From: Gyrodactylus bullatarudis
Lineage: Eukaryota > Platyhelminthes > Monogenea > Gyrodactylidea > Gyrodactylidae
DNA: 64,000 nucleotides
NCBI GenBank assembly: GCA_012064415.1
Contig: SSNU01000300.1
Span: forward strand, 1 to 64,000
Direction: 5' to 3'
Shown here: piece by piece, positions 1 through 64,000 of the stretch
Position numbering within the stretch: position 1 is the stretch's first letter
Layout of the letters: each line of letters starts with the position of its first letter
Notes under the pieces: model-generated
The model's database searches: none
Seen by the model: only the letters and a program-made list of their open reading frames with translations
Told to the model about the DNA's origin: nothing
Program-made: the position numbers and the translations under genes

Positions 1-2014
1 TTTGACTTTTACTATTTCTTTCATGATTTGTAAATTATTATTTTGAATGAACTTTTAACTTATATCATTTTTGAAGAATTACCACTGATGATACTTCAAG
101 AAATGTACATTTGGTTTTAATATATCTCCTTTCAATTTTCTAAAGTATAAATAGTATTTTGGGTTTGATAAACTGGTCGTACCACTGAAGAAGACGTGTG
201 AAGACAATCATCGTCGACCCAAGTTTGAATAAATTTTATAATAAAACTAATTTAAGATCATATTTTACTGAATCCGAAAGTCTAAGGTTAACTTCGGCTG
301 TAAATTTTGAGCGACACCAAATTTTCATTTCATTGATTAAAAATACATGATCTGTAAAACTTGATGCCTCCATAGTTTTAATTTAATCACTACCAAGATT
401 TCAAGATTATATGATTGAGCCAGAATTTATTTCGTCTAGATGGGCTGAAAGGTGAGAAGAGAACCGTTTTATCAATCTTGAAATGGGATATTACAAAAGA
501 TGATAATAATTTCTTCACTTTAATGAGCCTTGTGGAAAAGTTCAAGTCAATAAAGACTTATTTTATTGCAACATCTTGAAAGAGTAAGCTTTCACTAAAA
601 ATGGGTTCTGTAAGCAGGCAAAAAAATTTCGAAAAAAGATCCATTTTCAACGTTGGGGAAAATTCTTGAGTCGAGAGCTAATTTTTTCAAAAGATGTATG
701 TTATTTATTAGAAGTATATTAAAAATTCATAAAGAATTTTTGTATATGAGAAAAATCAATTGTTAGTCTGATTAAAATTGTTATCTCGATAATCATTATT
801 GTGTATAATTCCTGAAATGTGACCAGTAAGATTTGAAAAAATGTGTAAAATCGAATATTTTGGCATTTAAAACAACTTGAAGTAGAACTGAGATTCAAGA
901 TTAAAAGTTCACCACCCTAGAATAGCAGTCGTGGCCTTTGTTATATTGTTCAAATTTCGATTTAACCTATTCTATTAATGAGATTCTAATGGAAATTTTA
1001 TTCTTTTGATTATTTCTAAGAGAGTCGATTCTCTACTGAATTTCTCGTCTACTAGTAAGTAGATTTTTAGAAATTTAATAATCTTGGTCATATTATCAAG
1101 TTTAGAAAACTCTTTGAGACTATTTGAGATCCTCTTAGCGTAAATTATAAAATAATGTAATTTTGTTTAGAATGAGAATTTTCGCCTTTGAATAACGATG
1201 AAAGAAATGCCCTTTTTAATTTAACTTTCAAGTGTCAACTGAGCATAGACTCGTCCAGAAGAGTATGTCCCTATAAATGAAGGTATAGTGTTAAATTTAT
1301 CTTTATTCACTTCGAATTGGTTGGATACGACTACAATTAGCCAGAATTAAGAGCAAAAAAATAACTTTCTAATCAATCTTTATAGTTTAATTTTTCTGTG
1401 CGTTCTTATAAAAATAAATAGATTAACTAGGTATGAAAAAGTTTTAAAAATTTTCTTAATGAACACTTTGAATTCAAGGAAAATAAAATTTTCCTCTGAA
1501 AAAAAACAAGCATAATTTGAAAAGTTTTAGTTTTTTTTTAAGTTAGTTTTTTTTATAGATTCTATAAATAGAAGTAAGACGGTAATTTTACAAAAAATAG
1601 CAACATGTAAAATTAACTACTTTTCAAAGTCACTTCTTTAAAAGTAAAAATATTTCTTCATTCCTATGGACCGTAGCACAAAGGGTTCGATGCTTTAAGT
1701 CAAGTAAAAGGAGATCTAAAAGAGTTGATTAACCAAAACATACAAAATTTATATAGTATACATCATTTTAATCAGGTTTAATTGCTCAAGAACATATTAA
1801 AAAAACATTTTTACCGCCGTAGTTACAAATGTGATTACAGAATCTGCTTTGATAAAAGGCTATAATTTGTTAAACTTTGTGTCTAAAAGAAATCAGTTAA
1901 TTCTTCATGAAAAGTATATATAATTCACACAATTTCAAAAATTAAATTCAATTAATTTAACATCAAATTCACACATGTTATTTACAGAGAACTGTGAATA
2001 GAGAAGAAGCTCAC
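1..2014. other. Non-coding stretch, probably intron of the ZDHHC17-like gene
   Basis: This stretch follows a good donor site at 2014 on the minus strand. I see no DHHC-core codons and no convincing exon on either strand. It is AT-rich and has no obvious element ends. Confidence 0.5.
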
Positions 2015-4263
2015 CTTTCTTTGAATTGTTACTAGACATGGCAGTTGACTCGACGAGATTTCTAATGTAATCACATCGAATTTGTTTCATACTTTCATCA
2101 CAATGGTTCATTGAATTATTTTTTAAGAATGTTTCAAACTGATATTCCTTGGTAATGTAGCCAGGATCAGTTTTATAGGCCATGATGAAAAAGTACCATA
2201 GTCCAGTGACACTTGTAATCATTAGCAGATCATAAATGGCCATTGTTTCGGTCCTAAAGGCGACCACAATAAAATAGGTAGAGATGATGAAAACCTTGGA
2301 AAATATCGCTGTACTGAAAAGGGCGACCATCTGGAAAAGATTTTTTAGATTTTTCATTATTTTGCAAACAAAGTTGATTCAAAATCGGTGTTACTTTATA
2401 TATTAGAAAAGATGAGAGATGGGTTATCTTTAAGATTATCAAATTTTTGGATTATTTTCTTTGTATCCACAAAGATGGGTTATTTGGATAAAAGGTTAAA
2501 TGAGCATTTACATTCCCAGTTAAGGTTATAGAGTGGTGGAATCCCTAAAAGTTAATTTCCTTATACAGTGAGATGGATAGATGACGCCTTGTGATAGCTC
2601 TGCTCTTTTCAATTGAAAGGAAAACTGTAGCTAAAAGTATTTTATGGTCAACCACTATAACCATATCTGAAAATGTGAATTTACTTAGCCAGATTTCTAA
2701 TTATTTCGAAATACATATTCTAATGTACATGCAGTTAATTTAGTAAGGAAAAAACTTACATCCTCCTATTCGAGGGGTTAGATGGCAGATTAATCGCGTA
2801 GAAATCAATCAATATAATAAGGTGAAGAGCTGTATTTTTCAAGTGAAAAAAAGTTTCTAGTGTAAACAAGACATTTTAATTCCGATTGATAATAATAATG
2901 CTAGCGCAAACAAACTCAAAAGTCCATAATCTCTCAATGAGAATAAAGAAAGGTTGAAGTTTTACCAACATTCAAACTCAGTAGTAGAATGAATGTACCA
3001 ATCGATGATAAATCAAAATTTTGTTCAATTTAAATAGTCAAAAAGACTTCTTACATAATTAGTAATATTCAACATAAAAAAAGGCAAATATAATATATAA
3101 ATTAACTATGGCTCACTTGAGATTTGTCATTGTACATCAAGTTGAATAGACGATTAAAGTAAATTTGGCCCAATATCATCAGCGAAATTTTGATAAATAT
3201 GGATAGTCCCAAGCCAACATATTGAGTCAAATCAATATAGAGAAGCCAAACTAGACTGAAAATCCCTATACATGGCAGTATAAAAGCTAACTTATGGCTA
3301 ACATCTTTATCGATGATGCTATCTTGAGTGGAAGACTGAAAAGCCATAGTTCTATTCTTGAAAATGCAAGCCTTTCTCAAAGTTTCTATCCATACATTCT
3401 TACGCAAAGTTGGGCCTAGAAGTTGTCCTCGTTTTACTGCGAAATCTCTCACTCTATCTGCGATCCAAGGCACCTTTTTGATTTCATATGGAGCTATTCC
3501 ATCTATATTGATGATGGTCCAATCAGTTTTGGGATTCTCTTCCAATAAATCCACAGCAGAAATATTGACTTTTTGAACAGCATAATGTGCAGCTGTATTT
3601 CCATTCGCGTCTTGAATGTTTACATTAATATCTTCCCATTTAAACAATGTGCGCAGGCAACTCAGAGTTTGAGATGAACTGAACATGCACGCCAGCATGA
3701 GAGGTGTCAATGATTCATTTGTGGAAGTACTGAAATAGTTGATAATAATTAGAATAATTACCAGTTGACATCCATTCCTATGGATAAAAGATACAATGCT
3801 ATTGAATGATAGCCAGATTGGACAGCAACATGTAAGCAATTCAAACCACCCTTATCCCTAAGATCAGGATTAGCTCCACTTTTTATCAGCAAAACAACCA
3901 TGTTTAAATGGTTTTGACGGACTGCCCAATGAAGTGGGGAAGCTTCAAGTTCTCCTCCGCACCGGTCAATTATTGCTCCCTTTTGGATGAGGTAGTGTAC
4001 AATTGCCCTTCGATTATTTATGGCAGCCCAATGAAGCAATGAGACTCCTTCGTGATCCAACTGATTAACATCAACTGCTTTTTCTTTATCTTCATTTTCG
4101 ACCAAGTCAACTACACGTGGGAGAACACCGTACTGACAAGCTTTAACGATGCCATACGTAGAAGGGTCTTCTTCAGGTTTCTTTGGTCTAGAAGCAGGGT
4201 CTACAGGGTAAGGAGGATTATAAAACTTTTCATATGAAAGAAAAATATTACTTCATCCTTCAT
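2015..4263 (-). CDS. ZDHHC17: ZDHHC17/HIP14-like ankyrin-repeat palmitoyltransferase, N-terminal part (partial)
   Basis: Ankyrin-repeat S-acyltransferase of Golgi/vesicle membranes; family members palmitoylate cytosolic-face cysteines. Exons (minus strand): 4252-4263, 3762-4225, 3117-3729, 2015-2330; phases agree across all introns (26, 32 and 786 nt). Exon 2 reads STYGIVKACQYGV, LLHWAAINNRRAIVHYLI and SPLHWAVRQNHLNMV, the ankyrin region of HIP14, with further repeats into exon 3 (TPLMLA, NTAAHYAV). Transmembrane segments lie near 3300-3120 and in exon 4, which contains the conserved TDPGYI (family motif DPG). Exon 4 ends in phase 1 at a GTGAGC donor. The DHHC cysteine-rich catalytic core is not in the window, so it must lie beyond position 1, after an intron of more than 2 kb. 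The start was chosen because the 4-codon exon MKDE is the only ATG that splices in phase; it is shared-promoter partner of the NOMO-like gene. Confidence 0.85.
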
Positions 4264-4445
4264 TTGATTGCAAGAGTTTTCTAATTATATTCTAGTAGGG
4301 TATTAATTAAGAATTAAAGTCTCCAAAATATTAATTTGTATCAAAAGGATTCAAATAATATCTTTTTATTAAAACAAGTATTCTTGATAGTATCAAGTTG
4401 ATACTTGAACTTTGAATGAATTGAGAATTCGAAAATTTTAGATAC
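4264..4445. promoter_or_regulatory. Divergent promoter, ZDHHC17-like / NOMO-like
   Basis: There are 182 bp between the two start codons, transcribed away from each other. No TATA box or factor site can be assigned; the call rests on gene arrangement alone. Confidence 0.5.
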
Positions 4446-7400
4446 ATGTTGAATTTTCTCTTAATATTGATTTTCCTGACATCTCTTGATTCTAAATCTC
4501 TTTTAAATCCATTTGTATGCTATGGAAATTTATCGTGGAAAATAGAAAACTCTAACCAAATTCTCTTGAATAAAATTTCAGTTATTCTTTTGTCAGAATC
4601 TGATGAAGTCATTGAGAAAAATCGCTTATTACCCGAGGGAACATTCTCTATGGCTTTTTACGAATCCGGCACATTCAAAGTTAACTTACAAACACCGCAT
4701 GGTTGGTTTCATATGCCCAAAGATGGAATTATACTAAGGTTTGATGATGAACAAAATAAATGTCCTACACCATTGAATTTTAAATTATCCGGTTTCTCAG
4801 TGACTGGATCAATCAAGTATAAAGATTCAGATGTCAAACCAGAAAATCTCTTTGCCTCTATCCTTCTGAATCATAAAATATTGAAACAAACTAAAATAGA
4901 TAACGGTAATTTAGATGCTCTCGATGAGATGACTCCAGGAAAGTATTCTCTTGTCATATCTTCCCAGGAACTCACTGAAAATATTGACAAAAAAGCAATT
5001 AGATATCAAAAAGATTTGGAAATAGTCAATGATGCTCTCAGGCTTAATATAGAACTGGATATTTTCTTTTCTTATTCAGTATCTGTTGATTTTAAACTCT
5101 TAGAAGAAGATTCCACTGTAACTTTGTACGTTTATCGAAATACAGAAGTTGATAATGAACTAGATTTCAATCAAATGGGATGCAATGCCATCTCTAAAGA
5201 AAATCGGGAAGATTTAAAAGATGACGAATTTGGCCATCCTATTTGCCAGATCCAGTTTTTCCAGAAAAAGTCACTTTTTGAATTTGCAAAACTCAAGCCT
5301 GGTTCATATAAAATTATTCCAAAACTCAATATCGAAGGATGCTCTTTCGTCCCCGAATCTCACGTTTTTGCAATAACTAAAGATATCCTTCCAGTTCCTA
5401 CGAATTTTCATTTTAAACCTGTTAAAACAGTTGCAAATATCAAGATAATTTGGCCCAACAAAATTCCGATATCACACGCTAAGGTGGTTTATCCTTTGAT
5501 TAATTTTACTCTAGATTAACTACCTTGATAATCATTTCATGACTGATGAAGAAGGAAAACTTCTTATTCCAAATTTGAATATTAATTCTGTCAATAAGCT
5601 AAGAGTTAGTCATGAGTATGCCTCATTCGATGACGTATCATTGGACAATTTAATTTGTACTGAAAAGGAAATTCAAATCCTACCGAATAAAGTCAAGGTT
5701 TCTGCAAAATCAGCTGTTCAACTTGAAAATGTATGTATTTTTTGTATTTTCAATCCCCCCATTCCCCATGATTAGAGAAATTTGAAATAATTTCAGGTCG
5801 AAGAATACCCAGAAGTGAAATTGACCAGTTTGGACAAGTCTGATAGCTTTATCCTCGCTAAAACTAATGAATACTCAGAAATAATTCCCATAAAAGAATA
5901 CACTGTTAGTGTCCTCAACAAGCATTCCAACATTTCTTTTTATTCCTCAAAAACAAATGTGAGTTTATTTTTTTGGTAAATTTTCTAAAATGCCTCTCTC
6001 ATTCCCATTGATCACAGATTAATCTAAGTAATTATGGACCTGACACGAGGGAAATTCTAACCCTAAAACCAGAATCAATGTCAATACATGTGAAGATTGA
6101 AGCAGTTGACCTACCAGAGTCTCTTCAACTACTTCTTGTCCCTCATCAGAAAGATGCCACTGTAAGCTATTTTTATAAATTTTTTAACGATCCGGTTTCA
6201 TAGGTTTTCTTCGAGTAATTTAGAATTTCTTAATGTAACTTGAAATATATCTTATTTTCTCGTATAAATAATAGGAGTTTAAAGGATATTCACTGGATGA
6301 ACATTCGCCAGGCCACTTTTCCAAGTCTGGCCTCAATAGAGGGGCATATTACCTCCATTTTAATCCGGACATAAAATTGGTATGTTATCTCTTGGTCACC
6401 AATCTCATGATTAATTAATTATCTTGTAGAAAAGTCTGAAAATCATCATTAGTTCAGATCAAAGTTCCAATATATCTCAAGAGATTACAAACTTTGGCAG
6501 TAATGCCAGTCAAGATATTCCTCAATATCCCCTTCCAGTATGGATTTTGACTGAGCCCAATGACAAGAGTAGGTCAACTGTTATTTGCGTAGTATCCTTG
6601 TTAATCTATTAAAATGGATATTTTCACAGCTCTCTACCAACCAGAATTGCCTTTTGAAGAGTTTACATTCGACTCAATAGACAAGGCAGTGTGCTCCGAC
6701 AGCAGCAAGTATACCATCAAAGTTACAAAGGACACCGTCACTAATCTCCATCTTTGCGTCAAGAAATTCGGATTTTCAGCCTCTGGTTCAGTGAGTTGTG
6801 TTTGACCTGTGTCATTTTCTCATACCAGCAAAAATTGTTTTATTATTTTCCTGCTCATTTTGGGTGTTTTGCGCAAGATCCACCCAGAAAGAAAATCAAT
6901 TTCTAAATTTTCTTTCCCCTCTACACATAATAGGTGAAAAGTCTAATATCTCAGGAATTCATTGCTGAGGCTCATGTGTTCCTCGAACCCAACTCTATTG
7001 TCCATCAGCCTAGGTCTTGTCCGAGCTCTTATCTCGAGAGAATATCTCTTTCCGATGACAACAAGATGAAGGCAAAGACTAGTCTCGATGGCAAATTCAA
7101 GTTTAATGGACTCGTATCTGGTTAGTCTATTCATTTTTATTTCGTTGGAAACAGTAGTCAATAACTACCAAATGTTTCCTAGACATTTTAAATTGCCCTA
7201 ATAATCAATTGTTCAATGTAGATAGATTACTTGGGAGTATAACTGTCTCCTTCTTAAAATTTATCTAGAAAAGCTCAATAATTGAAAATCATAACCAATT
7301 AAATTTTAACTGTTTACCGTTTTCTTTTTTTCTCCACAGGGTGTGAATACATTATTGAAGTAATGAAAAAATATTCCACTAATGGTTATAAAGTAGAAAA

Positions 7401-7849
7401 AACCTTCCCCAATGACAAGAGAATTCTCATTAGCAACAATGACTTGAGTGGCTTGGACTTTTATGCAGTTCCATACCAGCCAATGGGCCAAGTGAGTTTT
7501 CGATAAAAAGATTAAACTAAATGCATTGAAAATCTTTTTTTTTCTCATTCAGGTCACTGTTACCTTTGATTCAAGTGATATTGAAGAGAAAGCTAGTTCA
7601 ATCTTGAAAGTTTGCGAATCGACAAGCTTTAACAACTGTTTTACAATTCATTCCTTTTTCAAAGACACTTCATTGTTCTACATACCAGGTTCCATGTTAA
7701 CAAATTATATGAAAAATCTGCCAGTTATCACACTAACAACTGGTAGTAATGCACTTCAGGTTATGAGTCTTGCTAAGAATCTCAGCCTGCCCCTGGACAA
7801 GGCTAGCCAACATTTTGAATTAAGAAGCAAACCTTCTACCTACCCCTAG
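4446..7849 (+). CDS. NOMO (nodal modulator)-like ER protein
   Basis: Exons 4446-5483, 5515-5730, 5797-5958, 6018-6161, 6275-6379, 6430-6568, 6630-6790, 6934-7120, 7340-7491 and 7553-7849 keep frame and give about 866 aa. The first 17 residues form a signal peptide (MLNFLLILIFLTSLDS). The protein then has serial beta-sandwich (carboxypeptidase-regulatory-like) repeats: LSGFSVTGSIKYKDSD near residue 115, LKPGSYKIIPKLNIEGCSF near 285, DEEGKLLIPNLN, and DGKFKFNGLVSGCEYII, which align with the NOMO order including the paired Cys near the C-terminal repeats. NOMO is a lumenal ER protein that associates with nicalin/TMEM147 and ribosome-bound translocons. Human NOMO is about 1220 aa with a C-terminal membrane anchor; here the chain ends in a hydrophilic tail (SKPSTYP) with no evident membrane helix. 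The first intron is only 31 nt. It converges on the pyrophosphatase gene, 107 bp away. Confidence 0.75.
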
Positions 7850-7956
7850 TGATATTAAAATGTGATATTTTTTATTGTGGAAAAAACCAAAATTAATTAA
7901 CATTGTATTTATTGATGTATGCAAGATTTCAAACTATTAAAGAATATGATAGTAAA

Positions 7957-8880
7957 TCAATAATAATACCATTTTTCTAACTCTTCCAATTTAGGTAATT
8001 TAGATGAGGCGAAAGCTGGCAGCTTGGATGTTATTTCTTTAACATCAGACTCATTAATAGCATGCGGATTAGTTTTAACCAGCAAGTTGTCCCTAGAAAT
8101 TCCGTCTTTTTCTTCTTCAGAACTGATCATACTAATCCATTGATCATGAGTTTCCTTGATTATTCTCATAGTAAACTCTTTATTTTGATATTCCCCATTA
8201 AAGGCAAAAGAGTTCTCAGGTTTTCCCTGGGGCCTTTTATAGTCTTTGAACCATCTTCGAGTGGCCTCAAGATAACCGGGCATCTCTTTCTCAACATCTT
8301 GAATATCATTCAATTTTTCTGCTAGAGGATCAGAGCAAGCAATGGCGACAACTTTCCAATCAGTTTCACCCTCATCAATCATTGCGAGAATTCCAAGAGG
8401 TTTAACTGGAATGATTGAGCCACAAGGAAAAATTTTACTGCCAATTTCTACAATATCAAGAGGATCATTGTCACCGGCGCATTTGGTGTCGCTATCAATG
8501 TGTTTTGGATTTTCCCAAGTTTGAGGAACTGCGCCATAATTCCATATGTAACCTTTGTATGGGAAAATATTGTTGACATAGCGGAGTTTATCCTTTTTAA
8601 CATCCTGGACAATTGGATTCAACTTTTTGCTTTTAGATATTTCCATCTTGGCATTAGTCCAACGTGGAATCTCGACAACCATGTTGATTATATTTGAGTC
8701 AGTAGAAGAATGAAGAGGAATGTCATGCCAGGCAGAAATTGTGTTATTCTCAGTACACAGGTAAACTTGGTAGTTTGTAGAGTGTTTAGCCCCATACTCG
8801 GTTGCAGAATACTTAGTCATTTTTGATGTGTTGATAATCAAAAAATTTTGAAGTAACAAATTAAACGAACGCCTAAACAT
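7957..8880 (-). CDS. PPA1: Inorganic pyrophosphatase (family I)
   Basis: Single-exon 307-aa soluble pyrophosphatase that hydrolyses diphosphate to two phosphates. The family I active site is intact: AKMEI, LRYVNNIFPYKGYIWNYGA, VPQTWENP, the signature GDNDPLD with its aspartates, GILAMIDEGETDWK, and KDYKRPQGKPEN. Length matches animal PPA1/PPA2 with a small excess. The first 20 residues (MFRRSFNLLLQNFLIINTSK) are basic, have no acidic residue and precede Met21, where the cytosolic-type sequence MTKYSATEYG begins. Two start sites could therefore give mitochondrial and cytosolic forms; this is inference. It lies head-to-head with the TEX264-like gene, with 62 bp between start codons. Confidence 0.95.
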   Translation of the reverse strand: MFRRSFNLLLQNFLIINTSKMTKYSATEYGAKHSTNYQVYLCTENNTISAWHDIPLHSSTDSNIINMVVEIPRWTNAKMEISKSKKLNPIVQDVKKDKLRYVNNIFPYKGYIWNYGAVPQTWENPKHIDSDTKCAGDNDPLDIVEIGSKIFPCGSIIPVKPLGILAMIDEGETDWKVVAIACSDPLAEKLNDIQDVEKEMPGYLEATRRWFKDYKRPQGKPENSFAFNGEYQNKEFTMRIIKETHDQWISMISSEEEKDGISRDNLLVKTNPHAINESDVKEITSKLPAFASSKLPKLEELEKWYYY

Positions 8881-8942
8881 TTTAATTCCACAATGTGTTT
8901 TATCATATGTGTATTTTAAAGTTTTTGTAAATTTTTTTAAAA
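8881..8942. promoter_or_regulatory. Very short divergent promoter, pyrophosphatase / TEX264-like
   Basis: Only 62 bp separate the two start codons (122 bp if pyrophosphatase starts at Met21). Both 5' leaders and the promoter must fit here or overlap the opposing coding sequence. Confidence 0.5.
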
Positions 8943-9500
8943 ATGGATATTCTTGTGTTATTAATTATTAGTCTACTAGTATTAATATTCCTGACAATAC
9001 TCTCCTTGATATACCTATCTGGCATATTTTCAGAATTTGAAGTAATAGAGGGTTCATTAGAAATCATTTCTAAGGATATTGAACTTGCCTTTAAAGTTTC
9101 CAATGATTATTATCCACCCTCTTACATTTTCACTGAACTTAGTTGCTTGGATCCAAAAAATAAACAGATTTCCATTCAAAGTTACGACAAAAATATTAGT
9201 ATTGTTGGTTCAATAATCGAGGATCGAGCTAATTTAGATAAATTAAAAGAAAATGAATTTATTATCACCAAGTTACCCGGAATAAAATCAAAATTTTTCA
9301 CCAAATTTCCACATATCTCATTCCTATCCATATATATTTCCCAGAGTAGAGCTCTGCGACATCTCAAAAATAAATTTGAAGAAATAAACGTGGAAGCAAA
9401 GTTTTGCATTGAAGCCTACGATGACAACAGTATTTATCATTGTCTTTTGTCTAGAGATCAAGTACCTGACGCAATTCTACACCGTTTCAAAATGGAATGA
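8943..9500 (+). CDS. TEX264: TEX264-like ER membrane protein
   Basis: Single-exon protein of 185 aa. Residues 2-28 are one hydrophobic membrane segment. The rest is a GyrI-like domain whose blocks match TEX264: FEVIEGS after the membrane segment, the tract PSYIFTELSCLDPK, IVGSII, then FPHISFLSIYISQSRALRHL and FCIEAYDDNSIYHCLL. TEX264 is an ER-phagy receptor in vertebrates, with a long disordered C-terminal tail carrying the LC3-interacting motif. Here the chain stops at HRFKME just after the folded domain, so that tail is absent. It may act in another way or with a partner; that is inference. The similarity is by recall of the family pattern and is moderate. Confidence 0.7.
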   Translation: MDILVLLIISLLVLIFLTILSLIYLSGIFSEFEVIEGSLEIISKDIELAFKVSNDYYPPSYIFTELSCLDPKNKQISIQSYDKNISIVGSIIEDRANLDKLKENEFIITKLPGIKSKFFTKFPHISFLSIYISQSRALRHLKNKFEEINVEAKFCIEAYDDNSIYHCLLSRDQVPDAILHRFKME

Positions 9501-9889
9501 ATCAATCAATCAAACTTGATATTTTATCAAATTCCATGTACAAAATATATGAATTATTTCTTGTAAATGATACGGGCTTCTTTTTATTATTTTTCTATCA
9601 TCCGTGCTTTTATAGCTATGAATATAATTCAGCTCATGAAAAGGAAAATTTTAGATTTCTGGTCTAAATATAGTATGCCTACTTGTTAGTGACCCCATAG
9701 TGTAAAATTTAGTCGTATTGAAAATTTTACGAAAAACACTTTATGAACTTGTAAATTTATAAAATATGATAAACTTGAATCAATGAATATTTCTCAACCA
9801 ACTCAAGCTCTGATTGGTCCTCATCTAGCAATAATAACAGAGTTTAACTTTGCTTCTATATAGTGGTATAACTTATAATTTTTTCATCC
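9501..9889. other. Intergenic spacer, nothing recognised
   Basis: AT-rich spacer of 389 bp between the TEX264-like gene and the small CS-like gene. It must hold the 3' end of the first and the promoter of the second. I see no element or RNA gene. Confidence 0.5.
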
Positions 9890-10184
9890 ATGACTTACGA
9901 CTTACCTTATAGTGTTCACAGAGAAATCGAGAAGGCCTTCATTCATGTAATCTTTTACATTCCAATGAATATTGAAGATACAAATATCGACATTACAGAG
10001 GGATCGTAAGTAGTTCTATCATATTTATAAAAGTACCAACTTTGGTACAGTTATTCTTCAGGATAAAGAATTTTCCTTGACTGTTTTTAAGAAGGACATT
10101 GGATACGATTGGCTAGGCAAACCTGATAGTACTTACGAGATCAAAGAACGCAAAATTATTTTTAAACTCAAAAAATATATTTAA
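9890..10184 (+). CDS. Small CS (p23-like) domain protein, putative
   Basis: Two exons, 9890-10005 and 10034-10184, separated by a 28-nt intron, encode 88 aa. Without removing the intron the frame closes at once; with it the frame is open to TAA. The predicted strands (KAFIHVIFYIPMN, TNIDITEGS, GTVILQDKEFSLTVF, STYEIKERKIIFKLKKY) follow the pattern of a CS/HSP20-like beta-sandwich, somewhat like the N-terminal CS domain of the dynein assembly factor DNAAF4. No TPR or other domain follows. It ends 44 bp from the UNC79 stop codon on the other strand. The fold is inferred from pattern only; it could be an orphan protein. Confidence 0.5.
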
Positions 10185-10228
10185 CTTTAATACTACTTAT
10201 GTGTATACTTTTACTAATTTCTTCTTTA

Positions 10229-13200
10229 CTACTTTATAAGAATGTTGGGCCATGGCAAATATTGCTCTTCATTTCGAGAGAATAAGTAAATCTGTCTCTT
10301 CAACCAAATGATGAGTCTATTGCTCAAGACATCGTTTGATTGGAATATTCTGCCGAATAAATGACAGACAAAAGCCTTGTCCTCTTCATCCCTATCGTTG
10401 CAAGAACTTAAAGATGGTTCTTTCGGTATTATCGGGACGAGAGCGTGACCAGAACAACAGTTATTTTGAATTTGAAAGGAACCTCGTTCAGTGGTACAGC
10501 CGTACATGCCATTTGCTGGACAATGATAATTACTACTTGCTGTTGCGAATATATTTGCTGGATCATTCTTATTCCAATTCTGTTGACCGTTTGAATCTTT
10601 TTCTGAGTTTTAAACATTCAATTAACAATACAATAATGCAATTAATTTAAGCACTCACTTTTACCCTTATTTCTTATTACTTCTTTATTTATGGATGAGA
10701 ACAGGTTCAGGAGACCATCTTCGCTTTGTATTGGCTGCCATTCATAGCATCTTTTCAGACGCTTGAGCATATTGCTTGGAAGCTAATAGTAGAGAAAACG
10801 TAAAAATCCTTGAATAAGTTAATTTTTGACCTGATTAAACTTACAAAGTTATTTCTGCCCGCGAAAAGGGGTGACCACAACGAAATTAGCTGAAATGAAA
10901 AAAATACTCATCAAGTTAAAATAAGGCATATTGTTTGGCTTTAAAAAGTACCTTTACGACAAGACCCGAGTTGAGAGTCATCAACTCTTCCATTGTGGTC
11001 AACAATTGTCCAGTTATGAGGACAACCTTTAAATTGAAACACAATTATTGTACAAGAAGATTTATTGTATAGAAGCATACAAAACTAACATCATCAGAAA
11101 GGGAGATTATTTGCATTAGAATTGGCATTAATTTCAACCAAAAGTCGTGGGCAGTTGCAAAGCAAACATTGTAACCGTTTGTTTCTTTTGACAGAGAACC
11201 TGATATTTCACAGTAAACAGTCCATTGCTACAGACACATTTTAGATAATTTATTTATGTATACTCATTTTAAGAGTCACTCACCAAAGCTAAAATGAAGG
11301 AGTGATGTAGGGAGGACATTACAATGGTTGAATTGCTCTGAAAAATAAGAAAAAATGACTTTTCATTTTGTATGAAATTTTAATGTTGATCAAAAAAATT
11401 TCTTTCTGTATTAATGTAAAATAAAAATTCAACGCAAAAGAGACTAGATACAGTAGTTACCTTTTGTTGTTCTGGAAAGCTGAGAAGGACACATTTCACG
11501 AGGTCAGCAATAACCTTTGTATACGATAAAGGTATCGGTCGACAATTAACTCCAGAAACATTCTTGGTTAGAGCCATGTGGAGATTCGATCCTAGCAGGA
11601 CCCATATAAGTGTACGCATCCTTTCAATGATTATAGACAATTCTCTTGGGCTATAGTTAATATGGTTATTAACCATTGGTTATTATTGTTGCATGTTGAA
11701 TGAACTATTATCCTTACCCGTTTTGTGCATTATTAGTCGATGTTTTTAGCCAGGGCAAGTAATGAACTAACGGGGAGTCTCCTCTGTTCTGATTTGTAAC
11801 TCCCAAGTAGTGCTGAAAGGCATTAGAAGAGTTTAGCAATTGTGGAGTCTGTCCAACAGCTGAGGAATTATTGTTGACATTGACTCCCTGACTAGATGAA
11901 TTCACACCATCCTGAGTTTGTGAAGCGGCCTTTGGTCTAGAATTTATCGAGAAAAAGAAATGGATGAAAATTTAATTTAGAAATGATAATTTCTCTCACA
12001 GATTATTGGTTCCTTCATTATTCAATAAGTGGGTGGTTTCTGTATCCCTTTTAATACTGAAATTTTGCCCTGAAATTTGCTGATCTCGAGAGCCAGACTG
12101 AGCATTTGTAAATTCAGCTTGTCGGAAAGACGTATTAACTTCCCCAGTTTCCACAAGTTCAACTGGTATTTCGGTTATTAAGCCTGGAGCCAAGATACTC
12201 GTTACATCTGAATCCAAAAAGGTTGAATTTCTGCTGAACTCAATGGCGAGAAATTGCGACAAGGCTGACTTAATCAGAGGACACAAAACATCCTCATGGA
12301 AGTTTGGTACTAAATAAAATTAAGACTCAATGTCAAATAAGACAGAATCTGTAGGAACTCACCTCCTCCAGCATTTGTGTTTGAATTATTCTGGTTAACA
12401 GACACTCCAGAAGAAACATTCTGGGAATTATTTTGATTGTTTTGGTTATTACTCGTAGAAGGAGCTGTAGGAAAATTATTAATAAATATAGTCATACCTG
12501 ATTGGTTATTTTGATTTGTGTTACTTTGGGAAGATTCCCTCTGGCCAATCATACCACCCACGAGAATAGCACATTTTGGAATATTCGAATTACTGTTAGG
12601 CTTAACATTACAATTATTGGCTAGGCCAATGGAGGAATTCTCTGACATTTGACTACCAAGATAAAACTTTCCCCCAGTATAGTAAATATCTGAGCCCAAA
12701 TGAACTGCATTACGCTGGCATTGTTTCAACTTGTACGCACACTGGACATCGATGATAAATTGGAGGATATCGAAAATATGCGATCGCATTGCATCAGATA
12801 TCCCTGTAGCATACATGTGATAGGTTTGTGGATTGAACATTGTCGTCAGATTTGAAGATATCTGATTGGGTTCTATTGTACTTCCAACATCCATTAACAA
12901 GAACTAGAATGAATTTTATTAGGTCAATGTAGCCTTGAAATATTCTGTATGTTTAGATCAATAGATTATCAAAAAATAATCAGGATGTCCTTGCTTTTTG
13001 AGCTAATTACGCTGAGAAAGAGATTTCAAGATACAGAAACAAATTTTTAAACATTGTATATGGTTTTCCTAAAGTGTAAAGAATGATGAAAGTGCAATAT
13101 ATACATTGTATATTATACAAGTGACTTGCCTAAAGTGTAACGAAAACATTTTTAACCCCTCTGCCCCTTTTTGATGGGGCTTGTAATCGTATTTTTTTCT

Positions 13201-16200
13201 TTTTTTAAATTAAGATAATGTACACACTGTTCGATTTACAATGGAACGAAAATTTAAATAATCTAAAAACTGATTCATTTTTGAATTAAACATCTCTAAT
13301 AAAAATTAGAAGAAAAATCTCAATGAACAAATAATATGAGGTGAAAAACACTTTCAAAGAAACGCGATTGTCTTCTGGGAGGAATTACCTGGAGCATTTT
13401 GATAATGTTTTCATCGGGAATGGAAATCTTGAACTTGAGTGTTTGGTAGAGAGTTTCCACTACCGTCTTAATTATGAGATTTTTCGTTCGCTCCTTAAAT
13501 GTTCTATTACAGAGTAGGCATATTTCAATTAAGACATCCAATTGGAAACGATTCATTTGTAAAATCATTTTAAGAACTACTGAGAACGATTCAACGATAT
13601 TCTTATTATTGGCAGCAGATGGACTTTTCAAGATAAACAAAAAGATTCTCATTATCGTCGATAGATTAAATGGAATATGCGATTTATTGAGGGACGTTGT
13701 CAACTTCCTCATAAACGTATCAAACATGTGGATGACCTCGTTCCAACCAGACGCAATAAAATGATTATTCTTTAAGTCATCTGTTAATCCAGGTAAATTT
13801 TCAAAGTAAAGGGCCAAATTCTCAAGGAGTATTGGTAAATATTCAGTTTCAATAAACTTTTTCTTGTTGAAATTGTCAAAAAATGATGTCAGCGGCTGGA
13901 ATACGGTCATATTTTCCTCAAAATCAACCAGAACTGAAGTCATTACTTTGAAAAAGTTGTCAGCTGGAATTAAAGATGAATCACAATAATTCCTAGTGAG
14001 ATAAATGAAAAAGCCTTACGTTTAATTGGAGTGACCAAAAGAATATTAAATATACCATTGGGGGCCAACTTGTAGAAGAGACATCGCAAAAATTGTCGTG
14101 TGATACTGATCAAGTTTCCAGGGACAACTATGTGTGGTCTAAAAAGAAAATTCGTGTAATAAGCAAGTGATATATTAACTTGAGTAAATATAGTGCTAAA
14201 TTTTGATCAACTAAAGCTAATTGATATGAAGTTGGGAATCTATGATTTTTACAGAAATTCCGATATTTTCATCAAGAATTTGAGCTGAAAATTTTTTTCG
14301 ATTTGAAAGTGGGAGGCTGATCGAGAGAGTTTTTTGAAGATCAAAATTAGACAAGAAAATCAATTCAACTAAATCTGATCTTATGCATAATCGTTTGGGA
14401 GCAGAATTTCGATTTTTTGATCATTTTCACCACTTGAAAATCAATGAAATTTCGATAATTCAAAATCTCTCGAAAATGGGTAGACTGTCAATAATTTGGC
14501 GGAGCTTTTCAGCTGTATTATCTAATCTTGATCCTGAAAAACTTTTTTATCAGTCTCCCACATTCAAATCAATAGAAATTTTCAGTTCAAAGTTCGAAAA
14601 AATGGGATTTTGGCGCCAAATGGGAATTTGAAAAATGACCATATTCTTCATAAAAATTATTTTTTTTCAGAATTTTTTTCTTCAAATGGTAAAAGTGGGC
14701 AACATGAGTCGGATTCCAAAAAATCTTCAACGAATTCGAATTTTTGATGAAAAACTCGAGATTTCTGTAAATATCATAGATTCCCTACTTCATATCAACC
14801 AACATTAAATGTCGAAATAATTTGGCAAGATTTGAAAACATGTCTGAGGTTCTTGTAGAGATCAAAGATTCCAATATGATTATGGACTTACAAGCTAACA
14901 TTCCACGAGTATAATGGATTGTTGATGATTTTCACAGACACCATCAGCATATCAATGAGAAGGGGTGCCGTCAGTTCTGGGTCGTTGTGCACAGCCGTTG
15001 CCAAACTAACCATACATAATCCAAGGGTCGTTTCATCATATTCTTCTATAAACTGATTACAACAAGGACACCGTTCAAGGCCAACCTCTGACAGGGCAAT
15101 TATTTCATTCTTTCGCATATCCGATTCGCTTTGTCCGTGACTTTTACGATGATGATGTGGCGAGGTCTTTCCATCTTGGTATTTCGGCCACCCTCTCTGG
15201 GAGTATCTCATCGACGATCTACTTATGCTTTCTTGTCTTTTTGATGAATTTCTATTGAGTCTCACAGGTCTAATTCTATTAATATATTACAACTTGAAAA
15301 AAGAATCTATTCTCTAGAAAAATATGAGTTGATCAAATATTTAAAGATACAGCACAAGATTCAGCAGCGTGAAAATAAGATATTGCCTTGAGCTGAATCT
15401 TTTTTAACTATTCTATCACCTTGTTATCAGATTTGTAATAAACCTCGTCATGAGAAGGAAAAGGTATCAATTATGAAATTCCATTTTTCAAATACACTTA
15501 TTAAAAATTCTTAGAGTTTATCTTCAGTAAGAATTCCTTAGGTAACAGTATACTTACTCTTCTTTCGGCTGTGATTCCGGAGTTTTGATGACCCTGTCTG
15601 GTTGAGCTTCATCCTCAATAATTGGCTTCATTTAATAGAAAAAGAGAGAGAGTCAATTTAAATGATTTTGATTTTATTTTCATCATAATCTCACTGAATA
15701 TTTCTAAGACTATGTTAACATTAATTTGATATAAAAATTTGAAGAAAATAATTCCAATCTAAGAAATAATCATTTTCTCCAACCCGCATTTATCAATTTC
15801 ATAAAGGGAGGACATTCAAAAACAAGAATCGCTCCAATTGCTTTCTCCCGTATACTAAACCAAACTCAAATTTTCCTAGAGATTAAATTAGCAGGTTTTT
15901 CTATACTCAATATTTCCTTAGTTTAGAATGTATATAAAAGAATTCTGATTGCAATCACTCTTTCAGCTGATTGTTGAAAGGTGATATCAAAATACGGTAG
16001 TTAAAAAACAAAATCTCAGATGCCTCAAATCAGTGATTCCTCGACTATTGCCTCTTGTCTCTTTCAATTGGCCTGTGTCACGAGATCGAAACAGAACTTT
16101 AAAGAGCTCCTGTCCCTTTTTTATCTATGACTCTGAAAACTCTTAGCTGTCTTGGGTCTTCTTTCAAGAACTAAATCTACTACTGAATGTATTAAAAAAA

Positions 16201-19200
16201 TTTTATAATACAGAAAAATTTTGAATGTCCCCTTTGAAATTCATAAACACTTGGGTCATCATCATTTATTCTAAACTACTAATTAGTTGTCAACATTGTA
16301 CACTGAGTAAATAAATCACCAATTGGAGAACATTTAGGAAATCACCAAGAAGAATTCGAATAGTCACCAGCAGATTAGATGACGGAATAAAGATTCTCGA
16401 AAATATTTAAATTAAATAATAATCAAAGTAGTGTCAAAGCTGTTCGAATTCGACATTTTTTTCTCATGAATATAGCATGCATTGCGTAATTGTATCAGTC
16501 TGTGTATTATATTCTCTCAGAATGCCTAAAGCTCTCTGTTGCTAGCCCATTTATTTCAGCAACCTGTCAAATGCAAACAAATCTCTACATTTAAAAGGAT
16601 CGTATCTAGGGAAAATTTATTTATTTTATTTTTTATTATTCTCTTATGGGTCCATGAAAGCCTAATGTGGAAACTTGTAACATGCCAGAGTATCTCTAAA
16701 AGTATTGAAAACATGCCATGAAAATAAATTTTCAAAATTCATAAAAGTTATTCAAAAATTCATGTGGAAAATGCAGCTATTCTCGATAAATTTAGAATTT
16801 TTACAACATTTTAAAATGATTTTCTAATAGACGCTATTTTTATAAAATTTTGAGTTTTAACTTTTTTTTGTTTTCAAGGTGTTAGAAAGAGATTTGACGT
16901 TATTTTTTCAGGACCACCAATAGACGAGAAAACCTTTTAATTTTTATTCAAGAAATTCATTTGAAAAAGCTATGAATTTGAACTGATCTGAGATAACTCG
17001 AATCGATTAATTTTCAGGGGAAATAATAGTGGTTGACAGGGGTATTTTGAAAAAAGAATTTTTTCAATTTTTTTCTAAATCTCTATCTTGATGTAAGTTT
17101 GCTTAGTTTTTGTCTTGATATCGTGTTGCCAAGATTTCTCAATATTGTCATAAACACAATAAGATAAAGATTTAAATAAAATTGAAAAAATATCATGGCA
17201 TTTTTCAAAATACCCCTGTCAACCACTATTATTTCCCTAAATAACCCTATAAAAATTTTGAGACCGGATTTATCAAGAATAGCTATATATGATCAATGAG
17301 ATACTCGTTGATTCTTTATAATTTAAAATCATCCCCATCAGATCATTTAAAATAAAAGGAAATAATAAAGAGAAGAGATACAGTATTTCTGTATACTAAA
17401 TGATCATTGATCAATGATTAGTCATTATAAATTTTTTTCCACATTAACCATAAGATGATGGTCATTATTGCAAGAATTGAATTAATAATAAATAAAACAA
17501 TTGAAGAATATGTAAACTAAACTAGAATTAATCTAGTATTCATCTAAATAACATTTATTTTTTTGGTTTTCAAAATAAAAATGTGATACTTTGAATTTTG
17601 GAATATTTTTTGAAAAGATATTATAGTATAGGAATATAGTATAATTGTGTGATACATAGTGTTTAAATATGTGTTAGCCAATAGTATATAAATATATAAA
17701 TTCAAACGTACCTTTGAGTTAGCATTCTATGAGTAGAGTCAATAGAGAAAGTTTTTAAGCTTTTATTAAATATTGCATGGAATTATGAAAAACGATGATT
17801 GAATAATACAGTAATTCTGAAAGCTACTTACTTTTGAGTAAATAATTAATCCACCAAAGTGTATAAATTAGATTGTAAATGAAATATATAGTTCATAAGC
17901 GCAATTTGAAGTGTAAATGAACATGATAAAAAAGTTATTTCGAAGCTTAACTTACAGCATTTATGCTCTTTTCGTTAGCTGTGACATTTCGCGGTCCAAC
18001 CGAGTTTATCTAATCAAAAGAGACAAAATAGTTAGATTTTTACCCTTGGTTTAAACACAAGGATTTGATTACCTCTTTTGAATTGGTTATAATCTCATCG
18101 TTAGTCGTATCAATGCTACTATGGACATCTGTTGAAAGGAAGAATTCAATATTGCAAAATCAATAATTATAAAGGGTTTTTTTTAATATTTCTTTTTAAC
18201 CAACCCAATGTATCATCTTTATTCAGATGATCTCTCTCTGAGCTTTGCTCGTTCAGATCAGAATCGTCAGATTTTCTATCTTCAGAATTTTCGTTCTTTG
18301 GGAACACCTTGAAATCTGAGCTAACATTCGAGGCTGAAAGAGTAATAAGTTGAAATTGACTTTATTATCAGGAGAAATAAAAAAAACTAATCATTTTTAT
18401 CCTACTGACCCGACTAATATTTTTACTCAAATATTAGATAGGATCTTTCAATTTAATTTTCATATCGTAAAGTAAAAGTTTCTCACTCGTCTAAAATTAT
18501 AATAAATTATTATTAATAATTATTGCTCTAATAGAAGTATGGTAGGAGACCTAATCTGAAGCTAATTGATGAAGATTCACTCTTTTTACAAGAAACTCAT
18601 CATTCATGAAAGAAAGTTGTTTTTTATATTTTTGGGTTATAATTTCGAACAAACTTAGTCTTAATTTTGAATCAAGTAGTTCTTCAGGGAGCTGTTCGGC
18701 ATAGATTGACTATAACGTTGTTCGCTTGCTACCTGACTATGTTGTCTTCTGGCTTGTTCTTTAAGAAATACTACACCTTTCTCTCCTCTTTCTTTTTCTA
18801 CAGATATACCGACAACATATGTAGCAAGCGATTAAGGTTTTAGTTACTATTGTCATAGCCCCAAGAGTATGAACGCACTCAGCTCTTATTGGTCGACCCC
18901 TGATGAACAAATGCCATTAATTAAATTAGATCTAAATTTTCTCAAGATTATTTTATGTAGTCGGTGTTTCATCTGAGGAGAACCGACGGAAGCTTTATTC
19001 ACCAAAACATCTTTCGTTTAACTTCAGGTCAGTAACCCAATAATATCTTTGAGAAAATCATGCAACATATTTCTTTCAATAATTAACTTACCTCGATAGC
19101 AGGAGATGATTGGAGGTGTTGGTGAGTCATCGCTCTTGCTATCTTCTTCATTAGACTTTTCCGTGCAAACATGAGTCTGAGCGTTTAGAGTGTTGATGAC

Positions 19201-22200
19201 AATTTTGAGAAGGTATACAATTGTATTTCTTATCGATTTGGCAGGAGAGGTATTCGTCTTATTCTGTGTACCAAGATTACTCGAACTGTGACTAGGATGG
19301 AGAGTTTCATCATTGCAAGACATATTCTTGAAGGTATTCTCAAGAATGGCCGAATCGAGGTCGTCGTTAATGTGAAAATTGTCATTTTGTTTGTACTCAT
19401 ACTAAAAGATTTTTTTGTAAGAGAATTTAACTATTTTGAAACTAAATGAAAAAATCACCTTATACAGGATAACGAGAAGAGCCTGAAGCCAACATGTTCT
19501 CGTTGATGCTTCCAATAGTCTCAGAGTAAATGATGGCGGTTGGTAGTCATTGGCGAATCTTTGAGGTGACGGGGAAAACTGAAGAACCATGAGAACTTGA
19601 TTCAGAATACAGTTGCCTACGGGAAAGTTTTTATCTAACAACCTTGGTATTTGAAATATGTAAGCATGGAACACGATCGATGACCTAAATACAAACAAAG
19701 GTACTTGAAATGTAGATTGAGCACAGTGACCGTTCCCTCACCTGAGTTTATACGGGGGAATATTAAAGCCTTGGTCTGTATACCCTAAAAGCAGGGAAAG
19801 ATGCCTAATCAATTTTGACAGGGACTTTTTATCCTTTAGCTCATTTCTGTTTGCTGCATTTCGTACACCTCGATAGCCGCCAACTGAATTAAGGGCATTA
19901 CCAGAAAAGTCAGTCTCGGGAAAGTCTTGCATGGTTTTGGTGAAGTGAACTTCTAATTCAAAGTTTGACATAAATTTGAGAAGGATTGTCACCCAATTAT
20001 GCAGAGTACTACGATCTGATCCATTGAAATCAAGATTTGTCTGTATTGAATTAAGGAACTTGTTCGTCGCATCAAGAAACTCTGAATCCTCCAGGATTCC
20101 ATCTTGATAAGAGTTGTAAAGAATTTAAATTTTAAGGCAAGGATTAAGACAAACTATCAACTTACAATTGACATGAACATTAAAAGTAGAAGACTTTGGG
20201 GGCTTCCTTCGTGAACCAAATCGGTTTTCTAAGTAAAAGCTATTTTGAACAGTAGACGGTTCTTTCGAATCCTTGGGACTAATCGAAAAACTATATCTCT
20301 GCTTGGACTTGGAGTTATTATTCTGTTGATCAGAATTCAATGAGGGATGATAAGAGTGAGTCTTGTGAAGATTGTGTATCTTTTCTGTATTTGGTTGGTG
20401 ACTCTGATTATCTTTTGAAGGAAAATATTATATTTAATTATCAACTGATACTATTAAATTCTTTATACTCTGTATAAAAGATGGTATTTTTCATCAAATA
20501 TAAATATTTCATGGACCTCACAGTCAGAGATAAAACGGTGTAAAAGGAGACTAACAAAGAATTTAAGCAGGTTACTCAAAAACTATTTTAGATCCTCAGT
20601 TCTCCTAGACAACCTAGCGTTGCTAAATGCATCCATTCAAATAAACATGAAGCTCATCTAATTTCTATAAAAGATCTATGAATTCTAAGACTTATTTTGT
20701 CTTAACAAGTTACAGAATGAGTTACGTCAGACTGAAATTACCTGTTTAACCAATGTTTAAAAAGTGGAATGATATAAAATTATTTAATGAAAAATTGAAA
20801 TTAAAACAGCAATTCACCCGTGTTAAGAAATTGTATTCCAGCAATGCAAGAGTTTTCTGCCAACACTGGATTCAACATAGAAGCCCTATGTGAGTTTTTC
20901 TCAAGCTTTGTCTGCAATTTGAAAGTATCTTGTGAAGGCTGAGAAAGTTCTTGGTGTGTCGGCATCCATGGCCTTCTCACTTTTATTGAGTCACAACATT
21001 CCTCAAGTATTGACGGCAAATAGCCCTCCTCATTATCTGTTTTCAGGGCGAATTCAGCTCGTGTGAATTGTTGCTTGAATGTATCAGAATTTCTATTGAG
21101 ATTATTCAAGTCTGTGACTATCTCATAAGTCATTTGAGAGTTTCCCCTCAGCTGAGCCTCCATTGATAATAGGCCGAAGCGGTTGAGGAAAAAGTCCCAG
21201 TCGAAAATATTTCTATCTGGCAAAGCTATCGCAAGGCATTCTATTTTACGCAGGATTAACGTCCGATCCTTTGGGACACAGTCAAATTGAAATTCTAAAC
21301 ATCGAAGACAATTCTAAAAGAATGTAATTTAATTTATGATCGTACAGTCATTGATTTATTTGAAACATTGTTCAATTGGAAAGTTGCTTGTTGCACAATT
21401 ACAGTGGATACATCATCAAGTGTAGCAATCAAACTACTAAAAGCATGAGCCATGGCAGTCATCTATGATAAAAAAAGTTCAAAATGACATCTGTGCACAA
21501 TGGGAAACATACAAAATTTACCGCTATCTCAAAAAAAAACCTATGAAGAATATGACTAACCATTATAGGATGAAAAGAGGTCGATTTCGTGGAGTCTGTT
21601 GCGTTAACATTGCTTTGGATTTTTGTTCCAGGCCTCTTGGACTTTAGATCATTATCCAGGGTTGGAGCAGAACCAACATTCAGGGTCATAAGTGTCCCAT
21701 GGCTATTTAGGAAACTAAATCCTGATGCAAACAGAGTGTTGATCGGTTTATTATTGTTAATGTGAGTTTGAGCTGGTCCATTGAACAGACCAGAAAGAAT
21801 CTAAAGTTGTTTACATGATTAATCGATCAGAAAAATTTTAGAATAAGAACCTTACATTTTCATCAATAGTTCTAGCTAGAATGCCAACCTTTTCAATTCC
21901 ACAGAGACGAATACGCCAATCAATATGATTTAATTGTTCCATAAGACAATTTTCAAAAGCCCTGAATCCCCTTGGCAATGTAACTGCATGCATCAAAAGA
22001 GGGACGATCCATGAGGATAAATGGCTGAATTCTGTTGTCAATAGGTTCCATAAACTTTGTAGATAAACCAATGAAAATGATCAAAAGATTTGAAAGAATT
22101 TCTACTCACGTGGGTACTAGTTCCTCTTCGATTATGTATCTAACAAACTTTGCTTGAATACTTATATTCACAAAGTTACTTACACCAGCTGACGATGTTG

Positions 22201-25200
22201 ATTTTCCTCCAGCATGGGTACCACTGCTGGTGTGTCCCAAGGGTTTGTGCTGGGTCGAGTTTGGTGCTGAGCCACGATCATTCTTTTTTTCTGCTGCTAA
22301 AACATTATATAGACCTTTAGAAATGAGAATCAAATAACAGAGAGAGGACAAAATTGATCTTGTGATCACTGGATCTTGCTTCTTCACTTGAGCTCCGCGC
22401 ATAATTTCAATATCACTCGGTGATTTTAGCAACATAATTAACTGAAATACGAGTCTGAGAAGTGGCGGAAACATTGACAGCTCTTCAGCCTTTGGCATCA
22501 GAGATTCTTCAATTATTTCATCGAATGAATTAAGGCTGTTATCATCAGAATCTCTTTTGCGCCAATTTTTCGAACCTTTTTGGTGGAGAATGTTGGCTAC
22601 AACTTCTGGAGATAATGACACTTTTTCAAAGTTTTTCATCATTTTGCTTGTGGGTGTTAAGTGTTGACAGACATCGGCCATGATTTCAAACCATAAATAG
22701 AGTTCACTACAGAAAAGACATGGTGGTTTCATCGCTGTCTTTGATTGGTTCTTACGCTGATACAAAATTTGATCATCTGTCAATCCAATAATGTCAATAT
22801 TACTATTGATTGGAGCTGGACAAGTACAGTTCCCACTACAATTTGAAGAGGCATTGACCAATTTATTTGAGGAGTCTTTATTGATTTCCATGCAGCTCTT
22901 AACAATACCAAAGACGTCGAATCGGGAAACCTTTTGAATTGAATCTGTTAACAGCATATCACTTATTAGAGATAAAATCAATTGATACGTTTCCTGGGTA
23001 AACATCAAGTTATTGTGAGGATCCTGAATTCTCAACTACACACACGCAGTGAGAGAAATAAAACAAAAGAAATTAATTTCAAATGACCAAGTTGAGTGGA
23101 AAGTGTGACGAACCTGTCTAAAAGTAATGTCGATCATTCTTGTGAGACAATTTGTGATTCGGTAAGGAAAGTTTGGCTCCTTTTTCACAGAAGCTTCTCC
23201 ACTGTTACTCTCGTCATCTTTACGTTTTTCTTCATCGACTTTTTTATCTTTTTTCTTAATATTATCCTTAATAGCATTATGTAGGCTGATCATTTCAATG
23301 TTTTGAGTCGGCTTGTTACTCCTACGACGTTTAACCTTACCAACAAGAGTATTGGCTGAAGCAAGGGAGAATAGACCGCTGGCTTTGTTAAAGTTTAGAC
23401 TTCCTGTAGGACTCTTACTAATCTTGCGTAGTAGGCCAACCTTTTCGTCAAACGTATCGGCTTCTTCAATTTCCTCTTGTCTTTCCAGATTCTTTCTCTC
23501 GTGTATTTCAGTTGTAGGTGTAACCTAGAATTTAAGAGATATTCTGGTTAAGTATATTACAATTTTTAATTCATTGTACTGACAATTTCTTCAAAGCTGG
23601 CGGAAAACTTTCTGTCGTCTCCCAGAGAAGAAAGAATTTCGTCAATATCTGTTGAGTCAACATCACCATCATCAGACTGGACGTCATCATTTTCAGCTTC
23701 ACTTGTCTCATCAGGGTTGTAGTTTGGATCTTGAATCATGGATTCAACTCCGAAACGAAACATTGTTATCAACTCTTTCATAGGGACGACTAATTCAACC
23801 CGAGTTAAAATCTGAGGAATATTTTTTTTTATCAATTGAAAACAAAAGTTTTTCTCAATAAACTTACTTCTAGCCAGGTAATCACCTGCTCCAAGACTGG
23901 AATCGAAGTTCCTTTAAAGCGTTCGGTAGCAAAATTATACAATTTTGAAGGCAAAAACGGAAATGGTCCTGCAGTGGCATCGAATATTTTTCTTGTATGA
24001 AAATAAAACCATAAAAAGTTGAAATTTTACAAAATTTTTTAAAATTCACTTTAAATTTATTTCCAACTCCTTGTAGTTCTCCATGGGAACCTCAGCATGC
24101 ATTGCCTCGAGCCAATATGGCATTGTGTAATTCCAAATCTAGAGGAAATCGATATCAAATTTTATCTTTTTCAAGTTTCAATGAGTTCGGCTCTCACTTC
24201 GAATGTTATAATGTCGTAGGGAATTAATGCTGCAATCTTCATAAGGCCCTGTTTCACCTGGAATGTTTGATCACACAAGGCTTCCCATGATACTCCAACT
24301 CTTGCGAATTCCACAGGATGTGGAAGTAGAACTGACAATGGTGCCTCCAGATAGGTATGCAAGACATCTTGAAGCCATTTGATGATGTACTTTAGAATAG
24401 GAAAAGGAATCCTTTAGACTAAGTCTATATTTAATCTTGAAAACTTTCTCTTACTTCACTCTTGACTTTTTCAATAAGATCCCCAAGTTCATCTGAAAAT
24501 ATTATTGGGATATTCTTGAACTTTGTAAGAGTATACAATGTAAGTGATAAACTTTATATTTCGCAAAGTCTTTTCTCTCGGTCTCTCAAAAGGATTAAAT
24601 CTTTTAAGTACAGGAGAGAGTGAGTAACAGACTAAATAATTTTCCCTTGGTTGCTCAGAGACTGCCAAATAAAAGCATTTAATCCCAATCAACTTCCTCT
24701 AGCTGTTGACGATAGATAGAGTTAGGTTCTATTTATCACAAACCTGGTAAACAAGCCTATTTCAAGCCCAACGAAGAGAGACCCGGCGAAATATAAAGCT
24801 TATAACGAAAATAGAACTACATCAACTTACCATTGCAATTGACCGAAATATCAGAGAACCAATTAAAAACAGTGGCTGTTAATCTGGTCATAATTTCCTT
24901 AGGAAAAATCAAAAAATCAACTTCATGATTTAAAAGGGTGGGCAAGTTGGTTTTGACTTACGATATTGGCCTTTTCAATAACTTTGCATTTCTCTCCAAT
25001 GAGGAATATGCCGTAAATCGAGATAAGTCTTTGTTCTTCCTCTGAGTACTTCCCACTGAGCACAACCTCAGATTCTCCTGGCAAGGCTGCCACTTCATTG
25101 TTGATAACCTTGTTTGTGTTCACAGCATTTGTCTAGAATGAAATATGATCATCAGACTTTATAAAAAAAAAGGTTTTATGAAAGCAAAATTTAAGGTTAA

Positions 25201-26935
25201 ATTACCTCAGGCATGAGTTGATTACCCGATATTCCGACAGATTGCGATCCCGGAATCTGTCCTCCACTCATGACAAAAGGATTAACTCCAGGTTCAGTAC
25301 AACTGGGGCCACCAGGACCAGAAATTCCAACTAAAGAAAGAGGATATTTTCATCTTATTTAAACTTACCATTCGTGGAAATTTCCGAATCTGAATCAGCT
25401 TTATTAACAAACATATTTTTCCATATGGGATTGACTTCTCGGGCAATTGAGACAATTGCTTGGACTATCATTGGCTGTAGATCAAGGCCTGCATTCCAAA
25501 CATCGATAACAGCAGACTTTGAATAAGAATTAGGACCTTAGAATGTAGATTTGAATAATAATAATTTGAACGCATCTCACTTGATAAATGTGTTCGTTCA
25601 CTAAATTATGAGTGTAATTGGATGTAAGGGGCAATTCAACTCTATCTAGTGTTGGTAGCATAGTAAGAGGACTCGAAATATTTACCTTGTCAGCTATAGG
25701 GACCAGTTTATTCCTTATTGGACCGAGGTTATTTGCATTATTACTTGAATGCCTTGTAAGATGGCAATTTTCACATAGTTTTATTGGACGAAAGCCGTTC
25801 AAAAATGTACAGCTTATTGAATTACAAAGAATTGGAGCTACATTATTTTTCGATGTACAAGTTTTTACATCGCAGACGAGATTAATTGTTTTACTTGGTT
25901 GTGATACATCAAACAACTTGTCAAAGTCTCGGCGATTGAGAGCATCTGCACAATCGAAGCATACGTATAAAGGAGGTGGCTTATTCGCATGTTTCATAGC
26001 AGCTTTTGGTTCTATAGTCATTTTCATAGCTATAGCCTTGCCAATTTTATTGGGACAATCAGTTCGCTCACAGTTTATTGGCTTCCAAGCTGCAAAAATG
26101 ATAAAAGTGATACTTACGTTCCCATGAGTAATGACTAAAAGCAGAAATTTCGATCAAATTCTGAAATTGATTTGGGCATAGTTCAGGCCAATAATGAAAT
26201 AATAAAACTGTTGCTGGAATTCTAGATTCGGTTGGACCATAGGCTATGACCATAAACAAATCTTTATACAGTTCTCTCTTGATATTTAACAGAGACTCGA
26301 CTAGCCAGCTATGGTATTCACGCTTCTCTACATGTTGAAAGACAAGAGTTAATATTGAGGGAATTGAATCCAACGCATAAGAATCCCTGTCTCCAATACA
26401 GCTATAGACTAGTGGAATAACTGCCGAACATAGAAATTCCATAACATTCTGTTGTAATGCATTATTGAGATAAATCAAAGAAGATGCTATGATGTAGGGA
26501 AGACCATCTAGAGAACTGAGATTGAGAAATGGAAGTAAGGAATGATAGGTTTTTATAATATGCTCGCCGATATTCAAGTTGTTATTAAACTTGTAAGAAT
26601 TTTCCAAAAAGTTGTTCAATGTTGTAAACAACTCTTCATATGGTAAAGGAGGAAATCTATTGAGTCTATATTCATAAACGTATTGTGGATTTCCATAGCT
26701 TTCTTTATCAATATTTATAGCATCTTTTAATATACTTAAAATAAAATTATATAATAAAATTACTTTTGAAGGGCATTCTGGAAGAATTTAAGAAAACTCA
26801 AGAAATCACTGGAGGATGATAATGATACAGAACCAAATATCAGTTTTACTGTTTGTTCTTTGAACGATTTCAATTTTATATTGACTAAGAGTTATTCAAT
26901 TTTAGCTTACAGTTTGATAACTTTTCATTAGACAT
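10229..26935 (-). CDS. UNC79: UNC79, NALCN channel-complex subunit (complete, 40 exons)
   Basis: Large HEAT-like scaffold that, with UNC80, supports the sodium-leak channel NALCN. I traced 40 in-phase exons: 26911-26935, 26764-26884, 26118-26734, 25581-26089, 25369-25516, 25206-25330, 24962-25132, 24831-24897, 24455-24492, 24198-24389, 24050-24138, 23868-23991, 23584-23811, 23114-23524, 22110-23035, 21856-22054, 21561-21800, 21346-21462, 20818-21313, 20166-20411, 19742-20102, 19459-19684, 19092-19401, 18205-18333, 18073-18128, 17956-18009, 15558-15625, 14892-15269, 14020-14138, 13389-13963, 12363-12903, 12000-12309, 11718-11936, 11461-11650, 11284-11337, 11090-11227, 10952-11026, 10845-10889, 10659-10782, 10229-10602. 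They give about 3144 aa (human about 2635). Diagnostic blocks: VIAYGPTESRIPATVLLFHY, ANKPPPLYVC, LLPHPVEFARVG, SLWNLLTTEFSHLSS-like TLWNLLTTEFSHLSS, DWDFFLNRFGLLSMEAQL, RCPCCNQF, and C-terminal QWTVYCEISG and LPSNMLKRL. Extra length is low-complexity N/Q/S-rich insertions (12.4-12.6 kb). The donor at 10658 is the least certain. Confidence 0.93.
14219..14798. repeat. Palindromic MITE copy in UNC79 intron 28
   Basis: The ends are inverted repeats of about 45 bp (left TTGATATGAAGTTGGGAATC, mirrored at 14750-14798), and the inner parts also mirror each other (TGGCGCCAAAT-type core near 14610). It lies wholly inside the intron 14139-14891 and so does not break the gene. It belongs to the family seen again near 40.2, 42.4-44.7 and 54.7 kb. 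Confidence 0.8.
15626..17955. other. Large UNC79 intron (2330 nt)
   Basis: No exon fits the phase between 15626 and 17955. It contains a hairpin at 17018-17236 (listed separately) and otherwise AT-rich sequence. Confidence 0.6.
17018..17236. repeat. Inverted repeat / hairpin in UNC79 intron
   Basis: A nearly perfect arm of about 38 bp at 17018-17056 (contains AATAGTGGTTGACAGGGGTA) is mirrored at 17200-17236. Matching continues imperfectly inward to give arms of about 75 bp. It looks like a small foldback element. Confidence 0.75.
18334..19091. other. UNC79 intron with stem-loop sequence
   Basis: A 758-nt intron. An imperfect inverted repeat pairs CGCTTGCTAC near 18723 with GTAGCAAGCG near 18822, and a short hairpin GTCGGT/ACCGAC lies near 18960-18987. 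It probably contains a decayed mobile element that I cannot name. Confidence 0.4.
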
Positions 26936-27295
26936 TTTTCAATTTGAAAATCCACTAATATTTTTCTTGATAGATTTAACATTGTAAAACAATATCAAAT
27001 AATGTTGATTGATCCAACATTTAATGGCACTTTTTTAAAAGAATTTTAATAAAAATTGAATTTTGTTGCTTACATACATTACCATCCGGTTTCCCTCAAA
27101 TATATAATTGTTTCTATCGAGATTTAATTATTTAAGTAATCTCAAAATCCCTCAGAAGCAAAACATGATGAACTGATTTCATTTATCAACAAAACCAGAT
27201 CCAGATTTCAGATTATTTTATTTATTTATGCTATTGTCAGATTTATTTTTCTGGATTTTATTTTTTATTAAACTTAACTAATTACCACACCAAGA
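26936..27295. promoter_or_regulatory. Divergent promoter, UNC79 / NOVA
   Basis: There are 360 bp between the start codons of two genes that are neuronal in other animals. AT-rich, with no motif I can assign. Confidence 0.45.
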
Positions 27296-30200
27296 ATGGA
27301 CCCAAAGGAGAATGAAGAGAAAAGCAAACCTCTAGGAGAGTCAGTTAAATCAGATGCAGATTACAATGATTCTAAGAAAAGCAATAGTATGTAAAGATTG
27401 CAGTGACTTTTTCTTTTTTTTCAGAAATAATTTTATTCAAAATTCTTGTTCCTGCTATTGCTGTTGGCTCAATTATCGGCAAAGGAGGTGAAGCTATTGT
27501 TCAACTTCAAAATACAACCGGTGCAAAGATAAAACTATCCAGAGCAGATGAATTCTATCCAGGTGAGTTTATTGTACTAATTACTCTCATCAAATATTAT
27601 AAATGATTAATTTGCTAGGATTATTCCTATTTAAATTCAATACTTAATTATTATGGATAATAATACCTTTCCGAAATCTTTCTTCAGGCGAGTAATATTT
27701 ATTAGTGTACTATTTTGGATCAGTTATCTTCTTCTAAATTTTAGCAACAAAAAAAGAATAAAACAAGTTTCTCTTTTACTCTCTCTCCTTCATCATGTGA
27801 CTCTTGAATGCATCTCGTATGCATGACAATGGAAGTGTCTATCTCTAAGGTAATGCTTCAATAAAATGTTTATACATTGGAATATTAATAATAATAAAAA
27901 GAGAATCTTGTTTCTCTCCCCTTTTTCTTCACTACAGAGTACTACTACAGTTCATTGGTTGTAAAATTTACTTGACCACAAAAAATGTCTTTATTTGAAA
28001 AATAAGAATATCCATTTTTGATGATAAAAATGATTAGATTAGATATGTATGCATAAAATAATCGATATGTACATTTATTTATACAGGATATCTTTGAATT
28101 GATTGGAAATTATTTCCCCCTGTCTAAAATTCATTGAACATTGATTGAAATTTTTGTAGTATTTACTCTTTTGTCAAAATAATTTACCCATCATCGCCCT
28201 GTTAAGCTCTATTTGTAATGAATTATTTTATTTTTGTTTGGCCCAATGAACTTAGCTAGTTAATCTACCTAGGATTGAAGTACTTTGAAGATTGATTAAT
28301 ATCAATATTGTTCATTAATTAGCAGGTTGATTTGATATGATGACTCTTCACACGATTGAGAACGATGGTCTTCATAATGGGAAGAGTTGAAATTTGCAGA
28401 GAAGTAACCCATATTAGTAAGGAGTATAGGAAACGTCCTTGAATCATTTCAGTTTCATGACTCATTTCCAAGGTGGTGTTGCTGAGTAAGCCAGCAGCAT
28501 TATCAAATTTGGGAAGAATGATTTGTTTGAATAGGATTTTTACATGTTTATGATCATAGGATACACCTGAATTCTTGATTAATACTTGATTGAATACACA
28601 AAATATTTGTGTGGAAGAATAAAAATTTTGATTTGTTTTTCTTTTCAGGCACATTGGATAGGGTTTGTCTCATTCAGGGAACCTTTGAAGGAGTCTCCCA
28701 AATGCATTATTACATAATTGATAGAGTTTATGAGCGACCAGATAATAATGCAATCATTCCTGAATCTCTTCTCTCATCTATGACTAATAATAATAACAAT
28801 ATCAACGGAGTTGAACAAACAGGAATAAGATCCAAGGATGAAATTGTATCGTCAACAGTTGATCACGAGAACAGTAACAATAGTGGGACACTTGAGAAGA
28901 ATCCATCGTCTTGCAATTCGAATAATTTGACTGCAAATAATACTTGGAATTCAAAGATAACTCTACCATGGGAAAGACATAAACAGGTAAGCTAGTACAG
29001 TTTAGTGGTTCCAGTCAGTTAACTGTTATGTATAGATTGTTTTTATTTTCTGGTTTTCAAATGCTTTAGGGAGAACTTTTGGGAACCTCTTGAGGAAGGA
29101 AGACGAGATGAATCTCTTGGGTCCATTGGTCCAAATTAGGCATGTGTTATCGTTATCTTTATGGTATCTGCAAAAGAGTTGCAAAAGACATAGTTCGGGA
29201 GAATGTACAAATTTGAGTTAAAAAATGATTTTTGTTACCCCACTACACCTTGAGTTCTGATTGGTCGTAACCAAAAGATTATTTATAAAGTCGTGATAAA
29301 TTTATATTGCAATTAATAATTTATTTCAAATCAAGGTTAAAATTCTGGTACCCAATTGTACTGCTGGCTTAGTCATTGGCAAAGGAGGGAGTTATGTGGC
29401 AGAAATCAAGAAAAAGTCTGGTGCTTACATTCAAATAAGTCAAAATTCTCCAGATATCACTCTTGTCGAGAGATCAATAACAATAGCAGGTTTGTTTCAC
29501 CTACACCTGAGATGAAGTCAATATTGTTAAAAAGAACCTTTTCTTCCCAGGTACTGCTTCAGAAATCAAGTTAGCCAGTAGAATGGTTCTTACGAAAATA
29601 GCTGAAGATCCACAATCGTCTAGTTGTCCACAAATTTCATATATAAATGCTGAAGGGCCTATTGCAAGTGCTCATCCGATCGGCTCACCATTTGCCATAC
29701 CTACCGCTAGTTATATGCAATATTCTCCGACAGGTGAAATCCTTCTCAATCACATGGAGAATACTCAAGAGACTATTTTACCAAGTACCCGTTATAGTGG
29801 TAACAACATTGCTTTTGTAGCAGCAGCCTCTGCCTTTATTCATCAACAACAACAGCGTAAGTAGCAAAAACTTTAGTAAAACTGGAATGTTCTCAAAATT
29901 TTAAATCCATATATATCTTCTAATAAACTGTTTGAGCATTTTTGTAGAAGCTATACATTCCCTAGTTTCATCATCACAAAACAGATCATGACCCTTTTGA
30001 TCTATCTTGGCTACAGAAAGATCCTCAAATTGCGTTCTAGGGTTGACCTGTCCTATTATTCAAAATTCATCTTTTCTCGTAGAAAAATTCATTGAGAAAT
30101 AGTATATGGCGCAAATTTGAAAATTTGGAATCTTCAATTGAAATTATATATCTAAATAAAATTTGAATAGGATCTTTTTTCTTATTTTCTATCAAGTGAA

Positions 30201-33200
30201 AGAATAAACTCGAAAAGTTTACCATAATTAAATGTCTTAGCCTAATCTTATCCCTTTAAGTTTACTCTATCATCAAAACTAAAAAATTACTAATTTGAAC
30301 TAATTTAAAGTTTGATTAGGGCACGTACTATCTTTCATTTGAGGACAGTAAAATTGATTTCATACGTTTTGTTTTTTTTCCAGATGCGACATTTCCATAT
30401 TCCTTTGCATCACCGGATCTTTCATATAACCAAATGCAAGCATTATGGCAGCAAAATTTAAGATTGAATATACTTCCTCAATCTGAGATGTGAGTTGAAA
30501 AATAAACCCTCAAATAGAGCATCGCTTTTATTCGTATTTATTCACACGCTGGAGTTTATTCACGCTCCAATGATGAGCTTGAATATGTATTTCAAAATAA
30601 CTAAAACTTCGTGGGACACATACACATAATTTTATTTTGAGATATATATAGACCGTGTGAATCTTTCTATTCGGTACTCTACCTTTTAACATAATTCCCT
30701 CATTCCTAAACATAAACTTTTTCCAGGGTCAACTCTGAGTATTTGACTCGTTTACCTGGTATACAGTCAGATCGAAAGATGTTATCAGATCCGAATAAAC
30801 CTTATCAGAAGCAAATATTAGAAGCAAAAACTCAGATTTTAGAGGGAACTGAAAATTTGGAGCCTTCTATGCCATATTTTATTCACCCCATGTTTGTCTA
30901 CAGTGAGTTTTTGTTGAAATTATTCCAAATGAATACCAAAATCTTTATTAATCATAATTTTAGACATTTGCATTCGAATAATTCACAGACTTACTTTAAG
31001 CTTAGTTCTTAAGATGGGGTTTGCTTGACTTGAAGTTCAGATAAACAAATAAATTTGAGAGAAAAATCATGTATCAATATCAGAATGAATTTACTTATTA
31101 AACCTTTGCAAAGACAAAAACATTTAAATAACTTTTTATCGATTTTAAGACAATTCAAGTTCAGAATGGACATGAAAAATTCAAGTTGATTAATTTCGAT
31201 AACGTTAATTTCTATAAAAATTCGAAAGTAACACAAACGGGAAAAGATGCTAGATTAATCTTGTATTTATGTAGCATGTGTTACACTAATAACTAGACCC
31301 AATGTAGAGATTTGTGACTTGATCTGGTATCTCAGTTATTCTTTTACAACGGTATTTATTTCAACTTTCTCTCTCTTCACTGGAACTAAAATGTAGATCA
31401 AAAGCTTAACCCTTTAGTGAGATTTGAGTTCAAAAGAAAATCGACTTTCTTAGAAGGGTCCAATAGAATCCTTACTATACCTTTTTCAGATGAATTTCGT
31501 ACAATTCAGTTTTCAATTTCGTAAAATTCCGATTGAATATTGTAAGTTTTCAAATCGTTTTCGTGTGTATAATAAATTCATTCATCAAATAAAAATATTT
31601 TCAGATGGTTTTCGTACTAAAGGGTAAGGAATTTCGTAAATTTACAAATCGTTTTCGTGAAATAATTTCTATCGTAAAATTTTGTGTTTTTTTTCGATTC
31701 AAATTTGTAAACTGAGGTTTTCTATTTCGTAAATTTACAAATGGTTTTCATAAAACTAGATAATCAATTTCGTAAAGAGTACAAAAATATAATTAAATCT
31801 TATTTGTTGGCTTTTCATAATATATTTTATAATCCTTATCATTATTATCTTAATTTAATATTTTTTCTTTATCATTTAACAAAATAATTTTAATTCAATT
31901 AAGTCATTGAGTTTCTCTTCAGTACGGTTTTATTCATTATATAAAATGCATCCCTATCATAAGCACCAAAATAAGGTCCGCGAAAAGATACTTGAACTTC
32001 ATTCTCAAGGAAAGCAATGGAAAGAATTTGCCAAGAACTCAGATGTACCTTATACTACAGCAAGATCTTGGATTTTGTCAAATAGACCCGCTCCACTTCC
32101 CAAGGGAGGATGCAAACGGATTAAAAAAACTCCCGATATTATTAATGCTCTCACCAATTTTATTGAAGAAAACGTTCAAGCAACACTCACTCAATGTAAA
32201 GACATGATTGAAAGAGATTTCAATGTGGTAACATCTATTTCCACAGTGCATAACTGGCTTGATTGTGAGCTTTACACCTTGAAAGAAGTAAGAAATTCCC
32301 CCATCGGCATGAATTGTTTGGAGAATAAGATAGCTCGAAAGAATTATATCTCAGAAATGATACAAGACAGAGCTGCCGGGCGCCACGTAATATGGTTAGA
32401 TGAGACAAATTTTAACCTATTTTGTAAACGTAAAGAAGGTCGTTCACTTGTTGGAACGAGAGCGAATGTGGTAAATACAAATTCTAAAGGACAAAATTTA
32501 CACACAATCGGGGCTATTTCAATGAACCAGTTAGTCCATTTTTCTATACAACGGGGTTCCATAAAAAAACCTCAATTTACACAATGGGTTCAGGAGCTAA
32601 TTCAGAAAGCAAGAGAGAAAGGACTATCTCCCATGACGATAATAATTGATAACGCACCTTCTCACAGTGCTGTCGAAGAAGCTATAAACGAAGCAGATGT
32701 AAAAATACTACGCCTAGCTCCATATTCATACTTACTGAATCCTATAGAAAAAATATGGAGTGTATACAAAACAGAAGTTAAGAAAATATTAGCTGATGAA
32801 CGACCCCAGCTTTTAGCTTTCAGGAGACAGCCTGGATTATCAATCCAAGAGTTTCGGTTACAAAAACTTGAAGAGTTTGCAAATAGAGCAAAGCTATTAA
32901 TAACTAATGATAAAATAAGTTCTTGTTGTTATCATGTTGAAAAATACTATCAAGTTGTTACAGAATTAAGAGACTTGAAAGAATAAATAAATTTATTTTA
33001 ATATGCGAAATTGATTATCTAGTTTTATGAAAACCATTTGTAAATTTACGAAATAGAAAACCTCAGTTTACAAATTTGAATCGAAAAATAACACAAAATT
33101 TTACGATAGAAATTATTTCACGAAAACGATTTGTAAATTTACGAAATTCATTACCCTTTAGTACGAAAACCATCTGAAAATATTTTTATTTGATGAATGA

Positions 33201-36200
33201 ATTTATTATACACACGAAAACGATTTGAAAACTTACAATATTCAATCGGAATTTTACGAAATTGAAAACTGAATTGTACGAAATTCATCTGAAAAAGGTA
33301 TAAATGGAATTCCCATTAGAATCGTTTTATATGTTTTATTGTAAGAATTTTTCTCGATTGATTTTCTTATCGTCTTTATAGGGTTAAATTGATCTTTTTA
33401 TGTTGGCTAGTTTTCATTAAAGCTACACACTAAAATTCTACTTTAGACAAGATACCCTCCTACTTTTGTCATTGATAAAATTGTTTTTATGTACAAGATT
33501 TTAATATGCAACTCTTCACATGATCCTAAATTACATAAAAATCTTATCAATACATTCTATTTGGCGGATGATTTGATTTTCTAGTGATAGATGAATCCGC
33601 GACGAAAAAAGGAATTAACTTTTCATTTTTGTGTGAAGATTTTTGAAAAATTTCTGTTTTTCTATTAGACTACAGTATCTTCGAGTTAATATAAAATTAA
33701 CTTTTATTGTTAAATCATACAAGATTGTCATGTTATCTAAGAATGTGATTGCGATGAATCCGATTATACTCTTCAATTAATTTTCTTGAATTAAAAATGA
33801 TTGAATTGAAAATAATTTTTATTCGTGACTAAAATAATTCTCTCGTTAATAATACACTTGTGTGTACTTGGAAAATCATTCCTTTAGAGAATTAATAAGT
33901 GCCACTGAGGATTAAATGTACTTTTTTTTAAAGATGAAACTTGCTATAGTTAGTTAATGTGAAGATGTGACTTTTTTACATAATGATGAAGGTATTGTTT
34001 AATCGAGGAAAACGAAAATAATTTTTGGCGCCAATTTTCCATCCTCAATTTTCCCTTGACTCTTCTAGTTTCTGAACTATTTAAAATAAATTCTGATTTT
34101 TAAATGTCTAAAAATAAAGATTTATCAATGAACAATTTGAGAATGCCATGGTCTTTCTCTATTGTGAGAATTAAGCTTCGGGAAATAGTTTTAGGTTCTC
34201 TTCTAAGCCATAAAGAATTTTTCGTGGAATTCATCTCAGTCTGATATGTTGATGACAGAAGGCGTATAAATCTATTGCATGCAGTTTGTATTTTCCTAGA
34301 CCATTTGTCACATTCAGGGTTCCAGATTGCAGAACAGTATTCAATTACTGGTCTCGGATAAACTTTGAATAAAAGTAGTCTTAACATAAATTTACTCAAT
34401 AAAATAAATACTTGAGTCATATAAGAAGTTTTTCTGGTAATTATTGTAACTCATTTACAGATTTTGAAAATTTCGCATTTCTTAAAAAATACCTGTAAAA
34501 TTTTTTACAAAACCAGGATTTTTCCGAAGTTTAGTGAGAATTGAAAAATTCAGAATGTTCGATTTCACAAGAATATTCTTGGCCAAATTTGAAATCTTTG
34601 TCTAATCTTGATCCGAAATTCGAATTGCTTTAATCTTCGAAATCGATAAAAATGTTTAGCTCAAAGGTTGTAAAAGTGTAAATTCGAAAAATTCCCTTAT
34701 TTTGACCAAGTTGAATTTCTTTTCGGAAATTGATTTTCATTTTAACAAATCAAAGGCTCATTTCATTTAGAAGAGAACATTAGTGTTCCTTGAAAAAAAA
34801 CTTCTTAGTATTTTAACTCTTTTTAATATCCATGTGTATAAATTAGCAGAGAGAAACCAAGTATTTTTCACAGATTAATATAAGACAGACTCGTTAACAA
34901 ATACAAAAGATTGAAATCAGTTGTATGAATAATTTAATTTTAATAATCTTGTCACTTAGCTGAATACCATTTTCTTCCATCTGCTTAAATTTTTCCCCTC
35001 ACTAAGTAGTGCCAGAAATTTATAAAAGAATTAACATTTATGGGCTATACTATACAGAAGTGAATGCAAGAATTTCAAGATGCTTATACAGTTTTCTCTT
35101 GTTAGTCATGTGACATGAAAATTGATTGAATGAAGAAAAAGAATTTATTGCAATTAGACTCTTTTCGACTGCAACTGACCATTGTGTTTTGATGGGGCCC
35201 CTTCGGAATGTGTCTCATGGAAACATTGACGAATGGAATTATCCAATAATATTAGCAACAGGTTACTATGAATGAGCAATAACTAAAGTGTGTTCTCCTT
35301 AAAAGAGAGAATCTCTACAGAGAGAAATTATTGATTATTAATATTTCAAGAAATTTATGCAATATGCAAATCAAAGTGTACACACAGAAAAGTGTAATTT
35401 CCGTCATGTTGTGAGGCAAATATACACTTGATTAAAATGCTACCCTAACGAAATTTTTTACTCTCTTGACTATAACTAATATCTTCATTCACTGGTCACA
35501 TTTCTCATCTGAAATTATATCCTTATCCAGTAAAGAATTTTGAACGAAGCCAGGACGATATCTCAGATTATTTTTCACCCCATCTGTATCGAAGGCCCCA
35601 TGAGAAAAAAATATGTCGTTCGAGGGTTGATATAATGTTGAGAATTTACAATTTTTTCATTGTAAAAAAATTGAATTTTCTAGAATTTTGTGTTGGCGCC
35701 GGTTATCCATTTTTTCCGATCTTGGACTCAAAAGGAAAAAAATAAGCCAATGGTTGAACGAAATTTTATAGGATCCAAATTAGACAAGGAAACCAAATAT
35801 TACCAGTTAATGGTGTTTTTGAAAAAAATATTTATTTATTTATCTCAATCGTATTCACTAATTTTTAAGCAGTAAAAATGATCAAAAAATTGATTCTGAG
35901 GTTAATTCTCAAAACGCCTTTAGCATATTTGATTTCCTTGGCTGAACTCAATCCTGAAAAAAACTTTATTTGAACAACTTCTTTTTTTATGAAAAATTAG
36001 AGCTAAAAGCCCGAAACAATGGGATTTTGGCACCAACTCAAAATCCTAGAACGTCCCCATTCTTTTCTTCAATTAGTAAAAATGGGTAACCTTATCTATA
36101 GATTTGAAAATTTTAGATTGAAAATATAACGATGACAGATGTGGACAGGTTCTTAATAGAGCACATCTACATGTCGCACTTTTGATTAAAAGCTTTCTAA

Positions 36201-39200
36201 ATGATATTCTTCAAAACTGATTTTTGTTCATATTCAATTAGATGAAGAGCCAATCATGCCAAATGTACCTGGATCTCATTCATTCTATTATGATACATCT
36301 TCGAATTTCAATGGAACAAGTCCAAACTATTTGAACGATTCAAAATATTACAAAACATTTGGTTGTAATAACCTCCAAAGTCAATTTAGTAACACAAGCA
36401 GTTCAACTGTCGACTCAATAAACTCTTCTCTGCATATGGGTAGCAATACAAATCAAATTGGTCAGACAAACAATGCTATGAATTCTCAGACTATCTATGA
36501 TTTAACTGGTCAACTAAATAGTCTTGCTATATCGACACAATCTCCCAATGTTCCAGTTAGCTTTCATACAGATTATAGTCCCGCTATAACAACTGGACCG
36601 ATTCTCTCTGGAACTGGTGTATGTGAGTGGAAAAATAATTTTCACTAGCAACTGATATCAAAGTTGCTTCTTTTGTGCCTTGAATAAGACAACTCTTGTG
36701 TAAACTAGTCGTTAGAGATTTGCTTCTTAATAGATTTTGTTCAAAAATTAGTTAATTTCCCATATTTATTAGAGTAGGCCAAATTTTCCAACTTTTCCTA
36801 GCCTTAATCTCATTTTGAAGATAATCGAAAACTAAGCATACGTTTTCCAGTTTGTTCTGAAATCTCGATTGAAAATGACAATTTTTGAACATGCGCCAAG
36901 CATTTTTCAATAAATTTTACTACAAGAAAGGACAAAATTAAGACTTTTAAATATTTTCTGCAACATTTTGAATAAAAATAGTGTTGATAGTGAAAATTGA
37001 GTCTTTTTCACATGTTGAAAGAAATTCTTAGGATATTAGGTAAATTTTGATGATTTTATCGAAAATGGGATTTTTTTATATCAGAACATGAAAATTTTTT
37101 ATTTTTGATCGAAAATGTGTTGAAACATCATCTTTTTATCAAGACAGTGAACATAATAATAAAATTTTGTTGTTACATTCTAAACTCATATCGAAGGTTA
37201 GGTCTAACAATAATATTCTTGATGAGGTTCGACAATATATTATCGTACAAATAAAATTTTGCATTACACTAATATATATTAGACCTCGATGAAAATATCA
37301 GATCTTGAAAGGCTTTTGGAAAATTGATATGGTATTGTAGATTACTATAAGATTTTAATAATCTCTTGAAATCGTTTCCCCACCTTCCTGAAAGGATTTT
37401 AGTTAATTTGGAAGGATTAATGAAAAATATAACTACATTTAGATTCACAAAATTACGGATTTATTCCATATCAGCCAACATATCGACCACAACAGATGAC
37501 GCTTGTTGATCAAGGCTCCCTTGGAAGCTGGACACCAATGAATCCTCTAAGCCAAGAAGTTATTGAAACAAACCAAAATCGTTAGTAATTAATCAATTAG
37601 CAATTTTTGAAACCCATTTAAATTTTGCTTTTACGGCAAAATGAATTACAAATTTAAAAAGGCGTATCTTCTTTCAAATTGATCATTAATAATTTCCTAC
37701 TATGTTTCTATGCTATGTTTATTTTGAGATCACCTGATGAGACATAAATCCAAATATAAAAATAGTCATACTTTGAAAACTAATCACAAATTCTAATTAT
37801 TTTATTGTTCATGTGAATAGTTATAATAATCTATCAAACAGCAGGACGCTGGAAAATAACTAGGTCTTTTCATTCAAATTTTAATTAGATTATAATTATG
37901 TAGGTTTTGTTTTGGGAGAAACATGAGCTTTTTTAAATGTATGTAAATGCAATTGTCTAATTTTTCCTTATTTCCCTTCTAGCCAATTTACTTTGGAACC
38001 CTCAAAAAGTTAAAAATCTAAAGGAAAATGTGAGTAGTTTTACGTATACTTTTAATGTTTTCTGGTCATTCAATATGTAAAGCTAATTTACATGAAGATG
38101 AGAATTTACTATTTTTACAAAAAACATAGCACTTTTCTCTGGAAAGTCATTTTTTGAATTCCACGATGATGTGAGCCATGAGAGGTTGAAATAAAAATAA
38201 TCCTAAAAAATGAGGCTATTCGAAATTTCTACTTTTCCAACCCAGAAGGAGATGAATTCGAAGTGATTACATTTTGGAATTCTAAGGGTATCGTTTCTTT
38301 CTTACAATTTCATAATGTTACTACAACATTTCTCTATGAAATCAATTGTTACGCGGATCTTTGTTCAACAGGTATTTCGTCATGTACGAGATAGAGTTTC
38401 AATGTGCAACAAAAATATAATTAGAGCGATAATATTGTCGAATTTCATCGAGAATTTTATTTGATTCTGAACCCAATACAAGCAAGGTTTGAAGACACGA
38501 GCGAATATTTCAGTAACAAACGTTTTATTCTACCGGTTCTCTTGGACTCTACCCTAGTAAACATATAAATACTAGGGTAAAATAAAATTCCTATTGAACC
38601 TAGATATGCTAATTTCAATTGAAGATTTGCGCCACCATTTTTCAATGAACTTTACTGAGCGAAATAATAAATTTTGAATCAATTCGTTCAATTTGGAAAA
38701 TGGGAAATAGCATATGAGAACATAAAAATTTTTAAATTCAGTTTTCGAAAACCAGAGTTATGGAGCATCGAAAATCTATTTGAAGCATGAAATAGAAAAG
38801 TTTTCGGAGGAAAAAAATTTGTCTTTCTTAGCTTTGCATTGCACAGACCTAAGCCTATAAATCATGAGGCCCAAGTTCACTAAAAGCGCGAATTTTGGGT
38901 GCAAACTTTTTTACGAAATTCATCTTTCCTAATATTATTCATACAGTCAGTTCTTCTATTCAAAAAAAGGTTCGTGCTGAAATTGCTCATCTCGAAAAAA
39001 TTCTCCATTTTTCTCAGACAAACTCAGTCCTACTACTTTAGATAAAATCTCAAAAATTTTCATGGTTAAATGAGCAAAAGTTATTGTTTTGTGGATCATT
39101 GATTATTTTTTATTCCTTCCTTATTCATATGAAAAAGGATATTCTGTGTTTATTTTTTTATCTCCCTATCAGATGATCCACAAGAAAAAAGTGTGATGAA

Positions 39201-41790
39201 AAAATAAGCAACTTCAAAAAAAACTGTATTTCCTTCAAATCCTTTGGCCTATCTCAAATGATTTATCATGGGTGTGAAAGAGTAAAGAACTACCCGTTTA
39301 AGATATGGCTTTTTTCGGTATCGTCATTTCTTCTTACCAAAAATCTTTTTAGGTTCTATAGATCAAATAAAAGGCATTTCATATAAACATGGCCTCGAAT
39401 ATAATGTTTTTGAAGAACCGTTAACCTTCAAAAGTTTTAATAAGATATTTTCAAGAGAGTAATTACGATCTCATCCAATCATTTGATTTCAGTAAAGTTC
39501 GAAGCTTAATTAAAAGAATATTTTTCTTCAAGATAAAGATTCCATTCTGAGAAATGAGAATGTATCTGGATATTCGAAAGAATTCGATTTATTTTATTTC
39601 CCAATATTTCATGTAAACAAACATGCATAATACGCGCAGATAAATTCACAATAATTTTTTCGTCACATGCTACCAAAATGATACTGATGAAAATCGATAA
39701 TTTTACCCTTGAAGATGTTAGTCTTCTGATGTTTTGCGCATATTCGAAGAGATAAATCTTGCCCGCGTCTATAGAAAACTTTATTTTAATTTGTAAGTCA
39801 CTGTATGATAAGTTTCCGCGTTAGTGATTATATTTTCAAATTGATGGAATTTCGAACAAGTTACTGACACCGCATAATTTTTCTTGTTTAACGTTTAATT
39901 TCAAAATTCTTTATTGATTTTGAAGATTTTAAGCCTTTCGATACTGATTCGTATTCCTAACAGTTTTTATCAAGGGTTAATTGCGTTATTAGGCTTCCTC
40001 GCCCTATTATCCATACTCCCTTTAATAGTTAGAATCAGATGTATAATTTTCATAATTTAGAGAAAAATTTGGTTTTTTTTAATAATTTTGAAAAATCTCC
40101 CAACATTATGCATTTCTAGATTTCTGATTGAAACAAAAGATGTGAACTTTCATTGTCAATATTTTTGGCCAAAAAGGTTATCAATATTTTTTTCAGCTAA
40201 ATTTTATGAGGAGCTACACATGACTCCGTTTACTAAATCCAGTTAAAATTATGGATGGGGATTTATGATTTATTTAGCGCCAAACTTTTACTTTTTTGAA
40301 CTTTGAATTGAAAAAAAGGTTTCATAAAAGAAATTAAAAAAATAACATAATGACCAAATAAGCCCTTCAAAAAATTTCATTAAATCATTCTGGAAGTAGA
40401 CTTTTATCTTCAATAATTCCAGAATGATTTAATTCACTTGGATTGACTTGGTATAATATGGGGAAGTTGTTCACATCAGCAGTGTGATTTGTTGAACTGA
40501 GGACCGACGAACCTTTTTTTCCCGCACTGAGGTGTTCCTTTATTCTTACCTTGACTGGTCTCACTGTCTGCCCAACGTAGGAAGAACCACAATTACATTT
40601 GAACAAGTATATAACTCCTTTTCTTTCAAGCCAAGGGATTGAATCCTTGTCTAAATCGGGAATTTCTTTGTTATGGGGAGTACCTGAAGCTTATGACCAG
40701 AAAATGCTCGTTTGGTTATTTCAAATAACTTGTTATTGATTTGATGTGCAGCAACTCCTATAAACAACTTGAGATAAATTGAGGTTAATGAAATTTTTTT
40801 GGTGATTTTAAAGTAAGAGTTATCAAAAGATTATTCATAGGACCCCAATTAGTCAAACTGGAAACAACCATATAATGTTTGATAAACTCAAAAAATCAAA
40901 ATTTAATTTTCACACGGTGATGGGGTGATCCTAAGAATCAACTTTTGATCCCTCTCTCACTATGAAATCAATACAAAATTTTAATTCAAAGTTCCAAAAA
41001 ATGAAATTTTGGCGCTAACTCCAGCTTTGTTAAAAATTAGATTTATGAATAGTGCAGCACCTACACTTACAAAGGTTGACTAGAAATATTTCGTTCTAGG
41101 TGCTTAGGTAATATATCACACAGGAACGTCTTATTTGGTAATGGATTAGCCCATGTCGCTGAATGTTACAGCTTACTAATGGATCCCACCGAGACTAGTA
41201 CGAAAGGAACTCACAAAGCATTTAGAAATAATCCAAGTATACATATATGGTAGACATATACGCGCGTTAGATTTATATTTCTTATTTATCTAGATGAAAG
41301 ATCTAGATTGAAAGAAAATCTCAATCAAATATGATATCTTGATGGAAAAATTGAGAATTTTGTATAAATCATAAATTCCCATCTTCATATTAACTACTAG
41401 GTGTATACGAGTGATATTCATTGAGAAAAAAAATTTAAATTCTCGTCCAGTCTTTGAGGAGTTTGTCTACATTTATTTTTATATAGTACTAACTACTATT
41501 TTATTATTATTTCTTGATGAGAGTTGCCTAGCAACAAATGAATAGCTAAACTCTTATAGATTGAGAAACTAAGAGAGATGAATTGAGAATCATCATACAG
41601 AACACTAGAAAAGAAAATTCTCTCGATTTCATTGGACGCTAGAAGAATGAATGAGTATTGATTAATCTTATCTTACGCTCTCTTCTTTTTCACCTTACAG
41701 CAAACCAATAAGGATGGACTTGCACATAACCCCACTACGGTCCTAGATGAACAGACGAATAAACCTTCAAGTGAGGCTATACTAACCTAG
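27296..41790 (+). CDS. NOVA: NOVA-type KH-domain RNA-binding protein
   Basis: Neuronal splicing regulator family that binds YCAY clusters. Exons: 27296-27386, 27425-27562, 28649-28986, 29336-29489, 29551-29856, 30384-30489, 30727-30902, 36242-36622, 37443-37580, 37983-38029, 41701-41790; all phases agree, giving about 654 aa. KH1 has [20 protein letters not shown] (GxxG loop at residues 49-52) and ends [20 protein letters not shown]2 has [20 protein letters not shown] (loop at 204-207) and is followed by [20 protein letters not shown] and [14 protein letters not shown], all diagnostic of NOVA. The rest is N/S/Q-rich and disordered. The C-terminal KH3 of vertebrate NOVA is not found. Exons from 36242 on are supported by phase and open frame only. 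A phase-compatible alternative last exon lies at 46485-46526. The 5.3-kb intron 7 and 3.7-kb intron 10 carry transposons. Confidence 0.85.
27563..28648. other. NOVA intron 2 (1086 nt)
   Basis: This intron splits KH1, between FYP and GTLDRV. It is AT-rich. I see no gene, RNA or complete element in it. Confidence 0.6.
31480..31772. repeat. Left terminal inverted repeat of the IS630/Tc1 element
   Basis: 293 bp, mirrored by 33006-33298. It contains internal repeats of a sub-motif reading TTTCGTAAATTTACAAAT and variants, probably transposase binding sites (inference). Confidence 0.93.
31907..32986 (+). CDS. IS630/Tc1-family DDE transposase
   Basis: Intact protein of 359 aa. The N-terminal part has a helix-turn-helix ([20 protein letters not shown]) and a second one near residues 80-120. 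The DDE catalytic domain shows D165 ([13 protein letters not shown]), D248 ([11 protein letters not shown]) and E281 ([15 protein letters not shown]). By my count 32 residues separate the second and third acids, shorter than the 34 of Tc1 and mariner. An in-frame Met14 (MHPYHKHQN) could be the true start. No frameshift or stop is seen, so the gene may be functional. Confidence 0.93.
   Translation: MSFSSVRFYSLYKMHPYHKHQNKVREKILELHSQGKQWKEFAKNSDVPYTTARSWILSNRPAPLPKGGCKRIKKTPDIINALTNFIEENVQATLTQCKDMIERDFNVVTSISTVHNWLDCELYTLKEVRNSPIGMNCLENKIARKNYISEMIQDRAAGRHVIWLDETNFNLFCKRKEGRSLVGTRANVVNTNSKGQNLHTIGAISMNQLVHFSIQRGSIKKPQFTQWVQELIQKAREKGLSPMTIIIDNAPSHSAVEEAINEADVKILRLAPYSYLLNPIEKIWSVYKTEVKKILADERPQLLAFRRQPGLSIQEFRLQKLEEFANRAKLLITNDKISSCCYHVEKYYQVVTELRDLKE
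33006..33298. repeat. Right terminal inverted repeat of the IS630/Tc1 element
   Basis: 293 bp, reverse complement of 31480-31772 with very few differences, ending CTGAAAAAGG before the TA duplication. Confidence 0.93.
34100..34390 (-). pseudogene. LINE reverse-transcriptase 3' fragment
   Basis: The minus strand reads [20 protein letters not shown] and [18 protein letters not shown], nearly the same as the distal part of the LINE at 43834-44060. The reverse transcriptase core is missing, and the reading frame becomes unrelated past [10 protein letters not shown]. It is a dead scrap inside NOVA intron 7. Confidence 0.88.
35680..36125. repeat. Decayed palindromic MITE-like sequence
   Basis: Inner segments resemble the MITE family (TTGGCGCCGG near 35692 and TTTTGGCACCAACT near 36020 mirror one another), but no clear terminal repeats remain. 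Confidence 0.4.
40233..41398. repeat. MITE copy interrupted by a Penelope-like fragment
   Basis: The right end (41340-41398) reads, on the minus strand, TTAATATGAAGATGGGAATT, the family terminus. The weaker left end near 40233-40270 reads ATGGATGGGGATTTATGATT. Inner GCGCCAAAC and GGCGCTAAC blocks mirror each other. The GIY-YIG fragment at about 40385-40790 lies inside. Confidence 0.6.
40385..40790 (-). pseudogene. Penelope-like retroelement fragment: GIY-YIG endonuclease
   Basis: The minus strand reads [20 protein letters not shown] then KVRIKEH, the GIY-YIG nuclease start as found at the C-terminus of Penelope-like retroelements (CxC before SSYVGQT, then R..EH). Upstream, the in-family stretch [17 protein letters not shown] is in a different frame, so there is at least one frameshift near 40680. 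No reverse transcriptase core is seen. It is a dead fragment. Confidence 0.8.
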
Positions 41791-42368
41791 TTTCATCTCG
41801 AATAATAATATCCATGAATTTATTCGTTAGTCCCCTTCATATGTCAAATTATTATTTTTTTCATCATGCATATGAGAAAAATTTGTAACCAAAATATTTA
41901 CTGAGATAATTGCTCTGAAACATTGGTTTTTAGCGGTAAGCTACTGTGTTTATGAAGATGCTGGATTATTTCAGAAATAAAGATTTTCCTATTTAAGGCA
42001 TAGTCATCAATTTGATGCATACCATATAAATACTTTACAAACAGAATAGAGAAGACGTTATTGGTCGAAATTTACAATTGAATGCTTTTTTTGAAAGTCG
42101 ACTTATCATTTAATTGATGATGGAGGTTAAAATTGGCATTTTTCTGATTTGGAACTAGTTATCTTCTAAACTATTGCAATTTTGAAATCTCCAGCAAATT
42201 ATTTTGGTCAGTCATTCTTATAAGAGTAGAGAGAAAATGCATTTTAAAATGTTGGCTTGAATTTAAAATTTGTGGTCTTCAATTGAAAGAAACATACACA
42301 CAATTCAATTATTTTCAAAATTTATTGCAAATTGTTACATTTAAAAAAGGGGTTCTCTTATAAAGCTA
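41791..42368. other. Spacer after the NOVA last exon
   Basis: AT-rich, with AATAAA near 41976 as a possible poly(A) signal. Nothing else recognised. Confidence 0.4.
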
Positions 42369-42389
42369 GTTAATATGAAGATGGGAATT

Positions 42390-44296
42390 ACATCAACGCG
42401 AACAACATCATCGATTACTATAATAGAATGTATAATATTGCTACTATTAAAAAGCGTAGAAGAAACATTGACCATCTCGAATTAAAACTAAATAATCGTC
42501 TAAAACAAACTCAAATACTCCTGTTCAGTTACTGATGGAAGAAGATTACTAATCAACACACAAAATCATATATCATCTCTAACATCAATGACTTATGCTC
42601 GTATTGAGAGGAACCTAAAGAATGAAATTAAACAAAGACCCAAAATTGGTTACCAACAATTGAACAAATACTTTAAATTCTCCAATAAAAACGTTCATAG
42701 TATCAAAGAAAACCCTGACACCATCCAAGAAAAGTTCATCAATGTCTTCAATGCATCACCCCAGTTCAACCCTAACAATCTTAGACACAACCCAAGTTGC
42801 GGAGATGAGATTAATTACAATTTTATGTCATATACTCAATTCTTCAATATGCTTTCAAAACTTAAATTCAAGAATCGACGAGACATCTACAATATTAGCA
42901 TAAATATATTGCTCAATGGTCACTGCACATTCCTAAATAACATATATAATCTATTTAAAAAATCCTTTGATGAAAATTTTATTCCAAAAGATTTCCTTGC
43001 AACAAAAGTTATTCCTCTTCCTAAAAAAGACTCAAATGAATTCAGACCTATCTCGTTACAGTCAACACTCATGAGAATCATTGATTCCTTCCTGTTTATT
43101 CAAATAAGGAAAACTGTAAACATTAACATAATTGACCCCAATCAACATGGCTTCTGTAGGGGTAAATCATGTGAAACTAATCTTTATCAATTTCTAAGCT
43201 ACATCTCATGCTTAAAAAGCAAAAAGAAAAAAATAGTTGTTGTATACATTGACCTTAGTAAGGCCTTTGATAAAGTCTACTTCCCAACTATACTTGAAGC
43301 CTGTCATAAACAAGGTATCTGCTGTAAACTTTTAAACTATCTCGAAAACTATCTCATCAATAGGAATCAATTTGTCGAATGCAATGGCCAAAGATCATAT
43401 AGTCAAATAATCAAATCAGGAGTCCCTCAAGGATCCAGAGTTGGACCTCTACTTTTCAATATTGTATTTGCTGATATTCAACCTTCCTCATTCAAAATTT
43501 TTAAATATGCTGACGACTTTAAAATAGTCTTTGATTTTGATGGTACCTATAACACAAATATTATAAATTCAGAAATATCAACTATCATCAACAAATTAAT
43601 GAGCTTTGGATTGTCCCCTAACATAGAAAAATCATTCTACTCGACTCCAAATGAATCAAGGATCACTGATTTAAATATCTACATCAACCAAAATAAAATT
43701 CACCTTAAAACTACCTTGGGACCTTGGGATTACTTATTCATGGAAACTTGATTTTGTTGATCACTATAAAGAAATTATTAAAAAATTCATTGGCCGGCTC
43801 ATCCACATCCACAAATGCATCAAAATCGACAGCATGAAACTATTTTTATTCAAAGTTTATGCTAGACCAGTAATTGAATACTGTTCTGCAATCTGGAACC
43901 CTGAATGTGACAAATGGTCTAAAAAAATACAAACTGCATGCAACAGATTTACGCGCCTTTTGTCATCAACATACCAAACTGAAATGAAATCCACGAAGAA
44001 CTCCTTGTGGCTAAGAAGAGAACTCAAAACAATTACCCTAATCAAACTCTCACCCCTGGCTAACTCCAATCGTCAAGGCCTACGCTCCAATGTTCCTGAA
44101 TATGACAATCTAAAAAAGCTATCAATTTTCAACAAAGCCAAAAACATATTTAAAAAACTTAAATAATGATAACTCTAGATAATGATGAATTTAAAAAACT
44201 TTATAATTTATAAATCTCCACAAAACTGAAGAATCTATTTAATGTTTATATAGATAACACATGTATTGTTTAATAAATATTATTATTATTTCAGAA
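42390..44296 (+). mobile_element. 5'-truncated non-LTR retrotransposon (LINE, jockey/CR1-like)
   Basis: The body encodes a non-LTR reverse transcriptase and ends in a short TTATTA-type tail (TAATAAATATTATTATTATT near 44275). There is no endonuclease domain, so the copy is 5'-truncated. It is inserted into a MITE copy. Its 3' coding part matches the fragment at 34.1-34.4 kb. Confidence 0.88.
42588..44166 (+). pseudogene. LINE reverse transcriptase, frameshifted
   Basis: The frame 42588-43751 carries reverse-transcriptase blocks: EFRPISLQSTLMRIID, QHGFCRGKSCETNL, VVVYIDLSKAFDKV, SGVPQGSRVGPLLFNIVFAD and the catalytic FKYADDFK (YADD near residue 307). A frameshift at about 43720, next to a repeated TTGGGA, moves the rest into another frame, where it continues with SWKLDFVDHYKEI, the [12 protein letters not shown] block and ends at 44166. 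Upstream of 42588 another frame shows NRLKQTQILLFSY before a stop. The copy cannot make an intact enzyme. Confidence 0.9.
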
Positions 44297-47200
44297 TACA
44301 GAGAAAAAAATTTAGAAAAAATCAAATACGGCAAATTTGAAATCTTGAAGTAGCGCCAAATTTCCATTTTTTTGAACTTTGAGTTGAAAATTTTTGCTGA
44401 TTTCAATGTGAGAGAGCGATCAAAAGTTGATTTTTAGGATCACAATTAGTAAAAGAAATCAAATATGCTGAATATGGTTTTGAGAATCACCCTATAATCG
44501 TGACAAAATCAAATTTTGATTTTTTGATCATTTTCCCTACTTGAAAGTAAATGAAATTTGATATTTCAAGATTTCAAATTTGTCGTATTTTACTTAAAAA
44601 TTTATTTTTTTCTCCTTATCGTGGAAGTGCGCTTCGTGATTCCAAAAAATCTTGATCAAATTCTTGATGAAAAAATTAAGAATTTTGTAAAAATCATTAA
44701 TTCCCATCTTCATATTAACTAGGTGTATTTTCATCATTGATTTTTTTTCTTTTTAAATCCATAAAATTAAGTTTTCTATCTCCTCGAGCTTAAAGCTAAT
44801 TTTCTGCAGTCGGAATAGCATACAAGTTAATTTTCAATAAAGAGGGGGATACCTTGATTGTCTTGTGATTTGATGTAAAATTAAGTTTCAATAAAAATGT
44901 CCATAAACCAGATCGAATCAAAATTTTAACCAAAATCGAATTCATCAACATTATTTTGTTCAGTGCAAAATAACAATAGAGTTTCTTTGGTGAATTTAAT
45001 TCCATGGGAATTTAGTCTTGATCAACTGACAATGTGTATTACACATCAGAGTTTGGTTTTATTCCCTCACATCTCCTAATAGAGGAGCTCTGGTGCACCT
45101 GATCATTCTCTTTAAAAAATGTTTGTGCCTTACACAAATAGACTGGTAATCGTAAGCAAATAAGCTCCCATCATAAAATAGTAGAACAGGATGGAATAGA
45201 CTATAACAGCAAAGTGAACACACCAACTTCCCTGCACTATATATACTTGAAATTTTTATTCTGCTTTATTTTCAACTAAAACGTTTCCCAGTTGTTGTTA
45301 TAAAGGGAATAAAATTGTCTTGCAGAGAAAATGTAAAAGCTAGATAAATTCTATTACACACATATCAACACTACTAGCTAGTTGAAAAATTTTATATATT
45401 ATATATGGTTTTGTGTGTGTGTGTAATAAAGTATTCCCTTGATTAAGATGATGATGATTCCAGAGAATTGCATCATATGATTCCATATTGTGATCTGTCT
45501 ATCCTGAATTTCACCCAGATTTCTATCCAATATGCAATATATGATACAAGTTTCATGATAAAACTTTTATCTATCAATCATTACTTGGGCGGTGGACATT
45601 TTGAATGAATAAAGATCCGCTTAGTCAGTTATTTTATAATCACTGATTAATAATTATAATCAGTGGGCAGTAACTCAGAGGGCATATTTCTCAGAAAAAA
45701 TATTTTAAGCTACATTTTTACGATATTTAGCAAAAATATTTCTTGGTATTAAAGTATCAAATTTATTCAACTTCTACTTGCATACAATATAAAATATTAT
45801 TTTATTTTCTTCTTATTTTTTGACTAAAATATTCCATCCTCGAGAAAACTCTTTTCACTTGGGAAAGACTCACAAAGTCTTGTTATGATTTCTTCCAATA
45901 AGAAAGAAGATTTTTGAGCCCAAGTTTAAATCTAAGCATCATATATCGTAGGCTTGCGGAAAAGGATTAGCAACAAATGGGCATGGCATATCTTAATAGC
46001 AAAAATTTGGCAAAATTATCTCGACTATTATAAGACTTAGAAGAGCAAAATTTATAGTGGCTAATTCGTATTAAAATTTTATCCTTCATATCCAAAAGAG
46101 CAAAATTAGCAAAGTTACTGCCCTACTGATTACTAATCACGAATGAATGCAGGAAATTTTCCAAAATTAAATTTCGCTCTAAAATATCCTTTTATACATC
46201 TGTAATATACATTTCATGAAAAATGAGAGAAATTTCATTTTTAACAATTCAAAAAACAATTTTATTATGATCGTTTTGTCAACTTTTTAGGAAAAAATAA
46301 TTTTAATTCAAGCTGAAACTATGAAAATAAATTATTATTTATTAAAAAATTCTCATATCAATAGGCGGTTATAGTAATTTTGGAAAATTTCTTCTTGAAG
46401 GGTTCGCTTAATTTAAATGATGACACTGACACATGTAGCATGCAATAAATTTCGACTTATTTAATGATTTTTTTTCCTTTTCAGTCAATGAGTGCACTAG
46501 AACCAATTCAGAACATCAATAATTAACCGGTCAAGAGATTGGAGACGAACCATCTTTAAGTAATATCTAGTTTTTTTCGAAATGGAAACGGCCTTTTATG
46601 ACATTTATTATATTAAATTAGTATCTGGTCTTGTGGTTATGTGCATGGTAATAATGATTGTGTTTTGATTTATCATCCTTTAAAATGTCCAAGAAAGAGA
46701 TTCTAATCGAAGAAAAGCTATGAGTTGATTATAAATGAAATCTTTATTCCAATTGACAAAAATCAGAAAGGATTTTATCCAAAAATGTTGTTAGATATCT
46801 GATAAATAATTTTAGTTCCTTGATATTAAAAGATTGTATTTTAATGTTACTACTTACAAGTAAATGTATGAAAAGACAAAAACTTTTTTAGACGAATATC
46901 CTATTCAACTATAAATGCTATTAAATAATTATAATTTTTTATTCAAACTATACTTATCAATAAAACTGGATAAAAATAAAGCTGTACTATGCTCAATGAG
47001 CATTTCTCATTTGAGAAACCTTTCCCCCTCCCAGATATGTAAATACAACTTATTTTCTCGGTTTAACCTCTTTAAATTAAACACCAATTGAATAGGCTGT
47101 TTCTTGTTATCGAGTGCAAGTTATTTTTTTTCCTGTGTGAACAATTTGCCGGTGTGTGAGATTAACGCTTGAATTCAAAAAAATTTATAACCCCACGAAT

Positions 47201-47961
47201 TATTATTATCAAGAGAAATTATACTACTTATATATATTTTTATTGGATATTATTATGTACAAGTTTGATGATTTTACACATTTCCATAATCAGTGAAATG
47301 GACAGATTGAAAGAAATTTTAGAGGAGATCCTGCTGAACAAGAATGAGATCAACAGACAGAGCATACTATGATGATAAATGATTCTTTCGTACGTATTCA
47401 ACAGCTATTCTATATATTATATAAAGATTACTCAATATTGGACGTAAAAAGAAAACAGATTTAACTACAGACTATTATTATATTAATTACAAGATGAACT
47501 ATTAAAAGAGTGTAATGGAGAAAAGTTAAATACAAAGAGTATATATTATTATTATTGTTCCCTTCTGAATATCACGTGTGTTCATACATAACAATTCTGA
47601 TCAGAATTCAATTTCCCACAAAATCATATGAAAATCTCAAATTCTTGATATTTTTCGGAAAAAAAATTTCTAACCAACTAATAGACCTACTAAAAAGTAT
47701 ATGGACAATAGAAAAAAACATTTTTTTCTTGGAAAAGTGGGGTGTGCCCTTTCCCATATGCCAAACCTGGGGGACAACTGTATAAAATTATTACTTTTGT
47801 CTATTTTGAGTTTATTGAAAACAGAATCGTAAATTTTTAGAATCCATTTTTATTACTTTGGTGTCTTCTTTATTTGATGTATTATCGTGGAAATAGAATT
47901 AATTTCTTATTTTTAGAATAATAATAGGAAGAAATTACAGTGTTTTTAGACAATAAATCTA

Positions 47962-48240
47962 CTAGCAAAGTGTGGTCACACATTATTACTAATTCCATAT
48001 GAATCTAACTTGACTTCTCACACCTAAATGTTAGAATTCGGATAAGCAAGTGTCAATTCCATGAGAGAGTCAAATAATATTCAACTCACGGTGGCAGATG
48101 TAGACGCGTTTCGTCTTTATTAGGACTCGTCAGTACATCATAGCCAGGATTTATTGCTTATCCGAATTCCAACATTTAGTTGTGAGAAGACAATCTCCAT
48201 CAACTTAGATTCATAATAACCAGTGACCACACTTTTCTAG
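47962..48240. mobile_element. 279-bp palindromic element carrying a hammerhead ribozyme
   Basis: The arms 47962-48049 and 48154-48240 are imperfect inverted repeats that begin CTAGCAAAGTGTGGTCAC and end GTGACCACACTTTTCTAG; the innermost 15 bp (AATTCGGATAAGCAA) match exactly. CTAG at both borders may be part of the repeat or a target duplication. The 104-bp spacer holds the hammerhead motif. No coding capacity; non-autonomous. Confidence 0.8.
48097..48139 (-). ncRNA. Minimal type I hammerhead ribozyme
   Basis: On the minus strand all invariant parts occur in order. Stem I 5' strand GATGTA is 48139-48134, core CTGACGA 48133-48127, stem II 48126-48113 (GTC pairs with GAC, 8-nt loop), GAA 48112-48110, stem III ACGCGT 48109-48104 (self-complementary), and the cleavage nucleotide C 48103 after GT. 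The stem I 3' strand TACATC (48102-48097) pairs perfectly with the 5' strand. The layout with a tiny stem III is that of the hammerheads found in animal satellite DNAs and Penelope-like elements; such ribozymes often cut as dimers. Predicted cut lies between 48103 and 48102. Confidence 0.85.
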
Positions 48241-48268
48241 TGTAGTTTAAATCATATTTTATATGTTA

Positions 48269-48301
48269 GTTGATATGAAGATGGGAATCTATGATTTCTA
48301 G
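48269..48301. repeat. Orphan MITE end
   Basis: GTTGATATGAAGATGGGAAT followed by CTATGATTTCT matches the end of the palindromic MITE family. I found no partner end nearby. Confidence 0.55.
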
Positions 48302-49600
48302 GAACTTAAACGATTCGAACTTATGCTTTAGCAGTCAAGAATATTTTCAGATAATATATTTTAGTGTAGCCATTTAATAGAAACATTTTTCCAAGTATTT
48401 TTGTACTTGTAAACTACAAGTTGTAGTACGTAATGACTAGGACCTAATAAAACGGTGAAAAAATTCTTTTAGATTTTACGATTTTCAACAATATGATTTT
48501 ATCGTTTTAGGTCTTATTTTCAAGAGTTTATATTCAATAAATATTTTTATTAATACATGAAAACTCAAAAATAATCACAAGTTCAATAAATCAAAACTCT
48601 TCTCGGTTCTTAAATTGAAGTAGAACTGTTATTAGAATTGCACGTCTTGACATGACTAAATGATATATTTGATTTCCCACGCCACACATAAAATGATGAC
48701 TTAATGTGGTGCATTCTGATTGGTTTAAAAAATTAAAGCAATTTACCTTGTTCTCCATTAAATGACGTGGTATTGATGTCTCATCCTATGGTATATCAGG
48801 AAAAATACAAATAGATTATTAACTCTTAAAAATAATACTTTATTGAAAATATAATACTTGATAAGATGTTATAACTCTGGACCCTAGGGTCCAAAGGAAA
48901 ATCTGAATAGCCTAACTTGATTTTCAGAGCCAAGAAAAGCTCTTGTTGAAATATGATTTTTAAGACTTTTTGCGATTTAATTTTTTGTCCTAGTGTAATA
49001 ACTAAGAATTTCCGACTTGGTATAATCGCCCTATAATATATATATAGGGCCTATATATAAGACGAACCTCACATAAGGGTTACTTTTACCACCCTACTTA
49101 ATAGTAATAAAAAAATAATGGTGTACCTTAGAATTATTTTTTAAGATCTAAAAAATTTGAAGTAGTTTATGCAAGATTTTTTGGTAAATTCGCGATAAAA
49201 TATTAAAATAATGCCTTAAATAAAAAAATCTATTTTTGCAATTTTTTTAGAAAGAAATTCACCTTGAATTTATATTTTTCATGTTTCTTAGAATAATAAC
49301 AAATTTTGAACTTTCTATAGATGGAAAAATGACAAAATTTATAGATTGGATTTGTATTTATTAAATTTCTTCTCTGCTTTATAAACATAGCAGGTTGAAC
49401 AATGATATTTTAACCTAAATGATACTCTTAAATATGAACTAAAGATATTTGCAGCAATTTGTTCTACGTTTAAATCATATCCAAGGAGAATCCAAAGGAT
49501 TAGTTAGATTTTGGGGCCTCATGAAAATTTGTGAATTATTTTTTTAAATTAGTACGAAACTCTCAAGGATTATTAAATAATTATTTTAAACAAATATTTT

Positions 49601-49903
49601 ATTCATCAATTAAAATTATAACAAAAGAATTATATTCAAAGAGATATGTACATTTCGCCAGGTCTCGTCAGTCTCAATTCCTGGTTCAATATTTAATAAA
49701 ATTGTTTTAATGAATTGTTTTGAATGAAAATTGTAAAAAAATTTCTCTTGAGCAATTCCAATTGATGAAAAACCAAAAAACTTTTCTAGTAGGTAGAAAA
49801 GAACTACAGTTTTACAATTTTCTGAATTGAGACTGACGAGACCTGGCGAAATGTACATATCTCTTTGAATATAATTCTTTTGTTATAATTTTAATTGATG
49901 AAT
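49601..49903. repeat. Foldback element with perfect 80-bp arms
   Basis: The arms 49601-49680 and 49824-49903 are exact reverse complements by my reading, around a 143-bp loop. Each arm contains CTGACGAGACCTGGCGAAAT (right arm on plus, left arm on minus), a hammerhead-like core described in the findings. No coding capacity. Exact arms imply recent origin or gene conversion. Confidence 0.9.
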
Positions 49904-51060
49904 ATTTCCAACTATCCGGACGTATATGAAAATGTACGTATATTTTTATCTAAAAATATTTTATTATCTTTTTATATTTTTTGAGTTAGAATCAGGCTTT
50001 TTTGCATAAATAAATGATGAATTATTCAAGAATAAACAATTGTTTTTATATTCCAATAACTTATACAAGCCTTATGTAAGCAGACTTACCAACTTGAGGT
50101 CTAGGGGATTTATTAGTTGCTTAGGGATGTCCTAGAAGAACAGTTTTTAAAAATATGTTTTATTCAAGTTATCTTTAGTGGAAGTTCATTTGGGATCTCT
50201 CAGACCCCAGATTTCGTGCAAGGAATAAGAAAAAATATTCGTAAAAAACGTTTAAATTTTCACTTTGGTGATATCAACGTGTAAGATGTTCTAAAATTTT
50301 GTAAAAAGTTTCCATATTCGAAATTTTCCGAATTCATTTTTCTAACTAGCAATCGAAAATTTGATCGGAATTTGAAATTTTGACCTACCCATTATTTCGA
50401 CTAATCTATAGATTATTTCCCCTCTCATATTTTGCAGAAATTTATCTTTGGAGTTGGTTTAACATCGATAATATGAAAACAAATTCCGATACGACTTCAA
50501 TTTTGAAGTAAAAATAAATAGAATAAATAAATTGTATGAGAGCAACTATTCTCTAATTTAATTTTTATATCATAGCTAGAAAATCGATGATATGATTTAT
50601 TTATGATTGTAAAAGAGAAAGATTTCCAAAACTAATACTCTATGTCCAAGGGGTGTTTATTCAGAATTAGTATGTTTTAAAATTGAAAAAATACAGATCT
50701 AGAATCTCTTTTTACATAAGCATATATAAAAGTAATTTCAAAATTTGTATGTTTTTGCTCAAAATTAGTATGTTCATAAATAATCTGTTTAGTTTCATTT
50801 TACTACTCTGATCTTTCTTCAACAGCGTTTTTCCCTAGATTTAAGAAAAGCGTGGAATAAATGTAGATTTCATATTTATCCGAATGCGGAATTTGCTGAT
50901 TTGGTAATTAAAAGTATGAATTCTATAATGAAATTTTAGGAAATATAACCTATTTTTCATAGGTATTTTTGATTAGGTTCATTTGGTTGAGTATATGTTC
51001 GTGATTTTTCACTTGAGTGATAATCCCTGAGTTCTCATTCAAACTGATGTTGAATAATTA

Positions 51061-51791
51061 TTATAATTACACTAAACTTCCTAGAAAATGTATTATCCGA
51101 AAAATAATCGATCGAAATATTTCTACCTGATTACTCATGAGTACGACCATTAATTTTCAAAAATATTTTTAGAACCTTGTGTGTTCTGAAGCGCAAAATA
51201 AGGCTTCAACTTCACAATAAAATAATAAAAATTTGTATTTTGGCTAATACCACTGTGCTCTTGCCTCTAAACCTTTTTTTTCATTAATAAGCGAAATATA
51301 TTTTTTTCGTTCTACATCAATAAGAATAACTCCATCCGATGCAGAATGAAAAGTTGTTTCACTTGCCTAAATTTTATGCATCAATATCATAATCGGTGAA
51401 AACTAGACGAGTTCAAAGTTGATAGGATCGGGATTTTAGTTTTCGAATGAAAATTGATAAAATTCCATTTTTAATATGACTTTAGTTATGGAACCCGGTT
51501 TTTTCTTACCGATAACGTCATATCATGTAAGCTTTGCCATATATTTCGATTATTAATGGAGCTAGATTAATGAAAAAAGGTTTAGAGGCAAGAGCACAGT
51601 GATATTAGCCAAAATACAAATTTTTATTATTTTATTGTGAAGTTGAAGCCTTATTTGGCGCTTCAGAACACACAAGGTTCTAAAAATATTTTTGAAAATT
51701 AATGGTCGTACTCATGAGTAATCAGGTAGAAATATTTCGATCGATTATTTTTCGGATAATACATTTTCTAGGAAGTTTAGTGTAATTATAA
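51061..51791. repeat. Long inverted repeat, arms of about 220-240 bp
   Basis: The left arm 51061-51283 is mirrored at 51566-51791 with only a few mismatches (for example GAAGCGCAAAATAAGG against GAAGCGCCAAATAAGG when read on one strand). Beyond this the match continues after a 14-nt gap. The loop is about 280 bp. Transcripts across it would form a long double-stranded RNA. Confidence 0.88.
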
Positions 51792-54677
51792 TCACCAATA
51801 CTTGAAGAATCCAAAATCGATGCTTAAACTCATTGCATTCAAGTTTTGATTGCTATAATTAATTTCTGTTATAAAAAACCTGTTATATTCTAGTCTAATT
51901 AACGTTTTCATCTTTTTAAAGCATTCTAAATCATCTTTATATAAGATGCTGTTGTTATACCGATTTTGTACTAGCTCAAAACTTATACTATAACATACAC
52001 TTATTATTTTTACGACTAGCCCGCCTATTTTATATTAAACTAATTATTTTTAATTTTGTTTCCATTAATACTTTCAGATCGAATTCTTTTCCGTTGGTTG
52101 AAAGCCCACTTTCTCTAGAGTAGTTAAAACTTCTGATCAATAGTTTAAAAACTATTTCACTCAACAATATGATCATAAAAATATTATAATGCAGGTCAAC
52201 ACTGTTTACTTTCTTTTATTTTATAAAACTATTCATAACTATATTTACAATACAATTATATAATCATACATGTCTACAAGTGCCTTTATTTTGGTACGCT
52301 TGAAAATCACTCTCCAATACTCTAGATTTCGTCTAAATTTTTCTTATAACAAATAAGAGTTCAAACTGGCTAATGATTCATTTCTAAAAGAATCCAAATT
52401 TCCTTCCAAACAATCTGGTACTGAGATAGTCAAATACCTTCTTCAAGGGATGAGACGTTAGTATTCGGAATCTTCTCGGAGTTTTACTTTATCTAGAAGC
52501 CTGAATCTAATTGTTCAACAGTCTGTAAAAAGAACTAAACTAATCATTCCTGTAATTCAGATATATTTTGGATCAGAGAAGATGCAATTGATTCTCAGAT
52601 ATTTTAAATCAAAATAAAAAATATTTTCAATAGGCCTCGGAAAAATCCCTTTTAATTATGATTGATTAAACTTTTAGATGCAATAATTTAGTTGAATGCA
52701 TGTTAAACGTGATATTTCTCATCAAAAAATTCTCGAAGAATAAAATTTTTTCTATTGAAAAACATGTATATTCATAAATTTTATGGATTTTTATCAACAC
52801 TTGATATACAAAAACCATTTATTTTCTTAGCTTTGCAGCAGAAAAATCAATACTTTTTGTAGAATGTACATTTTGTATAGAAAGGTTTTTGGCGTGATTC
52901 GTGTACTGAAGCCTTTAAAGCATTCGAGAAACACTATCAATGTAACAAGGATCCGAATACGCTACGCAGTGTTTTTCTAAAGACTTGAGGAAATAATTTC
53001 AAGCAATCTATCGACATTTTAGATATTTGATGTTGATAAATTTAATCAAACGTATAAAAATACAGACTAAAACTATTTTTTTAATTCTTAAGAAATAACT
53101 AATGATTAATAAGGTATTAACCATTAACAGAAAATCTTTTGTTTTTCCATGAAGACGTAGAAAGATCAAGAAATAGAAACTAAGATTGGACCAATGAGAA
53201 GTAAGCCTTTGTGTCAACATTTATTTAACTGGTAAGCTACTTTTTCGGTTCAGACCGAGATTATGGCTCAACTAAGACCAAATCTAAAAAGATATTTTGC
53301 TACGAACATGATCCATGGCAAGATATTATGATGAAATGTTTGTTTGAAATCCAAATTTTAGTTTAAGCTAGATCAATTGAGTGATAAAATGATGTTTTCT
53401 GGAATTTTTATTCGTCAAGAAAATTGCCAATAGTCTTCGAAGTTTTATAATATTACTGTATTTATAATTACGAGTATAATTGTGACTATTCAAGTCTTGA
53501 TGTTATCTAACACAATATTTTTTACAAATACTCTGAATAAATGGTCTCAAAGTGTTTAAAACTGTAAATTCTGATATACCGACTCTTTACAGTATGAAAT
53601 CAAGAAAAGATTTTTTATTTCCTGAAATATTTATCGAGATTCAGACTAAATTTGCACAAGGATAAATGTTTTTTACAAAAAAAGTAGTTTGACTGAAATT
53701 CCAAGTTATAAAGTAATCGATGGTTTGTACAATACAATAAAATATATAGGTGCAAATAATATTCTAATTATAAATATTCCATGTTTCATTCATGATACAG
53801 ATTGATACAATCTGGACAAATAAGCCTCCTTCGTTTATTCAATCCTCGATCATAGACAAAATAAGTTAGTGTGTGGGTGCGGGGTTATAGGAATCTTTTC
53901 ATGAGAAAATAGTGATATCATTCTAATTTAGTTAGAAAATCTTGATTTGTTTTGGACGCAAAGGATCGGTTTGTTGACGGCGTTACTTCTTGGCTAAGAT
54001 TTCTCAGTCTGATCGTCAAGTTTGGTCTCTTGCTTGAAAATTTGAGATAAAAATCAGTTAAATTGACCTGTTAATTAATTTATTTATCACAACATCAAAG
54101 GTGCAAGCAAAAAGAATATATTTAAGTCACCAGACACCAGAAATAAAAAAATTATTAACTTGAATTATCATAAATATATATTGGGTTAAGTGTTGATCTT
54201 TATACAAAAATATTATCTCAAGATATTCTTAAACATGATTTACGGGTCTTGTGTGTGTTACTTTGAATTTAATCAATAATTTCTTCTGTGAAAGGTGTGC
54301 GAAAGAAAAATAATTTAATTTTTGTTGGTTTGTGATCTTTCTTGAAGATAAACACATTTGTTTGAATGAACTTTCTTGGCGGACTCTATTAATTGTATTC
54401 AAAAAATATTGATGAATTCATAAGAATACCGCACTCCTACTATAGTCTAGGGGGTCAAAAATACAAATTACTTTAAATGTTTGCTAGAGTTTACACCTGG
54501 ATTATGAGTCATAATAATATTAGTATGATTTTTTCTCTGGAACTCTGATGGTCTTAATTTAATTTAATTTTTTAGATAAAATCCAAACGGTACAGTCCAA
54601 TTCCATCTACTTTTTCAAATAATAATTTATTTAGGCTGTTTTATAATAAAAGAAAATTATCTTTTATTATAAACATA

Positions 54678-55547
54678 ATTGACATGAAGATGAGAATTTA
54701 CTATTCTTACAAAAAACTCGATGTTTTTCTCTGGATTCATGGAAAAAAATAATTTATTGAATTCTAAAACGAAACGAGCTAACAAGATGCTGATATTCAA
54801 AAAAAATCCGAAAAAATTCAATCAAACCAAAAATTTCACTTTTTCAACTTTTGAACCGAAATTTTTTTATCGATTTCGATGATTTGAAGCAGTCGAGTGA
54901 TGATATTTGGGATCATCATTCGACAAAGAATTCGAATTCACCTGCAGAGGTTCACTGAAATTCATCATTACTGTGGGAAATCGAACCATTTGAGTTTTTC
55001 GATTATCACGAAAGCAAATTTGCTGGATAATTTAAATCTTGAATTCTAACCTTTTCTTCGGAAACAGAAAGATATTCGCTATATCTATTGACAAATTCGA
55101 ATTCTTCGTTCAATTTTGATCCGAAATATCATCCGTTAACTGGTTCGAATCATCGAAGTCGATAAAAAAATTTGGGTTTAAAAGTTCTTATTAGCTCACA
55201 CACGCAAGGATAAAAGCCCTACTTTTCCAGCCCATAAGTTGCTGGACCAAAAAAGAATTTCCAAAGAAATTCAATCTGGTCAAAATTAGGTGATTTTTGA
55301 ATTTAATTTTTCCTTGAAAATGATAAATTTCTTTTAAATTCTTAAGCTATATTTGAATCTTTTGTCTTGTGTTGATATCAAATCTCGGCATTTTATCGCT
55401 TTAAATCTTCGAAACCGATGAAAAGTAGCCAAATGTTGGCCAGATTAAATTTTTTTATTCCAAAAATTCATGGGCTCATTCAATCGTGATATTCAAAAAA
55501 TATCGAGTTTTTTGTAAAAGCAATAAATTATCATCTTCATATCAACC
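54678..55547. repeat. Palindromic MITE copy (about 870 bp)
   Basis: The left end reads TTGACATGAAGATGAGAATT and the right end its near reverse complement; TTACAAAAAACTCGAT follows at both ends. The interior is largely self-complementary too. Same family as 14219-14798, different subfamily. Confidence 0.8.
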
Positions 55548-56016
55548 GACTTCGTATTGACACACGCAAAGATGAAGAGAGAATTTTCAAATCTAGATAC
55601 AATCTAATTTTAAAAGCTTACATTTAAGATCATGATTTTGAACAAAATCGAAAATACTTTCAAAATTAAAATCAACACGCATGAAATTTTTCGGACTGAT
55701 ACATTTTTGAATAACCCTAGAGTTTTCACAACTATAGAATAACGTCTCCATATTTGTTTATCAGATTTTATTATCTGAGAAAAACCAAAAGCCAATGGAG
55801 AATATACGGGAGATGGTTTGATTATGCAATCCTATCAGCAAGGACATTCTGCAAATTTGAAAAATATTAAAAAGTTTCAGGTGCAAGTTTGAATTCAAAT
55901 GAAAATAAAAAACTAAATCCTCAAGGTGCAATGGTTCTCTTCTTCGATTTTGTCAAAATTTATCAAACAGGTTAAACAAGAAGTTTAATTTTTAATTAAC
56001 CGGTTTTGTAAAGCCA

Positions 56017-56055
56017 AATGATATGAAGATGAGAATTTGCTGTTTTTACAAAAAA
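56017..56055. repeat. Orphan MITE end
   Basis: ATGATATGAAGATGAGAATT followed by TGCTGTTTTTACAAAAAAGT matches the 54.7-kb subfamily end. No partner end was found. Confidence 0.5.
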
Positions 56056-58684
56056 GTTGATGATTTACTCAAGATAAAAAAAATTATTCACTACAGATGT
56101 AACAAATTTTTCAACCTACTCAAGTTTAAAGATCAGACTTTTTTAAAAATGGCGCTAGATTTTCAATGAATTTTTACTACGTTTTCACTAAAATTCCGAA
56201 TATCTTTTTCGCTGATAAAGCTTCAAGTGCTTTTTCAGCCATGCACAACTATGCATGGGATTGCAAACGAATTTTCATTTATTTCAGATCTCACACATCA
56301 TTGTTATCAAAATTATATGTGGAAATTTTACGGAAAACTTTGATTTAAAAAAAGGTAAAAATTCGTTAAATCTCTATTATTCACACTTGGCTTCAAATTC
56401 CTCTAGAAGATTTCTTCGTCGCCACAAAATATTAATGAACCTATTCAAGAGAATTCATTTCAAACTTATCTTATGCTTTATTTCGGACATACTCATTCGT
56501 GTGATAAATGCCTAATTTAGATTTCTTAGAAGAGAATGATTATTGATTGAGCCATACCTGTTGCAAATGATAAAATGTTTCACCTATTCTAATTCGAATC
56601 ATGATCTTAATAGCAAATTTATATGATTTTTTTTATTTAAAATCTTGCAAAAATGAAAATTAATAATGTTTATTCGCACACGTAATTGAGTGGTAATTCA
56701 GATATTCGTTAAATAAAGTTCTTGATTTGAGTTTCAACCCTTCAATTGGCATGAGAGACATTTAATATAAGTTTTTGGGTATGAGATAAGGCCTAAAAAG
56801 AAGAAACCTAAAATTTAATTTCTATTCAATTGATTCTCTTGAATAGATTCTATAATAGCCTCATATAATAGAAGATTCTATCATCTTTAAGATATCCATA
56901 CCCCCCTCCTCGAATGAATTCCTAGAGGTATTAAGGATGAGGAGGAGACCCTACCTGATTCACGACTTGTACGGTAACATATACACTGAGTCCTAGTTGC
57001 CTTCGATTTCAAAATTAATAATAGCGTTTTGGATGATTAGATTAAGAAAGTTTTGGCAATGACAATAACAAGTTCATCGTTTTTGTAAAAGAACGAGACG
57101 AGCTTAGTTAATAAAAACTATAAATTAAGTTTCTAAATTGCTTGATAAAAAAACACAAAAGTGAGCTGTGTTAATATTTTATCTTAATATTAAATTATAA
57201 TTAATGATACAGGAAAGTGATTACGGATAAAGCCAATGATGATCTCAAGAAAATTGAAAGATTTAGGTATTATGATGCTTTCTGATAGTTGGGTTTCTGA
57301 ATAGTAACGATGAGATTTTGGCTACTGGAAGAAATTTCTTTAATAGATTATTTCTTGTTTTTTTTACATTCTCTCATGATAGCTGTCTATAGAAGACATC
57401 AGTTTTATATTAGTTTGTCAACAGGTGAGCTTTTATAGGTGGTGGAAGGTCAAAACTTTTTTTAATGATGCTTAAGCAGGCCCGAAATGATCTTATCGAT
57501 GAGCCTATTCAGGGTTTTTCTCGTAGATAGTTTTTTCTTTAGCAAGGTTTCTGATTCTGCTATTAGAACTGTTTCAAGTTATATTTTTAGACTTAAATCA
57601 AAATTTAGTGACTATTATTTTGGTGAAAAAATCAAATTTAAATTTTATAGTGACTTTGTCATTTCTCGTAGTAAAATTCATTCAAAAATTGATTTTTCAA
57701 ATTTGAATTTAGCATATCAGAAGAAAATTCAGTTTGATTAAAGATTTTTCTCCATGCTCGAATCTCTTCAAAATTATTATTTGAGTTAGGTACGTAAAAA
57801 ATGTTTTCCTTTCTCTTTTGTATAGTGTAATTCACACTGTGTGCTGAAAGGGATAGAAGCAGAGTTCGGTTAATGTTTATTTCTCTTATTTTTGAATTAA
57901 TCAATCCATAGTAAAATTGAGTGAGAGAATTAAAATAAGCAACCAAAAGATGAATGTGCACAGAAATCAACAGTCTTTTTCAGCATTTATTCATTGCGTC
58001 CAGCAAGGAATGAACGCATTTTACATACTTAGTTGTAAATCCTGTATTTCTAAAATTGTATTTAAAGAAATAATCAATGGAAAACAGTATTCTCTGGAGA
58101 GAACATTAGAAAATTCATACAGTCTATGATATGATGAGAAACCTTGAAAGATGATCCAGAAGATTGCATCTTTCATTCTATATAGTGTTTATTTCACATA
58201 CATCGTAATACATAGTATGTATTACATACCTTTATAAGTATGCCAATATTTAAATATTATCAAGGTAGAAAAATTGAGCAAGGTTTTAGGACTAGCTTAT
58301 TTGCATCTACATGGTAGAAATAGAAAAATTTACGGCAAAAATAACCCAAAATTTTGACTGGATCATAAAAATGAAGCCTGTTCACAAGTTAAAAAGTTTT
58401 ATCAGTAAACGACTCACAATTGGTAAAGGTCTATTGGTGGTATATTTAAGGTTACTTTTTCCTAATTTCTAACGTAGATTCAGAAATTTCATCTATTCTC
58501 ATGAATATCTCCATCGCCTTACTTCAAAAAGAGGTTTTAATTTTTCACTTTTGCTAAAAATATTTAAATTTGAGACATACGATCTTTTGGAATTATAAAA
58601 CATTCGAATATCTATCGAAATCTACATGTTGAAAATTTCAGAATCTTTTTATTTCGATTCGATCTTTAAAAAACAACGTGTGTT

Positions 58685-60692
58685 TTATGGAATGCTCACA
58701 TGTCTGGGCTTGTAAGAGTCGAGATCTTTTTCTGATTCGTCTTGGCACAAGATGAGAGTTTCAGGGTCCCCTTCAGCGACATTCTTTTGATTCGCTCTAA
58801 TTTTCAGTGAAATAAATGCAAGGATACATCCAAAAAACTGCATTAGGCCCAAGAACAGGAACGCGTACCTGTAATCATTGGTAACATCTTTGATGTAACC
58901 TAAAAAAGGTGTAAACTATCAAAATGAAATTCGAACTACAAATGTAAGTGACACATGTTGAAACTAGTCCCGTATGATTTACAACTTTTGAAAGAAATGG
59001 TATAAACTAGAATAAAATGTAAGCTGAAAAAACACCAAAAACTCTTCAATAAGTAGCAAAAATAAAGAGAAAGGGGAAAAAGTTCATATTGACCAAGGTA
59101 GTTAAGGATTTTAGGAATTATAATAAAAGAATTATATAATTAAAAGAATAATTATTCTTTTGATATATAGATTTATGAAGAATTTCTTTGCTGTCATCAC
59201 TTTGGATTTTGTACAAAATATAAAAATTATAAATTGAAGCCCCATACTTTTCCCGTCTCAAATGCCTGGTTACCGCTGTATCTTTCTTAAGATTCCTGTT
59301 CCACACTGTTCATCAATGAGAGACCAAAATTTGTTGATTCTTTATCGGATCACTCACCGGATAAAAAGGATCCAGTCAGAATTCCGACACCTTTGCAAAA
59401 TTGTGTGAAGCCAACAGCATTATTAAGCAATTCTGGATTTCCCTCGCTCATGTCAGCTGTTATCAATGTTTGCTGAGAAATATACAAGGCCAAAGTAAGG
59501 CCTCTAAAAACCATGAGAACAAAGAAGGATGTAAACTGTTTGACAAGGCTGATCATTGTCACAATGAATGAGCAAATGGCCAAATCAACAGCCCATATAT
59601 ATCCACGAATTGGCTTCAATTTTTGACTATCGAATATCGGACCTGATCCAAGACGAGAGATGACTTGTGCAATTCCTTCTGCTGATATTAGCAAGACTCC
59701 AGATGCTCGAGACAGCTAAATATGTAGTGTTTTTTTTTAAAATGAATCAAGATTTGAACGTCTAGCACGAGAATTAATATTAAAGGGCTATTATAATTTA
59801 TTGCTTTTATACGCCTATTTTTAACCTAAATGAAAGATATCAGTTAATTAATTAATTAATTCAACTAACATTTAGAGTTTCAGCATAATCTATAAGTAGA
59901 GTTGTAACTGGACCAGAACCCATCATGTTGAAAATAAATGAGCTGACAAATAATATAAAAATAAAGTCTTTAAATAAAGCCTGGCATTTGAAGGTATCTC
60001 TGATCTTTTGTTTTCCAGCGTCTTTTTGTTTTTTCGTTTCTTCCTCGTTCAATTCAAGAGGAAAGAATAAAGCAGCAGCGATACAGTAATGCAACATGAT
60101 AGACGAGAAAATCATCATGGCAGAATAAAATCCCATCTTCTGAATCAAGTACTGTACAAGAGAGGGAAAACAAAATACTCCAAATCCAGCACCAGAAAGA
60201 GATATGCTAAGGGCTGTAGCGCGTCTTTTTTTGAAATAGCTAGTACAAACTAGGAGAGCAGGTGTAAAAACCAAAGTGAGACCGAATCCTTGAGTTAAAA
60301 TTATCAATTCAGAACTTACCGTATATGAATCCGTAAGAGAAAAATAGAACTGTGAAGTTTGGTGTAAAGGAACAGATGAAGAGTCCAAGAAATGTCAAGA
60401 ATCCACCAGTTAATACAACAGAGCGAATAGAAAAGATGCTAATAAGAAATACAGCCAAAGGAGCTGGATATGAGTTAAACTTGTATTACTTACATAAAAG
60501 TAATCTTATGGCAGAACTAATTCCAAGGATAGAAGAAGTCAGTGCTGCCGATGCACCGAATGTAGTTTGTATCTCGACGTACCATACTGAAAAAGCCTTT
60601 TCTGTTCCAGCTGTCAGGAAATGGATCATAAAAGCTCCAAAACAGGCTACCCAGGATAGGCCACTATCTTGAGTAACTATGCCTGAACTCAT
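58685..60692 (-). CDS. Monocarboxylate-transporter-like (SLC16) MFS protein
   Basis: Exons 60494-60692, 60320-60463, 59870-60288, 59358-59715, 58685-58899, in phase, encode about 444 aa, the usual SLC16 length. The first membrane helix carries DSGLSW at residues 9-14, matching the SLC16 D-G-G-W-W-type motif, then KAFSVWYVEIQTTF. Later features are SYFKKRRATALSISLSGAGF after helix 4, a charged central loop (ELNEEETKKQKD), RLGSGPIFD in the second half, and an acidic cytosolic C-terminus after the last helix. The family moves lactate, pyruvate or related monocarboxylates with protons across membranes; the substrate here is unknown. The first two introns are 30 and 31 nt, later ones 154 and 458 nt. 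Confidence 0.85.
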
Positions 60693-60919
60693 TCAAATTA
60701 CAAGAGCCTCAAATTTAAATTCCTTCCTCATCCTGGAGGGCAAAATTGATTAAGCTAAACAAATATGAAATCAAGTTTGAAGTTTGTTAAGTTGTGTTTA
60801 TATGATCTAATTTGAATTTAAATTATAATAATTTAGTTATTGTAAATATTTATTATAAAATTTAAAATCCAAGATAAAAAATAATTTGTACAATTTATTT
60901 AGATAATAAATAATTTATA

Positions 60920-62640
60920 TTAATTTTCAGCAAATATGTCAGCTATTAGCGATGTATTTTTTGGATTCATTTTGATGTACTCTGTTTTTTCTTTTTCATT
61001 AGGATTTTTTATTGTTTTGTCCTCGAATTCTAAATCAGCATGGTGCTAATTATGAATGATTTATTTTTCAATTAAAGGTATACTATAATTATTCACTTAC
61101 CAATGGATTCCAGACTTGTTCATCATCTGATACGAAATTTTCTTCTTCCGATTCAGAATACTTTTTTAGTCTCTTCGGTAACTCATCTTCTAGTGTAGCG
61201 CTTTTTAATGGAAATTATCATTGAAATTGGTTTAATTTAATTTCTTATTTTAAAACTTACTTTAAATTTTTAGCTTAAAAATACAATTGAGTAAAAATCG
61301 TTGTAAAAGTAATTACAAGTAATAATTTATTACTAATAAATTGAATATCTATATTCTTGAATTATATTATTCTCAATGCGAGAGCTTGCATAATAATTCT
61401 ATGTCAAATAATGTTGTCTGATAGATGGTTTGAACTCCTTCGTTTAAATCATTTTATTTGAATTTACAAAATTTATCGATTCATCTTGAATTAGAATTTG
61501 GTTGATTGAATTCAGAATTAAAAATTCAATAGAATTACTTATGTATTATGATTATTATAAGCAAGTTCTGTATGAAAAAGACTCTCTATTCTGAAACTGA
61601 ATGATGTAAAGTACCTTCTCAAATATTTATGCAGGTTAAATGAAGAAAATTAAATGTCGAAAATAAATTTACTACTGGAGTTGTTTTTTTTACTCAGTAA
61701 AGAACGTACTATTTTCATTGCAAATCTTTGCGTATTCTTGATCTAAAGAAGATTCTTTGATGTAAATTTTCGATTTGCCAGTTTTTTGTTCTGTGTAAAA
61801 ATTTAATCTCAAATAAAATTTAAAATAAAATATAGATTAGCAACAAACCAATGATATTCTCTGGATTTCTGCTCTTCAAGTTAACATATCCATTCATATT
61901 GGGTAGCTGGAAATGGGGATAGAAAATGTAATATCATTCAATTTAATGATGACATGAAAAGTTACTTGGAAGTAATCATCATCAATATTAGGCAACCGGT
62001 TGAAATCAGTAGCATCTAAAGAAATTTTTCGCTTTTCATCACTGAATCGATCAGAAAATTCTCTTTCGTTTTGTTCGATTTCTGTTTAAGATAAAATTGC
62101 ATGCGTAACATCCGGAGTATGTTTGAATTTTGAGAAAAGCAAAATATGAAAAATAATAACTCACTTGTTTGATCTTTCAAGTTCAATATTTTGATCAAGT
62201 GATCGACCCACTTTGTCAATTCTTCATTCGTATTTGGAGCAATATAGCTAATACCTTGATCGAATTTTAACCCATAAACATTCACCATCGATGCGATACT
62301 TGGATTCATGACTACAAATTCAACTTTAGATAAATCAATTTGATTGATTTGATTCAATTTCGAGGAATCCTTGTAAAAAGTTAGACAGCTTTGTGCCTCA
62401 TTTCTCGATAGAACACAAAAAGAATCTATCCAAATCATCTAGTGATCGAAAAATATGAAGTAAAAATTACTTTTTCGTTCTGCTCTTCATCGTTTCTACG
62501 ACATGAACAATTTAACTTTTAATTGTTTAATTTTTTTTGCTTACAGCTCTAAGAAATTTGGAAACACATATATTTTTCTTAACATAAGAATCAATTTTCA
62601 CATTTCCTTCAAATATAATTTCGCATGAATTATCAACCAT
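60920..62640 (-). CDS. PH-domain docking adaptor (Gab/DOS-like), putative
   Basis: Nine in-phase exons (62545-62640, 62471-62515, 62165-62438, 61966-62081, 61849-61906, 61710-61790, 61261-61273, 61101-61200, 60920-61045) encode about 302 aa. Residues 8-138 resemble the Gab/DOS PH domain: EIIFEGNVKIDSYVKK, WIDSFCVLSRN, LTFYKDSSKL, IDLSKVEFVV, ending in EELTKWVDHLIKIL. The acidic tail has tyrosine motifs typical of SH2 ligands: GYVNL (Grb2-type YxN), EYIKMNP (YxxM, PI3-kinase type), DDYFQL and EYAKI. This suggests a receptor tyrosine-kinase docking protein, shorter than Gab or IRS. Exon 7 is a 13-nt micro-exon (61261-61273) that is needed to keep frame. Family assignment is by pattern and is moderate; structure is well supported. 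Confidence 0.7.
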
Positions 62641-62809
62641 CAATTAAAGTAATCCCAAAATTCTTTTCATACGACCAATTAGATAATATTGAATTTCAAT
62701 TTTTATAAAAAAGATTTAGGCAAAACAATTTTGTTACATACATTTCCATTGTTTTAAACGACTTTAAAATTTTTAAATTAAATCGATGCTCAAACAGTTT
62801 GAGCAATAA
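62641..62809. promoter_or_regulatory. Divergent promoter, docking adaptor / acetyl-CoA synthetase
   Basis: 169 bp between opposing start codons; AT-rich, with no motif I can assign. Confidence 0.45.
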
Positions 62810-64000
62810 ATGAATTACTCCAAACTTATACCTCCTAGTCAATATTGCAGGGAAAGGTCACTTTTGAAAAGCATAGATGAATATAAAGAACAATATAACA
62901 ATTCAATTGTTTCCCCCAGGGAATTTTGGTACAAAATCGCTCAGGAATTTCATTGGTTTTCAGCTCCTACGTTTGAAAATACTCTAGATTACAATTTTGA
63001 TCTAGATAAAGGCCGTATATTTATCAAGTGGTTCAAAGACGGGAAAACTAATATTTGCTACAATGCTCTTGATGCTAAAATTATTCAAGGTCTAGGGAAT
63101 AAAGTAGCCTTTATACTTGAGGGGAATGAACCTGAGAATACTGAAATATTAACATACAATGAATTATATATTCAGGTAAATTCCATGGCCAAAGTTTTAT
63201 TGAGCAACGGGGTTAAAATGGGAGATAAAGTTATTCTATATCTGCCTATGATAAAGGAATTGCCAATAGCCATGTTAGCTTGTGCAAGAATTGGAGCCAT
63301 TCATGTTGTTGTCTTTGCGGGATTCAGTTCTGCTGCATTGGCTGAACGTATTATTGATGTCGAGTAAATTCTTAAAAATTATTATTCAGGGCCTCTTTTA
63401 TGATTTGTGTGGACGCCTTTAAGAGAGGTGAAAAAATTGTTGAGACGAAAAAGATAGTCGACGAAGCTCTCAACTTATGTTTGGTAAAAAAAATTCCTTC
63501 TTTCAAGAAGTGTCTCATATGTATAAACATGGGGTGTGAAAACCTCGATTTGAATCAGGACAGAGACATTGTTATTAATGACGCATTGACAGAGGGTATA
63601 AACGCTCAAGTTGAATGTGCTCAAATGTCAGCGGAGGATGTTCTATTCATCTTGTACACAAGCGGGAGTACTGGAAAGCCAAAAGGAATTGTCCACACTA
63701 CGGGGGGTTACATGGTTTACGCAGCTACTACGACTAAATATACTTTTGATTTCGATGAGAAAACAACTGGAGATTTAATGTTCTGTTCAGCAGATATTGG
63801 ATGGATAACTGGTCATTCTTATGTTGTCTATGGGATTTTGCTCAATGGTGGGACTTCAGTAATATTTGAAGGAATCCCTACGTATCCGACACCTTCAAGA
63901 TATTGGGATATAATTGAAAAGTACAAGGTCAATAAATTCTATACCTCACCGACTGCCCTCAGGAGCTTAGTCCAGTATGGAAATGAGTTCATTGATATAA
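62810..64000 (+). CDS. ACSS: Acetyl-CoA synthetase, N-terminal part (partial at right edge)
   Basis: AMP-forming enzyme that makes acetyl-CoA from acetate, ATP and CoA. Exon 1 is 62810-63363 and exon 2 starts at 63390; the intron between is 26 nt and its removal restores AERIIDVEASFMICVDAF, the expected family sequence. Landmarks: SPREFWYKIAQEFHWF (N-terminal domain), RIGAIHVVVFAGFSSAALAE, then the AMP-binding loop YTSGSTGKPKGIVHTTGGYM and SADIGWITGHSYVVYGILL, YPTPSRYWDIIEKY and KFYTSPTALRSL. The start fits the family; no mitochondrial leader is evident, so a cytosolic/nuclear ACSS2-like enzyme is likelier. The gene runs past 64000. Confidence 0.95.

What the first reader, a model, noticed from the sequence alone, without database searches (positions are those of the whole stretch)
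48097..48139. Hammerhead ribozyme inside a palindromic element
All invariant hammerhead nucleotides are present in order on the minus strand (CTGACGA, stem II, GAA, self-complementary ACGCGT, C at the cut), and stem I is a perfect 6-bp helix. The surrounding 279-bp unit has inverted-repeat arms that flank the ribozyme. Hammerheads of this minimal type occur in animal satellites and in Penelope-like elements; the window also holds a Penelope-like GIY-YIG fragment. A palindromic, MITE-like carrier is unusual and suggests a non-autonomous element processed through self-cleaved, perhaps circular, RNA.
Basis: partly seen in the sequence, partly recalled or inferred. Interest (0 to 1): 0.85.

Follow-up and report, generated by a model that had tools for sequence, protein, structure and literature searches.

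The report
Self-cutting RNA in flatworm jumping gene
A flatworm parasite of fish carries hundreds of copies of a short jumping gene that starts like a transfer-RNA gene and holds a self-cutting RNA motif, and the mirror-image shape of many copies was made when they were inserted, apparently by the worm's Penelope-type copying machinery, not by a DNA transposon.

Summary
The hammerhead at 48097-48139 (-) is real: all core nucleotides and a perfect 6-bp stem I are present. Rfam type I gives 23.9 bits (E 0.0015 in 401 bp), below its 34-bit cut-off. The genome (Gyrodactylus-like monogenean by COX1) holds 235 cores with a full 4-bp stem II; a reversed control finds 0. The core varies 0.5% among copies against 3.7-6.2% in the rest of the unit.

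The carrier is not a MITE. The unit is about 371 bp: a tRNA-like head with box A and box B, the hammerhead right behind it, a 203-nt tail. It resembles the schistosome Sm-alpha SINEs; some copies are tandem. The palindrome is two partial units joined head to head. 18 of 31 loci have it, all 18 head to head, with varying centres and, in 12, a long tail end on one arm only. Eleven of the 18 lie inside one 10-14-bp duplication, so one insertion made both arms. This is the published signature of Penelope-like elements (PLEs); three PLE copies of this genome show the same one-sided tail. Best reading: a hammerhead SINE inserted by PLE enzymes priming from both ends of a break. Cleavage and circular RNA are untested; the PLE partner was not identified.

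The parts
47931..48241 (.). whole insert: two partial SINE units joined head to head
   Evidence: blastn of natural head and tail pieces onto L009 (window = L009 + 46439); no target-site duplication found for this copy
47931..48102 (-). 3' tail of the main unit (tail positions 1-184)
   Evidence: 86.4% identity
48097..48139 (-). type I hammerhead ribozyme, cut expected between 48103 and 48102
   Evidence: RF00163 23.9 bits, E 0.0015; read directly
48140..48151 (-). last bases of the tRNA-like head (AATCC of box B and TGGCTAT); the rest of the head is missing in this copy
   Evidence: unit positions -49 to -1 lie at 48103-48151; 270 genome places with box B-linker-hammerhead within 3 mismatches, reversed control 0
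48152..48153 (.). centre where the two arms join
   Evidence: arms end at L009 1712 and 1715
48154..48241 (+). second, 5'-truncated unit in inverted orientation (tail positions 54-154), without hammerhead
   Evidence: 81.2% identity

Best explanation
The feature is an old copy of a tRNA-derived, hammerhead-bearing SINE (family A) in a Gyrodactylus-like monogenean. The unit is 168 nt of head (tRNA-like box A and box B, then the hammerhead) followed by a 203-nt tail that ends at two alternative places some 25-44 nt apart. Shown: the unit, its hammerhead, tandem copies, head-to-head copies, and duplications enclosing both arms. Inferred: polymerase III transcribes the unit. A Penelope-like RT/endonuclease then cuts both strands about 13 bp apart. 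It starts reverse transcription at two internal sites near the RNA 3' end, from each of the two DNA 3' ends, and the two cDNAs are joined where they meet. This gives a palindrome with both RNA 3' ends outside, one longer than the other, and a ~13-bp duplication. The hammerhead probably acts as a dimer, because its stem III is the self-complementary ACGCGT, and cuts multimeric transcripts; that step is inferred only.
For: 235 cores, reversed control 0. 270 places with box B-linker-hammerhead within 3 mismatches, control 0. Core letters off majority 2 of 437, against 125 of 2003 in the head outside the ribozyme and 288 of 7695 in the tail (Fisher 4e-9 and 3e-5). Of 31 loci, 18 have both orientations, 18 of 18 head to head; leaving out the window and the seven loci matched by both arms, 10 of 23. 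Exact end repeats of 10 nt or more in 13 of 31 loci against 4 of 930 mismatched flank pairs; 11 of the 13 are head-to-head copies. One arm ends at tail 199-203 and the other at 159-175 in 12 of 18. Published PLE structure: inverted pLTR, 31-bp tail optional on one of the inverted pLTRs, 8-10-bp TSDs, trans mobilisation of a host gene (PMC3846280, passages). A purified PLE protein cuts and extends both strands and starts RT at two adjacent internal sites (PMC11167929, main text). Three inverted PLE copies of this genome (L084-L086) have, read by eye, the same one-sided tail; L084 and L085 have 12-nt exact end repeats, L086 has only 6 nt.
Against: No sampled PLE shares sequence with the SINE tail: in 12 stretches cut upstream of PLE RT matches and 7 other PLE loci only pieces that look like old SINE copies (L070, L071) match, so the partner is unidentified; only 2 of the 12 stretches showed the PLE-linked ribozyme motif, so several may miss the pLTR. 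LINEs were not tested. The window copy has no recognisable duplication, and 18 of 31 loci show none of 10 nt or more. ARAGORN finds no tRNA in 17 loci and Rfam none in five, so the tRNA origin rests on promoter boxes recalled from memory. No homology 5' end is a clear ribozyme-cut end.
Confidence: 0.72

Rival explanations
1. A palindromic MITE: a non-autonomous DNA transposon with terminal inverted repeats that happens to carry a hammerhead.
For: The window copy alone has inverted arms at both ends; 11 of 18 head-to-head copies have 10-14-nt end repeats.
Against: 13 of 23 loci retrieved without matching both arms have one orientation only. The arms are unequal and the centres are placed differently. 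Tandem units occur. The 5' ends are variably truncated, as in retrotransposition. The unit has tRNA-like promoter boxes.
Confidence: 0.03
2. A classical animal retrozyme: tandem transcripts are cut by the hammerhead, circularised and used as templates; the palindromes are an unrelated insertion accident.
For: The unit is about 371 bp with a type I hammerhead. Tandem units have one constant tail-to-head junction in at least L014, L016, L020, L023, L036 and L112. Retrozymes are 170-400-nt RNAs and PLEs are a proposed carrier (PMC7229834, abstract and sections 13, 14, 17).
Against: None of 84 homology 5' ends in 39 loci is a clear cut-site end: three map to position 0, but on inspection one continues 10 nt further, one has a ribozyme deletion and one is an internal deletion with a shared TC. 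Long tandem arrays were not seen in the loci read; a genome-wide count failed. Head-to-head copies are frequent and regular. Circular RNA is untestable here.
Confidence: 0.17
3. The unit is a solo pLTR of an autonomous PLE not sampled here, so the hammerhead belongs to a PLE proper.
For: The insertion geometry is that of PLE pLTRs. One unit abuts a PLE RT fragment in L028/L040.
Against: Among the 30 loci fetched around PLE RT matches (30 of 150 scored matches, 446 candidates), only L040, L055 and L066 contain unit sequence. In L070 and L071, which enlarge the last two, the pieces look like old SINE copies outside the PLE's own repeats. Two families with different tRNA-like heads exist.
Confidence: 0.1

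Closest known systems
Sm-alpha / Sj-alpha SINE-like elements of schistosomes
   Same: Short, tRNA-derived, with a type I hammerhead, many copies, in flatworms (2342 of 2368 tRNA-Gln-TTG predictions in S. mansoni were classed as SINEs, similar to Sm-alpha; PMC2770079, passages).
   Different: The hammerhead here has a diminished self-complementary stem III; head-to-head palindromic insertions with one-sided tails are frequent. Sequence similarity to Sm-alpha itself was not tested.
Metazoan non-LTR retrozymes
   Same: Type I hammerhead in a small unit (about 371 bp), some tandem copies, duplications over 4 bp, PLEs in the same genome (PMC7229834, abstract and three sections).
   Different: tRNA-like promoter boxes (a review says retrozymes do not seem to harbour promoters, PMC7761336, passages); dispersed and palindromic copies among those read; no circular RNA evidence.
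Penelope-like elements with pLTRs
   Same: Head-to-head inverted ends, ~31-nt tail on one arm, short duplications (PMC3846280, passages; PMC11167929, main text), minimal hammerhead.
   Different: No room for a coding frame; no sequence in common with the PLE ends sampled here.

Membership tests
Type I hammerhead ribozyme | Invariant core CUGANGA...GAAA...UH with stems I and II in type I order | tested here: met
Type I hammerhead ribozyme | Covariance score above the Rfam gathering cut-off (34 bits) | tested here: not met
   23.9 bits for this copy, 0 hits at gathering; 29 of 57 scored genome matches pass
Type I hammerhead ribozyme | Self-cleavage | not testable with these tools
   needs in vitro transcription
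tRNA-derived SINE | Internal polymerase III boxes A and B (consensus recalled) | tested here: met
   TGGCCTAGTGG and GGTTCGAATCC in heads of copies; box B-hammerhead junction in 270 places. No intact tRNA fold found; the window copy keeps only the end of box B
tRNA-derived SINE | Dispersed copies with variable 5' ends and target-site duplications | tested here: met
tRNA-derived SINE | 3' end shared with the partner retrotransposon | tested here: inconclusive
   no match in 12 stretches upstream of PLE RT and 7 other PLE loci, a small sample; LINEs not tested. Not every SINE shares its tail (recalled)
Metazoan retrozyme | 150-450-bp repeat with a type I hammerhead, in tandem | tested here: inconclusive
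   about 371-bp unit; a minority of the loci read are tandem
Metazoan retrozyme | Expressed as circular RNA | not testable with these tools
   no transcript data
PLE-type insertion | Head-to-head ends, one-sided ~31-nt tail, short duplication | tested here: met
   compared with PMC3846280
Penelope-like element proper | RT plus GIY-YIG open reading frame within the element | tested here: not met
   the unit is about 371 bp; no frame of 120 codons or more overlaps the insert; the GIY-YIG fragment is 7.4 kb away
MITE | Constant terminal inverted repeats at both ends of every copy | tested here: not met
   13 of 23 loci single-orientation

The most novel reading that the evidence does not exclude
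The palindromic copies are a genomic record of double-ended target-primed reverse transcription by a Penelope-like enzyme acting in trans on a hammerhead SINE: each copy is two independently primed cDNAs of a polymerase III transcript started at both ends of a ~13-bp staggered break. If so, this family shows, copy by copy in a genome, both-strand priming by a PLE and the use of PLE enzymes by hammerhead SINEs; my searches (listings capped) showed no paper describing that.
Probability: 0.45. Interest if true: 0.68.

Novelty: new variant of a known kind. Interest (0 to 1): 0.5.

Why it matters
Who mobilises hammerhead-bearing SINEs and retrozymes in animals is open; PLEs are called a strong candidate (PMC7229834). 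A family whose insertions carry the PLE signature, with enough copies to measure break spacing, RT start sites and joins, makes that question testable, and bears on the unresolved PLE insertion mechanism (palindromes were ascribed to self-priming in PMC3846280; both-strand extension was shown in vitro in PMC11167929).

Tried and rejected
MITE and twin priming: rejected because both outer ends of palindromic copies are the unit's 3' tail and many copies lack an inverted arm.

Unit as the pLTR of a sampled PLE: rejected for those sampled.

Arms starting at the ribozyme cut: three of 84 ends map there but none survives inspection.

A tail-to-tail pair in the pattern list (C125:110436+/110885-): on reading (L120) it is two neighbouring head-to-head inserts, so not an exception. 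The '-' arm of the second ends 3 nt beyond the ribozyme cut; one case, not interpreted.

Stem-I alignment of the two SINE families by MAFFT: two of 16 stretches were mis-cut (L075, L080) and the alignment is not used; by eye GRUGUA/UACAUC and GGCAUA/UAUGUC share the helix with changes on both sides at two pairs.

Pseudoknot control for the PLE-linked motif: cross-pairing was as good as own pairing because CCGG is shared, so that test does not support it.

Vienna cofold: dimers of three ribozymes score below twice the monomer (-21.4 against -16.8 kcal/mol for the window sequence); this suits dimer action but proves nothing.

Rows dropped: two separate nearby pieces (L015:861-987, L025:381-443) were left out of the end analysis.

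Full report
What is there. The minus strand at 48139-48097 carries a complete minimal type I hammerhead. It scores 23.9 bits against Rfam type I (E 0.0015 in 401 bp), below the 34-bit cut-off, probably because stem III is a bare ACGCGT, the loop-closing pair of stem II is C.A and stem I differs from the family consensus. On the whole window nothing reaches the gathering score. The core is nevertheless no chance motif. The same core with a 4-bp stem II occurs 235 times in the 77.3-Mb genome while the reversed pattern occurs 0 times. Among 31 loci (L009-L038, retrieved by DNA similarity to the window element, plus L083, taken from the core-pattern list), the 12 scored core positions differ from the majority in 2 of 437 letters, against 125 of 2003 in the rest of the head and 288 of 7695 in the tail (Fisher p 4e-9 and 3e-5). 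Those Fisher values treat letters as independent, which related copies are not.

Organism. COX1 reads open with codes 4, 5 and 9; some residues fit the flatworm code best (from recall). It is 90% identical to a Gyrodactylus cluster and 86% to Macrogyrodactylus. A nuclear pyrophosphatase in the window has flatworms at the top of the hits whose name gives an organism. The genome is therefore that of a Gyrodactylus-like monogenean; the species is not known.

The unit. Copies read on the ribozyme strand (output cut in the middle) show a head with box A TGGCCTAGTGG and box B GGTTCGAATCC (consensus recalled), a 13-nt linker whose last six bases are stem I, the hammerhead, and a 203-nt tail ending ...GTCTAAAAACACTGTAATTTCCATATGGTGCTTATTTACA. 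Head plus tail is about 371 nt. The box B-linker-hammerhead junction is found in 270 places within 3 mismatches, reversed control 0. ARAGORN (17 loci) and Rfam (5 loci) find no tRNA. A second family (L001, L074, L075, L077-L079, L081 among others) has another tRNA-like head (box B-like GGTTCAAATCC), another tail and an 8-nt ACGCGCGT in stem III. Sm-alpha of schistosomes is also a tRNA-derived SINE with a type I hammerhead (PMC2770079, passages; PMC8490949, passages).

The palindrome. Natural head and tail pieces were mapped on the 31 loci. In 18 both orientations occur, all 18 head to head with both tails outside; one of these (L029) has only a 26-nt second arm. Seven of them (L010-L015, L023) matched the query with both arms and so ranked high for that reason; without these and the window it is 10 of 23. 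The centres are placed differently, though some 5' ends recur (for example near +54 to +57 and at -26). Tandem units with one constant tail-to-head junction occur in L014, L016, L020, L023 and L036, and L112 has two units in direct order. Exact repeats of 10 nt or more at the outer ends, within 6 nt of the mapped ends, occur in 13 of 31 loci, 12-14 nt in 11 of the 13, against 4 of 930 mismatched flank pairs; 11 of the 13 are head-to-head copies, so one insertion made both arms. Of seven further loci chosen because they were inverted (L113-L119), four (L114, L115, L117, L119) have 12-13-nt repeats near the ends and three do not reach 10 nt. Ends are asymmetric: 12 of 18 have one arm ending at tail 199-203 and the other at 159-175, two are long on both sides, four are intermediate. 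Among about 100 listed places of each pattern, neighbours within 600 bp on opposite strands point apart in 7 pairs and towards each other in 0 (by eye), and 6 against 1 (by eye); the one exception proved to be two neighbouring head-to-head inserts. The window copy is old (81-86% identity in the two tails), its right arm holds only tail 54-154, and no duplication is visible.

How it works. This geometry is what is printed for Penelope-like elements: an inverted pLTR closing the 5' side, a 31-bp tail optional on one of the inverted pLTRs, duplications of 8-10 bp, and mobilisation of an unrelated gene in trans (PMC3846280, passages; the authors favour self-priming on an antisense template). A recombinant PLE protein cuts and extends both strands and begins reverse transcription at two adjacent internal sites that define the tail; its hammerhead was not needed for insertion in vitro (PMC11167929, main text). 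PLEs are abundant here: 150 scored matches of 446 candidates for one RT fragment, several with open frames near 800 codons (RVT_1 in the two tested). Three inverted PLE copies (L084-L086) have, read by eye, the tail on one side only; two have 12-nt exact end repeats, the third only 6 nt. So the likeliest mechanism is PLE enzymes priming from both ends of a staggered break and copying two SINE RNAs that are joined in the middle. That is inference from footprints: no PLE sampled shares the SINE tail, the sample is small, and LINEs were not tested.

What the hammerhead does. In 39 loci 60 of 84 homology 5' ends lie upstream of the cut, and none is a clear cut-site end. Templates were therefore mostly uncleaved at that site, or were circles or multimers. 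The conserved core still says that the ribozyme matters to the element. The self-complementary stem III suggests dimer action, as known for newt and proposed for PLE hammerheads (PMC6155905 and PMC7761336, passages).

Novelty. Hammerhead SINEs, animal retrozymes and PLE inverted copies are all in print. Full-text searches listed no paper that describes head-to-head, one-sided-tail insertions of a hammerhead SINE (I saw 20 of 41, 20 of 22, 20 of 22, 12 of 24, 15 of 302 and 12 of 107 papers, as listings with abstract starts). No held paper has both Gyrodactylus and hammerhead ribozyme (0 papers). The library holds open-licence PMC papers only, and two key papers are not held. I rate it a new variant of a known kind.

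Noticed in passing
window 49626-49685 (-) and 49819-49878 (+); also L032, L035, L041, L055, L056, L061, L068, L072, L073, L084-L099, L103, L104: A second hammerhead-like motif, in several cases beside PLE frames or ends. It has CTGANGA, GAAA, a stem III hairpin and a stem I that varies in concert (TAAGT/ACTTA, GAGT/ACTC, GAGA/TCTC, TAAGGT/ACCTTA, TTTGGT/ACCAAA among 27 distinct copies; six pair over only 3 bp AGT/ACT), but stem II is reduced to one pair and its loop (CCCGG, CCTGG, ACCGAC) can pair with CCGGG, CCAGG, GTCGGT just 5' of stem I. 438 pattern matches in the genome, reversed control 0. Rfam gives at most 18.9 bits (RAGATH-1, E 1) in the window and no hammerhead match in L085 or L090. 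The control for the pseudoknot was not discriminating. It may be a hammerhead architecture with stem II replaced by a pseudoknot; pseudoknots between loop II and bases before stem I are known for other hammerheads (recalled).
   Followed up: partly
window 49626-49878: The two copies of that motif stand head to head about 160 bp apart, apparently a decayed inverted PLE end; the 5' pseudoknot strand of the + copy is lost.
   Followed up: partly
L001-L008, L074-L082: A second hammerhead SINE family with a different tRNA-like head and the same hammerhead design; L075 and L079 are head-to-head copies.
   Followed up: partly
window 40433-40788 (-): PLE C-terminal fragment with GIY-YIG (PF01541, E 2.5e-5; tblastn 67-73% to two long PLE frames).
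   Followed up: partly
window 31907-32986 (+) and 42588-43751 (+): Open frames with a DDE_3 transposase domain (Tc1/mariner type, recalled) and an RVT_1 reverse transcriptase domain.
   Followed up: no
window 51060-51288 and 51566-51792: A 229-bp inverted repeat, 98% identical.
   Followed up: no
G000:C125:110200-111150 (L120): Two neighbouring head-to-head SINE inserts; the '-' arm of the second ends 3 nt beyond the ribozyme cut.
   Followed up: partly
G000:C13:9972-11309 (-): Mitochondrial COX1, 90% identical to Gyrodactylus when read in the flatworm code.
   Followed up: yes
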